Assembly (NCBI RefSeq): GCF_000020965.1
Contig: NC_011297.1
Span: forward strand, 434,001-498,000
Origin: Dictyoglomus thermophilum H-6-12
GTDB lineage: Bacteria > Dictyoglomota > Dictyoglomia > Dictyoglomales > Dictyoglomaceae
Direction of reading: 5' to 3'
Length of the DNA: 64,000 bases
Within the stretch, counting starts at the first letter, position 1; each line of letters begins with the position of its first letter. The notes below the pieces were generated by a model. The model ran no database searches. It saw only the letters and a program-made list of their open reading frames with translations, and was not told where the DNA came from. The translations under genes and the position numbers were made by a program. Of this stretch, positions 1 to 64,000 are shown in pieces.

Positions 1-2
1 CA

Positions 3-842
3 AAGTTGATCTTTGAAGTGCATGATTTATGGCCACTAACACCTATAGAGCTTGGAGGAATGCCTAAATGGCATCCATTTATAATAATTCTCCAAATAGC
101 AGAAGATTTTGCTTATAGAAAATGTGATAAGGTTGTTTCTATTCTTCCTAAGGCTTTAGATTATATGGTAAGCAGAGGTTTAAAACCTGAGAAGTTTGTT
201 CACATTCCTAATGGTATCGATATAGAAGAGTGGCAGTCTTTTACTGATCCGTTACCGGAGGAACATAAGAGTGTAATTGAAAGATTTAAGAATGAGGGAA
301 AATTTCTTGTGGGATATGCAGGTTCTTTGGGGGTAGCAAATGCTCTTGATTATTTTGTGAAGTCAGCAAAGTATCTTAAAGATTTACCAGTTGCGCTCGT
401 TCTTGTTGGGCAGGGTCCTGAAAAAGAGAAACTACAAAGATATGTAGAGGAAAATAAACTAGATAAAGTAGTTTTTTTACCACCTGTGCCTAAAAAATCC
501 ATTCCTGAATTATTGGATAAAATTGATATTTTTTACATTGGTTGGAGAAGGAGTCCTCTATACCGATTTGGGGTAAGCCCTAATAAACTTTTTGATTACA
601 TGATGGCAGGAAAGCCTATTATACATGCAGTAGAAGCAGGAAATGATCTGGTAGCAGAAAGTGGCTGTGGCATGTCTGTTCCTCCAGAGGATCCTATTGC
701 TATTGCAAATGCTATTAGAAAACTTATAAGTATGTCAAAAGACGAAAGAGAGAAGATGGGATTAAGAGGTAAAGAATATGTTATAAAAAACCATGATTAT
801 AAAATATTAGCAAGGAAATTTTTGGAAGTGATTAATATTTAA
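3..842 (+). CDS. GT4 family glycosyltransferase (5' truncated by window edge)
   Basis: C-terminal 280 codons of a retaining GT-B glycosyltransferase. The reading frame is open to the window edge, so the annotated start lies upstream. The visible start DLWPLTPIELGG is typical of the WcaI/WbuB-like branch of GT4. The nucleotide-sugar binding half is present: the G-Y-A-G-S-L-G loop, then GVSPNKLFDYMMAGKP, which corresponds to the conserved E/N-rich nucleotide-binding segment. It probably adds a sugar to a lipid-linked exopolysaccharide repeat in the cytoplasm. The neighbours, a DegT aminotransferase and an initiating sugar transferase, support a surface polysaccharide cluster. The donor and acceptor sugars cannot be read from the sequence. 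Confidence 0.85.
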   Translation, partial: KLIFEVHDLWPLTPIELGGMPKWHPFIIILQIAEDFAYRKCDKVVSILPKALDYMVSRGLKPEKFVHIPNGIDIEEWQSFTDPLPEEHKSVIERFKNEGKFLVGYAGSLGVANALDYFVKSAKYLKDLPVALVLVGQGPEKEKLQRYVEENKLDKVVFLPPVPKKSIPELLDKIDIFYIGWRRSPLYRFGVSPNKLFDYMMAGKPIIHAVEAGNDLVAESGCGMSVPPEDPIAIANAIRKLISMSKDEREKMGLRGKEYVIKNHDYKILARKFLEVINI

Positions 843-973
843 CTTTCCACTTACTATGATGATTGTGCTTTTATACTTTTTGAAGTTTGTTTTGAAACTA
901 GGTTTAAAGAGTTAAAATATGTTAAGATGGTTAACAGGAGTTATAAAGATATTTTTAAATTGGGAGGTTAAAA

Positions 974-2131
974 ATGAGAAATAAATTTATACCCTTTTCA
1001 CCGCCATGGATAGGAGAGGAAGAAATAAATGAAGTTGTTGATACTTTAAAATCAGATTGGATTACTACAGGACCTAAGGTTAAAAAGTTCGAGGAAGAGT
1101 TTTGTAGATATTTTAATTCTCCTTCAGCTTTGGCTCTAAATTCTTGTACGGCAGCTTTACACACTGCTTTAGTAACCTTAGGGATAGGTCCTGGAGATGA
1201 GGTAATAACTACTCCCATGACCTTTTGTGCTTCTGTGAATGTGATAGAGCATGTTGGAGCAAAACCTGTACTTGTTGATGTAGAGTCAGATACTTTAAAT
1301 ATAGATCCTAATAAAATAGAATCAGCTATTACCAATAAAACTAAAGCAATACTTCCTGTGCATTATTCTGGGCATCCTGTAGAGTTGGATACTATATATG
1401 ATATCGCTGAAAAATATAACCTATATGTGGTTGAAGATGCTGCTCATGCTATTCATGCTAAATATAAAGGGAGATTTATTGGATCTTCAAATAATCCTGT
1501 TTGCTTTAGTTTTTATGCTACTAAAAACTTAACTACGGCAGAAGGTGGTATGTTAACAGGGGATCCAAATTTTATTGAGAGGGCAAGAATAATAAGTCTT
1601 CATGGTATGAGTAAAGATGCTTGGAAGAGATATTCCAAAGAGGGTAGTTGGTATTATGAAGTAGTATATCCAGGATTTAAGTATAATATGACAGATATAC
1701 AGGCATCTATAGGGTTGTGGCAACTTAATAAATTAGAAAATTTTCAAAGAAGAAGAAGAGAAATAGTCAATATGTATAATTCTGCTTTTAAAGATATAGA
1801 AGCCTTGAGAACACCAATTGAAAGACCTGAGGTAGAACATTCTTGGCATCTTTATGTTTTAAGGTTAAATTTAGAAATGTTAAGAATAGATAGAAATCAA
1901 TTTATAGAGGAATTAAAAAACAGAAATATAGGGACATCAGTACATTTTATACCTATCCATCTTCATCCTTATTATAGAGATAAGTATGGTTTTAAGCCTA
2001 ATGACTTTCCTGTGGCATATGAAAATTATCTCAAAATAATAAGTCTTCCTCTTTATCCTAGAATGTCAAATGAAGATGTATATGATGTTATTGAAGCTGT
2101 TATAGATGTAGTTAAAAAATATAGAAGATGA
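974..2131 (+). CDS. DegT/DnrJ/EryC1/StrS PLP-dependent sugar aminotransferase
   Basis: This 385-residue enzyme has normal family length and would transfer an amino group to a keto nucleotide sugar. PLP-site landmarks are visible: E-D-A-A-H at 154-158 (Asp155 contacts the pyridine nitrogen) and the Schiff-base lysine K184 in FSFYATKNLTTAEGG. ATG is preceded by GGGAGG. Its stop overlaps the start of the following sugar transferase as ATGA, so the two are translationally coupled. The likely product is a 4-amino sugar nucleotide (ArnB/PglE/PseC-type reaction), inferred from family and context. The exact substrate is not visible. A decayed C-terminus of another DegT enzyme lies just downstream at 2721-2840. 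Confidence 0.9.
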   Translation: MRNKFIPFSPPWIGEEEINEVVDTLKSDWITTGPKVKKFEEEFCRYFNSPSALALNSCTAALHTALVTLGIGPGDEVITTPMTFCASVNVIEHVGAKPVLVDVESDTLNIDPNKIESAITNKTKAILPVHYSGHPVELDTIYDIAEKYNLYVVEDAAHAIHAKYKGRFIGSSNNPVCFSFYATKNLTTAEGGMLTGDPNFIERARIISLHGMSKDAWKRYSKEGSWYYEVVYPGFKYNMTDIQASIGLWQLNKLENFQRRRREIVNMYNSAFKDIEALRTPIERPEVEHSWHLYVLRLNLEMLRIDRNQFIEELKNRNIGTSVHFIPIHLHPYYRDKYGFKPNDFPVAYENYLKIISLPLYPRMSNEDVYDVIEAVIDVVKKYRR

Positions 2132-2727
2132 AAAAGAGTAAAAGATTATTTGATTTTATGCTTAGTTTATTAGGTTTGTTCATTACAATACCAATTTTTC
2201 TAGTTGTAAGTTTACTCATCAAATTAGAGGATAATGGCCCTATATTTTATAAGCAAAAGAGGGTGGGGTATAAGGGGAAGGAGTTTCACATATGGAAATT
2301 TAGGACAATGGTTGTAAATGCAGATAGTTTAGGGAGGCTTATAACAGTTGGTAAAGATCCGAGAATAACTAAAGTGGGTTTTTGGTTAAGAAAATTTAGG
2401 ATCGATGAAATACCTCAATTAATAAATGTGTTGAAAGGAGAAATGAGTTTGGTTGGACCAAGGCCTGAGGTTCCCAAGTATTTAAAATTTTACGATGAAG
2501 AAATGCGGAGAATACTAGAGTATGTTCCAGGGATGACAGATCCGACATCTTTAAATTTTTTGGATGAAAGCGAAGTTTTAGCCAAAGCTGAAGATCCAGA
2601 GGAAAAATATATAAAAGAAATTTTACCTTTAAAAGTCAAACAAAGTTTAAAATACTTGGAAAGATCTAATTTATGGACTGATTTTTTAGTAATATTAAAA
2701 ACAATATTCAATTTGATAAAGATTTGA
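2128..2727 (+). CDS. Polyprenyl-phosphate sugar-1-phosphate transferase (WcaJ/PglC-like)
   Basis: This 199-residue monotopic phosphoglycosyl transferase starts polysaccharide or glycan assembly by loading a sugar phosphate onto undecaprenyl phosphate. One N-terminal hydrophobic helix spans about residues 10-32. It is followed by the family block with DNGPIFYKQKRVG and HIWKFRTM, then FRIDEIPQL and LVGPRPEVP. These are the hallmark motifs of the bacterial sugar transferase family. The short single-helix form resembles PglC rather than long WbaP enzymes. It overlaps the upstream aminotransferase by 4 bp, so an amino-sugar substrate made by that enzyme is plausible (inference). Confidence 0.92.
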   Translation: MKKSKRLFDFMLSLLGLFITIPIFLVVSLLIKLEDNGPIFYKQKRVGYKGKEFHIWKFRTMVVNADSLGRLITVGKDPRITKVGFWLRKFRIDEIPQLINVLKGEMSLVGPRPEVPKYLKFYDEEMRRILEYVPGMTDPTSLNFLDESEVLAKAEDPEEKYIKEILPLKVKQSLKYLERSNLWTDFLVILKTIFNLIKI

Positions 2728-2840
2728 TTAAGGATATTTCAAAGCGTACTCTTGCCTTGCCTTTTCACAATAATTTGAGTGAGGCAGAGGTTGAAGAGGT
2801 AGTGAGTGTTCTGGAGAAAGTTGTAAGTAAATTTGAATAA
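2700..2840 (+). pseudogene. C-terminal remnant of a second DegT-family aminotransferase
   Basis: Starting inside the end of the sugar transferase and in another frame, about 46 codons read toward a TAA at 2838-2840. They include SKRTLALPFHNNLSEAEVEE, which matches the typical C-terminal end of DegT/WecE-type sugar aminotransferases. There is no start codon or ribosome-binding site, and the rest of the gene is missing. I read this as the tail of a lost aminotransferase gene, left when the cluster was rearranged. The intact aminotransferase at 974-2131 ends differently, so this is not a simple partial copy of it. Confidence 0.6.
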
Positions 2841-3264
2841 GAAATTGATCTTATTATAAAGAAATTTTTCACAGACTTTAGATCTGAGTTTTTAAGATAA
2901 ATTTTTTAAGGCTTTCTCACACAAAAGAAACTTTACTGTAAAAGTATAGTCTTTAAGTTGAGGGTTTATGAATACTTTTTATCTTGTGAACTTTATATAG
3001 AATTCTCAATTGAGATGAAATTTTTAAGGCTTATGGCTACCACTTATATAACTCATATGACACATGAATATTCAAAATAATCTAAAAGCTAATAAAAAGG
3101 AATTTGGAAATTAGAAAGACCCTTCTTATGGAAGATGTTATTGGTATGAAGTTCAAGGTCGTTTGGGTTGGAAAATTTGATATGTAAAAGAGGTAGGTAT
3201 GTTTAGTTTCTCTATCATGCAAAAAGTTGAAAGGTCGAAAGCAACTAATAAGTGATGGGTGATG
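2841..3264. other. Gene-poor stretch with traces of decayed coding sequence
   Basis: There is no intact gene here. From about 3132 to 3258 on the + strand one frame reads YGRCYWYEVQGRLGWKI, then a TGA, then YVKEVGMFSFSIMQKVERSK before a TAA. The dense aromatic and charged coding-like composition suggests a short gene broken by stops. I do not recognise the family. The rest is AT-rich and shows no RNA gene, repeat array or insertion sequence that I can see. Confidence 0.4.
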
Positions 3265-3273
3265 TGGTATAAT
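3265..3273 (+). promoter_or_regulatory. Extended -10 promoter for the TumE-like module
   Basis: TGGTATAAT is a perfect extended -10 element (TG-N-TATAAT). It lies 19 bp before the ATG at 3293 and no good -35 is visible. A closely similar element, TATAATTTAAGTT then AGGTGA, recurs at 3950-3968. Confidence 0.6.
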
Positions 3274-3292
3274 TTAAGTTGAGGTGAGAAAA

Positions 3293-3583
3293 ATGAGTAT
3301 AGCTGAAGATCTCATAAAGAAGATAGCTAATGATTTAGGTATTGATTTTGAGGAGATTACTAAAGAAAGTCTGAAAGCTTTCTTGCAGGAGAAAAGGAGG
3401 AAGATGAAGATAGATATTTTAGGAATTCTTGATAGATATAAAGTTTCTTCTTCAAGAGAACTTGAGGAAAAGATTTTTAAAGGAGAAATTTCAGAGCATC
3501 CTGCATGGGAGGACTTAATTCTTTTAGAAAATCTTGAGGAGACTATTAAAATAATTGAAGAAGATATCAGAAGTATATCTTAG
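3293..3583 (+). CDS. Small helical protein, putative antitoxin partner of TumE-like toxin
   Basis: This acidic, mostly helical protein has 96 residues from ATG 3293, which sits 6 bp after a GAGGTG ribosome-binding site. An upstream in-frame GTG at 3284 lies inside that site and is less likely. The middle reads ILDRYKVSSSRELEEKIFKG followed by EHPAWEDLI, a pattern I associate with small proteins encoded just upstream of DUF6516/TumE-type toxins. The next reading frame, which is TumE-like, begins inside its last codons. A role as antitoxin is inferred from this pairing. The toxin frame is broken, so the antitoxin may now be a relic under little selection. Confidence 0.55.
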   Translation: MSIAEDLIKKIANDLGIDFEEITKESLKAFLQEKRRKMKIDILGILDRYKVSSSRELEEKIFKGEISEHPAWEDLILLENLEETIKIIEEDIRSIS

Positions 3584-3937
3584 TTTATTAGATACCGTAT
3601 TAAAGGAATATAATTCGATTGTTGAATCTGGAGAGGTAATCTATACTCAGAGCCAAGAACCATGGAAGTTGCGTTTATACTTTTATGATGGAAGTTTCTT
3701 GGATATTTTTTATTCAAAGTCAGGAAAATATTGTTGAATCTGGAGAGGAGGTTTATTGATAGTTCCATATATAGGCACGATAATGCTCCTCATAAGAATT
3801 GGAAGAAAGTAAAAACTTTTCCAAAGCATTTTCATATGGGGACAGAAGAAAATGTAGTTGAGAGCTACATTTCTAATAATCCTGAGGAGGCAATAAGAGA
3901 GTTCCTAAATTTTATAAGAGATAAAATACTTGAATGA
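3555..3937 (+). pseudogene. TumE/DUF6516-like toxin gene broken by one missing base
   Basis: Two adjacent frames together encode one TumE-type protein. The first (3555-3737) ends LRLYFYDGSFLDIFYSKSGK then Y-C-stop. The second (from about 3737) continues N-L-E-R-R-F-I-D-S-S then IYRHDNAPH and TFPKHFHMGTEENVVES, the family's conserved C-terminal block. Adding one G at about 3737 would turn TGT-TGA into TGT-TGG-AAT and restore a continuous protein. This is either a true frameshift or a sequence error. The TTG at 3555 overlaps the upstream gene, so the pair would be co-translated. The function as an RNA-targeting toxin is known only at family level. Confidence 0.6.
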
Positions 3938-3949
3938 TAAGTGATATAC

Positions 3950-4049
3950 TATAATTTAAGTTAAGGTGAAAAAGGTAGATGAAAAGAAGTTATCTGAATA
4001 TTACTCTGATTTAGAGCTTAAGGACATTTGGAGTGAACTTATAAAATAA
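3950..4049 (+). other. Second copy of promoter element with a 27-codon open frame
   Basis: TATAATTTAAGTT at 3950-3962, followed by AAGGTG, repeats the promoter and leader found at 3268. The GTG at 3966 opens a frame of 27 codons (VKKVDEKKLSEYYSDLELKD, then IWSELIK) ending in TAA at 4047-4049. It is too short to assign a function. It may be the stump of a second antitoxin gene whose body has been deleted. Confidence 0.35.
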
Positions 4050-4373
4050 TTTTTAGATACCTAAACTGTTAAAATTTTCAGTTGGTGTTGGAGTAGATAA
4101 AAAGAAGCTTATAGCCACCACCATGGTATGGCAAGTATTTTGGAGTGAAGGTATATATCACCTATCCCACCCCATAATCTCCTCGAGCATAAGAGCCAAA
4201 ATATCTTAATTATTTATCCAATTTTTAATTCTTCTATCCTCTTATGATCCGCCTTATTAGTAGTTTTTTACTTGTTTTTGTAGTTATTTATGCCTTTTAT
4301 TGTGATAGATTTCTTATTTTTGAATATCTTTTAGCTTATAATAATACTTAAGATTTTGTATTACTAAAGAGGA
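4050..4373. other. Intergenic stretch around the MNT fragment
   Basis: Apart from the MNT relic at 4161-4260 this region has no open frame that I can support. A TATAAT at 4337-4342 may have served the AbrB-like relic that follows. The rest is T-rich sequence without recognisable structure. Confidence 0.4.
4161..4260 (-). pseudogene. Fragment of an MNT-type nucleotidyltransferase gene
   Basis: Positions 4169-4200 are identical over 32 bp to 5898-5929 inside the intact MNT gene. That segment encodes FGSYARGDYGV on the - strand, the nucleotidyltransferase active-site loop. Similarity continues on both sides with substitutions and an internal deletion: the pieces near 4215-4255 align with 5970-6018. 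No open frame survives. This is the remains of a second copy of the gene at 5693-6055. Confidence 0.65.
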
Positions 4374-4648
4374 GGTAAGAAAAAAATTCCTAAGATTACG
4401 GATAAAACAGTTCTAACCCAAAAATCACAAATTACCATACCCCAAAAGATAAGGGAATTTTTAAATCTTAAGCCTGGAGATCAAGTTGAGTTTGTTATAG
4501 AGAATGATATAGTAAAACTTGTTCCTATACATTCAAAGTTAGATGAGTGTTTTGGTAGAGTAAAACCTAAAAGGAAGCTAGAATATTATAAAAAATAAGA
4601 GAAGCTATAGAGAAAGAAGTTGCTAAGGAGGTTTTAAAAGAGGTCTAA
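4374..4648 (+). pseudogene. AbrB/MazE-fold antitoxin relic (VapB-type)
   Basis: The frame from about 4374 reads KKIPKITDKTVLTQKSQITI, then PQKIREFLNLKPGDQVEFV, a classic SpoVT/AbrB swapped-hairpin DNA-binding domain. A good ribosome-binding site (GAGGAGG) lies at 4369-4375, but no ATG, GTG or TTG follows in frame, so the start codon appears lost. The frame stops at 4596-4598. One extra A in the run at 4590-4595 would join it to IREAIEKEVAKEVLKEV, which ends at 4648, four bases before the PIN gene. It therefore carries two lesions. Its partner would be the PIN relic at 4652. Confidence 0.6.
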
Positions 4649-4651
4649 AGT

Positions 4652-4849
4652 ATGAAATTTTTGGATAACCTATTGTTGCAATATTTCACTAAAGATGATA
4701 GGGTTTTAACGAGTCCTTTAGTTATTTTTGAGACAATTTTTATGCTTCAAAGTTATTATAAACTTCCCAGAAAAGAGATTAGAGATTTACTTATTCCTAT
4801 ATTAAATCTTAGAGGCTTAAAATTGGATTATAAGGATATATTTGAGTAG
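4652..4849 (+). pseudogene. PIN-domain toxin relic (VapC-type), internally deleted and truncated
   Basis: 65 codons begin MKFLDNLLLQYFTKDD, close to the usual VapC start, but one residue of the D-x-N motif is missing. They then jump directly to VLTSPLVIFETIFMLQSYYK. A segment of roughly 20-25 residues that normally separates these blocks is absent. The frame ends after LKLDYKDIFE, well before the C-terminal acidic residues of the PIN active site. The protein could not form a complete metal-binding nuclease site. The AbrB-like relic upstream was its antitoxin (inference from order and family). Confidence 0.65.
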
Positions 4850-4941
4850 GAAGCACTTATGGAAAGGATTCCAAGTAAGAGTTGAAGTAGTAGGAGTTTT
4901 AGAAAGAGTGGTAAGAGTAAGATAATAGGGGGTGAGAGTTA

Positions 4942-5574
4942 GTGAGAATAGGAAAATTGTTTTTATTAGGATTTGTTTTGTTTTTAGTCGTAGTTAATAT
5001 TTCTGTATCTTTATCTCTCAGCTCTTTTGTGGATAGAAAACCTGTTTTTACAGAGAAAGAAGAAATTATAAATGGTCTTAAATTGTTAGATACCAAGGAT
5101 AGAATGTTAAGGAAATTAGGAAAACCTAAAAATACAAAGAAAGAGTATTGGGGAGCATATGGAGATGAGGTTGAATATTGCTATTATGAATGGGGATATG
5201 TTTTGCTTTCTCCTCCTCCAGCTCCTCATAAGGATTTGGAAAGGCCTATAGAAGAAATAGAAATCACAGGTAAAAAGATTGTTGGACCGAGAGGGATAAG
5301 AATAGGAGAAGATTATAAAAGAGTAATTGAAAGTTTTAGGTGTGATGTTAAAGAGATTTATGAAAGGGCTTTTCATAATGTAAAATTATATGAAGTTAAG
5401 AAAAACAATGAAGAGAAAATGTTAGGTTTTGTTATATATAATGATAAAGGAGAGATAAATGAAATTTGGTATAAGGTACTAAATGAGAAGTATTCTTCCG
5501 AATTTGGACTCCGTTTTGAATTGATGAAAAAGAAGGTAGTTAAAATATTTGCATATTATTCTCCAGGAGATTAG
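4942..5574 (+). CDS. Uncharacterised exported protein
   Basis: 210 residues from GTG 4942 (ribosome-binding site GGGGGTGAG), with an N-terminal hydrophobic stretch at about 5-25 that should act as a signal peptide or anchor. I do not recognise the family. The mature part has two similar-looking sub-blocks around DTKDRMLRKLGKPKN and GPRGIRIGEDYKRVIESFR. The second resembles the G-I-x-I-G-x-x-x-x-x-V motif of small periplasmic OmlA/SmpA-like folds, though this is a loose similarity. It lies between the decaying toxin-antitoxin island and the HEPN/MNT pair and has no obvious partner. No conserved catalytic motif is visible. Confidence 0.6.
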   Translation: MRIGKLFLLGFVLFLVVVNISVSLSLSSFVDRKPVFTEKEEIINGLKLLDTKDRMLRKLGKPKNTKKEYWGAYGDEVEYCYYEWGYVLLSPPPAPHKDLERPIEEIEITGKKIVGPRGIRIGEDYKRVIESFRCDVKEIYERAFHNVKLYEVKKNNEEKMLGFVIYNDKGEINEIWYKVLNEKYSSEFGLRFELMKKKVVKIFAYYSPGD

Positions 5575-5692
5575 ATGGGTAATAAGTAACGAGTCTTAAA
5601 AAAGAGGTAAAGGTTTTTGTTAATTTTTAATAGAAAAGAGTTAATGAAAAGAAAACCTACTTTTAATTTGCTTAGTCCTAAGTTTTAATATA

Positions 5693-6055
5693 TTAAGCCG
5701 TAAACAACCAAATAACCTCTTTGCTTACTTTTTTGTAAAAAGAGGAATTTTCTTTTTCAAGTTTTTGCCATTCTTCTATGGTATATATTAAGAGGTCTAC
5801 TGGTACAGAAAAATTTGTAGTATCCCATTCTATACCTCTCTTTTCAAAAGGAAGGGAGGAACTTTCTAAAATTATGATTATATCCAGGTCGCTTCCTACC
5901 CCATAATCTCCTCGAGCATAAGAGCCAAAGTATCCTATTTTTATTACTCCTCTTTTTTCCTTAACTACTTTATCTATCCAGTTTTCCAATTCTTCTTCGA
6001 TCTTTTTACGGTCTGCCCATTTTAGAACTGACGAATTCAAGGATCTCACTGGCAT
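5693..6055 (-). CDS. MNT-domain minimal nucleotidyltransferase (antitoxin of HEPN/MNT pair)
   Basis: A 120-residue protein with the pol-beta nucleotidyltransferase loop GYFGSYARGDYGVGSDLDI; the G-S and D-x-D elements of the active site are intact. MNT proteins of this kind neutralise HEPN ribonucleases, in studied cases by adding nucleotides to a HEPN tyrosine. It overlaps the end of the HEPN gene by 50 bp, so the two are co-translated. The start at 6055 gives the full frame. A start inside the overlap is possible because family homology begins around DRKKIEEEL. A broken relative of this gene survives at 4161-4260. Confidence 0.8.
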   Translation of the reverse strand: MPVRSLNSSVLKWADRKKIEEELENWIDKVVKEKRGVIKIGYFGSYARGDYGVGSDLDIIIILESSSLPFEKRGIEWDTTNFSVPVDLLIYTIEEWQKLEKENSSFYKKVSKEVIWLFTA

Positions 6056-6398
6056 ATTCTATTGCCTCCTTACTTTGCAATGGTCCATAGTGTTCAAAGG
6101 GTGCTCCTTCGGGATGTCCATTAGGATATCTTGTAGGTATATAGAAATTGTCTAATACTTTTGCTTTTTCTATTAGCTCTTGGGGAACAGAGATTTCTTC
6201 AGGAAGTTCTGAGAGAAGTTTTGCAATTACATGTCCCCATGCCTCTTGATTTAAAAATAGATGTAATGCTTTTACTGCTTTTTCCGCAGATTGCTGTGCA
6301 GAAAAACATGCCCATTCATGCCTTCCTGCTTTTTGTGAATCTATCGCTTGTTCTAAATCTCTTTTAGCCTGTTTTAGCCAATCAAAAGCTCTATTCAT
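6006..6398 (-). CDS. HEPN-domain protein (toxin-like partner of MNT protein)
   Basis: 130 residues from the ATG at 6398. Upstream in-frame codons lie within or before the promoter. The block CFSAQQSAEKAVKALHLFL is characteristic of HEPN domains of the PF05168 type, and YIPTRYPNGHPEGAPFEHY is the usual C-terminal part. Paired with the overlapping MNT gene it forms a two-gene HEPN/MNT module. The canonical R-x4-6-H ribonuclease motif is not clear in this subtype, so ribonuclease activity is uncertain. The -10 element ends 6 bp before the ATG with no ribosome-binding site between, which suggests a leaderless mRNA. Confidence 0.8.
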   Translation of the reverse strand: MNRAFDWLKQAKRDLEQAIDSQKAGRHEWACFSAQQSAEKAVKALHLFLNQEAWGHVIAKLLSELPEEISVPQELIEKAKVLDNFYIPTRYPNGHPEGAPFEHYGPLQSKEAIEYASEILEFVSSKMGRP

Positions 6399-6404
6399 GG
6401 TTAT

Positions 6405-6413
6405 ATTATAACA
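6405..6413 (-). promoter_or_regulatory. Extended -10 of the HEPN/MNT operon
   Basis: On the - strand the sequence reads TGTTATAAT, a perfect extended -10. Transcription would start about 7 bp downstream, at or next to the ATG at 6398, so the message would be leaderless. Confidence 0.6.
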
Positions 6414-6522
6414 TGGGTTGACTTTAGAGTGTGTTTGGCTTAAGATGAAGAACATCAAAAATTGTAAAAAGAGCCTTATCCATCTTTTCTTTAGATTTTT
6501 GTCAACTATTTCTCAGGGTATG

Positions 6523-6531
6523 TGCTAAAAT
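6523..6531 (+). promoter_or_regulatory. Extended -10 for the SLBB export genes
   Basis: TGCTAAAAT is an extended -10 31 bp before the first SLBB gene. A TTGTCA at 6499-6504 lies 21 bp upstream, which is longer than ideal. Confidence 0.4.
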
Positions 6532-6562
6532 TAAAAGAGAGGCTTTTTGGGAGGTAAATTTA

Positions 6563-8017
6563 ATGAATAAGTTGAGAATTATTTTGGCTCTTGTTTTATT
6601 TCTTTTTTCTTGTGCTTTTGCACAAACTACTCAGGGGCAAACTACTACTCAGAGCCAAACTACTGTAACGGGGGAAATATATTTTGGAAGAATTGCAGAA
6701 CCTGATAAGTATATACTTGGCGTTGGAGATGTAATAAGAATTTATTTAATTCAGCAAGCGGGAGAGCCTATTTCTTTTGATGCTGTAGTTTCACCTACGG
6801 GAGCTGTTAGTTTGCCTCTTGTAGGATCGCTAAAAATTGCTGGTTTAACTCTCTCTGAAGCCACAAAAGAAATTTCGAGGCGTCTTATTAGGTTTTATCC
6901 TAAAAGCACTATATTCATAGATCTCGTTTATCCTCGCAAGTTTAAAATATATGTTTTAGGTGAAGTAGAAAAGGCAGGAACTCAATTAATTTCTGCACTA
7001 AGTACCTTAGATGATGCTATTAAGCTTGCAGGATTAAAACCCTCTGCCTCTTTACGTCGTATTCAGATAAAAAGAGGAAATAAAACTATAGAGGTAGATT
7101 ATTTAAAATTTTTGAAATATGGAGATACCTCTCAAAATCCATATGTAGAAGAGGGAGACATTATATATGTACCTCTTATGGGGAAGAGTGTTAAGGTGCT
7201 TGGTGAAGTAAAAGATCCTGGAATATATGAGATAAAGGAAGGAGAAAAGTTAAAAGATGTACTTGATATGGCTGGAGGCCTTACAGAAAAAGCAGATCTT
7301 TTCGGAAGCTATATAGAAAGACAGATTGATGGGAATAAGCAGATAATAAGTATAGATCTTCTTAAGTTAATTTATCAGAAAGATGACAAAGAAAACTTAG
7401 AGCTTAAAGATGGGGATTCTATAGTTATACCTTTAAAAGTGGATAAAGTTTATGTAATAGGATACGTGGCTAAGCCTCAGGTTTTTACTATTGTATCTGG
7501 AGAATTTAAAAATGAGGTTGGAGGACAGAGTGCTATAGGAGAAAGTGAGATAAAAGAGGGGGCAAAAATAAGTGAGCTTATCAGTAAGGCTGGAGGAGTG
7601 CTTCCTAATGGAAGTAGAAGAAGAGTTCAAGTTATAAGAGATGGTCAAGTAATAAAAGAAGTTGATTTATTTAAAGTACTTGTAAAAGGAGATGTGGAGG
7701 AGGAAAAAGTTAAATTAGTTCCTGGGGATATAGTGTATGTGCCATTGGCAGAGAAGACTGTAAAGGTCCTTGGTGAGGTGAAAGATCCAGGGATATATGA
7801 AATTAAGCCTGGAGAGAGAATAAAAGATGTGATAGAGATGGCTGGAGGGTTTACAGTAAGGGCAGATCTTAAGAATATAACGGTAGAAAGATATATTACT
7901 GAGAAAAAAGAAGTAATACAACTTGATTTAACAAAACTTTATAAAGAAGGAGATGAAAGTGTAAATATAATTCTTGAGGATGGTGATATAATTAACATTC
8001 CTATAAAGACTGAGTAG
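6563..8017 (+). CDS. Polysaccharide export protein, Wza/BexD N-domain plus SLBB repeats
   Basis: A 484-residue exported protein. The signal peptide spans about 1-21 (hydrophobic core, then CAFA-Q). A polysaccharide export (Wza-like) domain covers about 45-125 and begins YILGVGDVIRIYL. It is followed by about four SLBB beta-grasp repeats, recognised by KVLGEVKDPGIYEIK-type openings near 133, 213, 295 and 402. The protein would form part of the periplasmic and outer-membrane conduit for polysaccharide. The C-terminus lacks a Wza-type amphipathic helix. ATG 6563 follows GGGAGG. It sits 11 bp before a longer paralog and near the glycosyltransferase cluster, so both probably export the polymer made by that cluster. 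Confidence 0.88.
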   Translation: MNKLRIILALVLFLFSCAFAQTTQGQTTTQSQTTVTGEIYFGRIAEPDKYILGVGDVIRIYLIQQAGEPISFDAVVSPTGAVSLPLVGSLKIAGLTLSEATKEISRRLIRFYPKSTIFIDLVYPRKFKIYVLGEVEKAGTQLISALSTLDDAIKLAGLKPSASLRRIQIKRGNKTIEVDYLKFLKYGDTSQNPYVEEGDIIYVPLMGKSVKVLGEVKDPGIYEIKEGEKLKDVLDMAGGLTEKADLFGSYIERQIDGNKQIISIDLLKLIYQKDDKENLELKDGDSIVIPLKVDKVYVIGYVAKPQVFTIVSGEFKNEVGGQSAIGESEIKEGAKISELISKAGGVLPNGSRRRVQVIRDGQVIKEVDLFKVLVKGDVEEEKVKLVPGDIVYVPLAEKTVKVLGEVKDPGIYEIKPGERIKDVIEMAGGFTVRADLKNITVERYITEKKEVIQLDLTKLYKEGDESVNIILEDGDIINIPIKTE

Positions 8018-8028
8018 GTGGTGAAAAA

Positions 8029-9792
8029 ATGAAAAGAGCCATTTTAGTGTTAATACTACTTATTGCTTCTTTCTCTTTAATATATGCTCAGGAAGCTCCT
8101 TCTTTAGGAGAAGTTTATTCTGGGAAGGTTATTGAACCTGATAAGTACGTCTTAGGGCCAGGAGATGTTTTAAGGATATTTGTAGTGCAAGAAAATAATA
8201 AAACAGAAAGTTTTACTGTTTCAGTGTCTCCCACAGGATTTATATTTCTTCCTCTTGTAGGTAGTATTAAAGTTCTTAATCTTACCCTTTCCGATGCTAC
8301 AAAGGAGATTTCAAGACAGCTTGTTAGATTTTATCCCAGGTCAAATATTTATGTGGATTTGATTAATGTGAAAAAAGTAAATATTTTGATTACTGGGGAG
8401 GTTGCAAATCCTGGAAATTACAAAGTTTCTGCCTTAAGTACCTTAGATGATGTATTAAAAATAGCTGGAGGATTAAAGGCTTCTGCTTCCTATAGGAGAA
8501 TATTTATAAAGAGGGGAGAAAAAGTATTAGAATTAGATTATCTAAAATTTTTGAAATATGGAGATACCTCTCAGAATCCATATGTAGAAGAAGGAGATTT
8601 TATATACGTACCTCTTATGGGCGATAGAGTAAAGATACTTGGGAGAGTGAAAAGCCCCGGAGAATACGAAGTAAAGGATGGGGAGAGATTGAAAGATGTG
8701 CTTGATATGGCTGGGGGGCTTGCAATAAATGCTTCCTTATTTGATGCTACTCTTGATAGAGTAGATGGTACTAGAATTTATCTTGACCTTTATGGATTAT
8801 ATTATGGAGATAAAGAAAGAAAAGATAAGGCAAATATTGAATTAAAAGATGGAGATAGTATTACTGTGCTTACAGAGACGAAGAGGGTATATGTGCTTGG
8901 TTTTGTAGCAAATCCAGGACCAATTCAACTTGTAGAGGAGATAAAAACAGGTCCTCAGGGGGAGGAGATTGGAGGAGTAACTCAGGCAGTAGTTGGGGCA
9001 AAAATAAGCGAGCTTATCAAAGAAGCAGGGGGAGTTCTTCCTAATGGAAGTACGAGAAGAATTGAGCTTAGACGTGGTGGAAAGGAAAGCGATAAGATCA
9101 TTATAGATCTATATAGAGTGCTTGTACTTGGAGAGGAAAGTGAAGAGGATATAAAAGTAAATCCAGGAGATGTCATATATGTACCTCCTGTATTGAAGAG
9201 TGTAAAGATATTGGGACAGGTAAGAAATCCGGGGGTTTATGAAATTGTAGAGGGAGATAGGATAAGAGAGATACTTTTAAAAGCAGGAGGGCTTACAGAA
9301 AAAGCTGCAAGAGAAGGTGGAGAGCTTGTTAGGTTGGAAAACGGGAAAAAATTAACTTATAAGTTTAACGTAGTAAATGCTTTGCAAGGTATAGAAAAAG
9401 ATAATTTAGAGTTAAAAGATGGAGATACATTGTATATACCTGAATTAAGAAGATTGGTATATGTTCTTGGACAGGTAAATAATCCTGCTGCTTATGAGTA
9501 CAGAGAGGGTAGGAAACTTACGGAATATATCAGTATGGCAGGTGGATTTAAAGATAGGGCAGATCTTTCAAGGATTGCTATTGTAAGGGAAATAAATGGC
9601 GAGACAAAAGTTATACCTATAAATGTTAATGAGATAGTGAATAAAGGAAGAAGTGATCTTGACATTACAATAGAAGAAAATGACATAATTTTTGTTCCTG
9701 AAGTTTTTATAAAAGGATGGCAGGATATTGTGAACATATTGAGTGGAATATTCTATGTGTACTCACTTCTTAAGCCTATTGTAGGATGGTAA
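8029..9792 (+). CDS. Polysaccharide export protein, longer SLBB paralog
   Basis: 587 residues with a signal peptide (about 1-20, ending IYA-Q). The Wza-like export domain YVLGPGDVLRIFVVQ covers about 40-120, and about five SLBB repeats follow. The N-terminal 220 residues closely match the upstream gene, including SALSTLDD and LKFLKYGDTSQNPYVEEGD, so this is a tandem duplication with one added repeat. Unlike its neighbour it ends in a short hydrophobic segment (IVNILSGIFYVYSLLKPIVG), which could insert into a membrane as the terminal helix of Wza-type channels does. ATG follows GGTGG at close spacing. The two proteins may form a mixed or two-tier channel (inference). Confidence 0.87.
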   Translation: MKRAILVLILLIASFSLIYAQEAPSLGEVYSGKVIEPDKYVLGPGDVLRIFVVQENNKTESFTVSVSPTGFIFLPLVGSIKVLNLTLSDATKEISRQLVRFYPRSNIYVDLINVKKVNILITGEVANPGNYKVSALSTLDDVLKIAGGLKASASYRRIFIKRGEKVLELDYLKFLKYGDTSQNPYVEEGDFIYVPLMGDRVKILGRVKSPGEYEVKDGERLKDVLDMAGGLAINASLFDATLDRVDGTRIYLDLYGLYYGDKERKDKANIELKDGDSITVLTETKRVYVLGFVANPGPIQLVEEIKTGPQGEEIGGVTQAVVGAKISELIKEAGGVLPNGSTRRIELRRGGKESDKIIIDLYRVLVLGEESEEDIKVNPGDVIYVPPVLKSVKILGQVRNPGVYEIVEGDRIREILLKAGGLTEKAAREGGELVRLENGKKLTYKFNVVNALQGIEKDNLELKDGDTLYIPELRRLVYVLGQVNNPAAYEYREGRKLTEYISMAGGFKDRADLSRIAIVREINGETKVIPINVNEIVNKGRSDLDITIEENDIIFVPEVFIKGWQDIVNILSGIFYVYSLLKPIVGW

Positions 9793-9816
9793 TTTTTCCT
9801 TGGGGGTGAGAAGGGT

Positions 9817-10578
9817 ATGATTTATTCTTTTAGAATTGGTAAGCCACAGAAGGGGTGGGTTGTAATTGTACATGGGCTTGGAGAACATATTGGAAGATAC
9901 GAGAAGATAGTAAATGATTTAGTAGAAAGGAATTATGGAGTTATTGGTTTTGATCATCCAGGGCATGGTAGAAGTGATGGAAAAAGAGGGGATACATCTA
10001 TTGAAGAAATTGTTTCGATAATTGATAATTTGACCTCTGATATCCCTAAATTTCATCTTTTTGGGCATAGTCTTGGAGGATTAATTGCTACAAGATATGC
10101 TCAGGAGAGACAAGATAAAATAAAATCTCTTGTGATTTCTGCTCCTGCCTTGGGAGTTAAAGTAGATCCAGTTACAAATTTTATTGCAAAGGCTTTTGGA
10201 AAAATTCTTCCAAGTGTAACTATAAACAATAAGTTAGATCCTCAATATCTGTCGAGAAATAAAAAGGTGATTGAAAAGTGTATGAATGATCCTCTTATGC
10301 ATAGCAAAATTTCTTTTAGATTAGGACTCTCTATGATGGAAAACATAAAAATAGCTCATGAAAAGGCTTCAAGTCTTAATGTACCTATACTTATATTAGT
10401 GCCTACCGAGGATAGATATGTGGATCCTAATGGAGCTCGAGAGTTTTTTAAAAAGTTAACTCATGAAGACAAAAAATTAATAGAATTTCCTGGTGGATAT
10501 CATGAGCTTTTTGAGGATGAAGAGTATAAGGATGAGTTTTATAAAAATATCTATGATTGGATAGAAAGTCATAATTAA
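9817..10578 (+). CDS. Alpha/beta hydrolase, monoacylglycerol lipase-like
   Basis: A 253-residue cytoplasmic serine hydrolase of the lysophospholipase/monoglyceride lipase type. The oxyanion-hole segment VHGLGEHIGRY and GFDHPGHGRSDG are diagnostic. The catalytic triad is readable: S85 in GHSLGG, D199 in PTEDRYVDP and H229 in GGYHELF. There is no signal peptide. It follows the SLBB genes by 24 bp with its own GGGGTGAG site and may be read from the same transcript. Its 3' end overlaps the convergent SRAP gene by 4 bp. The substrate (monoacylglycerol or other ester) is inferred from family only. Confidence 0.88.
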   Translation: MIYSFRIGKPQKGWVVIVHGLGEHIGRYEKIVNDLVERNYGVIGFDHPGHGRSDGKRGDTSIEEIVSIIDNLTSDIPKFHLFGHSLGGLIATRYAQERQDKIKSLVISAPALGVKVDPVTNFIAKAFGKILPSVTINNKLDPQYLSRNKKVIEKCMNDPLMHSKISFRLGLSMMENIKIAHEKASSLNVPILILVPTEDRYVDPNGAREFFKKLTHEDKKLIEFPGGYHELFEDEEYKDEFYKNIYDWIESHN

Positions 10579-11282
10579 ATATCAAATTGACTTTGCTCGT
10601 TTTTGGGAATGATATAAATTTTTACGGGTTTTATAAGATCTTCACTATCATAAGAAGGGCTATTTACCTTTTTTGATACAGGGTATGCTTCCATCTCTTC
10701 TGCAGGATATGGAACAAGGAGAGATTGTAGTTTTTTAACGTCAGTTTCTTCCTTATTTATCCATATCTCTTCATATTCTTTTCTTAAGATAACAGGCATT
10801 CGATTGTGTATTTCTTTTACCAGCTCATTAGGCTCGGTTGTTATTATGGTGAAGGTTTTTATTAATCTTCCATCAGGACTTTTCCAAACATCATAGAGGC
10901 CTGCAAAGGCAAAGAGTGATGAATCTTTCATTTTTATATAATAGGGGATTTTTTCTTTTCCTAATTTTTTCCATTCATAAAATCCATCGGCAGGTACAAG
11001 ACATCTCCTTCTTAAGAAAGACTCTTTAAAAGCTGGCTTTTTAAGAAGAGTTTCTGCTCTTGCATTGATGAGCTTGTTTCCAATCTTAGGATCTTCTGCC
11101 CAATGGGGAATTAGTCCCCATATCATTTCTTCTACTTTGTTTGGACTTTCTTGAAAAACAATAGGCACTGGCTGATTGGGAGAGATATTATATCTTTTTC
11201 TTAAGTTTATCTCTCCTATTATCTGAGCATTGAATCTTGTAGGAATTTTCTCAACTTGAACAAGGGTAAATCTTCCGCACAT
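10575..11282 (-). CDS. SRAP (YedK/HMCES-type) abasic-site processing protein
   Basis: 235 residues beginning MCGRF. Cys2 becomes the N-terminal nucleophile that forms a thiazolidine crosslink with abasic sites in single-stranded DNA. Other family residues are in place: N73 in NARAE, E103 in GFYEW and H159 in EIHNRMPV. The length fits bacterial YedK. It is a solitary housekeeping-type DNA protection gene. It converges with the hydrolase gene, overlapping by 4 bp, and is separated from the PorV-like operon by a hairpin terminator. Confidence 0.92.
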   Translation of the reverse strand: MCGRFTLVQVEKIPTRFNAQIIGEINLRKRYNISPNQPVPIVFQESPNKVEEMIWGLIPHWAEDPKIGNKLINARAETLLKKPAFKESFLRRRCLVPADGFYEWKKLGKEKIPYYIKMKDSSLFAFAGLYDVWKSPDGRLIKTFTIITTEPNELVKEIHNRMPVILRKEYEEIWINKEETDVKKLQSLLVPYPAEEMEAYPVSKKVNSPSYDSEDLIKPVKIYIIPKNEQSQFDI

Positions 11283-11343
11283 TTAACTCATCTCCTTTTT
11301 GAGCTTGTTTTGATTATTATACAAGTAATTTTAATAAAGCAAA

Positions 11344-11371
11344 AAAGCCTCCCTCATATGAGGGAGGCTTT
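11344..11371 (-). terminator. Intrinsic terminator of the M6 protease/PorV operon
   Basis: A perfect 28-bp palindrome with 14-bp arms (AAAGCCTCCCTCAT and its complement). On the - strand it is followed by a run of T. It lies 13 bp after the PorV-like stop. Confidence 0.9.
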
Positions 11372-11383
11372 GTGAAAGATTTC

Positions 11384-12256
11384 TTAGAATTTTAATGAGA
11401 GGCTGAATAAGTGTTGATTTGATAGATCTTTTGTATAGAGGAATGCATAGTCGAATTCTATATTGTTTATGTTTACCCCAAGGCCAAAACTTATAGTATT
11501 TTTCTCCCCGTTATATCCTGTTCTAATAAATACTGGAGTTTTTGGTATTTGGGTTTCTAAACCCAAATGAAGCCTCTGGTAGAAGTATATTTTGTCGTAA
11601 AGGCTGAAATCAAAGGCAAAGTTCAAAGGAAATTCTCCTAAGGTTAGTTTGTAGGAGACTCCTATAACTAAATCTTGTCTTCCTGCAGTTTCTACTGTAC
11701 CTGTGTTCCACTTGATATAACTTATAGGATTGTACCATACTGCTCCAATTTTTAAGTTTGGAATTATCTCATAGATTGTTCCTATATCGACACCTAATCC
11801 TTCAGCTTCGCCTGTATCTAATTTAGCTATATATGAGTGAAGAGATGTTCCAATGCTTAATTTTTCATTAATTTTTTTAGCTAAGGTGAGATTAAGGGTA
11901 GCATCATAATATGGGAATAATAGTTCATCGGGATTTGTTACTCCTGTTGCTTGAAATCCTAAACCTACATTAAAGACTCCAAAGTTTATTGCTCCTCCTA
12001 CAAATTCTACCCTTGTGAAACTTTGAGGAAGTTGTGTATGGCTAAAACCCACCATTGCTTTTTCTTCAAAGGTTAATCCAGCAGGATTATAAACTAAGCC
12101 AGAGAGTCCTTCGGATATGGCAGTAAAGGCCTCTCCCATTCCTGCTGATCTTGCATTGAATATCATGGGGGAGAATACTCCCCCAGTATCGCTGGCAAAG
12201 GTTATAGACAGAAGAAATATTATCGTTAAAAATCCTACTATTAAACTCTTTTTCAT
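11384..12256 (-). CDS. PorV/PorQ-like outer-membrane beta-barrel
   Basis: A 290-residue outer-membrane protein. The signal peptide is about 1-21 (ending TFA-S). The block NARSAGMGEAFTAISEGLSG, then LVYNPAGL, is the family signature of PorV/PorQ (UPF0164, FadL-related). Alternating beta strands fill the rest, and the protein ends in Phe (FSLSLKF), the usual beta-barrel assembly signal. In type IX secretion systems PorV carries cargo proteins at the cell surface by binding their C-terminal domain. Here the gene lies 31 bp after, and in the same orientation as, a secreted protease with such a tail. No other type IX components are in the window, so that role is an inference. Confidence 0.78.
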   Translation of the reverse strand: MKKSLIVGFLTIIFLLSITFASDTGGVFSPMIFNARSAGMGEAFTAISEGLSGLVYNPAGLTFEEKAMVGFSHTQLPQSFTRVEFVGGAINFGVFNVGLGFQATGVTNPDELLFPYYDATLNLTLAKKINEKLSIGTSLHSYIAKLDTGEAEGLGVDIGTIYEIIPNLKIGAVWYNPISYIKWNTGTVETAGRQDLVIGVSYKLTLGEFPLNFAFDFSLYDKIYFYQRLHLGLETQIPKTPVFIRTGYNGEKNTISFGLGVNINNIEFDYAFLYTKDLSNQHLFSLSLKF

Positions 12257-12287
12257 TTTAGTCTCCTCCTATTTTGAATTCTTTTAA

Positions 12288-15200
12288 TTACTTCAGTATT
12301 CCTATAAATCTGTTTATTCTTGCTTCTCCTTCTGAGGATGTTGCTACAAGTTGGAATACATAAAGTCCGTTCTTAAGTGTTTCGCCCTTTAAGTTGATTC
12401 CTTCCCATATTATGCTATAGTCTCCTGCTGGTAGATATCCAAGGTCTTTTTCGTAAAGTTTTACTCCAGCAAGGCTATATACTATGAATTTTACAGAAGC
12501 ATCCTGGGTTATTGTAAAGTAAATCTCTGCAAATTCTTTATTGGGATTAAAGGTTTTTGAGAATTTTGTTACATTTAGGAAGGATAATGGGACTCCATAA
12601 GGAATGGTAATGTAGTAGGTTTTTGTAGTAATGTTGTTTAGTTCATCCTTTGCAGAGATTTCTACCATATATCTTCCTGGATTTACCTTTCCATTTTCAT
12701 CCTTTCCATCCCATGCGAAATTATATGTTCCATTATCAACTCTTGTATTTTCTACAAGAGTCCTTATTAAATCTTTCTTTTGATTATTTAAAGTACTATA
12801 GATTTTTACTGTAATATATGCGTATCCTACATTGTCTTGTACTGTTAAATTAATATTGCAGTTTTCGTTATTATTAGGATTAAAACTTGAAGTGACGGTA
12901 GCAGTTATATCTGGAGAGGAGAACAATGCATATTTTACTCTTCCTAAGACCTCACCACTTATATCAGGAGAAAGGCCTTCAAGTCCAAAGGCAAAATATA
13001 CTACTCCATAATGTTTTTCAGGATCCGCATAGAAAAGGCCTGCTGTTCCAGAAGATGCAATTTCCTTGTTTATAACTATCTGCGATTTTTGCTCCTTTAT
13101 CTTTTCTGGGAGTTTGATCTCTATAGGTATAGGAGAAGTTCCAGAAGGATTATAGACTAAGATTGGTCTTGCTCCTTCCAGTGGATCTATCTCATCAGGA
13201 TATGCTTGATTTTTGAGAGATCCTTCTGCATTCAAAGTGAAGGATAAATCTGCAAATTCGCTCGTGCTTGTGCCTTTTACAGAATATATTCCTACATTAT
13301 CTTGTATAAAGTTGGCTCTCAAGTATGTATTGTAGAAAGTACTACTTATATATCCTGCTGAATATCCCCAGCCTAAATCTTGGCTTGAGATGAAAAGTTT
13401 TCCACCACTATCAAGATAATTTATTATCTCGTTTTGGACTGATGGATCATAGATTGCTCCCCAATCTCCACCCCATATTACCCAGTTAAAATTACTCATA
13501 AAGGATGCATACGGTACAGCATTGTCATAATATACGTCTACGATGAAATATGTCTCACCTATATCTTGTAAGGCTTTTTCAAAATATGGAGCTATTCCGT
13601 ATTCTCCACCATCATCGGCAACAAGTAGAGCTTCAAAAGAAGTTGGAGTTGTGAAGGATATAGTTGTCCAAGATGATGCACCACTTTCGTTTTCTGCTCT
13701 TACTCTTGCAAAGTAAGTTTTGCCAGGATATAAGGTTTCATCAAGAGTTGGCCTGTACTCTGTTTTTTCTGTAGTTACTTCTATCACTATATTGTTAAAA
13801 TTACTATCTGTAGCAACTTGTAATCTATAGTTGGTAGCATAAGGAATGGCTTCCCATTTAAATAATGGTCTTATGGTGAGAGGGTTATCTCCTGTCCATG
13901 CTAAATGCTTTATAAAGGAAGTAGATTGTGGCGCATTTTGAGTTTTTACATAAATATTACATATAATGTTTTCTCCTGAAAGTTGTATATTTCTAACAGC
14001 AACGCTGGTTGGAATCTCTCCATAGGCTTTGCTGTTTGGAGTACTATTTTCATCAAAAGTTGTATTATTGGTAGATCCTGGATATGGATCACCACTGTCT
14101 CCACTATTAACTTTTTTTTCTAAATCCCATTTTCTATCTGCTTGCTCTAAGGCTACTAAATAATGTCTTGATGGATCAAGGCCTGGATACCATTCATAAT
14201 CATTTTGGAAGCTTCGCATATTTTCGTCTACATGATAAATAAGAAGTCCTGACCCCCTCAAATATTCATCAAATCCTATTTTTTGCCTATTCTCAATCAA
14301 AAAATACTCAGGACCTTCTACTCCATCGGTCCAGAGCTTATATACCACAGGATTTGTCTCCACAGGTGGTATGCTTACATTACTTAAATCCTCCTTAGGA
14401 ACGATAGGAGTTACCCACCCAAGCTGGATTTTACACCAAGCATCAAAGTGAGAAGGTCCTCCACCTAAGCTATATCCTCCAGGTCCTGCCGGGCCATTCC
14501 AAGATCCTCCTGCCATAAGGCTCCATCTACCAAGTCCTAAGGAGGAGTAGTCTCTATCGTAAAGATCAGGAAGATGTCCAAAGGAATGTCCCATTTCATG
14601 GACAAATACACCTACCGTTTGAGGAACAATTACAGGATTTCCTTGAGAATCGTAATCTTCCATATATTCTGGCTCAATGGAATATCTTATGGGCACTTTT
14701 TGACCATCAATGGTGACATATATAGTAGAGGCGTGAGACCAGATATCATTGTGATCTTCTGTCCATTCTGCTCCTTGTCCTGAGTGAATAACAAATATAA
14801 CGTCGTAATTTCTTAAATCATACCCTTGATTTACCGCATTTTGAAGAACTTCCTTTACTAAGACAAACACTCCCCCATTAAATCCATAGTTATTGTCATT
14901 TATATAGTATCCATATGTATACGTTGCAGTATACCATGGTAAAACTGTTGCTGTAATGTCAAATTGATTATAGGAGTTTTCTTTATAAAATTCTCTTACG
15001 CTACCTACATTATATGGATTTATAGTAGTCCAATCTGCACCTATGCTATTAAAGAGTATGTCAAAGTAGTTTGATGGTATTACGTTTTCAGGTTGTCTTG
15101 GCTTGTCCGTAAACTCTACTGGTATTACAATTGCTTTGCCTGTGCCTTGAGCTCTTTCAATGGTTCCATAAATTTTTATTCCTTGAGGAATGTTAGATGG

Positions 15201-15365
15201 TGAAACTTCAGGAAGCTTTGGAAGTTTGACCTTTTTTTCAAGGAGTTTTTCGTGGGGTGGCATAATGTGAACTTTTGTTAATGGTAATACTTGGGCAAAG
15301 GAAGTGTTTAATATGAGAGCTAAAACAAGAAAGAGGCTAAGAATTAGTACAATTTTTTTACCCAT
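12288..15365 (-). CDS. Secreted M6-family metalloprotease with sorting-tail-like C-terminus
   Basis: 1025 residues. Signal peptide about 1-24 (NTSFA-Q). The M6 (immune inhibitor A-like) peptidase domain spans about 75-470. It has HEMGH at 256-260 (zinc ligands H256 and H260, catalytic E257) and GRWSLMAGGSWNG as the Met-turn region. A fibronectin III-like module lies at about 480-575 and a glutamine-amidotransferase-like alpha/beta module at about 580-790. FlgD-type Ig domains follow, the last of which ends GLYVFQLVATSSEGEARINR like type IX secretion tails. One residue more than usual separates the HExxHxxG motif from the following Asp. Its likely role is digesting extracellular protein. Confidence 0.87.
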   Translation of the reverse strand: MGKKIVLILSLFLVLALILNTSFAQVLPLTKVHIMPPHEKLLEKKVKLPKLPEVSPSNIPQGIKIYGTIERAQGTGKAIVIPVEFTDKPRQPENVIPSNYFDILFNSIGADWTTINPYNVGSVREFYKENSYNQFDITATVLPWYTATYTYGYYINDNNYGFNGGVFVLVKEVLQNAVNQGYDLRNYDVIFVIHSGQGAEWTEDHNDIWSHASTIYVTIDGQKVPIRYSIEPEYMEDYDSQGNPVIVPQTVGVFVHEMGHSFGHLPDLYDRDYSSLGLGRWSLMAGGSWNGPAGPGGYSLGGGPSHFDAWCKIQLGWVTPIVPKEDLSNVSIPPVETNPVVYKLWTDGVEGPEYFLIENRQKIGFDEYLRGSGLLIYHVDENMRSFQNDYEWYPGLDPSRHYLVALEQADRKWDLEKKVNSGDSGDPYPGSTNNTTFDENSTPNSKAYGEIPTSVAVRNIQLSGENIICNIYVKTQNAPQSTSFIKHLAWTGDNPLTIRPLFKWEAIPYATNYRLQVATDSNFNNIVIEVTTEKTEYRPTLDETLYPGKTYFARVRAENESGASSWTTISFTTPTSFEALLVADDGGEYGIAPYFEKALQDIGETYFIVDVYYDNAVPYASFMSNFNWVIWGGDWGAIYDPSVQNEIINYLDSGGKLFISSQDLGWGYSAGYISSTFYNTYLRANFIQDNVGIYSVKGTSTSEFADLSFTLNAEGSLKNQAYPDEIDPLEGARPILVYNPSGTSPIPIEIKLPEKIKEQKSQIVINKEIASSGTAGLFYADPEKHYGVVYFAFGLEGLSPDISGEVLGRVKYALFSSPDITATVTSSFNPNNNENCNINLTVQDNVGYAYITVKIYSTLNNQKKDLIRTLVENTRVDNGTYNFAWDGKDENGKVNPGRYMVEISAKDELNNITTKTYYITIPYGVPLSFLNVTKFSKTFNPNKEFAEIYFTITQDASVKFIVYSLAGVKLYEKDLGYLPAGDYSIIWEGINLKGETLKNGLYVFQLVATSSEGEARINRFIGILK

Positions 15366-15381
15366 ATCTCCCTCCCTATGT

Positions 15382-15413
15382 TTGTGAATATTTAACTGAT
15401 ATTATACTATAAA
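15382..15413. promoter_or_regulatory. Divergent overlapping promoters between protease and 195-aa gene
   Basis: In an 82-bp gap, + strand TTGTGA (15382-15387) and TATACT (15404-15409) are spaced 16 bp apart. The - strand shows TATAAT at 15401-15406. The two -10 elements overlap, so the two promoters may compete. Confidence 0.45.
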
Positions 15414-15447
15414 AGTAAGAAAGAGTTTTAAAATTGGAGGATAAATT

Positions 15448-16035
15448 ATGGAGATATTAAGATATTTTTTAATATTAATTATTTTTTTAATTCTTATTCA
15501 AGTTGCTTTTGGAAATATGATACCAGTAGTTGAAAACAGGAGTATAGTAATTGCAAAGGTTAAGGCAATTGTTCATAAGGAGTTTCCATTTTCAGAGATT
15601 GTGGTTGAGGTTGTGAGAAGTGAGAGTGTAGAAGGTTTTAAAAATTTTGCAAAAGTTGGGGATATAATACCTCTCTATCCTTTGTCATTAAATGCTAATT
15701 TAGAAAATGTTGATGATTTTAGGAAAAAAGTTCTTTATACCTGCTACTTTTTAAAACCTGGAGATTTGGTAAAGGCAGAGATTGAATTTGTGGGAGATGA
15801 AGCAAAAAGGGGTTGGGTTATAAGAGATATTGAAAGAGTTATTGAGGTAAATGAGGGATTATTGAAAGATGTAATTTATAGTTTTTTGAAGGCAAAGGGT
15901 TTTATAAAAGACAAGGAGGAGTTGAAGTATGAGGTAGTTAAAGATGGTGAAAATTATAGGGTGGAAATAATATTAGACAATAAAAAACTCACTATAATTC
16001 TTGATAAAAGTTATGTTATTTTAAATTATTTTTAG
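15448..16035 (+). CDS. Uncharacterised exported protein
   Basis: 195 residues with an N-terminal signal peptide (about 1-22, AFG-N). I do not recognise the family. The first half (VENRSIVIAKVKAIVHKEFP, then IVVEVVRSESVEGF) has the beta-rich look of an OB/TIMP-like domain in which a soluble factor is buffered, but this is only an impression. The second half (about 135-195) is a small alpha/beta unit ending in YEVVKDGENYRVEIILDNKK. It is divergent from the protease operon, and its last 20 bp overlap the convergent DUF89 gene. Confidence 0.55.
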   Translation: MEILRYFLILIIFLILIQVAFGNMIPVVENRSIVIAKVKAIVHKEFPFSEIVVEVVRSESVEGFKNFAKVGDIIPLYPLSLNANLENVDDFRKKVLYTCYFLKPGDLVKAEIEFVGDEAKRGWVIRDIERVIEVNEGLLKDVIYSFLKAKGFIKDKEELKYEVVKDGENYRVEIILDNKKLTIILDKSYVILNYF

Positions 16036-16888
16036 CCTTTTCGTATAAGAATACCAAATCTCCTTCTTTTACTCCTAAGTTTTCTGCTACTACCTCGCAC
16101 TTTGCTTTAAGGAGGAAAAAGATATTATAGCCTCTTCCTTCTAAACTTTCATAATTTGCTTGTCCTTTTGATATTATAAGTTTGGCATTGTTGAAGACTT
16201 CTTTATACTCTTCTCCCCCAAGTTCTGGGGGTTTTCCTACTGAGCCTGAGCCAGTAGTGATAATCTTTGCATATTTGTTTAGTGCTACTTCAATGGCATC
16301 TTCCATGAGGGCATCATTAATTATAGGATATTCATTAACTACAGCTATTATTTTCTTCTCTTTAGAAAGTTCCTCTATTAATATTCTGTCAAATACTATT
16401 TCTCCAGCGTTATCCAAAAGATATAGAATCTCATTGGTTTTCGATAATTCATTCTTAAAGTAAAAATAATGATCAATGGCAAGGGGAATATTTATGATCT
16501 CTTTAATATATTCGCCAAGATTGAGTTTTGAAATATTCAAGATGCCAAGATCTATAACGTTTCCTGCTATGGCCACTTTTACTGCTGTATAGAGGGGGTC
16601 CTGAGAACTATCTACTATATTTTTCAGGGCTTCGTAAAGTTTTAATCCTTGTTGATTGTAATACTTTTTTTCTTCAAAGTATGGATCCGTTGAGCCTGAG
16701 AGCTCATATATCTTTTTAAAAATTAAATATGTATTGTAGGAGGGTGTGTCCTCAGGAGAAAAATTCTCTAAATCTTTTGCTATCGCCTTAATTATCTCTA
16801 TCTTTTTTTCATTAGGTATATTTATTCTTTTTAAGGCAGATTCTGCTTGTCTAAAAAAACAGGTAAAGCATTCCCATCTCGTCTTCAT
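16016..16888 (-). CDS. DUF89/ARMT1-like metal-dependent phosphatase
   Basis: 290 residues. The start MKTRWECFTCFFRQ carries the C-x-x-C pair seen in subfamily I of DUF89 proteins. The conserved metal and substrate motifs are present: YLLDNAGEIVFD, VVNEYPIINDAL and LIISKGQANYES. Characterised members are damage-control phosphatases acting on sugar phosphates and related metabolites. Which phosphometabolite this one clears is unknown. It is transcribed toward the 195-aa gene and overlaps its 3' end by 20 bp. Confidence 0.85.
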   Translation of the reverse strand: MKTRWECFTCFFRQAESALKRINIPNEKKIEIIKAIAKDLENFSPEDTPSYNTYLIFKKIYELSGSTDPYFEEKKYYNQQGLKLYEALKNIVDSSQDPLYTAVKVAIAGNVIDLGILNISKLNLGEYIKEIINIPLAIDHYFYFKNELSKTNEILYLLDNAGEIVFDRILIEELSKEKKIIAVVNEYPIINDALMEDAIEVALNKYAKIITTGSGSVGKPPELGGEEYKEVFNNAKLIISKGQANYESLEGRGYNIFFLLKAKCEVVAENLGVKEGDLVFLYEKAKNNLK

Positions 16889-16945
16889 AGCAAAAATAGT
16901 TTTTATCTTAAAATTTCCTAAAAGTCAATTAATATAATTTTAAAA

Positions 16946-18145
16946 TTAATTTAGGCTTTTTCTAAGATGATGATATAATTCTAAGGACTTTTGAAAGAGA
17001 TTGCTGAAATCTTCAAAATTTCTTATAGAAGATTGGGATTCTCTTAAGTTTCCATGGACAGCAGAATTTCTTATTTTCTCAAGGTTATTAAAGGTCTCTC
17101 TTGTCCATTCCTCGGTGAGGACTTTGCTATATACTTCCCTCGCTTTTTCTCTTCTATTTATTATGTTAGATAGATCTCTATAGCCTGCCTTCTTCAGAAT
17201 AATTATGGTTAGAGCTTCATAAAGTAAGATAAGGCTTTTCAAATATTGCTTCTTTTTGAAAAAGAATTTTGCTCTCTCCACCATTCGGTCTTCTAAGTAT
17301 CTTTCTCTGCAAAGAGGTATAAGGTCTTCTACCAAGGCTTTTGCAGGTACTTTTTTGTGTTTTTCTTTTATACTTTCTAATTCCTCTATTATTTTTTCTA
17401 ATTCCTCTCTTGGCCTTTCGTTCATCTCGATGGAGAAATATACATCTTCTCTTCTGTTTAAGCCTAAATTTTTTAGGAGCTCAGGGAAGTAGCCAGAATT
17501 TTTATAGAGCTCAAAGGCTGTGGAGAGTTGAAAAATTTCATTTATATGATCAATTTCTAAAACAGGAGCGTTATCTTGGCTCATTTCGAGAGCACCGTAG
17601 TATATTTTGAGCTCTTTTATGTTCTTAAAGTTTTTTACGTACATAATGGAGAAGCTTAAAATTAAAGGTAAATATCTGTAACCATGGGTTATATCCAGGA
17701 TAATTTTTAAGTCGTCATTTTCAGGTAAATTTTCCAATAGAAATTCTGAGAAAAATTTGTAGTCAAGAGGATCAATTAGGATGAGTTTTATACCTGGAAT
17801 CTCCGATGATAAGGCCTCTTCCCAATTTTTCAAAAGATCTCCTTTAATACCTATATTTTCTGCCTCATATATCTCATAAGCGAGGTCTTGAAATTTAGAC
17901 ATTTTTTGTTCATCTAAAGCGTAGATTATTTCAGACCAAGAAGAGGTAGAGGTTCCAAATATATACCAGTAATTAATCTTTTCTTTTTGGGAGATATATT
18001 TCCATAAGGCAGATCCGAAAAATCCAGTTTCAAAAATTTCACCAGTTTTAAATCTATAACTAGTCCTTTTATATCCTTGCGATATATTTTCCAATACTTT
18101 TCCTCTTCCAATTAAGGATAACAAAATGTTTTTTACTTCCCCCAT
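16946..18145 (-). CDS. csx1: Csx1/TM1812-family CARF-HEPN ribonuclease (orphan CRISPR accessory)
   Basis: 399 residues. The N-terminal Rossmann-like CARF domain starts at about 5 (ILLSLIGRGK) and carries LDITHGYRYLP at 150-160, the D-x-T-H-G motif of the Csx1/Csx2 (TM1812) family. The C-terminal helical HEPN domain contains R359-N-S-A-V-H364, matching the R-x4-6-H ribonuclease motif. Family members bind cyclic oligoadenylate made by type III CRISPR complexes and then cut RNA. No cas gene and no repeat array is visible in the window, so it stands alone between a phosphatase and the folate operon. Both key motifs are intact, which argues that it still works. Confidence 0.88.
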   Translation of the reverse strand: MGEVKNILLSLIGRGKVLENISQGYKRTSYRFKTGEIFETGFFGSALWKYISQKEKINYWYIFGTSTSSWSEIIYALDEQKMSKFQDLAYEIYEAENIGIKGDLLKNWEEALSSEIPGIKLILIDPLDYKFFSEFLLENLPENDDLKIILDITHGYRYLPLILSFSIMYVKNFKNIKELKIYYGALEMSQDNAPVLEIDHINEIFQLSTAFELYKNSGYFPELLKNLGLNRREDVYFSIEMNERPREELEKIIEELESIKEKHKKVPAKALVEDLIPLCRERYLEDRMVERAKFFFKKKQYLKSLILLYEALTIIILKKAGYRDLSNIINRREKAREVYSKVLTEEWTRETFNNLEKIRNSAVHGNLRESQSSIRNFEDFSNLFQKSLELYHHLRKSLN

Positions 18146-18256
18146 AATCCAAAAGCATCATTTCAAATTTAAGTTAAGGATGATATATCATAAAAAAGCA
18201 AAGGTGTAAACATACTGCTATTGTTAGTATTTCTTTAGATTTTTTATCTTTTTAAA

Positions 18257-18265
18257 TGTTATAAT
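18257..18265 (+). promoter_or_regulatory. Extended -10 of the folate operon
   Basis: TGTTATAAT is a perfect extended -10, 28 bp before the queD-like ATG at 18294, in the gap that also holds the start of the divergent csx1 gene. Confidence 0.65.
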
Positions 18266-18293
18266 CTACAAAAAATTGAGGAGAGAGTAAAAG

Positions 18294-18671
18294 ATGTTTG
18301 TTATACGTAAGTTTAAATTTGATGCTGCCCATAATTTGGAGAGTTATAAAGGTAAGTGTGAAAGATTACATGGGCATACTTACAGATTGGTAGTTATTGT
18401 TGAGGGGATTCCAGATTCGGAAGGCATGATTATAGATTTTGTAGAATTGAAGGATATTGTTAAGAGAGAAGTGATTGATATTCTTGACCATTCTTATATC
18501 AATGAGATAATAAAGCAGCCGACGGCAGAGAACATAGCCATATGGATATGGCAGAGGTTAGAAGAGAAGTTGAAAAGAGGAAACTGTCATCTTTATGAGA
18601 TTCAAGTATGGGAGACAGAAGATAGTGGAGTAATTTATAGGGGTGAAAAAATTGAGAGACGTTCAGAATGA
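18294..18671 (+). CDS. queD: 6-pyruvoyl-tetrahydropterin synthase family protein (QueD/PTPS)
   Basis: 125 residues. Zinc ligands are H13 (FDAAH), H26 and H28 (in C22-E-R-L-HGH). The catalytic cysteine C22 is followed directly by E23. Further family residues lie in LDHSYINE and WETEDSGV. With Cys it can make 6-carboxy-tetrahydropterin for queuosine. The adjacent Glu is the residue linked to PTPS-III activity, which makes 6-hydroxymethyl-dihydropterin and bypasses FolB. The gene leads an operon with FolE2, FolP and FolK and no FolB is present, so a folate role is likely, perhaps along with queuosine. ATG follows GAGGAGAG. Confidence 0.85.
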   Translation: MFVIRKFKFDAAHNLESYKGKCERLHGHTYRLVVIVEGIPDSEGMIIDFVELKDIVKREVIDILDHSYINEIIKQPTAENIAIWIWQRLEEKLKRGNCHLYEIQVWETEDSGVIYRGEKIERRSE

Positions 18672-19425
18672 AAAAGATTATAGGGGAATATATTTGAGAA
18701 AAGTAGGCATTAAGAATATACATTGGCCTATAAAGATTGTTACCAAAAGCGGAGATTACCAGAGTACTGTTGCCAGTATTGATATTTCTGTGGATCTGAG
18801 AGAGGATTTAAGGGGAACTCATATGAGTAGATTTGTAGAAGTCTTAAATGGTATTGATTCTCTTCATCCAGAAAATCTTGGTAAGATATTGCAGGAAGTA
18901 AGGGAGAAATTAAGAGCAGATAGCAGTCATATCAAAATATCTTTTCCTTATTTTATTTTTAAAAAAGCTCCTGTTTCTCAGATAAGTTCTCCTAATATGG
19001 TAGAGTGTGTTATTGATGCTGAGCTTAGTAAAAAGCTTGATATGATTATTGGGGTTAAAGTGCCTATTCATACTCTTTGTCCTTGTTCCAAGGAGATAAG
19101 TGAGTATGGGGCTCATAATCAAAGAGGAGTAGCCGAAATCTATGTAAGATCCAAAAAGTTAATATGGTTTGAAGACTTGGTAGAGATTTCTGAAAAATCT
19201 GCCAGTGCTCCCATATATTCTCTTTTAAAAAGGCCTGATGAAAAATATATTACTGAGATGGCATATAATAATCCAAAGTTTGTTGAAGATGTGGTAAGGG
19301 ATATTGTCTCAGAATTAGAAAAGGAGCCTAAAATTAGTTGGTATAGGGTTGAGGTTACAAGTTTTGAAAGTATTCATAATCATAATGCTTTTGCATGCGT
19401 AGAAAAGGGGTGGGTTAAAAAATGA
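18652..19425 (+). CDS. folE2: GTP cyclohydrolase FolE2 (type IB)
   Basis: Converts GTP to 7,8-dihydroneopterin triphosphate, the first step to folate and queuosine. Family motifs are plain: RGTHMSRFVE near 43, HTLCPCSKEISEYGAHNQRG near 143, and a C-terminal ESIHNHNAFA. The best start is TTG 18652, seven bases after AGGGGTG and giving the usual M-R-D-V-Q opening. The upstream GTG at 18643 overlaps that site. The gene overlaps queD by 20 bp and folP by 4 bp. FolE2 is the metal-promiscuous alternative to FolE, and no FolE is seen in the window. Confidence 0.93.
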   Translation: MRDVQNEKDYRGIYLRKVGIKNIHWPIKIVTKSGDYQSTVASIDISVDLREDLRGTHMSRFVEVLNGIDSLHPENLGKILQEVREKLRADSSHIKISFPYFIFKKAPVSQISSPNMVECVIDAELSKKLDMIIGVKVPIHTLCPCSKEISEYGAHNQRGVAEIYVRSKKLIWFEDLVEISEKSASAPIYSLLKRPDEKYITEMAYNNPKFVEDVVRDIVSELEKEPKISWYRVEVTSFESIHNHNAFACVEKGWVKK

Positions 19426-20624
19426 TAGTAGAGATTACTCCTGAATTTTTGGAAAAAGAGATGGCAAGAGTAGGGGCTCATCCAGTTTCCTTTGAAATCT
19501 TTGAGAGAAAGGCTCAAATTATTCCTTTGAAGATTTTTAATATATCTTCTCCTACTGCAAACATAATTAAGCAGGAGATGCTTTCCTTAGGTGGGGATGC
19601 TATAGTCCATAAAAATGTTATAAATTGTAAAGTAGAAAATAGTGATATTATTCTTCTTGGTACTAAAAAACATTATGAGCTTTTGCTTCAAAAGTTAGAG
19701 AAAAATAATTACTTTGATCTTCCAAGGGTTTTTCAAGAGTTAAAGGAATATTTATTAAAAGAGAAAGTTAGAGAGATTTCTTCTCCATGGGGTAGGGTTA
19801 TAAGTTTCAACAGAATTTTAGTCATGGGGATAATAAATGTAACTCCTGATTCTTTTTATAGTGGATCAAGGAAGATGCAAATTGATGAGATTCTAAAGAC
19901 TGCTGAAGATATGATAATGAATGGTGTGGACATAATTGATATAGGTGGACAATCTACTCGTCCTGGATCTGAGCCTGTAAGTTTAGAAGAGGAGATATCA
20001 AGGGTTATTCCTGCTATTGAGAATATAAGGAGAAATTATCCTGATGTGTTAATTTCTGTTGATACATATTATTCACAGGTGGCAAAGTTGGCTGTTGAAA
20101 AGGGGGCAGATATAGTAAATGACATAAGCGCTTTTAGGTTTGATGAAAGTCTTGTTAAGGTGGTGGCTGAGTTAAAGGTGCCATATATTCTTATGCATAT
20201 GAAGGGAACTCCTAAGGATATGCAAAAAAATCCTTACTATGATGACGTGATAAGAGAGATCATAGAGTTTTTTGAAGAGAGAATAGAATATGCCAATAAG
20301 AATGGAGTTGATCCGGAGAAAATAATTATTGACCCAGGGATTGGTTTTGGAAAAAGATATGAAGATAATCTTGAGATTATGGCAAGGTTAAAGGAATTTA
20401 AGAGTCTTAAGAAGCCTATACTTATAGGAGCATCGAGAAAGAGCTTTATTGGAAAAGCTTTGGGCGATCTTCCTCCTGAGGAAAGACTTGAAGGAACTCT
20501 TGGGATTACTGCTTTGTGTGTATTGAATGATGTGGATATTATTAGAGTGCATGATGTTAAGGAAAACAAAAGAGTGGTTAAAGTGTTGGAGGAAATAAAG
20601 TGCATAAGGTCTTCATTGCAATAG
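19422..20624 (+). CDS. folP: Dihydropteroate synthase with N-terminal extension
   Basis: Condenses 6-hydroxymethyl-dihydropterin diphosphate with p-aminobenzoate. The TIM-barrel DHPS domain occupies about 135-395: MGIINVTPDSFYSG, DIGGQSTRPG, SVDTY, IIIDPGIGFGK and IGASRKSFIG. The first 125 residues (HPVSFEIFERKAQIIPLKIF and onward) form an extra domain absent from the roughly 280-residue enzymes of E. coli, known in some thermophile and archaeal-like DHPS. Its function is not visible. ATGA overlap with folE2 indicates coupling, and the next gene starts inside its last codons. Confidence 0.93.
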   Translation: MIVEITPEFLEKEMARVGAHPVSFEIFERKAQIIPLKIFNISSPTANIIKQEMLSLGGDAIVHKNVINCKVENSDIILLGTKKHYELLLQKLEKNNYFDLPRVFQELKEYLLKEKVREISSPWGRVISFNRILVMGIINVTPDSFYSGSRKMQIDEILKTAEDMIMNGVDIIDIGGQSTRPGSEPVSLEEEISRVIPAIENIRRNYPDVLISVDTYYSQVAKLAVEKGADIVNDISAFRFDESLVKVVAELKVPYILMHMKGTPKDMQKNPYYDDVIREIIEFFEERIEYANKNGVDPEKIIIDPGIGFGKRYEDNLEIMARLKEFKSLKKPILIGASRKSFIGKALGDLPPEERLEGTLGITALCVLNDVDIIRVHDVKENKRVVKVLEEIKCIRSSLQ

Positions 20625-21067
20625 GAAGTAATCTTGGAGATAGAATGAAAAATATAGAGGTCGCATTAAAAAAAATGGAAGATTATGGCTTAAGAATTAT
20701 TAAAAAATCTTCTATTATTGAAACGGAGCCCTACGGATTTAAAGAGCAAGGTAAATTTTTAAATGGTGTGATCTTAATAGAAACTGATTTAGATCCTTTT
20801 GATCTTCTTAATCTTCTTTTGAATATAGAGAAGGAGATGGGAAGAGAGAGGAAGATAAGGTGGGGGCCGAGGAATATTGATCTTGACATAATTTTTTATG
20901 ATGATCTGGTTATTAATACTGATAACTTAAAAATTCCTCATCCCGATGCTCATAACAGAACCTTTGTTATGGGGCCTCTCTCTGAAATAGATCCTGATTT
21001 TGTGCACCCTGTTCTTAATAAAAAGGTAAAGGATATATACTTAAAACTTATCGAAGGGAATTTTTAA
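20600..21067 (+). CDS. folK: 6-hydroxymethyl-dihydropterin pyrophosphokinase
   Basis: 155 residues from GTG 20600. Transfers pyrophosphate from ATP to 6-hydroxymethyl-dihydropterin, feeding FolP. Motifs are IAIGSNLGDRMKNI at the start, ETEPYGFKEQGKFLNGV in the middle, and GPRNIDLDIIFYD with HPDAHNRTFVMGPL for ATP and magnesium binding. The start overlaps folP by 25 bp, completing a four-gene coupled operon. Length is normal for HPPK. No dihydroneopterin aldolase (FolB) domain is fused to it. Confidence 0.93.
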   Translation: MHKVFIAIGSNLGDRMKNIEVALKKMEDYGLRIIKKSSIIETEPYGFKEQGKFLNGVILIETDLDPFDLLNLLLNIEKEMGRERKIRWGPRNIDLDIIFYDDLVINTDNLKIPHPDAHNRTFVMGPLSEIDPDFVHPVLNKKVKDIYLKLIEGNF

Positions 21068-21110
21068 AAATTGTTTTACTTATATTAACTCTATCAAAAG
21101 GGGGATAGGT

Positions 21111-21836
21111 ATGCTTAAATATAGGTATGAGGTTATGTTTCCCTATCAACTTAGGGAGGTGCTTGAGAAGAATCCTATAGTTTATCTTCCTGTAAGTCCT
21201 ATTGAGTGGCATGGAGAACATCTTATCTTTGGTACTGATCCTTTTAGAGCAAGAAGGGTTTTGGAAATTGTTTGGGAAAGATTAGGTGGAGTTATGATGC
21301 CTACTCTTTATGTAGGTACTGATGGAACTATAGTGGAAGATGGAGAGGAATTTTGGGGAATGGAGATGTTTGCAAAGGAGAAGATACCAGGAAGTGTTTT
21401 TGTGAGAAAGGAGACTTTTTATAACTTACTGAAGGATATGCTTAATTTTCTTGAGAGAACAGGATTTAAATTATGTGTTTTGTGCACAGGACATATGGCA
21501 AAACCACAGGTAGAGGTGGTAGAAAAGCTTGAAGAGGAATATATGGAAAGAAGTATGAAGGTGATTTCTTGGCATTGGGGGAAGGTAAAATATCCTGAAG
21601 AACTTGTTACAAATAATCCCCTTCATGCAGGAGTAGAGGAGAGTAGTGAGATCTTAAGTATTGATCTTTCTTATGTGGATCTTGATAGGGTGGGAGGTAT
21701 GGAGGTGGATAGAAAGGTTGGTTTGACTAAGGGTAATTTAGAAAACATAAGTGAAAAGCTTGGGGAAAGCAGATTTAATTTTGAGGCTGAGGAGCTTATT
21801 AAAAAGATTCTAAAATGTTATAATAAAGAGAGTTAA
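21111..21836 (+). CDS. Creatininase-family amidohydrolase
   Basis: 241 residues with family metal-site residues in SPIEWHGEHLIFGTDPF (E32, H34, D43) and later GHMAKPQ and HAGVEESSEIL. Members hydrolyse cyclic or linear amides, for example creatinine, formamides in riboflavin analogue pathways (ArfB), or a mycofactocin peptide (MftE). Position directly after folK (44 bp, site GGGGGATAG) hints at a pterin-like or formamide substrate, but that is guesswork from context. The first 20 residues are unusual but no signal peptide is evident. Confidence 0.82.
   Translation: MLKYRYEVMFPYQLREVLEKNPIVYLPVSPIEWHGEHLIFGTDPFRARRVLEIVWERLGGVMMPTLYVGTDGTIVEDGEEFWGMEMFAKEKIPGSVFVRKETFYNLLKDMLNFLERTGFKLCVLCTGHMAKPQVEVVEKLEEEYMERSMKVISWHWGKVKYPEELVTNNPLHAGVEESSEILSIDLSYVDLDRVGGMEVDRKVGLTKGNLENISEKLGESRFNFEAEELIKKILKCYNKES
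21816..21824 (+). promoter_or_regulatory. Extended -10 before the NTPase-GGDEF gene
   Basis: TGTTATAAT lies within the last codons of the creatininase-like gene, 26 bp before the next ATG. That ATG has no convincing ribosome-binding site, which suggests weak translation. Confidence 0.4.
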
Positions 21837-21850
21837 TTTATTTATAAATA

Positions 21851-24800
21851 ATGGATTCTGTGTTGGAAAATTTAAATTATATTGAAGAAGTCTTAAAGAA
21901 GGAACCCATAGTCTACTTGAACCTTCCTACTGGAAGTGGAAGAACTTATTTATTGAAATCTTTCTTTGAAAGAAATAAATCCTCTTCTCTTTTTACCCAC
22001 TATGCATCTCATCGAACTCCTGTTGGTGAGTTTTTTATAACACTTCTTTCCCTAATAGATAAGAACTCTTTTTTAAAAGAGAAAGGAGATATTGTTGGCC
22101 CTATATTGAGAAGATATATTCATCCAAGATTTTTATCTCATCTGGAAAAGTACAAGGCTGAAGAAGTAATATCCTTGGATGTAGAGGTAGCTCAAATAGC
22201 TGATATTGCCTCTTTTATTCTTGAGAAAAGAAAGATTAAATATTGGATTTTTGATAATTGGCAAGAATTTTTGTACTATGGCGATGTTTTTAAAGAGCTA
22301 ATACCTTATTTGAGTAAAAAATATAATATGGCATTTGTTATCACTGGAAAGGATTTTAATATGGAATCTTATGAGATAAAAATAGATGATCTCTTAGTTC
22401 CTCTTAATGTAGATACCACTATAAAAGAGATGGAGAAAGCCTTTAATTTAGATAATAAAGAAGCAGTAAGGCTTTTTGAGATGAGCAATGGAAATTGGAA
22501 CAATGCCATAGTGATATATAAGAATGATTTTAAGTCTCTTTGGGATATTGTGTGGGAAAAAATTAATTCTTTATCAGAAAATGAGAAAAAGGCTCTATAT
22601 ACACTTACTTTTGTGGGTAAAACTTTTTCTTCCACTACTGTAAAGGCAGTGAAAGAGCTTTATGGTCCTTTAAAGTTTATTAGGGATTTTGTTGACTCTA
22701 AATTAATGAGATGGGAGTATCCTCTTTGGAGGTTTGTGTCTGAAGATGTTTTGAATTATGTGAGAGAAAGTATGCCTTATAATTTTTCTCAATTAAAAGA
22801 AGAATTTGTAAAAAAGCTTTCGTCCTTTAATTATTCAGACATATGGGGAAGAGTAGCGTTATTATCAGAAGAGGATGAGAAATATTGGAAATATGCCAAA
22901 ATAAAAGAGTTTAGATCTTCTTATAATATTCAAAGGAAAATGGAGATTTTAGAAGAAATTGTTGAAAAGGGCAAGGATGATGGGAATATCTATAAGCGAA
23001 GACTAATAAATCTTCTCATAGATTTTCAGAAATTTAATAAAGCTATTAATATAATTGAGTTTATCGAAGATAAAAACTTGCTTGATCTTGCCAATAAAGT
23101 TAGGTGCTTATCATATCTTGGTAAGTATGAAGAGGCGGAGAAGTTAATAGAGGAAATTATTGACAGTTTAGAGATGGATTATAATCTTCCTCAAATTCTT
23201 TCAAGGATAGTTAGTTATCATTTTTTGACTAAAAAGGTTACTGATGCGCTATTCTTATTAAATAAATATCTGGAAGACATATTACGACTGACTTCTTCTC
23301 CTAAATACCTGGCCAATTTTTATAACGCCTTAGGTCTTCTAAATCTTATTGATGGTAAATTTGAAAAAGCAATTTCTGTATTTGAAAATGGACTTGTTTT
23401 GGCAGAAAAATCTGGAGATAAGGTAGTTTTACATAAATTACTTAATAATCTCGGAGATCTAAGAAATTATCTCTATGGTCCTAAGAGTGCTGTAATAATT
23501 AATCAAAGAGCCTACGATATATCCAAATCTCTTTCAAAGAATTTGATGGTTATAAGTCTTGGAAATTTAATTAAAAGCAAGATGCAATATTCTAATCTAA
23601 AAGAAGTAGAGGATTTGTTACTTGAGTTGGAGAGGCTGGTATCTGAAATAGAATTAGAGTATTTCCTTTATTCGGGATATAGGAGGTTGGCAATTGCATA
23701 TCTTAATTATGGTAAAAGGGAGGAATTGGATAAAGTTATTAAGAAATTAGAAGATTTAAAGACCATTTCAGAGAGTAAGATTTTGGTGCGAATTTTAAGA
23801 AGCTTTTTTGGAGAAATTGAAATAACAGAAGAGGAAGTATTAGAAACTAAAGAAGAGCAGATAATGACTCTCTATATGAAATTAGTGGCTGAGAAAGGTT
23901 TAAGAATCTCCAAATCTTTGAGAGATTATCCAACCGATTATCCAATACATAATTTTTTAAAGGGTTATATTTTGGGAGAAAGCTTCTTTAATCTTATCTC
24001 TTACATAGATTTGATGCTGGAAAGATGGGAGTTTTTAGATGCTTTTTATTCCTATAAACTTTTAATGAAAAACCTTGAAAGAGATAAAAACTTGAAAGTG
24101 TTTGTTCCATACATAAAACTTGAGGTTGTGGGGCTTGCTATTCTTTTAGGTCTTGAAAAGGAATTGGAGGATCAGTTAAAGGAGATCTCTTTAGATTATA
24201 CAGGATTGATTAAAGAGCATTCGAAGATAAAGGCTTTGGAGGATTATGTAGGAAAGGCTATCATGGATTCCGAAACTGAAGAGGAGGCTATGGAACTTAT
24301 ATATAGGGTTATTTCTGATTTTATAGATAACTTTTTAGTGGTGTTAAGGATTGGAGATAGAACCTTGAAAAGGGGTAATGAACTTATTGCTACTAACAAA
24401 TTCAGATTTTTCTATAAAAAGCCTCCATTTTCAGTAAGTGTTTACTCTCTTAAAAATTTGTCTCCCTCTTTATTTTTTGTTATAAGGAATCTTCTTAAGA
24501 GTTTTATTGTTTTCTGGGAAAGAAAGTATGGTATATTTGATCCTTTGACAGGGTTATTTAATAGATCTTATGGAGAGAGAAGACTTGAAGAGGCCTTTTT
24601 AGATTTTGTACGTGAAAATGAAGACTTTAGTATTATCTTTATAGATATAGATGGATTTAAGAAGATTAATGATACTTTGGGACATTCTTATGGAGATTAT
24701 GTATTAAAAGAGATTGCAACTGCAATTAGGAACTCTATAAGACAAAGTGATTCTGCCGTAAGGTGGGGTGGTGATGAATTCTTAATTCTTTTGAGAAGGG

Positions 24801-25009
24801 CAGACTATAATGAGGCAATGAAAGTGGTAAATAGAATAAAAGATAGGATAGAAAGTGTTAGTAAAGGTGAGATAAGAATTAGTTATGGTATTGAGACAAC
24901 TTCTAAAGAAACGTCTTCTTATAGGGAGCTTATAGATAGGGCAGATGTAAAGATGTATGCTCATAAGTTTAGAAAATTAAAGGATTTAGAGAATAGCAAA
25001 AAAGAATAA
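21851..25009 (+). CDS. NTPase-TPR-GGDEF regulatory protein (putative diguanylate cyclase)
   Basis: 1052 residues. An N-terminal NTPase domain with a P-loop-like LPTGSGRTYLL at 25-35 and a Walker B-like YWIFDNWQEF is followed by helical repeats of TPR type over about 350-720, e.g. YNALGLLNLIDGKFEKAISV. A linker domain comes next, then a C-terminal GGDEF domain from about 890 with intact WGGDEF at 972-977 and an upstream R-Q-S-D that fits the inhibitory I-site. The layout resembles MalT-type STAND regulators with diguanylate cyclase output instead of a DNA-binding head. The usual P-loop Lys is Arg. The predicted product is c-di-GMP under control of an unknown ligand. No transmembrane segment is seen. 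Confidence 0.85.
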   Translation: MDSVLENLNYIEEVLKKEPIVYLNLPTGSGRTYLLKSFFERNKSSSLFTHYASHRTPVGEFFITLLSLIDKNSFLKEKGDIVGPILRRYIHPRFLSHLEKYKAEEVISLDVEVAQIADIASFILEKRKIKYWIFDNWQEFLYYGDVFKELIPYLSKKYNMAFVITGKDFNMESYEIKIDDLLVPLNVDTTIKEMEKAFNLDNKEAVRLFEMSNGNWNNAIVIYKNDFKSLWDIVWEKINSLSENEKKALYTLTFVGKTFSSTTVKAVKELYGPLKFIRDFVDSKLMRWEYPLWRFVSEDVLNYVRESMPYNFSQLKEEFVKKLSSFNYSDIWGRVALLSEEDEKYWKYAKIKEFRSSYNIQRKMEILEEIVEKGKDDGNIYKRRLINLLIDFQKFNKAINIIEFIEDKNLLDLANKVRCLSYLGKYEEAEKLIEEIIDSLEMDYNLPQILSRIVSYHFLTKKVTDALFLLNKYLEDILRLTSSPKYLANFYNALGLLNLIDGKFEKAISVFENGLVLAEKSGDKVVLHKLLNNLGDLRNYLYGPKSAVIINQRAYDISKSLSKNLMVISLGNLIKSKMQYSNLKEVEDLLLELERLVSEIELEYFLYSGYRRLAIAYLNYGKREELDKVIKKLEDLKTISESKILVRILRSFFGEIEITEEEVLETKEEQIMTLYMKLVAEKGLRISKSLRDYPTDYPIHNFLKGYILGESFFNLISYIDLMLERWEFLDAFYSYKLLMKNLERDKNLKVFVPYIKLEVVGLAILLGLEKELEDQLKEISLDYTGLIKEHSKIKALEDYVGKAIMDSETEEEAMELIYRVISDFIDNFLVVLRIGDRTLKRGNELIATNKFRFFYKKPPFSVSVYSLKNLSPSLFFVIRNLLKSFIVFWERKYGIFDPLTGLFNRSYGERRLEEAFLDFVRENEDFSIIFIDIDGFKKINDTLGHSYGDYVLKEIATAIRNSIRQSDSAVRWGGDEFLILLRRADYNEAMKVVNRIKDRIESVSKGEIRISYGIETTSKETSSYRELIDRADVKMYAHKFRKLKDLENSKKE

Positions 25010-25015
25010 TTTAAG

Positions 25016-25044
25016 AAGGGGCCCAGGTTGGGGCCCCTTTTTTA
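25016..25044 (+). terminator. Intrinsic terminator after the GGDEF gene
   Basis: Stem AAGGGGCCC (25016-25024) pairs perfectly with GGGCCCCTT (25031-25039) around a 6-base loop, followed by a T-run. It also abuts the end of the convergent GH12 gene. Confidence 0.92.
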
Positions 25045-25908
25045 TTTAAGCTCAATATCAAAATTTGAGAAAGTCCATCCAAATTTTGCCTCAGTAGTAT
25101 ATGGATCGCCAAATTCTGTTCCAATTTCCCAGACTGTCACATACATCTGATCAAATTTCTCTGGGGTTATTCTACTTGGATTGTTGGCTAAAATTGTTCT
25201 TAGGTGTTTCAAAAATTCATTTATTGGTATTTTTACCTGTCCTTGAAGAATATTTTCTTTTGATTTATAGGCCACGTAGTCCCAGCTCATAGGGGAAAGA
25301 TATACTTCCCAGATAATGTCTTTTTGAGTACCGTTTAGGATGATAGGTATTTTTACTTCTCCTACCTTTCGCCCTGCAGGAGAAAGTCTATTAGCATATA
25401 GCCATACCATCATTTCTATATCCCCTGAAGTAACGGTTTTCTGATAGGGTTCTTTTGTTATCCATGTTTCCATAGCAAAATTTATAGGAAGATTCTTCTC
25501 GTACCATATGTTGTATTTTAGATTGAAGAGAACGTCTGGAAATTCTGATACCTTTTTAGGAAGAGCCAATTTCTCAATGGAATTCCCATGGCCAGCCCAT
25601 GGTTTGTACCCATAGTAGACTTCAGGATATCCATGTACCCATGAATTTTTATCCTTAAGTACTATGTTTTTTATGTCGGCATAATATTCAACAGTATCTT
25701 CTTCTTTATAAAATGCCATCCATGTATTTCCTTCATAGTTTGCAATATTCCAAAAGTTGAGTTCTAAGGTGAGAGGAAGATTTTTAGTTATGACATCGCC
25801 TGAGGAAGGTGCTTTAAGTATAAATGCGTCTTTGTATTTTGGAGTTTGGCTAAAGGAGAGAGTAATAAGAAGAAGTATGAGGATAAGAGAAAGTAAAGAT
25901 TTTTTCAT
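25042..25908 (-). CDS. Secreted GH12 endo-beta-glucanase
   Basis: 288 residues with a signal peptide (about 1-20, TLSFS-Q). The single GH12 jelly-roll domain shows the nucleophile E165 in GDIEMMVWLYANRLSPAGR and the probable acid/base E265 in WEIGTEFGDPYT. The strand WEVYLSPMSWDYVAYKSKE is also typical of thermophilic (Thermotoga-type) GH12 enzymes. It should cut internal beta-1,4 bonds in cellulose, mixed glucan or xyloglucan outside the cytoplasm. It lies 79 bp after the GH26 gene in the same orientation. Together they suit glucomannan attack. Confidence 0.9.
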   Translation of the reverse strand: MKKSLLSLILILLLITLSFSQTPKYKDAFILKAPSSGDVITKNLPLTLELNFWNIANYEGNTWMAFYKEEDTVEYYADIKNIVLKDKNSWVHGYPEVYYGYKPWAGHGNSIEKLALPKKVSEFPDVLFNLKYNIWYEKNLPINFAMETWITKEPYQKTVTSGDIEMMVWLYANRLSPAGRKVGEVKIPIILNGTQKDIIWEVYLSPMSWDYVAYKSKENILQGQVKIPINEFLKHLRTILANNPSRITPEKFDQMYVTVWEIGTEFGDPYTTEAKFGWTFSNFDIELK

Positions 25909-25987
25909 AAATTTGCCTCCCCATAAATAATTTTTTACTGAAATTATTTTATTATGAAAAGAGAAGAAAAGTCAAATATGAGGGAAG

Positions 25988-27283
25988 TTATCTCATGCTA
26001 AAAAGTTTTCTTAATTTATTCAAAGTTATTACCTTTTCATGATTATAGACTTTTTTCAAGTGTTCTTTTGAATTGAAGCTTTCATTGAAGACGAAATCTC
26101 CAAACCAGGGCATAAACCAAAGGAAATAGGCTTCATATTCAAAAAGTAGATCAGGGTCAGGTATAGGTCCATTTTCTGTTAAAGCTACCAATTTTCTATA
26201 GTCAGTGAGTTTTAGCAATAGATCATAGGAGAATTTCATAGGACCATGATTTCCAGGAGGTACATAGTTATCGATGCCTGCTATATCATATAAGTCTTCT
26301 TCAATTTCCCAATCAGGGTGGGGAGCATTCCATATCCATATTAGGTTATTTAACTTAAATTTCTCAGTGAGAATCTCATAAAGAAGATGGTATAGTTTTT
26401 TATAATTTTCTGGACCTTTTGCACCCCACCAAAACCACCTTCCATCTGCTTCATGAAGAGGTCTCCATAGGATTGGAAGGTCAAGACCTCTAAATATGGA
26501 AAGTTTTTCTCCAATCATATAAATATCTCTTAAAAGGGCTTTGTTTTCCTCTGTACCTTCTATAAGGGCTTTTTCTAAATCAAAATCGGTGTTTATGGTA
26601 TAGAAAGTTTTGTCTTTTCCTCCTAAAGGAGCGTACCAGTGCCAGCAGAATGTTACGATACCACCAAAATCTCTTCCCCATTCTAATGCTTTTTCTATAG
26701 ATCCCTTATTCCCTTCAATTTCAATGATGGCATGGGGTGTCATTTCTTGAGTTTTTGTGGCTGGAGTATAACTTAATAGGTCAAATCCACGAAGGGCTGG
26801 TTTTTCTCCTGTGATATATTCTATATAGGCTATTTCTGGACCTGCTGATGTATTTGTATGTTGTCCTGCGATTATATAATTGGCATAGATTTTTTGAAAA
26901 AATTCTAGTATTCTTTTAGCATTATCCGAAAGGTTGTTCCTTATCTTAAAATTTTTAATTTTAGAATTTGATTGATCTTTCTCTTTAATTTCAAGAAAAT
27001 TTATTTTGAAATCCTCGTAGGGAAATGCAATTTGAAATGTATATTTTTCAGGTTTTAATTTTAATTCTCCCAGGTATGAATAATTCTTTCCCTCGTAAAA
27101 TTGTACCTCTCCATAAGCTAAATTGTTTATAAAAACATAGCTTTTTGAAAAATTTTCTATGGGTTCATAATTTAAGTAAAAGTCATAATATCCAAAACTT
27201 TCAATTTTGAATTCTGCTTCTAATATTCTTATCTCTCTTGAGTAGAGATCTATCTTTTTTTCTTCAAATTTTGATATTCTCAT
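25988..27283 (-). CDS. GH26 beta-mannanase with N-terminal binding-like domain
   Basis: 431 residues. A beta-rich N-terminal module covers about 1-105 (KIESFGYYDFYLNYEPI, then YTFQIAFPYEDFKINFLEI) and looks like a carbohydrate-binding domain. The GH26 barrel follows, with acid/base E278 in LWRPLHEADGRWFWWG and nucleophile E370 in VALTENGPIPDPD. The W-x-W and WNAPHPDW segments are typical of the family. It should hydrolyse beta-1,4-mannan or glucomannan. No signal peptide is evident: the protein begins MRISKFEEKK, unlike the adjacent secreted GH12, so it may act on imported oligosaccharides. Confidence 0.88.
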   Translation of the reverse strand: MRISKFEEKKIDLYSREIRILEAEFKIESFGYYDFYLNYEPIENFSKSYVFINNLAYGEVQFYEGKNYSYLGELKLKPEKYTFQIAFPYEDFKINFLEIKEKDQSNSKIKNFKIRNNLSDNAKRILEFFQKIYANYIIAGQHTNTSAGPEIAYIEYITGEKPALRGFDLLSYTPATKTQEMTPHAIIEIEGNKGSIEKALEWGRDFGGIVTFCWHWYAPLGGKDKTFYTINTDFDLEKALIEGTEENKALLRDIYMIGEKLSIFRGLDLPILWRPLHEADGRWFWWGAKGPENYKKLYHLLYEILTEKFKLNNLIWIWNAPHPDWEIEEDLYDIAGIDNYVPPGNHGPMKFSYDLLLKLTDYRKLVALTENGPIPDPDLLFEYEAYFLWFMPWFGDFVFNESFNSKEHLKKVYNHEKVITLNKLRKLFSMR

Positions 27284-27336
27284 AGTCTTTTATTTACTCC
27301 TTTTCTAAGGGTTTTTAAAAATTATACTCCAAGTTG

Positions 27337-27365
27337 TTGACATTTTAAATGCTATACTGTATTAT
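27337..27365 (+). promoter_or_regulatory. Sigma-70-type promoter of the GntR-ABC operon
   Basis: TTGACA at 27337-27342 and TATTAT at 27360-27365 with a 17-bp spacer. The -10 is covered by the palindrome at 27355-27380. Confidence 0.75.
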
Positions 27366-27380
27366 ATAACTAATACAGTA
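27355..27380. promoter_or_regulatory. Probable operator of the GntR/YtrA-type regulator
   Basis: Perfect 10-bp arms TACTGTATTA and TAATACAGTA flank a 6-bp centre. The site overlaps the -10 and lies 18 bp before the regulator's start, as expected for autorepression. Confidence 0.75.
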
Positions 27381-27398
27381 ATATGAAAGGTGGTGAGT

Positions 27399-27767
27399 AT
27401 GATAATAGAATTTGACGAGAAAGTTCCAATTTATCTTCAAATAATGGATTTTATAAAGAAGGAGATAGTAAAGGGAAATCTTAAAGGGGGTGATAAATTG
27501 CCATCGGTGAGGGAACTTGCAGAGATGTTGAAGGTAAATCCCAACACTGTTCAAAAAGCGTATCAGGAGCTTGAAAGGGAAGGGATAACTTACACTTTGA
27601 GAGGAACTGGTTCTTTTGTAACTGAGGACGAGAGGAAAATAGAAGCCCTCAAAAAACAAATGGCAATAAGTATTTTAGAGAAATTTTACAAAGATATGAA
27701 GGATATAGGTTTTAGTGATGATGATATTGTTAATTTACTTCAAAGTTATATAAAGGAGGGGAAGTAA
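27399..27767 (+). CDS. GntR-family regulator, YtrA subfamily
   Basis: 122 residues from ATG 27399, placed after AGGTGGTG. The winged-helix domain fills about 1-75 (VPIYLQIMDFIKKEIVKGNL, LPSVRELAEMLKVNPNTVQK, YTLRGTGSFV). Only a short helical tail of some 40 residues follows. This is the small YtrA-type GntR lacking a large ligand domain, and such genes typically head ABC transporter operons that they repress. The 26-bp palindrome on its promoter is the likely binding site. The stop codon is immediately followed by the ABC ATPase. Confidence 0.9.
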   Translation: MIIEFDEKVPIYLQIMDFIKKEIVKGNLKGGDKLPSVRELAEMLKVNPNTVQKAYQELEREGITYTLRGTGSFVTEDERKIEALKKQMAISILEKFYKDMKDIGFSDDDIVNLLQSYIKEGK

Positions 27768-28453
27768 TGGGAATTCTTGAGGTTTCAAATCTTTATAAGG
27801 ACTATGGCAAAAAACTTGCCCTGAAAAATATTAATCTTTCTTTTGATCTTGGACAGATAGTGGGACTTTATGGGCCTAATGGAAGTGGAAAGACTACATT
27901 TTTAAAGATTATTGCGGGGCTTTTGAGACCTTCAAAGGGGAAGGTAATATTAGATGGAAGAGAGATTGGGGTTTATACGAAAAGTATAGTTGCATATCTT
28001 CCTGATAGGAATATTCTTCCTCTATGGATGAAGGTAAGAGATGCTCGTAATTTTTATAAGGATTTTTTTGATTTTGATGAGGCAAGATTTAAAAGTCTTC
28101 TTGAGTTTTTTGAATTAAGAGAAGAGCTTAATTTGAGGGAACTTTCCAAGGGAGATTTGGAAAAGATACTCTTAAGCCTTACTCTTTCGAGGAAAGCTAA
28201 GGTATACCTTTTGGATGAGCCTTTAGGAGGTATGGATCCATCTACGAGAGACAAGGTAATTACAAGTATTTTAAGGAGTTACCATGAGGAGAGCTTAATG
28301 ATTATAGCTACGCATCTTATAGGTGAAATTGAGAATATTACTGAAAGAACTATTTTTATCCATAATGGAGAGCTTGTTCTCGATGATAATACGGAGAAAA
28401 TTAGGGAAGAAAAAGGTGTTTCGATAAACGAGTTATTTAAAAAAATGTTTTAA
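27767..28453 (+). CDS. ABC transporter ATP-binding protein (YtrB-like)
   Basis: 228 residues, one ABC domain: Walker A GPNGSGKTTF near 36-45, Walker B KVYLLDEPLGGMD near 144, D-loop and H-loop ATHLIGE. The signature is LRELSKGDLEKI, so LSKGD replaces the canonical LSGGQ, as is common in YtrB-type ATPases. The start abuts the regulator stop. It pairs with the membrane protein encoded next. Exported or sensed substrate is unknown; operons of this layout often respond to cell-wall antibiotics. Confidence 0.9.
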   Translation: MGILEVSNLYKDYGKKLALKNINLSFDLGQIVGLYGPNGSGKTTFLKIIAGLLRPSKGKVILDGREIGVYTKSIVAYLPDRNILPLWMKVRDARNFYKDFFDFDEARFKSLLEFFELREELNLRELSKGDLEKILLSLTLSRKAKVYLLDEPLGGMDPSTRDKVITSILRSYHEESLMIIATHLIGEIENITERTIFIHNGELVLDDNTEKIREEKGVSINELFKKMF

Positions 28454-28465
28454 GGGGGTATCAAA

Positions 28466-29248
28466 ATGATAGATAGATTGCTTAATCTTATGAAATATGA
28501 ATTTTTGGGAAAAAGAAAAACCTATTTGATTTTTTTACTAATATATCTGGGATTGGTATTTATAATATGGACTAGATTTCATAATAGGATTTCAGATAAA
28601 GATCTTGAGCTTCTTACTATTTACATATTTCTAACGTTTTTCTTTTCTGTAGGATTAGTTCTCATTTTTATTAAAAACCTTAGAGATATTAATTCAGAAG
28701 ATTTAGGTTATTTGAGCTTTAGTCTGCCAGTAACCTCATATGTTTTATTTTTAAAGAGGATTAAGATAGTTTTCTCTGAACTTGTGTATTTTTTACTAAT
28801 TGTTGTACTTACAGGGTACTTTATACTTCATAGCTATAACACATCCTTTTCTGTTGCTATTTCCTCCTATTTCTCTAAATATGGCACAATTTTATTAATT
28901 GATTTTTTATTTTCCTTTATTTTTATTTTTCTTATTGTTGCTCTAATTATTATTGCAAGAAATTTGGCTTATGAGAAGAGATTTCTCAGAAGGCTTATTT
29001 ATGTGGGATGTACTGGTTATTTGGTATTTGGTAATTATTTACATGACTTTTTAGCTAAATGTTTTCCTCAAAAATTACTTTCAATTCCTCCCTTTGAGTA
29101 CCAAATGACCTCTCAAGGATTACAAGAAGGATTTGATATTCCAAAAACAGATTATTATGTAGTTGGGGTTTTGTTAAAGATTCTCTTATTTATCTTAGTT
29201 ATTTATCTTTACAACTTACTTTTAGAGAAATATGCAGAGAGGAGGTAG
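28466..29248 (+). CDS. ABC-2-like membrane permease
   Basis: 260 residues, very hydrophobic, with about six membrane spans (about 18-36, 50-70, 100-122, 138-165, 180-198, 232-252). No soluble domain is present. Family assignment rests on hydropathy and position, since it follows the ATPase by 12 bp with an AAGGGGGT site and precedes the second ABC pair. It is likely the transmembrane half of the first transporter. Confidence 0.75.
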   Translation: MIDRLLNLMKYEFLGKRKTYLIFLLIYLGLVFIIWTRFHNRISDKDLELLTIYIFLTFFFSVGLVLIFIKNLRDINSEDLGYLSFSLPVTSYVLFLKRIKIVFSELVYFLLIVVLTGYFILHSYNTSFSVAISSYFSKYGTILLIDFLFSFIFIFLIVALIIIARNLAYEKRFLRRLIYVGCTGYLVFGNYLHDFLAKCFPQKLLSIPPFEYQMTSQGLQEGFDIPKTDYYVVGVLLKILLFILVIYLYNLLLEKYAERR

Positions 29249-29254
29249 GTTAAA

Positions 29255-29914
29255 GTGATAAAAGTAGAGAATCTTTACAAGTATTATCCTATGGGTAAGG
29301 AAAAATATCCTGCCCTAAAAAATATTAATCTTTCTATTAATAAAGGAGAGTTTGTAGCAATTATTGGACCTTCGGGATCAGGAAAATCTACTTTACTCAA
29401 TATTATTGGAGGACTTGATAAACCATCCGAGGGAAAAGTATATGTGGATGGGCAAGATATTTTTAAATTAAATGATGCAAGAATTTCAAAGTATAGAAAT
29501 GAAAAGATAGGTTTTGTCTTTCAGTTTTTCTATTTAGAGCCCACTTATACTGTATTAGAAAATGTCATGCTTCCTCTAATTTTTTCAAAAAGCAATAGTA
29601 GAGAATTAAAAGCAAAGGAAGCTATTGAAAAAGTTGGATTAACTCATAAGATAGGAAACAAGGGTAATGAACTTTCGGGTGGAGAAAGGCAAAGGGTTGC
29701 GATTGCAAGGGCTATAGTTAACAATCCTTCAATTTTACTCTGCGATGAACCTACAGGAAATTTAGATTCTAAAACAGGGATTTCTATAATGAACCTTCTT
29801 AAGGCTCTCAATAAAGAGGGAAAAACAATAGTGCTTGTTACCCATAATTTAGAATATTTGAGTTTTGTAGATAGAGTAATAAAGATAAAAGATGGGGAGT
29901 TGGAGGTGAATTAG
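29255..29914 (+). CDS. ABC ATPase, MacB/LolD type
   Basis: 219 residues from GTG 29255. Walker A GPSGSGKST, Q-loop FVFQFFYLEPTYTVLENV, signature NELSGGERQRVAIARAI and Walker B ILLCDEPTGNLD. The LTVLENV-like Q-loop segment and LSGGERQR are typical of ATPases that work with FtsX-like permeases (MacB, LolD). The adjacent FtsX-like permease is its partner. It may drive export or mechanotransmission rather than import. Confidence 0.92.
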   Translation: MIKVENLYKYYPMGKEKYPALKNINLSINKGEFVAIIGPSGSGKSTLLNIIGGLDKPSEGKVYVDGQDIFKLNDARISKYRNEKIGFVFQFFYLEPTYTVLENVMLPLIFSKSNSRELKAKEAIEKVGLTHKIGNKGNELSGGERQRVAIARAIVNNPSILLCDEPTGNLDSKTGISIMNLLKALNKEGKTIVLVTHNLEYLSFVDRVIKIKDGELEVN

Positions 29915-29916
29915 TC

Positions 29917-31206
29917 ATGAAGATCTTTGATTTTATAAAACTTTCCTTTAAGAATTTAAAGAAAAGAAGATTAAGAATGATCTTAAATATGCTTGCTATT
30001 GGTATTGGTACTACTTTAATTATGGTTATGTTAGGCTTTGGTTTTGGTACGCAGAATTATTTAATTGAGGAGATTAAAAAATATGATATGTTCAATGAGA
30101 TAAGTGTTGTTCCTTTTAAGAAGAGTGATAATGTTAAGATAGGAACTAGTACGGGAGAGATAACAGAAAAGAGAGAATTAAACAAGAAAATAACTAAGGA
30201 TGATGTGAGGGCCTTTAAGAATATAAAAGGGGTTTCTGCAGTAAGAGCTACAGTTGAAGTGGTTTTCAATGAAATTAGAATGAATGGTAAGAACCTTAAG
30301 TTTGTAACTGGGTTAGGATATGATAGGGATTTTGATCTTTGGTTTGATAATGGAAAGGACAAGAGAATAATTTTAGGTAGAGAAATTTCAGGGAAAGATT
30401 CCAAAGAGGTGCTAATAGGAGAAAAATTGTTTGAAATTATGAAAATTAAGAATTATAAAGAGCTATTAGATAAAGAGGTAGAATTAATTGTGGTAAATCC
30501 AAATATGCCAAATTTGCCTTTAAAGGAGAAGGTAAAAATTGTAGGTATCATAAATGGGAAATCTATATTTTCTGATGTTATAGTCATGCCTTTAGATCTT
30601 GCCATTAAATTTAAAGAGTATTATCTGGGGGATGAAAATTATTTTGAAAAATATGGATATGAGGCTGTTTATGTTAGAGCAGAGTCTTTTAGAGAGGTAA
30701 AGGATATAGCTAAGAAGATCAAAGATATGGGATTTACTGCAACTACTTTTCAGGAAGCCTTAGATGATTTGAATAAATATTTTAGAATTTTTCAGGGAAT
30801 ATTAGGGGGCTTTGGAGCAATAGTTTTATTTGTAGCAGGGCTTGGGGTTATGAATACAATGATAATGGCAGTTTATGAAAGAGTTAAATTTATAGGACTA
30901 TTAAGGGCATTGGGAGCCTCTCAAAAAGATGTGAGGAATTTATTCTTAGTAGAATCAGGGTGTCTTGGTTTCTTAGGAGGATTATTGGGGGTTTTCATAG
31001 GTTCTGGATTTAACTATCTACTAAATCTTTTCATAAATAAGGCTTTAATTAAAGATTCTTCTAAATTTGTAAGAATCTTCTCTGTTTCGCCCTCTCTAAT
31101 ATTAGGAGTGATACTTTTCTCTATAATTCTTTCTTGTATGGCTGGATTTTATCCTGCAAGAAGAGCCTCAAAACTTGATCCTGTAGAGGCTTTAAGATAT
31201 GAGTAA
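29917..31206 (+). CDS. FtsX/MacB-like ABC permease
   Basis: 429 residues. An N-terminal helix at about 22-45 precedes a periplasmic MacB core domain of about 240 residues. Three C-terminal helices follow at about 290-315, 340-365 and 390-415. The block FIGLLRALGASQKDVRNLFL and the final GFYPARRASKLDPVEALRYE are hallmark FtsX/MacB motifs. It forms a type VII ABC transporter with the ATPase just upstream. Two TA-rich repeats of TAAAATA follow the stop but no clear terminator is seen. Confidence 0.9.
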   Translation: MKIFDFIKLSFKNLKKRRLRMILNMLAIGIGTTLIMVMLGFGFGTQNYLIEEIKKYDMFNEISVVPFKKSDNVKIGTSTGEITEKRELNKKITKDDVRAFKNIKGVSAVRATVEVVFNEIRMNGKNLKFVTGLGYDRDFDLWFDNGKDKRIILGREISGKDSKEVLIGEKLFEIMKIKNYKELLDKEVELIVVNPNMPNLPLKEKVKIVGIINGKSIFSDVIVMPLDLAIKFKEYYLGDENYFEKYGYEAVYVRAESFREVKDIAKKIKDMGFTATTFQEALDDLNKYFRIFQGILGGFGAIVLFVAGLGVMNTMIMAVYERVKFIGLLRALGASQKDVRNLFLVESGCLGFLGGLLGVFIGSGFNYLLNLFINKALIKDSSKFVRIFSVSPSLILGVILFSIILSCMAGFYPARRASKLDPVEALRYE

Positions 31207-31254
31207 AATATAGTAAAATATGTTTACAATTTTAAAAAATTGGGGGATTTTAGA

Positions 31255-32265
31255 ATGAAAACAAAAGCGATAGTCTTTGCAGGACCTTTTCAAATTGAAA
31301 TAAAGGATTTTGAATTGAGGGAACTAAGAGAGGGGGAGGTTTTGGTCAAAACCATTTATACAGGAGTGAGTCCGGGTACAGAACTTAGAGTTCTCTCTGG
31401 AAAACAGGTAGGAGGAGAATTTCCCCTTATTCCAGGGTATGAAAATGTGGGTAAGATTGTTAAAGTGGGAAAGGGAGTTAAAGATTTAAAAGAAGGAATG
31501 ATTGTGTTTTCTTCGGGAACTCGCTTCACAGGTCCTTATAATAGGGTTTGGGGAGGACAGGTGGAGTATTCAATTGTTGGAGAGGAAGAGGTAATTATTG
31601 TGCCTGAGGATTTAGATCCTCTTTATGCTGTATTCACTAAAACTTGCGCTATTGCTTTGCATGGAGTAAAAAGAGCAAGGGTTTCTGGTAAAGATAAAGT
31701 AGCAATAGTAGGACAAGGACTTATTGGGCATTTAGCACTACAGATGTCAAAAATAAATGGAGCATATGTTATTGCTATTGATGTGGTAGAGGAAAGGCTT
31801 AAGAATTCTATATTGGCAGGAGCGGATTATGGGATAAATGCAAAGGAAAAGGATGTGTATGAAGAGGTTATGAAGATTACTAATGGTGGTGTGGATGTGG
31901 CTATTGATGTCACAGGAGTTGCGAGTACTGTGAATAACACGGCAAATCTTATAAGACCGAGACCTTATGTTTCAAAATCTTCTCAAGATCCTGATCCACC
32001 TGTTGGTAGGCTCCTCATTCTTGGTTCTTACACTGATCCGATTTGTTTTAACTATCATCCGACTCTTTTTGATCATGAGATTGATATTATAGTTTCTAGG
32101 GATTGTACTTACTTTGATTTATTAGAGGCTATAGACCTTATTCGGAATAAAAAAGTTAATTTTAATGCTATAGATTTTGAGACATTTGATTTTCAGAGTG
32201 CGGAGAAAGGATATCAAAAATTAATGAATAAAGAAATAACTAAGGCAATATTCAAGTGGGAATAG
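31255..32265 (+). CDS. Medium-chain dehydrogenase/reductase lacking zinc ligands
   Basis: 337 residues from ATG 31255; a TTG at 31240 in frame lies inside the ribosome-binding site region. The GroES-like N-terminus and Rossmann domain (VAIVGQGLIGHLALQMSK) are typical of MDR enzymes. Where zinc alcohol dehydrogenases have the catalytic Cys and a GHE motif, this protein has TGVSPGTE and GYENVG, and the structural zinc Cys loop is absent. It resembles the BchC-like zinc-free branch. The substrate, probably a sugar or polyol, is not known. It is monocistronic between two terminators or gaps. Confidence 0.82.
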   Translation: MKTKAIVFAGPFQIEIKDFELRELREGEVLVKTIYTGVSPGTELRVLSGKQVGGEFPLIPGYENVGKIVKVGKGVKDLKEGMIVFSSGTRFTGPYNRVWGGQVEYSIVGEEEVIIVPEDLDPLYAVFTKTCAIALHGVKRARVSGKDKVAIVGQGLIGHLALQMSKINGAYVIAIDVVEERLKNSILAGADYGINAKEKDVYEEVMKITNGGVDVAIDVTGVASTVNNTANLIRPRPYVSKSSQDPDPPVGRLLILGSYTDPICFNYHPTLFDHEIDIIVSRDCTYFDLLEAIDLIRNKKVNFNAIDFETFDFQSAEKGYQKLMNKEITKAIFKWE

Positions 32266-32280
32266 AGTATTTAATTAGAT

Positions 32281-32308
32281 GGGGAGAGAAATCTCTCCCC
32301 TTATTTTT
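32281..32308. terminator. Terminator between convergent dehydrogenase and lipoprotein genes
   Basis: GGGGAGAG (32281-32288) pairs with CTCTCCCC (32293-32300) around AAAT, followed by TTATTTTT. The run of A on the other side would also serve the - strand gene weakly. Confidence 0.8.
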
Positions 32309-33488
32309 ACTTATGAGAGTTTAAATTAAGCTTTATTTTTTGATCATAAACCGATTCTACAGAGGGTGGAATGTCAGGACTTACTTCTAAATTCATAATA
32401 TATTTTATGGATCTTACAAGCATTAATTTAAAAAGATCTTTATATGTAGTACTATAACCTTCAGGTATTGACATATTTCCATTTACGACATACCACTCTA
32501 ATGGGGATGTGGTAGCTAAAACTCTTCCCATATTGTATCTATATTCCACATAGGTTGGGTATTGGATGCTACCATCTCCAGTGGTTTCCTTCACATATAT
32601 CATAAGATTAGCTATATTTGTTGAATTAAGATTATCAAAACCACCATGGCTGGCATAGTTTCCATAAAGCTGAGTTGGGAAATTCTTAGTTATAGGGTGT
32701 TCAAAATATACGATGTCGTTGTAAGAGTCATAACTATCTCTCCAGGTTACTCCTCCAGGAAGGGTTGAGGTAAAGTTTCCAGATGCCCATCCCATATCAC
32801 AAGCTATCCAGAATATAGTTCCACCGTTGTATACAAAATTATCGAAAATAGTTTTATTAGTAGTATATATGTCATAGAAAGCCTGAGGCTGATCTCCCTC
32901 TACTATTATTAAATCTCCCATATTAAAGCTTAAATTGGGATTTTCTCCGGTTAAAGTTCTATACTCATATTGATTTTGTCCTGTTCCCTGAGTCATGCCA
33001 ATAGAGGATAGAATGTCTCCTATAACGGTTTCAGGTATACCTGCCTCATTCCAGGCAGATCCACTTTCTCTGAAAATTATTACGTGTTTTATTACCTTTG
33101 TTAAAATCATTGTTTCGGCAGTTTTTGTTTCATTTTCTCCTATGGTGAGGATTATATTTGCGGGCTGATAGTTTTTGTTAACATCTTGGGCTATAAGTAA
33201 ATATGTGCCCGAGGGGATGTTTTTAAATTCATAAAATCCATTGTTGCCAGTGATGACGTAGTAAGAATTTAGGTTTACAGGTGAGTCTTCACTTTCTGCA
33301 ATTAGTGTAACTTTGATGTTTGCACTTTGATTAATTGGTTTATCAAAGTAGTTTACTACCCCTTTTAAAGTACTATTTCCTAAGTCTACATTGACTTCTC
33401 CAGGATTTGTGGAAGTTGTTGGGGTACATCCAGAGAGGAAAATACCTAATACAATTAATATTAGGGAAAAAAGAATCAGTTTTTTCAT
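32307..33488 (-). CDS. Lipoprotein with carboxypeptidase-regulatory-like and amidotransferase-like domains
   Basis: 393 residues from ATG 33488 with a lipobox ending LSG-C at about 20, so the mature protein should be lipid-anchored. A CarboxypepD_reg-like beta domain at about 43-130 (LKGVVNYFDKPINQSANIKV and onward to ENETKTAETM) is followed by an alpha/beta module: HVIIFRESGSAW, DLIIVEGDQPQAFYDI, NGGTIFWIACDMGW, and IVYFEHPITKNFP. The second half resembles the amidotransferase-like module inside the M6 protease at about 13 kb. Catalytic function is not recognisable. The gene stands alone. Confidence 0.75.
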   Translation of the reverse strand: MKKLILFSLILIVLGIFLSGCTPTTSTNPGEVNVDLGNSTLKGVVNYFDKPINQSANIKVTLIAESEDSPVNLNSYYVITGNNGFYEFKNIPSGTYLLIAQDVNKNYQPANIILTIGENETKTAETMILTKVIKHVIIFRESGSAWNEAGIPETVIGDILSSIGMTQGTGQNQYEYRTLTGENPNLSFNMGDLIIVEGDQPQAFYDIYTTNKTIFDNFVYNGGTIFWIACDMGWASGNFTSTLPGGVTWRDSYDSYNDIVYFEHPITKNFPTQLYGNYASHGGFDNLNSTNIANLMIYVKETTGDGSIQYPTYVEYRYNMGRVLATTSPLEWYVVNGNMSIPEGYSTTYKDLFKLMLVRSIKYIMNLEVSPDIPPSVESVYDQKIKLNLNSHK

Positions 33489-33695
33489 GGGAACCTCCAA
33501 TTAATTTATTGAGTAAATAAAATCTAATTTAAGAGGGTTTTAATAATTAAACTTTAATAAATTAAATTTATTTGCTCTATTAAATATGATAACATTATTT
33601 TAAAATTTTTAAAAGTGTTAAATATTCTTTTTTTAAATTTTGTTTTACTTTAAGGTATAATCAATAAAAGACTTGAATTTCTAAGGGGTGATTCT

Positions 33696-34682
33696 ATGCC
33701 TGCCAATTTGCCACCTCAATATTTTGAAGCAGAGAAAAAGTTCAGAGAGGCAAAGACTATAGAGGATAAAATTCAGGCATTAAAAGAGATGCTAGCTATA
33801 CTGCCAAAACATAAAGGAACGGATAAGATGAAGGCAGATTTAAGAAGAAAGCTCTCTCAATTGATGGAAGAAGCGGAAAAGAGAGCTAAGAAAGGGGGAG
33901 GAAGGAGTCTTGATTATATTGAAAAGGAAGGGGCAGGACAAGTACTTTTAGTAGGTCCTCCTAATACTGGGAAATCTAAATTTTTTACCCTCCTTACGGG
34001 AGTAAATAGCTTGGTAGCTGAGTATCCTTTTACCACCATGGATCCTATAGTTGGTATGTTACCTTATGAGAATATTCAAATTCAACTTATAGATCTTCCT
34101 CCTCTTTGGGAAGAATCTGAAGGATGGATGTATAACTTGATAAGAAATGCAGATTTAATAGTTTTGTTTTTAAGCATGGATCTTGATTCCATAGTAGATG
34201 AATATCTTAAGATAAGAGAGCTTTTAGAAAGAAAAAAGATAAAGCTTGTTAGAGATAATCCTAATAGAGATCCTTATTCTCCCATTAAGGAAAATAGGGG
34301 TATTGTTGTTTTGAATAAGATAGATATTTTTACTCCTGAGGAAAGAAGAGATGAGATAGAAATCATAGAGAAAGATCTTAATGTCTTTTATGTATCCGCT
34401 GAGGAAGGTATTAACATGGAAGATATTAAGAGGCATATGTTTGATGCTCTTCATATAGTAAGGGTTTATACAAAAAAGCCTGGATATCCTCCTGATTTAT
34501 CAAGACCTTATATTCTTGAAAAGGGTAGTAAGGTTTTGGATGTGGCAGAGATGGTCCACAAGGATATTGCTAAAAATATGAAGTTTGCGAAACTTTATAC
34601 AAAAGACGGATCGGTAAAGGGGCTTCCTGTGGAGAAGAATTATGAAGTGAAGGATGAAGATATTTTAGAATTTCATATTTAA
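33696..34682 (+). CDS. Obg/DRG-like GTPase with C-terminal TGS domain
   Basis: 328 residues. A charged helical N-terminal segment of about 75 residues precedes the GTPase: G1 GPPNTGKSKF at 87-96, G2 region YPFTTMDP, G3 LIDLPPL (D133, with P in place of the usual G), G4 NKID, and a TGS domain at about 255-328. The G-PNTGKS and YPFTT signatures place it in the Obg-HflX superfamily, near DRG/YchF. Such GTPases usually act on ribosomes. The DLPP in G3 is characteristic of some DRG-related proteins. The next gene starts 12 bp later, so they may share a message. Confidence 0.85.
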   Translation: MPANLPPQYFEAEKKFREAKTIEDKIQALKEMLAILPKHKGTDKMKADLRRKLSQLMEEAEKRAKKGGGRSLDYIEKEGAGQVLLVGPPNTGKSKFFTLLTGVNSLVAEYPFTTMDPIVGMLPYENIQIQLIDLPPLWEESEGWMYNLIRNADLIVLFLSMDLDSIVDEYLKIRELLERKKIKLVRDNPNRDPYSPIKENRGIVVLNKIDIFTPEERRDEIEIIEKDLNVFYVSAEEGINMEDIKRHMFDALHIVRVYTKKPGYPPDLSRPYILEKGSKVLDVAEMVHKDIAKNMKFAKLYTKDGSVKGLPVEKNYEVKDEDILEFHI

Positions 34683-34694
34683 GGAGGAAAAAGT

Positions 34695-35660
34695 ATGAGA
34701 TGGGGAGTAGTGGGTACCGGAAGGATTGTGAGAAATAGGTTTTTGCCTGCTTTGGAACAGATTCCTGAGGCTAAACTTACTGCTATTGTAACTACTAATC
34801 CAAAGAAAGCAAAGGATCTTAGTGAAAGATATGGAGCAAAAATTTACACTAATTTAGAGGATATAGAGGATGCGGATGTAGTTTATATTGCAACACCAAA
34901 TAAATTTCACAAAGAGCAGACAATTATTTGTGCCAAAAAGAGGATTAATGTACTTTGTGAGAAGCCTATGGCAATTAATGTGAGAGAAGCGGAAGAAATC
35001 ATTGAGGAGTGCGAAAGTAACAAGGTCGTTCTTGGAGTTGCTAATATGGGAAGATTCAATCCTTTTAACATTGGAGCTAAGAAGCTTATTGATGAGAATA
35101 TTATAGGAAAGATTGGAGTTATAAAGGCAAGCTTTTCCTTTGTGAATACCGAAAAGTCTGGTTGGAGATATAGTTTAGAACTTGCTGGTGGAGGATCAAT
35201 TATGGACATTGGGGTTCATGTTATAAATACTCTTCATTTTTGGTTTCCTAATAATAGGATTAAAGAGATCGTTGCCATTAACGAAGGTTATGGATATGAG
35301 GTAGAAGAGAATGCAGGTGCAGTAGCTCGTTTTGACAATGGTATGATAACACTTTTAGATGCAAGCTATAATACTATGCTTTCTGTTTCTTTTGAGATAC
35401 GGGGAGACAAGGGAATTTTGTATGTTCTTGATACTTTATATCAGGATTATGATGGAAAGGTAATACTGAGAAACTTTAATAACTATACTTTTTATACTTT
35501 TTATGGGGAAAATCAATATGTAGCAGAGATAAAAGATATGGAGAGGGCTATAAAAGAGGGTAAAAAGCCTGCAACTTCTGGACTTGATGCTTTGGAGGAT
35601 ATGAGAGTGATAGAAGGATGGTATAAGTCAGCAATGGAGAATAAATTAATTTTCTTGTAA
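34695..35660 (+). CDS. Gfo/Idh/MocA-family oxidoreductase
   Basis: 321 residues. The N-terminal Rossmann domain begins WGVVGTGRIV. CEKPMAIN carries the catalytic-region Lys of the family, and GGGSIMDIGVHVINTLHF is the conserved C-domain segment with the usual His. It should oxidise or reduce a sugar or cyclitol with NAD(P). It follows the TGS GTPase by 12 bp. No specific substrate can be read. Confidence 0.9.
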   Translation: MRWGVVGTGRIVRNRFLPALEQIPEAKLTAIVTTNPKKAKDLSERYGAKIYTNLEDIEDADVVYIATPNKFHKEQTIICAKKRINVLCEKPMAINVREAEEIIEECESNKVVLGVANMGRFNPFNIGAKKLIDENIIGKIGVIKASFSFVNTEKSGWRYSLELAGGGSIMDIGVHVINTLHFWFPNNRIKEIVAINEGYGYEVEENAGAVARFDNGMITLLDASYNTMLSVSFEIRGDKGILYVLDTLYQDYDGKVILRNFNNYTFYTFYGENQYVAEIKDMERAIKEGKKPATSGLDALEDMRVIEGWYKSAMENKLIFL

Positions 35661-35712
35661 AATTTCCTATGTAGTGATAATATTTAGATAGCTAATTGTT
35701 TAGGGTAAAATT

Positions 35713-36153
35713 ATGGAAAAGAATAATGATTTATACGGAATATTTAAAGAGGTAATTAGAGAGCATTTTATAAGGAGAGAGAAACTTCTTAGTGGGCTAA
35801 AGCTTTATCGAGGACAAGCTCCAATGCTACTTCTTCTCTCGGAGAAGGGTGGATTAACTCAAAAAGAAATTGCAGAGGAGATGAAAATTAAACCATCTAC
35901 CGTTGCCATAATGGTAAGGAGAATGAGAAAAAGAGGGTTGGTAATTACTCAAAGGGATGAAAAAGATAGAAGGTTTTCAAAGGTATATCTTACCGATGAG
36001 GGGCGAAAATTTATATGTAAATTAAAGAAAATATTTAAGCAACTTGAGGAGGAATGTTTTAGCAATTTTTCAGAGGAAGAAAGGGAGATTTTAAAGAATT
36101 ATTTGGAAAGGATTAGAGATAATTTAAAGAAATTTAATGAGGAGAAAGGGTAA
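35713..36153 (+). CDS. MarR-family transcription regulator
   Basis: 146 residues. The winged-helix core is ILLSEKGGLTQKEIAEEMK, then IKPSTVAIMVRRMRKRGLV, and the wing ITQRDEKDRRFSKVYLTDEG. It sits 5 bp before the ABC exporter pair and should sense a ligand and control it. The upstream gap (35661-35712) contains ATTTAGATAGCTAATTG, a possible operator half-site; a 16-base match occurs upstream of the epimerase/MFS operon at 53959-53974. Confidence 0.9.
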   Translation: MEKNNDLYGIFKEVIREHFIRREKLLSGLKLYRGQAPMLLLLSEKGGLTQKEIAEEMKIKPSTVAIMVRRMRKRGLVITQRDEKDRRFSKVYLTDEGRKFICKLKKIFKQLEEECFSNFSEEEREILKNYLERIRDNLKKFNEEKG

Positions 36154-36158
36154 AGATT

Positions 36159-37892
36159 ATGAAAAAACTTTTGAAATTTTTAAAACCTTATACTTATGCA
36201 GTTGTTCTTGCTCCTCTTTTAATGCTCGTTGAGGTTGTGTGTGATCTTTACCAACCTACTTTGCTTGCAAGGATTGTGGATCAAGGTATTTTAAAGAATA
36301 ATTTCCAAGTTATTTGGAATACAGGACTTATAATGATAGGTATTGCTTTGATAGGTATGGTTGGGGGAATTGGATGTACTGTATTTGCCTCTATTGCAAG
36401 TCAAAATTTTGGAAGAGATTTGAGAAATGAGCTATTCAAAAAAGTACAGAAATTCTCCTTTCATAATATTGATAAGTTTAAAACCTCATCTCTTATTACT
36501 CGTCTTACTAATGATGTGGTACAGCTTCAGACTCTTGTTATGATGTCCTTGAGAATAATGGTAAGAGCGCCTTTGCTTTTTATTGGTGGAATAATTATGG
36601 CTATATCTCTTAACAAAAATCTTTCTTTTATATTCTTGCTTTCAATTCCTATATTGATTTTACTCTTCTTATTTATTATGAAAAAGAGTTTTCCATTGTT
36701 CTCAGAGGTGCAAAAAAGAATTGACTATGTGAATAATGTGGTAAGAGAAAATTTAGTTGGAATAAGAGTTGTTAGGGCTTTCAGAAGAGAAGATTATGAA
36801 AAAGAAAGGTTTAGATATGCCAATTCTGCCTTAATGAATGCTGTTATAAAGGCTATTATGCTTATGATAATTGCTATGCCTCTGTTTATGTTGGTTATGA
36901 ATCTTAGTATCCTTGCTGTACTATGGTTTGGAGGTCTTTTGGTGGAGAAGGGTAATATGCAGGTTGGAGAAGTAATGGCTTATATAAATTATATGACACA
37001 GATTCTTTTTTCTTTAATGATGATTGGCAATATTTTAATGTTTATTTCAAGGGCTTCTGCATCTGCTTCTAGGGTTGTAGAGGTACTCGATGAAAAAATT
37101 GATATTGAAGATAAGAAAGATAGTGATACAAGACCTATAGAGACTGGAAAGGTAAAATTTGAGCATGTATATTTTAGCTATTCTAAAGATAGAGAGCCTG
37201 TGCTTGTAGATATAGACTTTGAAGTAAAAGCTGGAGAGATCATAGGAATAATAGGAACAACTGGTTCAGGAAAATCTACTCTTGTAAATCTCATTCCTAG
37301 GCTTTACGACGTAACTTCTGGGAGGCTTCTTGTGGATGGAAGGGATGTAAGGAGTATAAATTTGAAGGTTTTAAGAAGTGCAATTTCTATGGTACCTCAG
37401 GATACTATCCTCTTTTCTGGAACCATAAAGGAGAATATCTGTTGGGGTAAGGAAGATGCTACTGATGAGGAGGTAATAAAGGCTGCAAAACTTGCTCAAG
37501 CCCATGATTTTATAATAAATCTTCCAGATGGTTATGACACAGTTATTGGTGAACGTGGAGTGACTCTTTCGGGAGGACAAAAACAAAGAATTGCTATTGC
37601 AAGGGCTCTTATAAAGAATCCTAAGATTCTGATTCTTGATGATGCTACTTCTGCAGTGGATTTTGTAACAGAGCAAAAGATTATAAAGGGATTGAAAGAG
37701 ATTATGAAAAATTGTACTACTTTTTTAATTGCTCAAAGGGTGAGTACTATGATGAATGCTGATAAGATAATTATTCTTGATAAGGGAAGGATTGTTGGAT
37801 TTGGAACTCATTATGAACTTTTGGAGAGAAATCCTATTTATCAAGAAATATATAAATCTCAGATAGATGAAGAGGTAGTGAAACATGCGTAG
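36159..37892 (+). CDS. ABC exporter half-transporter A (degenerate Walker B)
   Basis: 577 residues: six transmembrane helices in about 1-320, then the ABC domain with Walker [10 protein letters not shown], signature [16 protein letters not shown] and Walker [13 protein letters not shown]. The catalytic Glu after Walker B is Asp, the mark of the degenerate subunit in heterodimeric exporters such as TM287/288 and BmrCD. Its canonical LSGGQ would complete the working ATP site of the partner. The stop overlaps the partner's start by 8 bp. It likely exports drugs or lipids, with the MarR gene as regulator. Confidence 0.92.
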
Positions 37893-39747
37893 AGATGATA
37901 AAACATCAAGAGGTCAACTTCCTCAAAGAGGTTTTGGTCCAAGACCGTTTGGTGGTCCTGGAAGAGGGGGGCCTCATTTTAATTTTGAGAAGGTAGAAAT
38001 AAAGGATCCTTGGGGTACTCTAAAAAAGCTATTGAAATATATGGTTTTATATAAATGGGGATTTATTTTTGCGTTCCTACTTGTAGTTATCTCATCTATT
38101 TTAGGTATAATTGGGCCATATCTTATAGGCCGTGCTATAGATTTATATATATTGCCAAGAAGATTTGAAGGGTTTTTTAATTTTCTTCTCCTTCTTGGTG
38201 GAATTTATCTTCTTTCTTCATTTCTTGCTTGGCTTCAAGGTTACATAATGTTGAAGACTACCCAGAGTTTAGTCTTCACTTTAAGAAGGGATTTGTTTAA
38301 TAAATTCCATTCTTTGCCTATAAAGTTTTTTGACCTTCGCCCTTATGGAGACTTAATGAGTAGGATAACCAATGATGTTGATAACATTAGTATGGTTTTA
38401 GCAACTAGTGTAATTCAATTCTTATCTGCAGTTGTTAGCTTGACAGGAATAATAATCATGATGCTTCGAATAAGTTTACCTATGACTCTTGTAAGTTTGT
38501 TAAACATTCCACTAACTATTATCTTGACAAACTTTATTTCTAAAAAAACTAGAAATTACTTTTATGCAAACCAAACTCTTCTTGGTAAATTGAATGGAAT
38601 CATAGAAGAAGATATCTCGGGTTTAAAGATAATTAAAATATTTAACAGAGAGGAAAAAGAAATTAGAAAATTTGAAGAAGTAAATAATGATCTTACTCAA
38701 GTGGGTATAAGAGCCCAAATTTTTTCTGGTAGTATAGGACCTTTAATGAACCTTTTGAATAACTTGGGTTTTGCCCTCATAGCAGGGGTAGGAGGATTTT
38801 TTGCTTATAGAAAAATGATTACTGTAGGAGATATTACTGTTTTTATAAACTATTCACGACAATTCACAAGACCTATAAATGAACTTGCTAATCAATATAA
38901 CATGATTCAGTCCGCTATTGCCAGTGCAGAAAGACTCTTTGAGATTATGGATGAAGAGGATGAGAAAGATACTGTGGATGGAGCAGTTGAATTACAAGAT
39001 ATTAAAGGCGAGGTTGAGTTTAAGAATGTATGGTTTTCATATGTTAAAGAAAAGCCTGTGATAAAGAATGTAAGTTTTCATGTAAAACCAGGAGAGATTT
39101 TTGCCCTTGTTGGGCCTACAGGAGCAGGTAAAACTACTATCGCGAGTCTGGTGGCTAGATTTTATGATGTAGATGAAGGGGAAATTTTGATTGATGGAAT
39201 AGATATTAGAAGGATAAGAAGAAGAGATTTGAGGAAGTATCTTGGAATTGTTCTTCAGGATACCCTTCTCTTTTCTACTACCGTAAGGGAAAATATAAGA
39301 TATGGAAGATTAGATGCTACAGATGAAGAGGTTGAAGAGGCTGCCAAATTGGCTCATGCTCATGATTTCATAATTAAGCTTCCTCAGGGATACGATACAG
39401 TGCTTTCTGAGGATGGTGGTAGACTCAGTCAAGGACAAAGGCAGTTGATTGCTATTGCGAGGGCTATTCTTGCAAATCCCAGAATTCTTATTCTTGATGA
39501 AGCTACCAGTAATGTAGACACGGTTACAGAAAAATATATTCAAAAGGCAATGTTGAACTTGATGTCAGGCAGAACAAGTTTTGTTATAGCTCATAGATTG
39601 TCTACGGTAAAGAATGCAGATATGATTTTAGTAATAAATAATGGAGAGATAATAGAAAGGGGAACCCATGAAGAACTTATAAGAAAGAAAGGTTTTTATT
39701 ATCATCTCTATATGAGCCAGTTTGCCGACGAAGTGGAAATAAAATAA
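37885..39747 (+). CDS. ABC exporter half-transporter B (consensus Walker B)
   Basis: 620 residues. An unusual N-terminal tail of about 45 residues rich in Arg, Gly and Pro ([17 protein letters not shown]) precedes six transmembrane helices. The ABC domain has Walker [10 protein letters not shown], Walker [13 protein letters not shown] with catalytic Glu, and a non-canonical signature [15 protein letters not shown]. Together with subunit A this gives one consensus site (B Walker B with A signature) and one degenerate site, as in known heterodimeric exporters. The R/G/P tail is cytoplasmic and of unknown role. Confidence 0.92.
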
Positions 39748-39770
39748 GCTGATATTACTAATAAAAACGA

Positions 39771-39799
39771 TTGACGTATTTTAAGTTCGAGTTTATAAT
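39771..39799 (+). promoter_or_regulatory. Promoter of the secreted CBM9 gene
   Basis: TTGACG (39771-39776), 17-bp spacer, TATAAT (39794-39799): a near-consensus housekeeping promoter, 38 bp before the GTG start. A strong GAGGGGGTG site follows. Confidence 0.85.
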
Positions 39800-39837
39800 T
39801 ATATCACTAAAATTTTACTTGAGGGGGTGCATCTACT

Positions 39838-40479
39838 GTGAGAAGGTCACTACTTCTTGCTATTCTTTTGATTTTTGGGCTCTTCCTTTCTTTGACCTTT
39901 GGACAAACTTTAACTGCAACAGCTAAGTATGGTAAACCTAAGATTGATGCAGAGATGGATGAGGTATGGAAGAATGCTGAAGAGTATGTTACTGATCGCT
40001 ATGTACAAGGGGTAAAGGGGAAGGTGGCATATGCAAAATTTAGAGTACTTTGGGACGAAGAAAGTATATATGTTTGGGCTGAGGTTTATGATTCAGTCCT
40101 GAATAAGGATAATACAAATCCTTGGGAGCAAGATTCTGTAGAGATATTTGTAGATGAAGGAAATGAAAAGGCAACATCCTATGATAACAATGATGCTCAA
40201 TACAGAGTCAATTTTGAAAATGTGCAAAGCTATGGTACTAATGCCTCTCGTGATTACTTTGTAACAGCCACAAAGAAAACTGATTTTGGTTATATTGTAG
40301 AGGCACAGGTAAAGATGAGAACAAGGAAATTAAAGGAAGGAGATGTAATTGGATTTGATGTACAAGTAAATGATGCAGACAGGTTTGGAAGTAGAGTTGG
40401 AATCATTGCATGGAACGAAACTGAAAATGAAAACTGGAGAAATCCATCTTACCTTGGAAACTTAAAGCTTGTTAAGTAA
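39838..40479 (+). CDS. Secreted stand-alone CBM9-like protein
   Basis: 213 residues from GTG 39838. Signal peptide about 1-22 (TFG-Q), then one CBM9-type beta-sandwich: KPKIDAEMDEVWKNAEEY, FRVLWDEESIYVWAEVYD, WEQDSVEIFVDEGNEK, and GFDVQVNDAD. Such modules bind sugar chain ends and normally sit within xylanases, or occur alone as surface or periplasmic binding proteins. No catalytic or membrane segment is present. Promoter, ribosome-binding site and terminator are all strong, so the protein may be abundant. Confidence 0.85.
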   Translation: MRRSLLLAILLIFGLFLSLTFGQTLTATAKYGKPKIDAEMDEVWKNAEEYVTDRYVQGVKGKVAYAKFRVLWDEESIYVWAEVYDSVLNKDNTNPWEQDSVEIFVDEGNEKATSYDNNDAQYRVNFENVQSYGTNASRDYFVTATKKTDFGYIVEAQVKMRTRKLKEGDVIGFDVQVNDADRFGSRVGIIAWNETENENWRNPSYLGNLKLVK

Positions 40480-40495
40480 TCTTTGAGGAAGGTTG

Positions 40496-40527
40496 GGCCT
40501 GTCCTTTCAGGGGCAGGCCTTTTTTTA
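40496..40527 (+). terminator. Intrinsic terminator after the CBM9 gene
   Basis: GGCCTGTCC (40496-40504) pairs with GGGCAGGCC (40511-40519) with one G-U, then seven T. The T-run reaches the stop of the convergent EamA gene. Confidence 0.9.
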
Positions 40528-41385
40528 TTTTGAAGAAGATAAACTTACCCCTAAAATGATTAATATTCCCCCAACTATTTTTATAAGGGTTAAAGTTTCT
40601 TTTAGATAAATTACTCCCCATATGGCTCCGAAAAGTGGAATTAGATTCAAAATATTCATCACTTGGCTTACCGATAGAGTTTTTAAACCATAGTTGTAAA
40701 AAAGATATCCAAGTCCTGAGCAAAAAAAGGAGAGAAAGAATATGCCAATTAATGCATCCAAAGTTTTTGGAATTTTTAATCCTGTAAACATAAGAAAGGG
40801 TAAGAATAAGATGGACCCCCATATCATTTGAAAGGTGGTAAGTATTTCATAAGGATATTTTTGATTAACTTTTTTAATCTCCCAGTTGTATATTACCCAA
40901 GAAACTCCAGAAAGCAAAATTAAGAAATCTCCAAAAAGGTTATTAAATTTTAAATTTAATCCAGAATCACTCATAATTAGAAAAACTCCAGAGATGGAAA
41001 GAAGAACACCTAATATTCGATTTAAAGGAAGTTTTTCTTTGTGAAGTATGTACTCTGTTAGAAGTCCTAAAGCAGGAAAAGATCCCACTATGAGTGCTCC
41101 TTCTGATGCATCGGTAAATTTTAAACCTGTGTTTTCGAATATAAAGTATAAAGTAACTCCAAAAAGACCTGCGATAAAAAGTGGTTTTTGATATTTCCGG
41201 TTAAACGAGGCTTTCTTTATTTTAGGTAAAAATACGATTAAGGAAAAAATAGACGCAAGAAAAAATCTAATAAAGGCAAGCTCAAAGGGAGAAAGAGTTT
41301 TGAGGAGTATTTTGGATACTGAGAAGGATATACTCCAAAATAGACACGCAATTATGACCAATATTAGTCCAATTATTCTTTTCAT
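40525..41385 (-). CDS. EamA/DMT-family metabolite transporter
   Basis: 286 residues with ten predicted membrane helices in two EamA repeats (about 1-140 and 150-284). Conserved segments are SISFSVSKILLKTLSPFELA in helix 2, FTDASEGALIVGSFPALGLL at the end of the first repeat, and ATIWGVIYLKETL-like LIPLFGAIWGVIYLKETLTL near the C-terminus. Such carriers export amino acids or other small metabolites. It has no operon partner and lies divergent from the lipoprotein gene. Confidence 0.88.
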   Translation of the reverse strand: MKRIIGLILVIIACLFWSISFSVSKILLKTLSPFELAFIRFFLASIFSLIVFLPKIKKASFNRKYQKPLFIAGLFGVTLYFIFENTGLKFTDASEGALIVGSFPALGLLTEYILHKEKLPLNRILGVLLSISGVFLIMSDSGLNLKFNNLFGDFLILLSGVSWVIYNWEIKKVNQKYPYEILTTFQMIWGSILFLPFLMFTGLKIPKTLDALIGIFFLSFFCSGLGYLFYNYGLKTLSVSQVMNILNLIPLFGAIWGVIYLKETLTLIKIVGGILIILGVSLSSSK

Positions 41386-41417
41386 TATTTTTTAATCTTT
41401 TTTTAAAAATTTTTATA

Positions 41418-41447
41418 TTGTCATATATGCCATAATTAATGTATTAT
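41418..41447 (+). promoter_or_regulatory. Promoter of the 278-aa lipoprotein gene
   Basis: TTGTCA (41418-41423), 18-bp spacer, TATTAT (41442-41447). TATAAT also fits three bases later with 21 bp spacing. Confidence 0.55.
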
Positions 41448-41485
41448 AATGACAGTTAAAATTCAAGGGGAAGGAGGAGATTTTA

Positions 41486-42322
41486 GTGAAAAAAATAATA
41501 GGTTTGATGCTTGTAATCTTTTTGCTTTTCTTTGTCTCTGGATGTGTGAAACAAGAACCTCAACCAGATAAAGATCTAAGCAATGATGATTTGAACAATA
41601 TTTGGGAAACAGTTGAGAATAATGGCACAAGTTTTGGTCTCTATACTATTGCTCTTTCAGCAAATTTAGGGTTTTTTTCTGTCTCAAAACCAGTTCCTTC
41701 TAATTTAATTGAAAAGCTTCCTACAGCAAAATCTGTAGATAAGCTTACTATTGAGGCTAATTGGCAGGGTCCTGATGCCGATGGATGGTATACTCAAACA
41801 AGTAATAATGATTATGTAAAAGTTAGATATTATTCTTCCCTTAAAAAATTAGAATTTAAATCAAGGACAGATTTAACAGACATATTAGGGTTTATTGTAG
41901 AAGAGAATGGGTCTTTAATTTTTAATAAAAATATTAGAGATGAAACTGAGGGAGCTTACCCTGTAAGTGGAAGTGTATCTATTTATTTTCTTGCCCCATC
42001 TACAAGTGATCCAAATAAAATGAATAAATTTGGTTTTACACTTTCTTTTAGTAATGTTGGTATAACTTATCTTTCTCAGTTTAAAAATATAGGTATTCTT
42101 ACGGGAAGTATGTCTCTTTATGTAACGCTAATTGACTATGATAATAATATTAATGTGAATAACAAATTGATGGCAAGTTTCACTTCACAGGTTCAAGGGG
42201 CAGATTCTGAGGATCCAGTTTTAGTAATATCGGGCTCAAAAGATAAGGATGGAGATCCAACCACTGATGATGGTTATGATAACTTTGAGTTAAATCTTCA
42301 TCTTGCTAAGTTACTACTATAA
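41486..42322 (+). CDS. Uncharacterised lipoprotein
   Basis: 278 residues from GTG 41486. Lipobox VSG-C at about 17-20 predicts lipid anchoring after cleavage. The mature protein is beta-rich and acidic and includes GWYTQTSNNDYVKVRYYSSL and VSGSVSIYFLAPSTSDPNKM. I do not recognise the family. The pattern of alternating strands with a hydrophobic-polar period suggests a beta-sandwich or clam fold. Strong site AAGGGGAAGGAGG and a terminator show it is its own unit. Confidence 0.6.
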   Translation: MKKIIGLMLVIFLLFFVSGCVKQEPQPDKDLSNDDLNNIWETVENNGTSFGLYTIALSANLGFFSVSKPVPSNLIEKLPTAKSVDKLTIEANWQGPDADGWYTQTSNNDYVKVRYYSSLKKLEFKSRTDLTDILGFIVEENGSLIFNKNIRDETEGAYPVSGSVSIYFLAPSTSDPNKMNKFGFTLSFSNVGITYLSQFKNIGILTGSMSLYVTLIDYDNNINVNNKLMASFTSQVQGADSEDPVLVISGSKDKDGDPTTDDGYDNFELNLHLAKLLL

Positions 42323-42353
42323 TATATCGTCTAAGCATAAATAGATTAACCTT

Positions 42354-42390
42354 AAGGGATCTCCCTAATTTAGGGGGATCCCTTTTTTTA
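42354..42390 (+). terminator. Intrinsic terminator after the lipoprotein gene
   Basis: 13-bp stem (42354-42366 with 42372-42384, one G-U) around AATTT, then a seven-base T-run. Confidence 0.92.
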
Positions 42391-42428
42391 TTGAGTTTTT
42401 ATAGCTTATTTTTTACTCATATTTTTTC

Positions 42429-42457
42429 TTGACATAAAAATTTATTGACTTTATCCT
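42429..42457 (+). promoter_or_regulatory. Promoter of the iolB-aldolase operon
   Basis: TTGACA (42429-42434), 17-bp spacer, TATCCT (42452-42457), followed by an AAGGAGG site before the iolB ATG. Confidence 0.65.
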
Positions 42458-42510
42458 CTTAAATAATGGCAAATATTTTTTTGAGTAATAAAAAAGGAGG
42501 ATCTTGAAGT

Positions 42511-43317
42511 ATGTTTAAGAAAGTTAAGCTTCAAACCGGACTAAATAATCTTGTTAAACCTGGGGAAATGCAGTTTATAGAGTTAGATATTTTCAAGGGA
42601 GAAAAAGGAGATAACTACAATTTTAATTCTCAAGATTATGAGATTGGACTTGTAATTCTTACAGGTAAATGTAATGTAGAAATTGATGGCGAGAGGTATA
42701 ACCTTATTGGAGCAAGGAGAAATGTTTTTGATGGTAATGCTTATGCTTTTTACATACCAAACAATAAAGAGGTTAAAATTGAGGCTTTGGAACTTCTTGA
42801 GGTTGCTATTTGTAAAACAAAGGTAAAGACTGAGGAAGAGGTTAAATTGATAAAGCCAAGTGATGTAGTAGTAAGGGACGTAGGGGTGTATAATTGGAGG
42901 AGAGATGTAAAGGATATTATTGATACGAGAATTAGGGCAAAGAGGCTCCTTATAGGAGAAACTATAAATCCACCCGGAAATTGGTCTAGTTATCCACCTC
43001 ATAAACACGACACTGATAATTATCCTGAAGAGGTAAGAATGGAGGAGGTTTATTTTTATAGAGTAAACCCTCCTTCTGGTTTCGGTCTTCAAAGAGTTTA
43101 TACTGCTGAGGGGGATATTGATGAGGTATTTCTTATTGAAAATGATAGTTTGCTTTTAATAAATAGAGGATACCATCCTGTTGTAGCTGCACCCGGTTAT
43201 CAACTATACTACTTGTGGATACTTGCAGGAGAGATTAGGGAATCAATTATGTATGATGATCCTAAACATAAGTGGTTGAGGGCTGTGGAGAAAATTATGA
43301 AAGAAGCAAAAAGATAG
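42511..43317 (+). CDS. iolB: 5-deoxy-glucuronate isomerase
   Basis: 268 residues, a bicupin that isomerises 5-deoxy-glucuronate to 2-deoxy-5-keto-gluconate in inositol breakdown. The second cupin holds the metal site H164-K-H166, E179 and H222 within SSYPPHKHDTDNYPEEVRME and NRGYHPVVAAPGYQLYYL, which are IolB rather than KduI motifs. The other iol genes (IolC, IolD, IolG) are not in the window. It is followed 12 bp later by a KDPG-type aldolase, so the pair may work in a uronate or inositol side pathway. Confidence 0.85.
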   Translation: MFKKVKLQTGLNNLVKPGEMQFIELDIFKGEKGDNYNFNSQDYEIGLVILTGKCNVEIDGERYNLIGARRNVFDGNAYAFYIPNNKEVKIEALELLEVAICKTKVKTEEEVKLIKPSDVVVRDVGVYNWRRDVKDIIDTRIRAKRLLIGETINPPGNWSSYPPHKHDTDNYPEEVRMEEVYFYRVNPPSGFGLQRVYTAEGDIDEVFLIENDSLLLINRGYHPVVAAPGYQLYYLWILAGEIRESIMYDDPKHKWLRAVEKIMKEAKR

Positions 43318-43329
43318 GGAGGTTTTTTT

Positions 43330-43977
43330 ATGGGGAATAGATTTGAGATTTTAGAAAAAATGATTGAATGTGGTATTGTAGCAGTTATAAGAACTGATTC
43401 TCCCGAGGATCTTATCCCTGTTACAAAAGCCCTAAAAGAGGGTGGAATTATAGCTCTGGAAGTTACTATGACGGTTCCATCAGCTATTGAATATCTGCCA
43501 AAAGTAAAAAAAGAGTTGGGCAATGATGCTATAGTTGGTATGGGTACGGTCCTTGATCCTGAGACTGCGAGATTAGCCATCCTTGCAGGTGCTGATTTTA
43601 TTGTGTCGCCTGTTTTGAAAAAAGAGATTATAAATCTTTGCCACCGCTACGATAAGATAGCTATTCCTGGGGCATATACTCCTACTGAGATCTTAACTGC
43701 CTGGGAAGAAGGAGCTGATGTAGTAAAATTATTTCCTGCAGACACTCTTGGTCCTAAATACATAAAAGCCATACATGGACCTATGCCTTATATTAGGATC
43801 TCTCCTACAGGTGGTGTGAGCCTTGAGAATGTAGGAGAATTTATAAAGGCAGGAGCATGTTTTGTAGGAGTAGGAGGAAACCTTGTAGATAAAAAAGTTA
43901 TAGCTGAAAAGAAGTTTGAGATTCTTACAGAAAGGGCTAAAGAGTATATAGAAGCTATAAAGAAGGCAAGAAGTTAA
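43330..43977 (+). CDS. KDPG/KHG-type aldolase
   Basis: 215 residues, class I aldolase of the Eda family. The Schiff-base lysine is K133 in DVVKLFPA and the catalytic glutamate is E44 in ALEVTMTVPS. GTVLDPETARLAI and PGAYTPTEILTAWEEGAD are also conserved. It splits 2-keto-3-deoxy-6-phosphogluconate or a related keto-deoxy sugar phosphate. Operon with iolB is unusual and suggests that the substrate comes from a uronate or inositol route. Strong GGGAGG site. Confidence 0.88.
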   Translation: MGNRFEILEKMIECGIVAVIRTDSPEDLIPVTKALKEGGIIALEVTMTVPSAIEYLPKVKKELGNDAIVGMGTVLDPETARLAILAGADFIVSPVLKKEIINLCHRYDKIAIPGAYTPTEILTAWEEGADVVKLFPADTLGPKYIKAIHGPMPYIRISPTGGVSLENVGEFIKAGACFVGVGGNLVDKKVIAEKKFEILTERAKEYIEAIKKARS

Positions 43978-44003
43978 ATCAGTTTTTTAAAACTTTTATT
44001 TTC

Positions 44004-44040
44004 AAAAGGGGGAAAGATTTTCTGTTTTTCCCCCTTTTTT
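44004..44040 (+). terminator. Intrinsic terminator after the aldolase gene
   Basis: AAAAGGGGGAAA (44004-44015) pairs with TTTCCCCCTTTT (44027-44038), followed by T. Confidence 0.9.
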
Positions 44041-44074
44041 ATTTTATATGCTCTTGTAAATGGTTACTTTGTGC

Positions 44075-44106
44075 TTGACATGAGGGTTTAAAAATTGTAG
44101 TATACT
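44075..44106 (+). promoter_or_regulatory. Promoter of the GH94 pair
   Basis: TTGACA (44075-44080) with TAGTAT at 17 bp (44098-44103) or TATACT at 20 bp (44101-44106). A leader of about 70 bases follows, containing GAAATTATAAACGGTTTC, whose ends are complementary and may bind a regulator. Confidence 0.6.
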
Positions 44107-44179
44107 TACTAATTAAAAGTTTCTTCATGAAATTATAAACGGTTTCTTAATTAAATTTTATAAGCAAGGGGGTTATTTA

Positions 44180-46609
44180 ATGAGGTTTGGTTATTTTGAT
44201 AATGAAAGAAAAGAGTATGTGATTACACGGCCTGATACTCCTCGTGAATGGACTAATTACCTCGGATCATTAGAATACGGCGCAATAATAACCAATAATG
44301 CTCAGGGCTATAGTTTTGTAAAGTCAGGTGCCAGTGGGAGAATTTTAAGGGGAAGATTTAATGTACCTCCAACTACTGCCCCGGGAAGATATATTTATTT
44401 GAGAGATATGGAGAATGGAGACTTTTGGTCAGCCTCATGGCTTCCTGTAAAGAAGGATTTATCCAAGTATGAATCAATTTGTAGGCATGGAGTTCTTTAT
44501 ACTATAATCTCCTCAAAATATGATGGTATTGAGACTGAGACTCTTTACTATGTGCCTTTGAATGCTCTTTACGAGGTATGGGCTATAAAAGTAAGAAATA
44601 AAAGTGGAAGGAAGAGAAAAATATCTCTTTTTAGTTATGCAGAGTTTACTAATGAACCTAATGAAAACCAAGATCTTGTAAATATGCAATATACTCTTTT
44701 TATATCTCGTACTTACTATAAAGACAATCTCATTATTCAAACCATAAACGAAAATTATTCTGAGCTTGGGAGAGTAATTCCACAAGAAAAAGGAATAAGT
44801 GGAAGAAGATTTAATAGGTTTTTTGGAGTAATTGGATCAGAAGTAGTGTCTTTTGATGGGGATAGAGATACTTTTATAGGGAGTTATAGGGATTATTCTA
44901 ATCCTATAGCCGTAGAGAGAGGTAAGTGTAGTAATAGTCTTAATTACGGTAAAAATAGTTGTGCGGGAACTCAAGTTATTCTTGATCTTGATGTGGATGA
45001 GGAAAGGGAGATAATTTACGTGCTTGGAGATGGTGCGGAAGAGACCGGAAGAAAAGTGATGCAGAAGTATAAGGAGAAGGGAATAGTGGAAAAAGAATGG
45101 GAGGAACTTAAGAGATATTGGCATTCAAAGATTGAGAATTTTAAAGTTAAAACTCCCGATGAAAACTTTGATAGTATGGTTGGAGTCTGGAATGCTTATC
45201 AGTGTTTTATAACCTTTTTCTGGTCAAGAGCTGCATCAATGATCTATGTAGGACATAGGGATGGTTATGGCTATAGGGATACAGTGCAGGATATTCAGGG
45301 AATAATACATCTTGATCCTCAGAGTGCAAGAGAAAGATTAAAGCTTATGTTTGCTGGTCAGACCTCAAAAGGTGTGGCTTTGCCTCTTGTATTCTTTGAT
45401 TATCAGATTAAGCCTAATCAAGGTTTATCTCTTGAGAATCCTTATTATGTGAAAAGAACAGGATATACTGAATACAGATGTGATGACCATCTATGGCTAT
45501 ATATCACTACGAGACAATATGTAAGGGAAACTGGAGATCTTTCATTTTTGGATGAAGTAATACCTTATTCTGATTATGGAGAAGATACAGTTTATGAACA
45601 TCTACGAAAAGGAATACTCTTTTCCTTAAGTAAGCTTGGAAAACATGGGCTTACCTATGGCCTTGATGCAGACTGGAATGATTGTTTAAGGCTTGGAGAA
45701 GAAGGGGAAACAGTATTTGCATCTTTCCAACTTTATTTAGCACTAAAGATCTTTGCAGAGTTTGCAGAGAAGAAGGGAAGAAAGGATGATGTGGAGTGGG
45801 CAGAGAGAGAAGCAAGCAAATTATATGAAAATATTCAAAAGTATGCTTGGGAAGGCGACAGGTTTGTAAGAGGGTTTATTGAGGACGAGGTAATAGGATC
45901 TAAAAATAGTTCTGAGGCAAGTTTTTGGCTTAACCCACAAGTGTGGTCTGTACTTTCGGGGGTTGCAACCTCTGAACAAGCTAAGATTGCAATGGATAAT
46001 GTGGAAAAAATACTTAATACTGATTATGGAGCTATGATTATGTATCCTCCTGTAAGGACTTTGGGGATGCCTGTCTTTAGGATGATATTGTTTAATCCTG
46101 GAATGAAAGAGAATGCTGGAATCTTTTGTCACCCTCAAGGTTGGCTTATAAGAGCGGAAACTATGCTTGGAAATGGAGATAGGGCTTACAAATATTTCCA
46201 AGAGATAAATCCTGCCAACATGAATGATAAGGCAGAAATAAGAGAAGCGGAACCCTATGTACATTGTCAGTTTGTAGAAGGTAAAGACAGTCCATTCCAT
46301 GGAAGAGCTCATGTACATTGGTTAACTGGTACTGCATCCAGTGTTATGGTGGCATGTGTAGAGGGTATTTTAGGGCTTCAGCCCGATTATGATGGATTGA
46401 GAATAGATCCATGTATACCTTCCCATTGGAAAGAATTTTACATGGAGAGGATCTTTAGAGGTAAAAAGTTGAGAATAAAAGTGGAAAATTCTGCTGGGGT
46501 TCAAAAGGGAGTTAAAAAGATAATAATAAATGGTAAAGAGCTTGAGGGCAATTTTATTTCTGAATCTGAGATGAAAGACGAGAACGATGTATTGGTCATT
46601 ATGGGATAA
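44180..46609 (+). CDS. GH94 glycoside phosphorylase, diacetylchitobiose-phosphorylase-like
   Basis: 809 residues, cytoplasmic. The N-terminal beta-sandwich (about 1-285) is followed by a helical linker and an (alpha/alpha)6 barrel. The catalytic acid is D498 in GLDADWNDCLRL. The signature KCSNSLNYGKNSCAGTQ near 249-265 recalls the GRCSNSxN...C segment of chitobiose phosphorylases rather than cellobiose phosphorylase. It would split a beta-linked disaccharide with phosphate to give a sugar-1-phosphate. The true substrate is open. The second GH94 gene follows after 15 bp, and the two are divergent paralogs. Confidence 0.85.
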   Translation: MRFGYFDNERKEYVITRPDTPREWTNYLGSLEYGAIITNNAQGYSFVKSGASGRILRGRFNVPPTTAPGRYIYLRDMENGDFWSASWLPVKKDLSKYESICRHGVLYTIISSKYDGIETETLYYVPLNALYEVWAIKVRNKSGRKRKISLFSYAEFTNEPNENQDLVNMQYTLFISRTYYKDNLIIQTINENYSELGRVIPQEKGISGRRFNRFFGVIGSEVVSFDGDRDTFIGSYRDYSNPIAVERGKCSNSLNYGKNSCAGTQVILDLDVDEEREIIYVLGDGAEETGRKVMQKYKEKGIVEKEWEELKRYWHSKIENFKVKTPDENFDSMVGVWNAYQCFITFFWSRAASMIYVGHRDGYGYRDTVQDIQGIIHLDPQSARERLKLMFAGQTSKGVALPLVFFDYQIKPNQGLSLENPYYVKRTGYTEYRCDDHLWLYITTRQYVRETGDLSFLDEVIPYSDYGEDTVYEHLRKGILFSLSKLGKHGLTYGLDADWNDCLRLGEEGETVFASFQLYLALKIFAEFAEKKGRKDDVEWAEREASKLYENIQKYAWEGDRFVRGFIEDEVIGSKNSSEASFWLNPQVWSVLSGVATSEQAKIAMDNVEKILNTDYGAMIMYPPVRTLGMPVFRMILFNPGMKENAGIFCHPQGWLIRAETMLGNGDRAYKYFQEINPANMNDKAEIREAEPYVHCQFVEGKDSPFHGRAHVHWLTGTASSVMVACVEGILGLQPDYDGLRIDPCIPSHWKEFYMERIFRGKKLRIKVENSAGVQKGVKKIIINGKELEGNFISESEMKDENDVLVIMG

Positions 46610-46624
46610 AAGGGAGGTAAAAAT

Positions 46625-49060
46625 ATGAGATTTGGATATTTTGACGACAAAAATAGAGAATATGTTATCACTGATCCTAAAACTCCATTTCCATGGATAA
46701 ACTATCTTGGTGTTGATAATTTCTTTTCTCTCATATCTAACACTGGTGGTGGTTATTGTTTTTATAAAGATGCAAGACTAAGAAGAATATTAAGATTTAG
46801 ATATAATAACGTACCAATAGATAATGGTGGAAGATATTTTTACATATGGGAAAATGGAGATTTTTGGTCTCCTACTTGGAAGCCTGTAAAGAAAGAACTT
46901 GATAAATATGAATGTAGACATGGACTTTCTTATACAAGAATTCTTGGGGAGAGAAATGGGATTTCTGCTCAGGTATTGTTTTTTGTACCCCTTAAAGAGA
47001 ATTGCGAAATACATTATCTAAAATTAAGAAATAACAGTGGAGTGAGGAGAAGTTTAAAACTTTTTTCTTTTGTGGAATGGTGTTTATGGAATGCTTGGGA
47101 TGATCAAACTAACTTTCAAAGAAATCTTAGTACAGGAGAGGTAGAAATAGAGGGGTCTGTAATTTATCATAAGACTGAATATAGAGAGAGGAGAAATCAT
47201 TACGCCTTTTATTCGGTAAATGTTCCCATTCAAGGATTTGATACTGATAGAGATACCTTCATAGGTATGTATAATGGATTTGAGGCGCCAAGGGCAGTGG
47301 TAGAAGGAAGACCTTATAATTCTGTAGCTGAGGGTTGGTCGCCTATTGCTTCTCATTATATTGAAGTAGACCTTGAGCCTGGAGAAGTAAAAGACTTTGT
47401 TTTTGTACTTGGTTATGTGGAGAATCCTGAAGAGGAAAAGTGGGAAAGACCTGGGGTGATTAACAAGAAAAGGGCCTATGAGATTATAAATAAATTTAAA
47501 ACATCTCAAGATGTAGAGAAAGCTTTTTGGGATTTGAGAAACTACTGGAATGATATTCTTTCAAAATATCAGGTGAATCATAGTGATGAGATCTTAGCTC
47601 GTATGGTTAATATCTGGAATCAATATCAATGTATGATCACCTTTAATGTAGCAAGAAGTGCTTCTTACTTTGAATCGGGCATAAGTAGGGGTATTGGTTT
47701 TAGAGATTCTAACCAGGATATTCTTGGTGCAGTACATATGATTCCAGAAAGAGTAAGAGAGAGGATTCTTGATCTTGCATCTACTATGTTTGAGGATGGT
47801 AGTTGTTATCATCAGTACCAGCCTTTGACTAAAAGAGGAAATAATGAGATAGGGAGTGGATTTAATGACGATCCTTTATGGATCATCTTATCTACAGGTG
47901 CTTACATAAAGGAGACAGGTGATTATAGTATATTAAGAGAAGTCATTCCATATAACAATGATGAGAGTAAAAAGGGAACATTGTTTGAGCATATTAAGAG
48001 AGCTTATCATCATGTGACAAATAATCTTGGTCCTCATGGTTTACCTCTTATTGGGAGAGCGGATTGGAATGATTGTTTAAATCTCAACTGTTTCTCTAAA
48101 AATCCCGATGAGTCTTTTCAAACCACATCTAATGTTGAGGGTGGAACAGCAGAATCAGTATTCATAGCAGGGTTATTTGTTTTTGCAACTCCTGATTATG
48201 TAAGAATGTGCGAGGAAATGGGAGAGAAAGAAGAGGCAGAATGGGCTAAAAAGGCTGCAGAGGATATGATAAATGCAATAAATAATTACGGATGGGATGG
48301 AGAATGGTTCTTGAGGGCTTATGACTTTTTTGGTAGAAAGGTTGGAAGCAAAGAATGTGAAGAGGGTAAGATATTTATTGAGCCTCAAGGAATTTGTACC
48401 ATGGCTGGAATAGGTAAAGAGGATGGAAGGGCTAAGTTAGCTTTAGATTCTTGTATTAAGTACTTGGATACTAAGTACGGAATGGTTCTTCAACAACCTG
48501 CTTACTCTAAATATTACTTAGAACTTGGTGAGATCTCCTCTTATCCGCCTGGTTATAAGGAGAATGCGGGTATATTTTGCCATAATAATCCTTGGGTTGG
48601 AATTGGAGAAACAGTGATAGGTAGGGGTTGGAGGGCTTTTGAGGTTTATAAGAAAATTACTCCTGCCTATTTTGAGGATGAGAGTGAAATCCATAGGATG
48701 GAGCCCTATGTGTATTGTCAGATGGTTGCAGGTAAGGATGCTAAGAGACATGGTGAAGGTAAAAATTCTTGGCTTACAGGTACAGCATCTTGGGCTTTTG
48801 TTTTGATTTCTCAATATATATTGGGAATAAGGCCTGATTATGATGGATTAAGAGTAGATCCGTGTGTTCCTGAGGATTGGAAGGAGTTTAGAGTGGTAAG
48901 AAAGTATAGAGGTTCGGTTTATGATATAAAAGTTTTAAATCCTGAAGGTAGGTCTAAGGGAGTAAAGAGAATATTTGTAGATGGAAAAGAGATTTCTGGA
49001 AATCTTCTTCCTATCTTTAATGACGGGAAAGTACATGAAGTGGTTGTAGAGATGGGATAA
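46625..49060 (+). CDS. Cellobiose phosphorylase (GH94)
   Basis: 811 residues. The catalytic acid D480 lies in [20 protein letters not shown], followed by ESFQTT and [14 protein letters not shown]. These blocks are those I associate with cellobiose phosphorylase of Clostridium/Thermotoga type. It phosphorolyses cellobiose to glucose and glucose-1-phosphate inside the cell. It follows the first GH94 gene in one operon with its own GGGAGG site and ends before a strong terminator. It would use cellobiose released by the GH12 glucanase. Confidence 0.88.
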
Positions 49061-49091
49061 AAGTTTAATAATTTAATAAGTACTTAGATTT

Positions 49092-49137
49092 AAAAAGGGG
49101 ACAGGAAAAATTGATTTTTAATCTTGTCCCCTTTTTT
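49092..49137 (+). terminator. Intrinsic terminator of the GH94 operon
   Basis: AAAAAGGGGACA (49092-49103) pairs with TGTCCCCTTTTT (49125-49136), then T. Confidence 0.92.
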
Positions 49138-49191
49138 ATTTCATTATATGATTGAAATGTATGTAATTTTTTATTAAGGGGGGATTGAAAA

Positions 49192-51522
49192 TTGAATGAA
49201 ATGACTTTGAAGGTAAAGGATGAACTCTTGAAAGTCTCTTTTATTACCCCTAAGATTGTTAATTTTCATTACTCAAAAAATGGGGTTTTTAATAAAGATT
49301 ACTCCTTTTGTGTGGAGTATCAAAAACTGAAGAATTCTAATGTAGAGGTAAATTTTAAAGAGGACGAAAAATACTATTATTTATCTTCAGAGTATCTGAA
49401 TATTGCTATCTCAAAAGAATTAGGAAAGGTTTCTATTTATGATAAAGATGGGAATCTAATCTTGTCTGATTATGAGGATAAGGGATATGTAAAAGAAGGG
49501 TCCAAAATATTCACCTATAAAGAGATCAAGTATGGAGAAGCTTTCTTTGGTTTTGGAGAAAGATTAGGATCTCTCAACAAAAAAGGTCAGGTTTTAATTA
49601 ATTGGAATACCGATGAATCTAATCATAGCATGAATAATGATCCCTTGTATCAGTGCCATCCTTTTTTTATTTCTTGGCATCCTAAGGCAAGTTATGGATT
49701 ATTTTTTGATAATACTTTTTTTAGTTATTTTGATATGGGAAGAGAGAATCAAAGTTATTATTACTTTTGTGCCCAGGATGGAGAATTAGATTATTACTTT
49801 ATTTATGGTCCATCACCTAAGGAAGTTATAGAAGGATATACTTTTCTTGTGGGTAGGTGTCATATGCCTCCTCTTTGGAGTTTGGGATTTCATCAATCTC
49901 GTTGGAGTTATGACTCTGAGAAAAAAGTTTATGAGGTTGCTGAAAAATTTAGAAAGAGGAAGATTCCTTGTGATGCTATATATCTAGATATTGATTATAT
50001 GAAGGGATATAGGGTTTTCACAGTCAATAGAAAGAGATTCCCCAACTTTGATAAAATGGCTGAAGATTTAAAGAGGCTTGGTTTTAAAATTGTTTTGATA
50101 ATTGATCCAGGGGTTAAATGGGATAAAAGGTATGAGGTTTTTAAAGAAGGAATAGAGAAAGACTTCTTTTGTAAAAGAGAGAATGGGAAAATTTTCACAG
50201 GTTATGTATGGCCTGGGAAGTCTGTTTTTCCAGATTTTTTAAGAGAAGAAGCGAGGGATTTTTGGGGTGAAAATCATAGGAAATTTATAAATTTAGGAAT
50301 TAGTGGTTTTTGGAATGATATGAATGAACCATCGATTTTTTCAAAAATTGAGTATTTAGCGATGAAGATACTTTTCCACATTTTAAAGCTTAAAGAACCC
50401 CCAAAACTTAAATCTCCTAAAAGTTTTGAGGAAAAGATTAAAAGAATAAAGAAAAAAACTATGGATGAAGGAGTAATACATAAGTTAAATGGAAAGATTT
50501 TTTATCATTCTGAGATTCATAATATTTATGGACTTTTGATGAACAAAGCCACTTTTGAAGGATTTTTAAAGATTAAGCCTAATGAAAGGCCTTTTATTTT
50601 GACCAGATCAGGTTTTTCGGGTATTCAGAAATATTCTGCTGTTTGGTGTGGTGACAACAAGAGTTCTTGGGAAAATCTTTTTTCTTCTATTATAACTTTG
50701 CAGAATTTATCTATGTCGGGAGTTCCTTTTGTAGGAGAGGATGTGGGAGGTTTTTGGGGAGACTGTGATAAAGAACTTTTTGCCAGATGGATAGAGCTTG
50801 GAGTTTTTTATCCTTTCTTTAGGGTACATACTGCTAAAAATACGAAGGAGCAAGAGCCTTGGAGCTTCGGAGAAGAAGTAGAAAGAATTGCAAAAGAGTT
50901 GATTTCTTTAAGATATAGACTTATACCTTATATATATTCCCTTTTCTACGAGGCAAAAGAGAAGGGTATCCCTATTTTAAGAAGCTTGATATTAGAGTTC
51001 CCTAACATAAGAGAAGTATTAAATCATGAAGATGAATTCATGTTTGGTCCGTTTATCCTTGTTGCTCCAGTATATGAGAAGAATCATAGAGAAAGAAATG
51101 TTTATCTTCCTGATGGGTTTTGGTATGACTTCTATACAGGGAAAAGATATAGAGGGGGTAGTAGTATAAAAGTTAATGCTCCTTTAAATAAGATTCCATT
51201 GTTTATAAGAGAAGGGGCAATTATTCCTATGTGGGATGTACAAAGTTATGTTGGTGAGAAAAATCAGGAAATTTTAACCTTAGAAATCTATCCTGGAGAG
51301 GGAAAATTTTTATATTACGAAGATGATGGAACTACTTGGGATTACGAGAAAGGTATATATAACCTGGTAGAGTTTTCCACTTTTAAGAGGGGAGAGCAAC
51401 AGGTTTTAAGTGTTCGTTTTGTTCATAGGGGATACGAGGGGGGTGCAAAATTTTTGAATGTACATTATTGTAAAAAAGAGAAGAAGATAGATTTTACAGA
51501 GGGAGAATTTGAGATAAATTAG
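49192..51522 (+). CDS. GH31 alpha-glucosidase-type hydrolase
   Basis: 776 residues. TTG 49192 is preferred because it lies 7 bp after AAGGGGGGA; ATG 49201 would be 16 bp away. The N-terminal beta-domain is followed by the TIM barrel with YLDIDYMKGYRVFT, nucleophile D376 in GFWNDMNEPSIF and acid/base D488 in WCGDNKSSW. Between these lies a charged insertion at about 385-435. C-terminal beta-domains end the protein. No signal peptide is present, so it acts in the cytoplasm on imported alpha-gluco- or xylo-oligosaccharides. It sits between phosphorylase genes and an MFS gene with which it converges. Confidence 0.9.
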   Translation: MNEMTLKVKDELLKVSFITPKIVNFHYSKNGVFNKDYSFCVEYQKLKNSNVEVNFKEDEKYYYLSSEYLNIAISKELGKVSIYDKDGNLILSDYEDKGYVKEGSKIFTYKEIKYGEAFFGFGERLGSLNKKGQVLINWNTDESNHSMNNDPLYQCHPFFISWHPKASYGLFFDNTFFSYFDMGRENQSYYYFCAQDGELDYYFIYGPSPKEVIEGYTFLVGRCHMPPLWSLGFHQSRWSYDSEKKVYEVAEKFRKRKIPCDAIYLDIDYMKGYRVFTVNRKRFPNFDKMAEDLKRLGFKIVLIIDPGVKWDKRYEVFKEGIEKDFFCKRENGKIFTGYVWPGKSVFPDFLREEARDFWGENHRKFINLGISGFWNDMNEPSIFSKIEYLAMKILFHILKLKEPPKLKSPKSFEEKIKRIKKKTMDEGVIHKLNGKIFYHSEIHNIYGLLMNKATFEGFLKIKPNERPFILTRSGFSGIQKYSAVWCGDNKSSWENLFSSIITLQNLSMSGVPFVGEDVGGFWGDCDKELFARWIELGVFYPFFRVHTAKNTKEQEPWSFGEEVERIAKELISLRYRLIPYIYSLFYEAKEKGIPILRSLILEFPNIREVLNHEDEFMFGPFILVAPVYEKNHRERNVYLPDGFWYDFYTGKRYRGGSSIKVNAPLNKIPLFIREGAIIPMWDVQSYVGEKNQEILTLEIYPGEGKFLYYEDDGTTWDYEKGIYNLVEFSTFKRGEQQVLSVRFVHRGYEGGAKFLNVHYCKKEKKIDFTEGEFEIN

Positions 51523-51525
51523 TTT

Positions 51526-52770
51526 TTAATTTATTCCTCTTTTGTCTAATATAGAGTAAATATGTTTCCTTAATATAGGAAGCCTTACTTTGTAGATAAG
51601 ACTGCAGATAAGACATAATATTCCACTTAAGAGTACAGTATTTACAGCACCGATATGTTTGGCAAGAAGTCCACCTATATAGCTTCCTATAGGCATAGAT
51701 CCCATAAAAAACATTACGTATATGCTCATTACTCTTCCCCTTATGTGATTTTCAATAACGTTCTGAATTAGTGTATTACTACATACCGAATTTAACATAA
51801 AGCTAAGTCCAGTGACAAAAAGAGCCAATATGGAAGTATAAATATTTCTTGACAGGGAAAAAATAAGAAGCCCTATTCCTGCAGTTCCAAAAGAGTAGGA
51901 TATAATACTTTCTATTCCTCTAACTTTTGATCTTCCTGCAAGGTAGATTGCTCCGATAAGAGCCCCAGCTCCTGTTGCTCCTGTGAGGATTCCAAGAGTT
52001 TCTGGCCCACCATGAAGTATGTCTTTAGCAAAGATAGGCATGAGTACGCTATATATGGACGCAAAAATACTTGATAGAGAAATAAATATAAGAATGTACC
52101 TTACCACAATAAAATTAAAGGCATAGCTAAATCCGGCTTTTAAATCTTTAATAATATTCTCTGAGATAACTGGAATTTTAACTTTTATTTTCATGAAAAG
52201 TAATGCGATAATTACAGCAAGATAACTCAAGGCATTTATTAAAAAGCACATACCTTCTCCTATTAAGGCAATAAGAAATCCACTTATGGTGGGACCTATA
52301 AGTCTTGCAACATTAAAAAGAAGTGAGTTTAAAGCGATAGCATTATTTAAATCTTCAGGCCTTTCTACCATTTCAATCACAAAGGATTGTCTTGTGGGAG
52401 CATCGATGGAGTTTATAATTCCAAGAATTAAGCTTAACAATAGGATATGCCATGTTTGTATAGTGTTTGTTAGAGTTAGAATAGAAAGAATAAGGGCTTG
52501 AAACATTAGTAAGGTTTGAGTAAGTATTAAGATTTTGTGTTTGCTAAATCGGTCAAGGAATACACCTACAAAAGGAGAGATAAAAAGATTGGGGATTTGA
52601 GAGAGAAAGGCTGTAGTTCCTAAGAGAACAGAAGAGTTAGTGAGTCTATATACCAACCAGCTCATAGCTGTGGATTGAATCCAAGTACCTATGAGAGATA
52701 TTGCTTGACCTGAGAAGTATAGTTTGTAATTTCTACTTCTTAATGCTCTGAATAAGTTTGCTTTTTTCAT
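51526..52770 (-). CDS. MFS exporter (MFS_3/EntS-like)
   Basis: 414 residues and twelve predicted helices. Family markers are SGQAISLIGTWIQSTAMSWL at the start, SPFVGVFLDRFSKHKILI between helices 2 and 3, DAPTRQSFVIEMV, and the second-half NHIRGRVMSIYVMFFMGSMP. Such carriers usually export siderophores, sugars or drugs. The start lies 1 bp after the stop of the epimerase gene, so the two are co-translated. Substrate may be an oligosaccharide, but drug export is equally possible. Confidence 0.85.
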   Translation of the reverse strand: MKKANLFRALRSRNYKLYFSGQAISLIGTWIQSTAMSWLVYRLTNSSVLLGTTAFLSQIPNLFISPFVGVFLDRFSKHKILILTQTLLMFQALILSILTLTNTIQTWHILLLSLILGIINSIDAPTRQSFVIEMVERPEDLNNAIALNSLLFNVARLIGPTISGFLIALIGEGMCFLINALSYLAVIIALLFMKIKVKIPVISENIIKDLKAGFSYAFNFIVVRYILIFISLSSIFASIYSVLMPIFAKDILHGGPETLGILTGATGAGALIGAIYLAGRSKVRGIESIISYSFGTAGIGLLIFSLSRNIYTSILALFVTGLSFMLNSVCSNTLIQNVIENHIRGRVMSIYVMFFMGSMPIGSYIGGLLAKHIGAVNTVLLSGILCLICSLIYKVRLPILRKHIYSILDKRGIN

Positions 52771-52771
52771 T

Positions 52772-53941
52772 TTATATTCTTCTTATTACTTCAAGATACA
52801 TTCTCCCATTATGATATGGGCATTTCCAAAGATCTACCTCTGGCATTGGGAATGGTATGCAATTTTCATCAAGCTTATTAAACCATTCTCCATTTGGTCT
52901 TTTATCTAATAAGAAGTTATTTATAAATTCCCAAAGGCTAAGAACAGCCTTCAAAAATTTATCGGATTTTGTTTTTTGATATGCATTTAAAAAACCTAAT
53001 AAGGCCTCTGCCTGAACCCACCAAACCCTATCTTTATTGACTTCTCCTCTTACTTTCTCATTTAATAAACTATTATTCTCAAAAGCTTCTTCTAAAACTC
53101 TTTCAGCTATTCTAAGGTTTATTTCAGTCATATCCTTTATTAATGTGTTATTCTCTATATATCTTAAGGCTTCGTCTATGAGCCATGTAGCTTCAATATC
53201 GTGTCCATAGGATATGGCGTCTATAATGGGCTTCATCTTATTATCAAAGAACACATATAGGTGGTCAGTTTTAGGATTATAGATTTTTTCTTTGAAAAGT
53301 ATTATTAAATTCTCAAGCTCCTTTCTTACTTTCAAATCATAAGTAGCAGTAAAAAGATTGGTATATGCTTCTAACAGGTGGAGTAAGGTGTTCATACTTT
53401 TTTCACAAATAATTCCATATTCGCTAACAATTATATTCTCTTTTGGGGTCCATTTTTCATCAAACTCTTCTTTGTATCCTATATTGTCTTTGCATCTTTC
53501 TTCAATTGTTTTGTAAAGTTCTAAGGATAATTCAAGACTTTCTTTTTTCTTAGTTGCCTTGTAGTACTCAGAGAGTCCGTAAAGAGCAAAAGCTTGTCCA
53601 TAAAGATGCTTTCTTTTATCTAATGGGTCTCCTTTATAATCTACTATCCAAAAGAAGCCACCGTTTTCTTTATCTAAAAGTTTATCGGTAAGAAATTCAT
53701 AGGCATGATCTGCGAACTCAATAAATTCTTCTTTTCTTAGTTGGTTATAAAGGCGGGAGAAAAACCACAATATTCGAGAAGTTAGGACTAAACCTTTTGG
53801 AGCATAGGGATCAGGCTTTAGATCAAATCCTACATAACTTATGTATCCACCGTTATTCTCGTCCTTTAGGTTTTCCCAGAAGGGTATGATTTTGTTATTC
53901 AATTGTTCAAAGATCTCATCTTTTAAATGTTTTAAATCCAT
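52772..53941 (-). CDS. Cellobiose 2-epimerase (AGE family)
   Basis: 389 residues forming an (alpha/alpha)6 barrel. The catalytic and binding histidines are H188 in SMNTLLHLLEAYTNL, H247 in YGHDIEATWLIDEAL and H377 in WKCPYHNGRM, with WWVQAEALLGFLNAY between. These are features of cellobiose 2-epimerase rather than GlcNAc 2-epimerase. It interconverts cellobiose with glucosyl-mannose and mannobiose with mannosyl-glucose. In mannan use this makes the substrate of GH130 mannosylglucose phosphorylase, and a GH130 gene lies 4.4 kb away. It is co-transcribed with the MFS exporter. Confidence 0.9.
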   Translation of the reverse strand: MDLKHLKDEIFEQLNNKIIPFWENLKDENNGGYISYVGFDLKPDPYAPKGLVLTSRILWFFSRLYNQLRKEEFIEFADHAYEFLTDKLLDKENGGFFWIVDYKGDPLDKRKHLYGQAFALYGLSEYYKATKKKESLELSLELYKTIEERCKDNIGYKEEFDEKWTPKENIIVSEYGIICEKSMNTLLHLLEAYTNLFTATYDLKVRKELENLIILFKEKIYNPKTDHLYVFFDNKMKPIIDAISYGHDIEATWLIDEALRYIENNTLIKDMTEINLRIAERVLEEAFENNSLLNEKVRGEVNKDRVWWVQAEALLGFLNAYQKTKSDKFLKAVLSLWEFINNFLLDKRPNGEWFNKLDENCIPFPMPEVDLWKCPYHNGRMYLEVIRRI

Positions 53942-54047
53942 TTTTTAATCTCCCTTAAAATATTTAGATAGCTATGTAACTATTATATATTGTATTAGCT
54001 TGATTTCAATACTATAATGTTTACAAAATTAATAGCTTTTTTGGAGG

Positions 54048-55691
54048 ATGCTTATGGGGTATAAGAACTTTGGGCTTGCAATTTACTGTACTGCTCCCTT
54101 TCTAAATAGAATCTCCATTGATGAACTGAAAAATGGCTTGAAATTTTTTCAAAGATACCTGCATGTAGACAAAGTATATCTTGAAACTCACAGAGGAAAG
54201 GATGATGTCTCTAAGGAGAAGATGATAAATTTTAAGAATTTTTTTGAATCAGAAGGAATTAAAGTAGCTGGTGGTATTACTACTACAATTGATTCTTTAG
54301 ATGATCCAGTGCATGATTTAAGAATTTTTCATACTTTTTGTTATTCGAAGGATTCTTTAAAAAAGAGATTGCAAGAAATAGTTGAATATACAGCAAGTTT
54401 GTTTGATGAAATAATTCTTGATGATTTTTATTTTACTAGTTGTTCCTGCGAAGGTTGTATAAAGTCAAAAGGAGATAAATCTTGGCAAGAATATAGACTC
54501 AATTTAATGACTGAGGTTTCTCAAAAGTATGTGGTAGATCCTGCAAAGAGGGTGAATCCAAAGGTAAATATGATAATAAAATATCCTAATTGGATAGAGT
54601 CTTACCATGAAAATGGATATAACCCTGAGACTCAAAAAGATATATTTGACGGGATTTATGTGGGTACTGAAACAAGAGATCCTAAATATACTCAACAAGA
54701 TCTACCAAGGTATTTAAGCTATTATTTAATGCGGTGGTTTGAGAATGTAAAGCCTGGTAAAAATAAAGGGGGATGGTTTGATTCCTTTGAATGTAATTTA
54801 AATCAATATTTGGAACAAGCTTATTTGACTTTATTTGCAAAGGCAAAAGAGATTACTCTATTTGATTTTAACTCTTTAAGAAATACAGTGTATATACCTC
54901 CTTTAGGATTTGAATTAGAAAGGTTAGATAATATTTTATCTCTACTTGGAGATCCTATGGGGGTTAGGGTTTATCATCCTTTTCATTCTAATGGGGAAGA
55001 TCATTTGGTTGATTATCTTGGTATGGTAGGAATCCCCTTTGAGCCTTCTCCTTATTTTTCTTTTCAAGAAAGTCCCATATTTATAACGGAGACTTCTTGT
55101 GGAGATAGGGATATCTTAAATAAAATGAAGAAAGCATTAATAAGTGGAAATACAATTATTATAACCTCGGGAGTTTTGAGGAGATTAAGAGGTAAAGGGA
55201 TAGAGGAATTTACCTCTATAAGATACACTGACAGAAAAGTGAATATAGATTTTTTTGCCATTGATTCGGCTATGATTGGTTTTACAAAATATGTTCATTC
55301 CCAAGAGGTGTTATTTCCTGTGCTTGAATATTATACCAACTCTTCCTGGCCTATGGTGGTAGGAATAAAAGGAGAGAGAAATTTCCCTATCCTTTTGAAG
55401 GACTTTTATGGTAGTGGTAAGTTATATATTTTAAATGTACCTGATAATTTTTCCCATATTTATAACCTTCCTGTGGAGGTTTTAAATGAGATTAGAAAAA
55501 TTTTTATGGAAAAGATAGGGATATACTTTGAAGGGGAGAGTAAGATAAGTCTATTCTTATACAACAATAATTATGCTATTGTTGAGTCTTTTTTACCACA
55601 TAGGAGTGAAATAACTTTACGTTTTAAAGACAAAAGCACTAAAATACTCCTTAATCCAAATGGCTTTAAATTGATAAATTTGAGTGAATGA
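54048..55691 (+). CDS. Uncharacterised glycosidase-like protein (TIM barrel plus amidotransferase-like domain)
   Basis: 547 residues; I do not recognise a named family. About residues 1-300 look like a TIM barrel: [47 protein letters not shown] and [14 protein letters not shown]. Paired acids and the C-x-C-x-x-C cluster are notable. About 300-480 resembles the amidotransferase-like trimer domain of GH42 enzymes ([17 protein letters not shown]), and the last 60 residues form a beta domain. The layout is that of a glycoside hydrolase without signal peptide. It is divergent from the 2-epimerase and overlaps the GIY-YIG gene by 4 bp. Confidence 0.6.
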
Positions 55692-56089
55692 AGGGAATAT
55701 ACGTTTTAGTGGTAGAGGTTAAAGATTATATAGAGGAGAGTATTGGAAGTTTAGGAAAATTGTCCTTTGAAGGAGGATTATACTTGTATATTGGATCTGC
55801 TCAAAGCAATCTGGAACTAAGAGTAAAAAGACATTTATCAAAAAACAAAAAACTACACTGGCATATTGATTACCTTTTAAAAAATGAAAAGGTAAGGATT
55901 AAAAAGGTTCTGTTTAATAAACTTGATAAGAGTTGGGAATGTAAGATAGCAAGTCTTATAGAGGGGAAACCAATGCCCAAATTTGGTTCTTCAGATTGTG
56001 GTTGTATTTCGCATCTTTTTAAAGTAGACGAAGGTCAAATAAAATTTTTAAATAATCTGGGGTTCAAAGATTTTGAGATGGGAGAGTGA
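55688..56089 (+). CDS. DUF123-type GIY-YIG nuclease domain protein
   Basis: 133 residues. G-I-Y at 3-5 with [10 protein letters not shown] further on, HWHIDYLL, and the final [13 protein letters not shown] match the DUF123 branch of the GIY-YIG superfamily, known in archaea and thermophilic bacteria, sometimes fused to endonuclease III. A DNA repair or structure-specific nuclease role is likely but not proved. ATG overlaps the upstream stop by 4 bp and the LysE gene follows within 5 bp. Confidence 0.85.
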
Positions 56090-56094
56090 AAAAA

Positions 56095-56724
56095 ATGGAT
56101 TTGGGGATTTGGAGCATATTTATTACAAGTTTTCTTGTGGGCTTTTCAGGAGCATCATCACCGGGTCCTATGCTTACGATGGTGCTTGCTCAGAGTAGTA
56201 TTAAAGGATGGTTTGAATCGGTAAAGATAGTTACTGGACATGCTATTCTTGAAGGGGTTCTTGTAATATTACTTCTTCTTGGATTGCAACCCTTTTTACA
56301 GAATCAGGTTTTTTTGAAGAGTTTTTCTTTTTTTGGAAGTATATTCCTTTTTTATATGGGTATAGGCTTGCTTATTTCTCTTTTTAAGAATGAAATTCAT
56401 GTTAAGAATGCTTCTCCCTTAAAATTTCCAAGTGTTCTTGGAGGTATATTGGTTTCTATTTCTAATCCCTATTGGCTAATATGGTGGATTACTATTGGAG
56501 TTAGTTTTCTTACTCAGGCAAGAAATTATTTAATATTAGGAGTTTTAAGCTTTTATTTTGGGCATATTCTTTCGGATTATGTTTGGTATGCTTTTATTGG
56601 ACTTATAGGACAAGGCTTATCTCTTCCTTTTTGGAAAAGGATATACAAAGTAATTTTATATATTGCTTCTATCTTTCTAATTTTTTTTGGGGGCTATTTT
56701 ATGCGCTATGTTTTTTTAGGATGA
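56095..56724 (+). CDS. LysE/RhtB-family exporter
   Basis: 209 residues from ATG 56095; the GTG at 56086 is too close to the GGGAG site. Six predicted helices. The first carries SFLVGFSGASSPGPMLTMVL, the family motif with S-x-G-P, and the fourth ISNPYWLIWW is also typical. It exports amino acids or similar small metabolites. It is the last gene of the operon starting at 54048 and converges with the 155-aa membrane gene across only 3 bp. Confidence 0.88.
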   Translation: MDLGIWSIFITSFLVGFSGASSPGPMLTMVLAQSSIKGWFESVKIVTGHAILEGVLVILLLLGLQPFLQNQVFLKSFSFFGSIFLFYMGIGLLISLFKNEIHVKNASPLKFPSVLGGILVSISNPYWLIWWITIGVSFLTQARNYLILGVLSFYFGHILSDYVWYAFIGLIGQGLSLPFWKRIYKVILYIASIFLIFFGGYFMRYVFLG

Positions 56725-56727
56725 AAA

Positions 56728-57189
56728 CTATTTTTGTCGCCTAAATAGTAATAAGACTCCAATGATTATAAGTACTATAGGAATTAAGTATCTTAAGTAA
56801 TCAGGAAAATTCTGTATTAAACTGATTAAAATTCCAATTGCAATTAGTATTATTCCGGGGTATAGGGACCAATATTTTTCTCCTATAGTGATATCCTTCT
56901 TTCCTGAGTAGTGAATAAAATATATTGCTATAAATCCTAAGCCTATGAATGTTAGGCTATGGATCGGATTTATGTTAAAAAGATTATTGAATAGGTTAAA
57001 TAGGAATATGGAAAATAGAATACATCCTGGAATTAGGAATCCTATACTTCTATTCATTCTGAAATAGGCAATAATAAAAATTACACTTAAAAGCAGTAAA
57101 AAGACATCTCCTTTAAGGAGATTAAAATTTGCAAGTAATAAAAAAGCTCCTATAAGGAGCAAGAGAATTCCAATGGATTTGTTTTTCAT
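56728..57189 (-). CDS. Small membrane protein, LiaF/DUF5668-like
   Basis: 153 residues from ATG 57189; a GTG at 57195 overlaps the CapA stop. Five or so membrane segments: IGILLLLIGAFLLLANFNLL, VFLLLLSVIFIIAYF, and a C-terminal IPIVLIIIGVLLLF. The repeated short hydrophobic hairpins with I-G-x-L-L-L motifs are typical of DUF5668 and LiaF N-terminal regions, which sense or buffer envelope stress. Co-transcribed with the CapA-like gene. Confidence 0.7.
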   Translation of the reverse strand: MKNKSIGILLLLIGAFLLLANFNLLKGDVFLLLLSVIFIIAYFRMNRSIGFLIPGCILFSIFLFNLFNNLFNINPIHSLTFIGLGFIAIYFIHYSGKKDITIGEKYWSLYPGIILIAIGILISLIQNFPDYLRYLIPIVLIIIGVLLLFRRQK

Positions 57190-57191
57190 AG

Positions 57192-58289
57192 TCACTCCTC
57201 CTCTAGTTTAAGGATTTTCTTCACTCTCTTAAAATACATTTTATCTTTAATATCAATATTAGGCAAATTTTTAACCTTTTCTGCTCTTAAAATCTTGTAT
57301 TCATATCTTTTTCCTAAATTTTTTCTCCAGATAAATATAGGGATTATTTCTTTACTAACGAGATTTACCCTATCATTGTACTTTAAAAGAGAAATGTTTA
57401 ATATAAACCCATATTTTACTTCTGGCCTGTATACTCCGTATTGGTCGGTAAAGAAGTTTCCAAGAGCATAGAAACACCATTTCCCATTAATGTTTTCATA
57501 AGGTTTGATGGCATGAGGATGACTTCCCACTATAAGATCTGCTCCATAGCTTATGATTTCTTTTGCAAGTGTTTTTTGACTTTCTTCAATTTCATCTAAA
57601 TACTCTACATTTCCCCAATGAAGATATACGATCTTAAAATCACAAAGATTTTTTATTTTTTTAAGGTCATTCTTGATTTTTTGTTTATTTATGAGGTTAA
57701 CAAGGTAATCCTTGCCCTTTGGTAAAGGTATACCATTAGTGCTAAAAGTATAGGCAAGAATTCCAATTTTTATGTTATTTTTTTCTAAAATGAGATATTT
57801 ATTGCTTTCTTCTTTTGTTCTATTGGTTCCTACGTAATATAGCTCTTTTTTTATCATATTTTCCATAGTAGTAATAAGACCCTTTTCTCCTTTGTCTAAG
57901 GAATGATTTCCAGATGTTATCATTACATTAAATCCAACCTTTTTTAAAGTATCCAAAATCTCTATGGGAGCGTTATATAACGGATATCCTGATGGAGGAT
58001 ATAGGTTGGTAGCTACAGGAGTGTCGATTACTATGAAAGAAAAATCCTTATTTATAAACTCTTTTATGTCTTCAAATATATCTTCTGGAAAGTAGTAGGA
58101 CTTTGTATTGGGATCATAGTATGATTTAAACAATTGGCTTTGAATAAATAAATCGCCTGCAAAGGCTAAACTCACAATATCTGCAGGCTTTTCTTGAGAA
58201 TTGAAATCAGAAATAAATAGAAGAATAACTAAGATAAACAAAACTACATTTATTTTTTTAGTGTTTATTTTACCTATATGAGCAATCAT
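57192..58289 (-). CDS. CapA-family (PgsA-like) phosphatase-fold exported protein
   Basis: 365 residues with an N-terminal membrane anchor at about 14-30. The calcineurin-like CapA domain is shown by SLAFAGDLFIQSQLF, IVIDTPVATN, MITSGNHSLDKGEKG, KIVYLHWGNVEYLD and GADLIVGSHPHAIKPYE, which holds the metal-binding His residues. CapA is linked to poly-gamma-glutamate or other capsule assembly, but many CapA-like proteins stand alone. The downstream membrane protein overlaps it by 4 bp. Confidence 0.88.
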   Translation of the reverse strand: MIAHIGKINTKKINVVLFILVILLFISDFNSQEKPADIVSLAFAGDLFIQSQLFKSYYDPNTKSYYFPEDIFEDIKEFINKDFSFIVIDTPVATNLYPPSGYPLYNAPIEILDTLKKVGFNVMITSGNHSLDKGEKGLITTMENMIKKELYYVGTNRTKEESNKYLILEKNNIKIGILAYTFSTNGIPLPKGKDYLVNLINKQKIKNDLKKIKNLCDFKIVYLHWGNVEYLDEIEESQKTLAKEIISYGADLIVGSHPHAIKPYENINGKWCFYALGNFFTDQYGVYRPEVKYGFILNISLLKYNDRVNLVSKEIIPIFIWRKNLGKRYEYKILRAEKVKNLPNIDIKDKMYFKRVKKILKLEEE

Positions 58290-58310
58290 TAATTTTAATT
58301 TCCTTACTCC

Positions 58311-58338
58311 TTGATTTTTTCTCCTAATTTTATATCAT
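58311..58338 (+). promoter_or_regulatory. Promoter of the GT-GH130 gene
   Basis: TTGATT (58311-58316), 16-bp spacer, TATCAT (58333-58338). It argues that the in-frame TTG at 58311 is promoter, not start. Confidence 0.5.
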
Positions 58339-58385
58339 ATTTACCTTGGAATGACAAAATTGATAAAGGAGGAAGAATTGCCCTT

Positions 58386-60530
58386 ATGGTTTTTACAAAG
58401 GGTGATGTGATAAATATCATAGGATTTAATGAGTTTTTAATCCCAGTAGTTAACTACTGGGAAGAGGAAGGATACAAGGTAGAAATTTCCTATGATTATA
58501 GAGTTAAGGATAAAAGAAACAAGATATTCCTTGTGGTGGATAATCCTAAGACTCAGGTACCTTGGAGAATTCTTCTGGAAGAATTGAAAAATGTAGAGGG
58601 TAAAACTTTATTTTTAAATTATCCAAGGGTTTTTAAGACTCCTGATCATCCTGTATGGAAGCATCATTGGGATGGTATTATTGCCTTTTTCTGGGAAGAA
58701 TATTTACCTAAGAATATTTATCTTGTTAATTTTCCATCTTATCCTGTAATGGAAAAGCAGGCTACTGAATCTAGAGATGATCTTGGAATTCCTAAGAATA
58801 AAAAGGCTATTCTTGTTATAGCGGATTATAGTTTTGAGAATGTACTCTTATATTTGGCCGAGTTAAAGAAACAAGAGGATTTTTATTTGATAGTTTTTGT
58901 GTCCACGTGGGAAAAGGAGGTTTTCTTAAGGGAATTTTTAAAGAAAAAGGGTATTGAAGTAGATAGAGTAGTTGTTGGAGGAGTATGGTATGATGAGCTA
59001 CAGCTTGTATCTGCTGTTGATCTTGTAATTGTTGATGGCGGGAAGAATGTGGAGCCTTTTCATGTTTATAAACTTGTAGGTTGTGGTACTCCATTGATAA
59101 TAAAAGATAAGATTTTTACTAACTTTCTCTATAATGAAGTTATAAAATTTGATGGTAAAGAGAAAACTGAAATTAAAGGAATTACCCGTACAGAACTTAC
59201 TACAGGCGTAATGAAATTCAAAGATAAAGATGAGTTATTTTATAAGATAAATCTTATTTTCACTAATGAACATCTTAGAAATTTAGTCCTTGGTACTTCT
59301 CGTGCTTTTGCCTATGCTCATTCTCCCGAAAGGGTTGGAAGCCAATTTTTGTTTATATTTAAAGATATACTAAATCCTCCTATATATGTTCCCTCTAAAA
59401 AAGCTGTAAGATATGTAAATAATCCTTTGTTTAAGGCAAGACCAAATGTATACCTTAATTTAAGAAGGAAGAAAATTGCTTGGGAAAAGTTGGTATATAA
59501 TGCTGGAGCTATAAGAATAGGTGGAACCATTTATGTATTCTATAGAGCTTTAGGAGAAGATGGGGTCTCAAGGATTGGGTTGTGGTGGTCAAAGGATGGT
59601 TATACTCAGGAGGGAAGGTTAGATTATCCTATATTTGGCCCTAAGGAAAGTTATGAGATGCCTAAAAATCCTGAGCAAAGAAGGAGATTTCATAAGAGAA
59701 CTTTTGGAATGATAAGAGAGATTGGGGGAACAGAAGATCCAAGGTTAAGTTTGATAGATGGAAATCTTTATATGACTTATACTGCTTATGGGGATGTGGT
59801 ACAACTTGCTCTTGCAAAGATTCCTGTAGAAGTATTCTTAAAGGGAGTAAAAAGTTTTAAGGGTTATGAAGAATGGAATAATGCATGGGTTAGAAATGGC
59901 CCAATTTTTAAATATTTAGAGGATAAAGATGCAGTTTTGTATTTGGTAGAAGAAAGAAAAGAGGAATATTCCAATGGAAAAAGGGCAGAGGATGACTTTG
60001 TAAATGTTTTTCCCGAGCTTTTAGATAAGAAGGTTGCTCTAATTCACAGAATTCCCCCTGATATGCAGATTCTATATACTGATGAATTGAAGAAAAGAAG
60101 TATTAAGGTGGGAAGGACTTTCTTGATGCCAACTCCTAAGTTTTGGGATAGTATAAAGATTGGAGCAGGAGCTCCTCCTTTAAAGACAAAATATGGTTGG
60201 CTTCATATTTATCATGGAGTAGGAGACTGGATGGGTAAAAAGGCATATGGTTTAGGAGTAGTTTTAACCCCCCTTGATGAGCCAGATAAGATAATATATA
60301 GGTCTGCAGAGCCTATTCTTCAACCTGAAGAGATTTATGAGGTTGAAGGATGGGTTCCTAATGTGGTGTTTACATGTGGAGTAGTTCCAAAGAATAAGGA
60401 TTCTAATGAGATTCTTGATTTAGATGACGAAATACTTATCTATTATGGTGGAGCAGACGAAGTTATGGCTCTTGCTGAGATAAAAGTTGGAGATTTATTA
60501 CCTATTGAGATAACAGCTAATATCTACTGA
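58386..60530 (+). CDS. GH130 phosphorylase fused to N-terminal glycosyltransferase-like domain
   Basis: 714 residues from ATG 58386, which follows AAAGGAGG with a long 13-bp gap. About 1-330 resembles a GT-B glycosyltransferase: VVGGVWYDELQLVSAVDLVI, VDGGKNVEPFHVYKLVGCGT. About 335-714 is a GH130 five-bladed propeller with the catalytic Asp D451 in GGTEDPRLSLIDGNLYMTYT, plus NAGAIRIGGTIYVFYRALGE and the C-terminal YYGGADEVMALAEI. GH130 enzymes phosphorolyse beta-mannosides. Joining the two may couple cleavage to transfer, or the N-domain may be inactive. With the 2-epimerase and GH26 it suits mannan breakdown. It overlaps convergent bioY by 7 bp. Confidence 0.85.
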   Translation: MVFTKGDVINIIGFNEFLIPVVNYWEEEGYKVEISYDYRVKDKRNKIFLVVDNPKTQVPWRILLEELKNVEGKTLFLNYPRVFKTPDHPVWKHHWDGIIAFFWEEYLPKNIYLVNFPSYPVMEKQATESRDDLGIPKNKKAILVIADYSFENVLLYLAELKKQEDFYLIVFVSTWEKEVFLREFLKKKGIEVDRVVVGGVWYDELQLVSAVDLVIVDGGKNVEPFHVYKLVGCGTPLIIKDKIFTNFLYNEVIKFDGKEKTEIKGITRTELTTGVMKFKDKDELFYKINLIFTNEHLRNLVLGTSRAFAYAHSPERVGSQFLFIFKDILNPPIYVPSKKAVRYVNNPLFKARPNVYLNLRRKKIAWEKLVYNAGAIRIGGTIYVFYRALGEDGVSRIGLWWSKDGYTQEGRLDYPIFGPKESYEMPKNPEQRRRFHKRTFGMIREIGGTEDPRLSLIDGNLYMTYTAYGDVVQLALAKIPVEVFLKGVKSFKGYEEWNNAWVRNGPIFKYLEDKDAVLYLVEERKEEYSNGKRAEDDFVNVFPELLDKKVALIHRIPPDMQILYTDELKKRSIKVGRTFLMPTPKFWDSIKIGAGAPPLKTKYGWLHIYHGVGDWMGKKAYGLGVVLTPLDEPDKIIYRSAEPILQPEEIYEVEGWVPNVVFTCGVVPKNKDSNEILDLDDEILIYYGGADEVMALAEIKVGDLLPIEITANIY

Positions 60531-61033
60531 TTTTTAAGCTGTTTTTTGAGTTTTTGCCATATAAGGTAGGATATTATTCCCTTTATAAAGTCGTAAGGGA
60601 TGAAGGGTATAACTCCTGTCATTAGAGCTTTATAGTAATTTATCTTTAATGAGAAGGATAGCCATATACTACCAGTGAGATATATTACTAAAATGCCTAG
60701 AAACAGAGAGAGAATTTCAGAGTACTTTTTGAGTACAGATATGGTTATTCCTGCAATTAGAAACCCAAAAAGATAGCCTCCAGTAGGGCCAAAAAGTACA
60801 TTCAATCCTCCTCTTCCTCCCGCAAAAACTGGGAATCCTAACCCCCCAAGTAGTAGATAAGCAAAAACAATATAAAAAGTCTCTATAGGGGAGAAGTATA
60901 AACTAATAAGAAAGAGAAAGAAAACTTGTAAGGTGAATGGAACTTGGGTGAAAGGTAGATGAAAGCTTAAATATCCCCCGAGAATCAATAGGGCAAGACC
61001 CAGAGCTAAGTAGGGAATTTTCTTTGTTTTCAT
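60524..61033 (-). CDS. bioY: Biotin transporter S component BioY
   Basis: 169 residues from ATG 61033. Six predicted helices with the BioY core: LPFTQVPFTLQVFFLFL, AYLLLGGLGFPVFAGGRGGL, LFGPTGGYLFGFLIAG and PYDFIKGIISYLI. It captures biotin in the membrane and works alone or with a shared ECF energy module (none is in the window). It overlaps the GH130 gene's 3' end. Its start is preceded by GGTGG. Confidence 0.93.
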   Translation of the reverse strand: MKTKKIPYLALGLALLILGGYLSFHLPFTQVPFTLQVFFLFLISLYFSPIETFYIVFAYLLLGGLGFPVFAGGRGGLNVLFGPTGGYLFGFLIAGITISVLKKYSEILSLFLGILVIYLTGSIWLSFSLKINYYKALMTGVIPFIPYDFIKGIISYLIWQKLKKQLKNQ

Positions 61034-61195
61034 ATATCTCCACCCCAATTTTAAATATTTTAGAATAAATATAACATATGGATTTTAAGAGAATTTTAAA
61101 GGCTCTTTAAGATTTTTTTAATGCAACTTTTAAGGTATCTAAAGAGTATATATTAATGGAAATAAAGATATAAAAATTTTGGAGGAGGGAAAGTT

Positions 61196-61441
61196 ATGGA
61201 GAAGAGACTGTATAGAAGCAAGAAGAATAGAGTTATTTTGGGTGTTTGTGGGGGGATTGCGGAATATTTAAATATTGATCCTACAATAGTTAGGCTTATT
61301 TTTATTTTTCTCTTTATACCTTTCCATTTTGCCTTAATAATAGCCTATTTTCTCTCTGCTCTTGTGATACCTGAGGAGCCCGAAGATTTGGAGAAGAAGG
61401 ATGATAATATAACTCCTTCTGGTCCAGTTCAACATTTGTGA
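61196..61441 (+). CDS. PspC-domain membrane protein
   Basis: 81 residues. The PspC domain runs RLYRSKKNRVILGVCGGIAE, YLNIDPTIVRLIFIF and ALVIPEEP, with one long hydrophobic segment. PspC proteins take part in envelope-stress sensing. ATG after GGAGGAGGG. A tandem copy follows at once, and a LiaF-like gene completes the set. The 147-bp gap upstream is divergent from bioY. Confidence 0.9.
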   Translation: MEKRLYRSKKNRVILGVCGGIAEYLNIDPTIVRLIFIFLFIPFHFALIIAYFLSALVIPEEPEDLEKKDDNITPSGPVQHL

Positions 61442-61455
61442 GGGAGGAGAAAAAA

Positions 61456-61821
61456 ATGGAAAATAAACTTTATAGGAGTAGAAGAAATAGAGTTTTTTTA
61501 GGAGTATGTGGGGGAATAGGAGAGTACTTTGGAATTGATCCTGTCATAATAAGGCTTATTTTTATCTTCTCAGTTCTCTTTTTAGGACCTTTAAGTCTTC
61601 TCTTTTACATTCTTTGTGCTCTTGTAATCCCTGAAAATCCTGGTAATAGTGAGCTTCCCTCTCCTCTTTCCAAAGATGGCGGGGAGACCTTGGGGTGGGT
61701 TTTTTTAGCTCTTGGAGTTTATTTTCTGGGGCGAACTTTTGGTATTTTTCAGGTTTCTTTCACTTTAGTTCTTGCCCTATTATTTATCCTTTTTGGAATT
61801 TTAATCTTTTTTAAGAAATGA
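61456..61821 (+). CDS. PspC-domain protein with extra membrane segments
   Basis: 121 residues from ATG 61456; the GTG at 61438 overlaps the previous stop and the GGGAGGAG site sits between. PspC domain KLYRSRRNRVFLGVCGGIGE at the start, then a second membrane part (GWVFLALGVYFLGRTFGIFQ and a final VLALLFILFGILIFF) of DUF5668 type that the first copy lacks. Tandem duplication with a gained domain is the likely history. Co-transcribed with the genes on both sides. Confidence 0.88.
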   Translation: MENKLYRSRRNRVFLGVCGGIGEYFGIDPVIIRLIFIFSVLFLGPLSLLFYILCALVIPENPGNSELPSPLSKDGGETLGWVFLALGVYFLGRTFGIFQVSFTLVLALLFILFGILIFFKK

Positions 61822-61833
61822 GGGGTGAAACTA

Positions 61834-62727
61834 ATGAGAAGAATGTCTTTATTAGGTATTTTTTTGATTCTTATAGGTTTATTACTTCTTTTCTCAGAGT
61901 TAGGAATCATCAGGTTTTATTGGAGAGATTTACTTAGGTTATGGCCTTTGATCTTTATATTCTGGGGACTTGATTTGCTCATAGGAGAGAAGAAGTGGTT
62001 TGGTTGGTTGGTGGTTTTAATTATTTTCCTTCTCACTATATTTATTGTGTTCTTCTCAAGTTATGGAAGACCATTTTTTAGAGATAGAGGGCCTGGATTT
62101 TACTATAGAGAATGGAAGTATCCTTTTAAAGAAGATATAAAAGGTCTTGATTTGGAGATCTCTACAGGAGTAAGAGTTGTGAGATTGGAGGCTTTAAAAG
62201 ATAGGGAAAATTTATTGCATATAAGTTCTAATTGGGATTTTTATATTGATAAGTTGATAGAAGAAAAGAGGGATGGGGAATTAGGACTTTCTTTAAAAGT
62301 TGAAGGTGAAAAAGAGACGGGATTTAGGATTTTTGGGGATGATAAGAAGCTTGATCCAATAAATATAAATATTAATCCTGAGATTCCTCTCAGTTTAAAG
62401 TTTGATGTAGGAGTGGGAGATGCAACTTTGAATATGAGGGAGTTCAGATTGAAAGATCTTTCAGTAAAAGGGGGCGTTGGAAGATTAAAAATATACTTAC
62501 CATCTTCTCCTTGTTATGTGGAAATAGAAGGTGGAGTGGGTAGCGTAGAAGTATATGTGCCAGAGGATATGATTTTGGACCTATCTGCAGAGACTGGTTT
62601 AGGGAAAATTTCTGTAGATAAGGAGATAAAACAGGAAAAAGGGGGAGAAAAGGGAGTTATACGTTTGAAGGTTAGGTCAGGGGTAGGAAATATAAAGATC
62701 CTTTCGGAAAAGAAAGAAGTAATTTGA
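61834..62727 (+). CDS. LiaF-like membrane-anchored beta-helix protein
   Basis: 297 residues from ATG 61834 (site GAGGGG). N-terminal hydrophobic hairpins (about 5-75) match the DUF5668/LiaF transmembrane part, including LLRLWPLIFIFWGLDLLIGE. The rest is a repetitive beta-helix of LiaF/DUF4097 kind with repeating G-V-G turns: SLKFDVGVGDATLNM, VKGGVGRLKIYLP, EGGVGSVEVYVPED and VRSGVGNIKIL. In other bacteria such proteins inhibit or sense envelope-stress signalling together with PspC. It ends 2 bp from the convergent LacI gene. Confidence 0.85.
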   Translation: MRRMSLLGIFLILIGLLLLFSELGIIRFYWRDLLRLWPLIFIFWGLDLLIGEKKWFGWLVVLIIFLLTIFIVFFSSYGRPFFRDRGPGFYYREWKYPFKEDIKGLDLEISTGVRVVRLEALKDRENLLHISSNWDFYIDKLIEEKRDGELGLSLKVEGEKETGFRIFGDDKKLDPINININPEIPLSLKFDVGVGDATLNMREFRLKDLSVKGGVGRLKIYLPSSPCYVEIEGGVGSVEVYVPEDMILDLSAETGLGKISVDKEIKQEKGGEKGVIRLKVRSGVGNIKILSEKKEVI

Positions 62728-62729
62728 TT

Positions 62730-63746
62730 CTATCCTGCGGATCTCCTCCATATAAAAGTAGCGGGAAGGATTATAGGTTCAAAATTGTTAGGGTTATCAA
62801 GGATATGTAAGAAAAGTTTTGCCGCCTCTTTGCCCATTTCTTCTATTTCTTGTCTTACTGAGGCAAGAGGCGGTTCTATTTTTCCATCAATATATAGATC
62901 ATCAAAGCCAATTACAGCGATATCCTCTGGGACTTCCCAGTTTTCTTCAAATATGGCATTCATAGCCCCTATAGCCATATAGTCACTGCAGGCGAGGACT
63001 GCAGTGGGTGGATTGTTTATTTTTAGCAATTTTTTCATAGCTTTATATCCCCCATCTATTGTGAGACTATCCTCTACTATCAGTTTTGGATCTGGCTTTA
63101 TTCCATATTTTTTGAGGGCTAAAATATAGCCTTCATATCTATCTTGAATAAAGTTGTAATTACTGTTTCCTTTTAGTAATGCTATTCTTTTATGTCCTTT
63201 TTCAAGAAAATAGGTGGTAGCCTCAAAAGCACCCCTTACGTTGTCAGTGTCTACATAAGGATAATTTTTTATTTTCGAGGAAACTCTACCTACAGTTACA
63301 AAGGGTATATTTTCTTCGTAAAGGATTTCTGGAAAAGGGTCATCTTTTTTCACATTAGCGAGTATGTATCCATCCACAATTCCTCTTTTATATAAGGAAA
63401 TATATTTCTGAGGAATATATGGAGATTCAATCATAGATAACATGATATTGTATTCTTTTTTGTCAAATATTTCTGTCATTCCTTTTATTAGTGGAGGAAA
63501 GAAGGCATCTGATAATACAAAACCTCTCTCGTAGGGTATTAAGAGAGCTACAATCTGAGTTTTTGTTTTAGATAATTTTTGAGCAAAGGCACTGGGATGG
63601 TAGTCGTACTCTTGAATAATTTTCAAAACTTTTTTCCTTGTTTTTTCACTTACATTAGGACTACCATTTATAACTCTTGATACTGTGGCTACCGATACGT
63701 TGGCAAGTCTTGCTATATCTCTTATATTGATTTTAACCTTCCTCAA
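62730..63746 (-). CDS. LacI-family transcription regulator
   Basis: 338 residues. The HTH and hinge region is IRDIARLANVSVATVSRVIN, then VSEKTRKKVLKIIQEYDYHP. The periplasmic-binding-like sensor domain fills about 62-338 (VTVGRVSSKI, ACSDYMAIGAMNAIF, VIGFDDLYIDGKIEPPLASV), as expected for a sugar-responsive repressor. It is divergent from a gene that starts beyond the window. The inverted repeat at 63815-63835 in the intergenic region is its likely operator. Confidence 0.93.
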   Translation of the reverse strand: MRKVKINIRDIARLANVSVATVSRVINGSPNVSEKTRKKVLKIIQEYDYHPSAFAQKLSKTKTQIVALLIPYERGFVLSDAFFPPLIKGMTEIFDKKEYNIMLSMIESPYIPQKYISLYKRGIVDGYILANVKKDDPFPEILYEENIPFVTVGRVSSKIKNYPYVDTDNVRGAFEATTYFLEKGHKRIALLKGNSNYNFIQDRYEGYILALKKYGIKPDPKLIVEDSLTIDGGYKAMKKLLKINNPPTAVLACSDYMAIGAMNAIFEENWEVPEDIAVIGFDDLYIDGKIEPPLASVRQEIEEMGKEAAKLFLHILDNPNNFEPIILPATFIWRRSAG

Positions 63747-63814
63747 TATTTACCACCTCAAAGTTTTTTATTTTCTTGATATTATACAACAACAAAGTAA
63801 ATCAATAAAGTAAT

Positions 63815-63835
63815 ATGATTTCAATCTGAAATCAT
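63815..63835. promoter_or_regulatory. Palindrome, probable operator of the LacI regulator
   Basis: ATGATTTCA and TGAAATCAT are 9-bp inverted arms around ATC. The site is 69 bp before the lacI start and upstream of the divergent promoter. Confidence 0.65.
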
Positions 63836-63875
63836 TAAAAACCTTTAAATTATTTAATTTCAGTTTAAAATTATG

Positions 63876-63904
63876 TTGACACTTGAAATTGCTTATTATA
63901 AAAT
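63876..63904 (+). promoter_or_regulatory. Promoter of the off-window gene divergent from lacI
   Basis: TTGACA at 63876-63881 with TATAAA at 15 bp or TAAAAT at 17 bp (63899-63904). A strong AAGGAGGTGATG follows at 63931, but the frame there stops after three codons and no other frame stays open to the window edge. Confidence 0.6.
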
Positions 63905-64000
63905 TACTAACGAAATTAGTTCCACTTAGGAAGGAGGTGATGGTTTAAAAATCAAAAATCTTTAAAATCGTTTTTCTTTTAAATTTTATTAAGTTTGGGG

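Follow-up and report, generated by a model that had tools for sequence, protein, structure and literature searches.

In Dictyoglomus thermophilum H-6-12, and throughout the phylum Dictyoglomota as far as we compared it, a PorV-type outer-membrane barrel is encoded together with its own tailed partner, although neither a type IX translocon nor a sortase was detected in the phylum; the pairing is therefore more general than the single locus at which it was noticed. That locus lies in a 64,000-nucleotide stretch, hereafter the window, which corresponds to positions 434001-498000 of the closed genome of 1,959,987 bases that we searched. The protease gene comes first (5') and the barrel gene second, 31 bp further on and in the same orientation, and one strong terminator comes after both (Table 1). 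The original prediction had described two co-oriented genes 31 bp apart with a common terminator, and all of this is borne out, with the open reading frames lying exactly where it had placed them. The terminator stem, AAAGCCTCCCTC-ATAT-GAGGGAGGCTTT followed by TTT, stands just past the stop codon of the barrel gene and, with its 12 bp, is the sole long stem in the stretch examined. Purifying selection acts on both genes, with a dN/dS of 0.09 for the protease and 0.19 for the barrel when compared with the closest complete genome, G003. The pairing of protease and barrel is thus confirmed as real.

Table 1 Features of the protease-barrel locus (window coordinates).
Feature	Position	Strand	Details
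Intrinsic terminator closing the two-gene unit	11344..11371	-	12-pair stem, 7 G-C, loop ATAT, T-run
PorV-family outer-membrane barrel gene	11384..12256	-	290 aa ORF; signal peptide, N-terminal plug, 14 strands
Intergenic gap, protease stop to barrel start	12257..12287	-	31 bp
M6-family metalloprotease precursor gene	12288..15365	-	1025 aa ORF; signal peptide, M6 domain residues 81-378, Ig/fn3-like middle, two FlgD_ig copies
C-terminal FlgD_ig / type IX-like domain	12333..12527	-	residues 947-1011; PF13860, AlphaFold2, Foldseek
First FlgD_ig copy	12633..12794	-	about residues 858-911; NF005176 stretch 858-911, two PF13860 stretches
HEMGH zinc-binding motif within VHEMGHSFGHLPDLYD	14586..14600	-	read from sequence
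p195, divergent 195-aa secreted protein	15448..16035	+	unknown family

The barrel had been called PorV-like, and this description agrees with both the profile and the structural searches. It matches the PorV/PorQ family model NF033709 over its full length (84.6 bits, 9.2e-24), a score under the curated cut-off of 90, which the second PorV match of the genome (62 bits) does not reach either; the PorV equivalog is far off (26.3 against 250), and the FadL family PF03349 gave only 16.7 bits. In the AlphaFold2 model (pLDDT 90), an N-terminal plug is followed by 14 strands, as in the barrels of the PorV/PorQ family and UPF0164, and Foldseek placed the PorV structures 8gl6_F and 6h3i_F at ranks 1 and 2 (TM 0.70-0.71) with CymD, TbuX, TodX and FadL behind them. 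The fold is therefore that of a 14-strand FadL-type barrel closest to PorV. The single barrel sequence found no match in the PDB by phmmer, and the PDB match came only through the profile of the barrel family, which reached PorV at 2.2e-42. Since the next-best fold matches are FadL-type channels, one could suppose that a FadL-type substrate channel is co-transcribed with the protease by coincidence, the tail of the protease being an ordinary structural FlgD_ig domain. However, in the same profile search the next hit, TodX/FadL, stands at 5e-10, far below PorV, which argues against that account. The predicted structure also differs from the PorV of Flavobacterium in its extracellular loops, which are short (2-11 residues); the Flavobacterium protein has 402 aa, including a long insertion that separates the counterparts of strands 9 and 10 of the window barrel. 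PorV binds with its loops, jointly with SprA (PMC10994853), so the short loops weaken the case for a literal copy of the PorV binding mode.

The second structural claim, that the end-domain of the protease resembles a type IX C-terminal signal, is upheld as well. AlphaFold2 folds the last 110 residues (pLDDT 93) into a seven-stranded Ig-like β-sandwich at the very C-terminus, as in type A CTDs. Its best solved match by Foldseek is PorU (6za2), followed by FlgD, and the sequence profile of the tail family gives the same order, with PorU at 1e-11, PorZ at 7e-10 and FlgD at 7e-9. The string quoted in the original prediction, GLYVFQLVATSSEGEARINR, sits in the last two strands and FIGILK comes after it, the chain terminus being RINRFIGILK. 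A glycine in the β3-β4 loop motif is essential in type IX CTDs (PMC11285876), and it corresponds to G52 of the tail, which lies between the strands at 41-48 and 54-63. Glycine is kept at this position in 37 of 39 aligned tails, and the motif around it, VYSLAGVKL, aligns with IYDFTGRLV of PorU. Near the C-terminus, 36 of the 39 tails have a basic residue (Lys in 28, Arg in 8); at the strand β7 position, which is Lys in type IX CTDs, the window tail has Arg.

Taken alone, the sequence of the window tail favours FlgD over PorU (27.2 bits vs 17.6 bits with single-sequence models), and among the NCBIfam models it scores best with FlgD; the likeness to PorU therefore rests on the fold, the family profile and a second pair described below. 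The curated type A CTD models TIGR04183 and PF18962 do not match the window tail, and no type IX tail model was over its cut-off in the genome. The preference for FlgD, and the fact that FlgD_ig is a general Ig fold, are what one would expect if the tail were an ordinary structural domain beside an unrelated channel.

The front part of the protein is a clear M6 protease. It matches TIGR03296 at 172.6 bits (1.6e-50, above the cut-off of 110.8) and PF05547 at 2e-20, and PF13860 finds two FlgD_ig copies behind it (E 5.1e-16). The HEMGH motif is the HExxH zinc-binding motif of M6 proteases, and judged by its sequence the protease looks catalytically intact. A catalytic domain with HExxH that scores over the cut-off is what it has in common with the M6 (immune inhibitor A-type) metalloproteases; in contrast to these, it adds the CTD tail and the adjoining PorV barrel. 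We also considered that the M6 protease might sort other cargo in the manner of PorU, and set this aside because the genome has only one other tailed protein.

That other protein belongs to a second pair. The genome encodes only two PF13860 (FlgD_ig/CTD) proteins, and NF033709 gives two strong matches in addition to two weak partial ones; each PF13860 protein is directly upstream of one of the strong PorV barrels (2/2 pairs). Pair B consists of an Ig-repeat protein of 1044 aa, whose tail is of the same type, and a PorV-family barrel of 291 aa encoded 23 bp downstream. The pair B tail matches PF13860, is found by the PorU model at 1e-18 over residues 901-1042, and falls just below the cut-offs of TIGR04183 (22.1 vs 23) and PF18962 (23.9 vs 27). 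As the second set is also paired, tails and clear PorV barrels exist in this genome only as pairs. With only two proteins of the one kind and two strong matches of the other in 1.96 Mb, each directly adjoining, the pairing goes beyond chance, the probability of which we roughly estimate at about 1e-7. The comparison was extended to seven Dictyoglomota genomes, which include G001 (a metagenome assembly), G003 (complete) and G005. All 11 FlgD_ig proteins in these genomes are encoded directly upstream of a PorV barrel. Pair A, with the M6 protease, is present in all seven, and pair B, with the Ig-repeat protein, is intact in four. Strict pairing across two unrelated partner proteins argues against a chance neighbourhood of channel and protease.

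The same linkage extends, less strictly, to other phyla. A scan with the barrel profile returned 349 relatives, and the best 80 of the 349, which we looked at by phylum, come from Zixibacteria, Calditrichota, Cloacimonadota, Elusimicrobia, Margulisbacteria and their relatives, Atribacteria, Spirochaetia and others. We counted tails, called by a fixed pattern, in same-strand upstream genes within 400 bp of a barrel, with the other genes of the same stretches as controls; these stretches had been selected because they contain a barrel, and a genuine type IX system exists in many of the genomes. The tail was present in 34 of 63 upstream neighbours compared with 48 of 536 other genes (p 2e-16), and leaving out Dictyoglomota it was present in 30 of 58 compared with the same 48 of 536 (p 3e-14). 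Inspection by eye indicated that the pattern missed about 11 further tails and that one of its matches looks false. The front domains of the barrel partners vary (subtilase, PQQ propeller, FG-GAP, PEGA, or nothing known); the tail is therefore the element that they have in common. These results support a tail-barrel linkage that is strict in Dictyoglomota and enriched in many other phyla. In view of this enrichment, the idea that a FadL-type channel and a protease merely share an operon is very unlikely.

The original prediction had gone further and taken the pair as a hint of a type IX-like export route, and this part did not hold. The SprA/Sov translocon (TIGR04189) was not found in the Dictyoglomus genome, where the model gave only 19.6 bits over one module. 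The same model reached 990 bits in Ignavibacterium, was over its cut-off in 11 of 32 genomes, and detected divergent SprA proteins at 47-98 bits in Elusimicrobia, Goldbacteria, a Spirochaetia and others; a Dictyoglomus SprA of such divergence should therefore have shown. Similarly, the C25 (PorU-type) peptidase (PF01364) was found in none of the seven Dictyoglomota genomes, while six control genomes were positive with up to 317 bits. The models for PorL and PorM (TIGR03517, TIGR03513) had no match over the cut-off anywhere, including the SprA-positive control genomes, so that we draw no conclusion on the absence of these two proteins. A literature search brought up no publication that deals with type IX components of Dictyoglomus. 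On the present sequence evidence, then, this is not a type IX system. The prediction was to be given up if the genome held neither another tailed protein nor a SprA-like translocon and no interaction was predicted: as to the first two, one more tailed protein is present, with its own barrel, and of SprA there is only a shared module.

This module occurs in barrel-like proteins of 800-830 aa in which the SprA profiles align a segment of ~90 aa and the termini resemble those of outer-membrane proteins. In the window's genome, two such genes in tandem adjoin metG. A reduced, unrecognised type IX-like export route could thus be envisaged, in which these ~810-aa barrels would be a minimal translocon, the PorV-type barrels would collect the tails, and p195 would be an accessory. 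It stays alive as a rival because p195 links the protease locus with the SprA-module gene. The p195 protein has no match in Pfam or NCBIfam. In the window's genus its gene neighbours that of the protease, and in the sister genus it immediately precedes the SprA-module gene. In G005 a single cluster holds p195, the SprA-module gene, the protease gene and the PorV gene; metG, the SprA-module gene and p195 come first, and the protease and PorV genes follow divergently. However, in the profile comparison to SprA the module proteins of Dictyoglomus reached a probability of 47.7% over 87 columns, compared with 100% over 979 columns for the divergent SprAs of other phyla. The module also occurs in a separate family of ~1100 aa, whose members are found alongside true SprA in genomes of the FCB group, and pair B has no linkage to either a SprA-module gene or p195. 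We therefore consider a hidden export route of this kind unlikely. The reading of the SprA-module proteins as true SprA was rejected outright, as the homology is limited to one module.

We put at about even the chance that the two genes make up an anchoring module that stands alone, with the tail docked on its own PorV-type barrel. This proposal takes the gene order, the strictness of the pairing, the families and the folds as established, and we infer from them that the barrel binds the tail. The protease would be exported by Sec, and its C-terminal Ig-like domain would dock on the dedicated barrel, which the adjoining downstream gene of the operon would supply in about equal amount, so that the protease would be held non-covalently at the outer membrane. 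The second pair would do likewise for the ~1044-aa Ig-repeat protein. The docked protease would most likely face the cell surface, although surface exposure is an assumption because no translocon was identified.

Such a module would work in the manner of PorU and PorV within the type IX attachment complex, or in that of type B cargo and the SprF/PorP barrels that hold it. In the attachment complex, PorU and PorZ cooperate with PorV and do not lose their CTD (PMC11285876, PMC9143113). The window pair is similar to PorU-PorV of the Bacteroidota type IX system, where a protease with an uncleaved C-terminal CTD is combined with a PorV barrel, and its best solved-fold matches are PorU for the tail and PorV for the barrel. 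In contrast to PorU-PorV, the protease is M6 and not C25, no SprA was found, the barrel is shorter and has short loops, and with one other tailed protein in the Dictyoglomus genome there is no cargo set for a sortase. For type B cargo, a cognate barrel is encoded directly downstream, as a rule one per cargo; it binds the cargo, is needed for its secretion, and has been proposed as its surface anchor (PMC12618676, PMC9143113). The window pair differs from this in having a PorV-family barrel and a type A/FlgD_ig-like tail, and SprA, which is needed for type B secretion, was not found in Dictyoglomus. An anchoring or attachment pair (PorU-PorV; SprB-SprF) thus appears to be a better analogy than an export apparatus.

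Docking could also take place on the inner side: protease and Ig protein would both stay in the periplasm, fastened by the barrel to the outer membrane, and neither would cross it. This would fit a genome in which no translocon was found, and it would fit natural fusions seen in other phyla, in which a PorV barrel is followed by one or two FlgD_ig domains and OmpA. OmpA domains bind peptidoglycan, so the Ig domains of these fusions should be periplasmic. For this reason we did not accept the PorV-FlgD_ig fusions as proving that docking occurs at the surface; the ones that were checked have OmpA at their end, which points to the periplasmic side. However, in the nearest experimental systems the tail is seated either on PorV, at its extracellular loops, or on surface-located PorP/SprF (PMC10994853, PMC9143113), and the two partners, one a secreted M6 protease and the other a large protein of Ig repeats, better suit a surface role. 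We consider periplasmic docking quite improbable.

The type IX system has been described as restricted to Bacteroidota or to the FCB group (PMC4793230, PMC11205867), and CTD tails and type IX machinery have been described as co-occurring (PMC11285876). In strict tail-barrel pairs without detected SprA or PorU, recognition and anchoring would be separated from translocation. With two cargos and two barrels, this small system would be a direct test bed for whether PorV binding alone places a protein at the outer membrane, and the pairs may be informative about the sequence of steps by which the type IX system came together. In a bolder and, to us, doubtful version, the PorV-type barrel and the CTD tail would form an outer-membrane secretion-and-anchoring unit that needs neither SprA nor PorU, working alone with BAM or with the ~810-aa SprA-module barrel, and would be a minimal relative that could have served as the starting point for building the type IX system.

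A minor observation in favour of the proposed anchoring module concerns the fate of pair B, whose two genes are lost or broken together in two genomes. In G001 both are broken at once, which in a metagenome assembly is a hint only, and in the complete genome G003 the pair is missing as a whole.

Outside the FCB group, divergent proteins resembling SprA, the type IX translocon, were found in metagenome assemblies (L154-L160) of Goldbacteria (G017), Spirochaetia (G021), Elusimicrobia (G025, G028 and G011), FCPU426 (G027) and an uncultured bacterium (G012). They are 1478-2131 aa long where most complete and their best stretch scores 72-98 bits; profile comparison with Ignavibacterium SprA gave 100% over 979 columns. 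The C25 peptidase, the PorU-type sortase, was not found in the divergent-SprA genomes searched (G011, G017, G021, G025 and G028, all metagenome assemblies).

The SprA module, the ~90-aa segment aligned by SprA profiles, also occurs in other proteins. The window's genome encodes two tandem, outer-membrane-like paralogues containing it, for which Pfam and NCBIfam gave no match. We also observed a distinct family of ~1100-1170 aa with this module (L187-L190), which in FCB genomes is found alongside true SprA.

At six loci (L073, L074, L087, L101, L121 and L123), a PorV-type barrel and FlgD_ig domains appear to be joined within single ORFs; in the three checked with Pfam (L074, L087 and L121), an OmpA domain forms the C-terminal end. 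In the Dictyoglomota relative G001, the second tail-barrel pair, comprising an Ig-repeat protein and a PorV-family barrel, is broken: the Ig protein is reduced to a frame-shifted remnant that runs into a PorV gene without a start. The window's genome has two further weak PorV-like barrels whose neighbours lack the C-terminal FlgD_ig / type IX-like tail, making them useful negative controls.

Coordinates of the features in the window, its genome and G001
Feature	Location	Strand	Remark
Polysaccharide-export proteins, two in tandem	window 6563-9792	+	SLBB repeats, four and five
CRISPR-associated protein TIGR02221	window 16946-18145	-	DxTHG motif, Csx1/CARF-like; score over cut-off
SprA-module paralogues	L011:2403-4817 and 4865-7303		~810 aa each; adjoining metG
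Weak PorV-like barrel	L012:2515-3771		418 aa
Weak PorV-like barrel	L013:2155-3012		285 aa
Broken pair, G001	L053:8520-9932

Follow-up and report, generated by a model that had tools for sequence, protein, structure and literature searches.

How does a gene for a CRISPR-type ribonuclease come to stand beside folate genes, and is its product still of use there? The window analysed here is a stretch of 64 kb (C1:434001-498000 of the closed chromosome of Dictyoglomus thermophilum, 1,959,987 bases), in which an earlier note had singled out csx1 as an orphan that abuts a folate operon and a DUF89 phosphatase; these neighbours are as it described them. The features concerned are listed below in window coordinates; the names queD, folE2, folP and folK are our own reading of the sequences.

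16016..16888, minus strand: ARMT1-like (DUF89) damage-control phosphatase gene, the conserved left neighbour, 92% identical to that of the sister species
16946..18145, minus strand: csx1, coding for a TM1812-type CARF-HEPN ribonuclease of the CARF2 clade, 399 aa; Dicth_0458 by orthology
17540..18139, minus strand: CARF domain (Rossmann-like cyclic oligoadenylate sensor), residues 3-202, from the AlphaFold2 model and structural alignment to cA4-bound CARF proteins
17681..17695, minus strand: DITHG motif of the CARF domain, D151-G155 (residues 151-155), from sequence and alignment
16949..17308, minus strand: HEPN ribonuclease domain, about residues 280-399, from structural alignment
17054..17071, minus strand: HEPN catalytic motif R359-N-S-A-V-H364 (RNSAVH), from sequence and alignment
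18146..18293, no strand: csx1-queD junction, 148 bp, from comparison with the sister genome
18294..21067, plus strand: queD-folE2-folP-folK operon, the conserved right neighbour, divergent from csx1 and 82-92% identical to that of the sister species

The csx1 reading frame is real, running from an ATG through to a stop codon. Its product matches the PADLOC profile CARF2--CARF_HEPN (PDLC01827) over the full length (E = 3.3e-176) and scores 90 bits against TIGR02221 (cas_TM1812; cut-off 76.25). The Pfam model Csx1_CARF gave 23.0 in hmmscan, just short of its cut-off of 24.7, and 25.3, over the cut-off, in the genome search, where the frame included neighbouring sequence. Both motifs named in the earlier note are kept, the DxTHG of the CARF domain as DITHG and the R-x4-H of the HEPN domain as RNSAVH at 359-364, the latter being the sole R-x4-H in the protein. 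D151, T153 and H154 as well as R359, N360 and H364 are invariant in all eight aligned homologues (two interrupted copies, described below for G136 and G211, were excluded). With a curated-profile score over the cut-off, a CARF fold bearing DxTHG and a HEPN domain bearing R-x4-6-H, the protein is by its sequence an ordinary Csx1-type CARF-HEPN RNase of a known family, and RNase activity is predicted for it.

An AlphaFold2 model of the product was built from the eight homologues (mean pLDDT 87.6, pTM 0.76); it replaced a model from three sequences that was too weak (pLDDT 70.3), and whose Foldseek matches already included Csx1/Csm6. The best whole-length structural match is the cA4-bound Csx1-Crn2 of Marinitoga (PDB entry 8y7g; Z 15.3, rmsd 5.5 over 356 residues), aligned across residues 4-399 with 21% identity. 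The profile of the eight homologues also retrieves this protein from the PDB by sequence (E = 7.4e-8); it differs in having a fused Crn2 ring nuclease, which the D. thermophilum protein lacks. Csx1 of Sulfolobus islandicus (PDB entry 6qzt; Z 14.2, rmsd 5.0 over 333 residues) is likewise a CARF-HEPN protein and aligns over residues 5-399, with an identity of just 13%. Many CARF proteins with cA4 bound align to model residues 3-202; the C-terminal part aligns to HEPN structures (2q00 to residues 280-399, the HEPN protein 1o3u to 283-399) and, from residue 202 to 399, to the CARF-truncated Csx1-Crn2 8y7f. As cA6-bound Csm6 proteins (8pe3 and 6tug) are also among the matches, the shared fold does not tell which ring the csx1 product binds.

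The absence of CRISPR neighbours from the window was borne out. Scans for CRISPR-like repeats found none within the 64 kb, the repeat that D. thermophilum itself uses has zero copies there, and tblastn with reference csm, csx3 and type I-B proteins returned csx1 as the sole match. The 123 spacers of the host arrays gave merely short partial matches of 14-20 bases to the window, and Rfam at gathering thresholds gave nothing in it. PADLOC reported nothing for the DUF89 and creatininase products and only weak TPR-type matches for a third protein, a 1052-residue product encoded at window 21851-25009 (plus strand) with TPR-like repeats and a C-terminal GGDEF domain (E = 1.9e-38), which looks like a regulatory diguanylate cyclase.

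A linked function for csx1 and DUF89, which lies 57 bp downstream on the same strand and is kept next to csx1 in the sister, was considered and rejected: DUF89 homologues occur in two genomes (G005 and G006) in which no csx1 was detected, so the neighbourhood alone carries no function. Carriage of csx1 by a phage or plasmid was also rejected, as tblastn gave no match among plasmids (E <= 1e-10) or phages (E <= 1e-5); viral contigs scanned by alignment contained no relative.

The origin of the arrangement becomes clearer in the sister species, D. turgidum DSM 6724 (G003; 1,855,560 bases), where the same flanks enclose the following.

605400-606272, minus strand: DUF89 gene
606329-607519, minus strand: csx1 (Dtur_0606)
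607516-608775, minus strand: csm6, with csm5, csm4, csm3, csm2 and cas10 next in order
614566-614895, minus strand: csx3
615153-617250: CRISPR array of 32 copies
617729-620502, plus strand: folate operon
620788-628793, minus strand: type I-B cas block, between folK and the creatininase gene
from 628943, plus strand: creatininase gene

The D. turgidum orthologue shares 72% identity and the DUF89 and folate flanks with Dicth_0458; it differs in closing a csm operon (csx3-cas10-csm2-csm3-csm4-csm5-csm6-csx1), beside an array, and overlaps csm6 by 4 bp. In D. turgidum csx1 and queD are 10,209 bp apart, with csm6, csm5, csm4, csm3, csm2, cas10, csx3 and the array between them; in D. thermophilum this interval is 148 bp, and the gap between folK and the creatininase gene is about 43 bp as against about 8.4 kb. 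With the flanks the same and both intervals collapsed, csx1 is the sole gene of the sister's CRISPR block left at the site. The term 'orphan' used in the earlier note is thus apt for the window and fails for the sister. Table 6 of a published comparison gives Dicth_0458 as the counterpart of Dtur_0606 (TM1812 family) and Dicth_0181-0187 as those of the csm genes (PMC5167688), so that Dicth_0458 is already CRISPR-associated in print; the listing there carries no comment on its displacement. A literature search returned the locus tags in that paper only, and no paper pairing Dictyoglomus thermophilum with Csx1.

That the orthologue closes a csm operon with these same flanks on either side, an arrangement known at this site from one sister genome, makes it probable that the orphan csx1 was once the tail of a type III-A operon and has been left stranded, kept as a predicted cA4-activated RNase that a remote Csm complex (described below) would serve. 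The ancestor of D. thermophilum would have had the full operon at the site and lost everything except csx1, which would have been retained because it still functions. The opposite course, with csx1 alone beside DUF89 ancestrally and the csm operon and array gained later by the sister between csx1 and queD, would cost the same, two insertions (csm with array, and the type I-B block) in place of two deletions in D. thermophilum. It would also agree with the lack of a csm6 remnant upstream of csx1 in the window (best blastn E 0.011; tblastn found none either). We nevertheless regard it as unlikely, because in the sister csm6 and csx1 run in the same direction with their 4 bp overlap, as in an operon that has grown together, and because csx1 lies within the csm cluster in three of the seven clostridial-type genomes considered below.

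The search proposed in the earlier note, for arrays and a Cas10 with an intact GGDD motif, found both on the same chromosome. About 246 kb from csx1, at C1:197974-205308, is a type III-A operon that looks intact; it comprises csx3, cas10, csm2, csm3, csm4, csm5 and a gene for a 427-residue CARF-HEPN protein called csm6; the names are those of PADLOC except for csm2, which takes its name from its similarity to the gene of the sister, its position and Dicth_0183. Its Cas10a has the GGDD motif (PDLC00916, E = 1.2e-210). The Cas10 palm profile has a second match, at 396438, in a 300-residue ORF whose product we take for an ordinary GGDEF protein. The 30-base CRISPR repeat has 127 copies on the chromosome (up to three mismatches); its arrays occupy roughly 46.3-50.3 kb and 178.5-182.9 kb, and the region at 173-178 kb holds matches to the sister's type I-B cas5, cas3, cas4 and cas1. 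Cas10 with GGDD, Csm2-5 and arrays, the partners of a type III-A accessory, are therefore all in the genome of csx1; csx1 is encoded in the cas10 operon in D. turgidum but not in D. thermophilum, where it shares the full-length profile match and the CARF DxTHG and HEPN R-x4-H motifs of TM1812-type Csx1 proteins (TIGR02221; PDLC01827) and differs from that family in standing 246 kb from cas10. A view of 64 kb is a poor basis for calling a gene an orphan. The earlier note had held that the protein would be an ordinary accessory if a type III cas operon in another part of the genome had a Csx1 of its own and the protein depended on that operon fully; the first half of this applies, in that the csm6 product of the remote operon is a CARF-HEPN protein with an RNFNAH HEPN motif.

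The remote operon is probably not the sister's operon relocated. Between D. thermophilum and D. turgidum the DUF89 and folate genes are 82-92% identical and csx1 is 72% identical, while csx3, cas10 and the csm genes are just 47-66% identical; the D. thermophilum csm genes are nearer to those of G006, which belongs to another genus of the family (58-77%; folE2 of G004 is missing from the gene comparison). A concatenated tree of six genes (csx3, cas10, csm2, csm3, csm4 and csm6) from four genomes prefers the split of D. thermophilum (G000) and G006 from D. turgidum (G003) and G004, and the AU test excludes both alternative topologies, grouping by genus among them (p 3e-77 and 4e-56), at log-likelihood differences near 98. 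The tree omits csm5, which in G004 is broken into two overlapping frames; it also omits G001 and G005, whose Cas10 loci are of a different kind, and G002, in which no Cas10 locus was found. An alcohol dehydrogenase gene follows csm6 in both G006 and D. thermophilum, its identity being 77.9% between these two as against 75.9% between D. thermophilum and D. turgidum; in G004 there is no csx1 in the 487 bp between csm6 and the contig end. The tree split, the low csm identity and the G006-like neighbour together suggest that the remote operon (198-205 kb) belongs to another lineage, which, on a tree of only four genomes, may have come either by transfer or by differential loss from an older pair of operons. 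The type I-B genes look to follow a pattern like that of the csm operon (cas3, cas5 and cas4 36-45% identical between the two species, but cas1 80%).

Separation of csx1 from its complex seems to recur in this csx1 family, to judge by its variable placement relative to csm and Cas10 among seven other genomes. These came from a survey within another phylum, that of G007 (a Tissierellia MAG), which covered 398 genomes taken from a larger group; seven had a homologue at E <= 1e-50, weaker homologues being uncounted. Three of the seven have csx1 inside a csm gene cluster (G159, G308 and G136, the gene in G136 being interrupted by one internal stop), and three more have it on the same contig as, and 20-30 kb from, the nearest Cas10 match (G211, G186 and G330), that of G211 adjoining a type I-B operon; in G007 it is beside an array and cas10 is on another contig. 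G211 also has a degenerate second csx1 with four internal stops (C1:60751-61572), about 6 kb from Cas10, in addition to the intact copy at 93096 by the type I-B operon. The csm clusters of both G007 and G136 encode further Csx1-like proteins with RNDINH, giving several CARF-HEPN effectors per genome.

Cas10 scored over the cut-off in all seven homologue-bearing genomes, a count that comes without a base rate from the 398. Together with the Cas10 of D. thermophilum itself, this bears on a suggestion of the earlier note that another cyclase might activate the protein, that is, that the csx1 product has been rewired to a non-CRISPR cyclase or other ligand outside type III immunity. A diguanylate cyclase-type GGDEF protein does lie within the window (21851-25009), but its TPR-GGDEF architecture looks regulatory and GGDEF proteins typically make c-di-GMP. 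A CBASS or other non-CRISPR cyclase effector would have a cognate cyclase gene adjacent, and the neighbours of csx1 are DUF89 and folate genes with no such gene among them. The suggestion found no support among the neighbouring genes, and we consider such rewiring very improbable.

Is the stranded gene still alive? Between the two Dictyoglomus species csx1 has an NG86 dN/dS of 0.076, which points to purifying selection and is similar to the values of the housekeeping neighbours where these could be computed (0.035-0.163; dS was incomputable for DUF89, csm4 and cas10), but its dS of 2.08 is near saturation, so the ratio is rough. With the Tissierellia homologue as outgroup, the stranded copy has 22 unique changes and the operon copy 23. 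Relative-rate tests in a larger alignment with six outgroup sequences, which are not independent of one another, gave chi2 values of 0 to 3.46, none above 3.84; some of the counts tilt towards more change in the stranded copy, but the most lopsided, 23 changes there against 12 in the operon copy (chi2 3.46), is not significant. The six outgroup sequences agree with one another at 113 columns, and departures from them there number 33 in the stranded copy and 30 in the operon copy. The stranded csx1 is thus under purifying selection without significant acceleration. Its translation may be weak, as the 148 bp junction yielded no promoter-like site on the strand of csx1 and the ATG sits three codons upstream of the D. 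turgidum start. These two features, and the degenerate copy in G211 with its four internal stops, would suit a decaying relic that is unexpressed or has ceased to bind cyclic oligoadenylate; the full-length frame, the intact catalytic and CARF motif residues, the low dN/dS and the lack of a significant rate increase all argue against such decay, which we think improbable, slightly more so than late arrival of the operon.

For a stranded but functional tail, activation in trans is the likely mode. The protein is of a known kind and has an informative history. The earlier note had proposed cyclic oligoadenylates from a distant type III complex, and this is supported as far as sequence goes, by the GGDD of the remote Cas10 and by a Csx3 of the cA4 family. 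The remote Csx3 matches that of Archaeoglobus fulgidus (E = 1.4e-29) and conserves the residues placed at A. fulgidus H60, D69 and H80 (the numbering is our count from the alignment). AfCsx3 is reported to be cA4-specific and its presence is taken to imply a cA4 system (PMC7371418); it is from this Csx3 that cA4, rather than another ring, is proposed here. Csx1 is itself defined as cA4-activated in a survey in which it occurs with other effectors in 127 loci and alone in 284, and which proposes, on statistical grounds, signalling between loci of one genome (PMC11229360). The csx1 product would then most likely be a cA4-activated RNase whose signal now comes in trans from a non-cognate Cas10. 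On binding phage RNA the remote Csm complex would have its Cas10 make cA4, as family knowledge suggests; cA4 would bind the CARF dimer of Csx1, the HEPN dimer would cleave RNA without sequence specificity, and the ring nuclease Csx3, perhaps with Csx1 too, would remove cA4 so that cleavage ends. Since cA4 diffuses, linkage of csx1 to cas10 would be unnecessary, and Csx1 and the Csm6-like protein of the operon may answer to the same ring.

The fuller account, that a type III effector has outlived its own complex, with a D. turgidum-type csm operon lost here, a csm operon of another lineage now signalling and csx1 kept because cA4 is a common currency, stands at about an even chance in our estimate. 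It would illustrate a route to seemingly orphaned defence genes, in which the effector stays after its complex has been lost or replaced. If a non-cognate Cas10 does activate Csx1 in trans, cA4 effectors would be exchangeable parts that are selected independently of the operon, and the species pair would be a natural case of the inter-locus signalling proposed in PMC11229360.

The arrays themselves show some minor features. Those of D. turgidum start at 470870 and 615153; the first is given as 470870-474424 and the second as ending at 617311 in PMC5167688. A stretch of the D. thermophilum chromosome (C1:194294-194411) has a 73% match to sequences beside both of these arrays (G003:617315-617433 and 474428-474546) and appears leader-like, with no repeat array adjoining it in D. 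thermophilum. Within one of the D. thermophilum arrays, a three-spacer block is repeated in tandem (C1:182429-182810).
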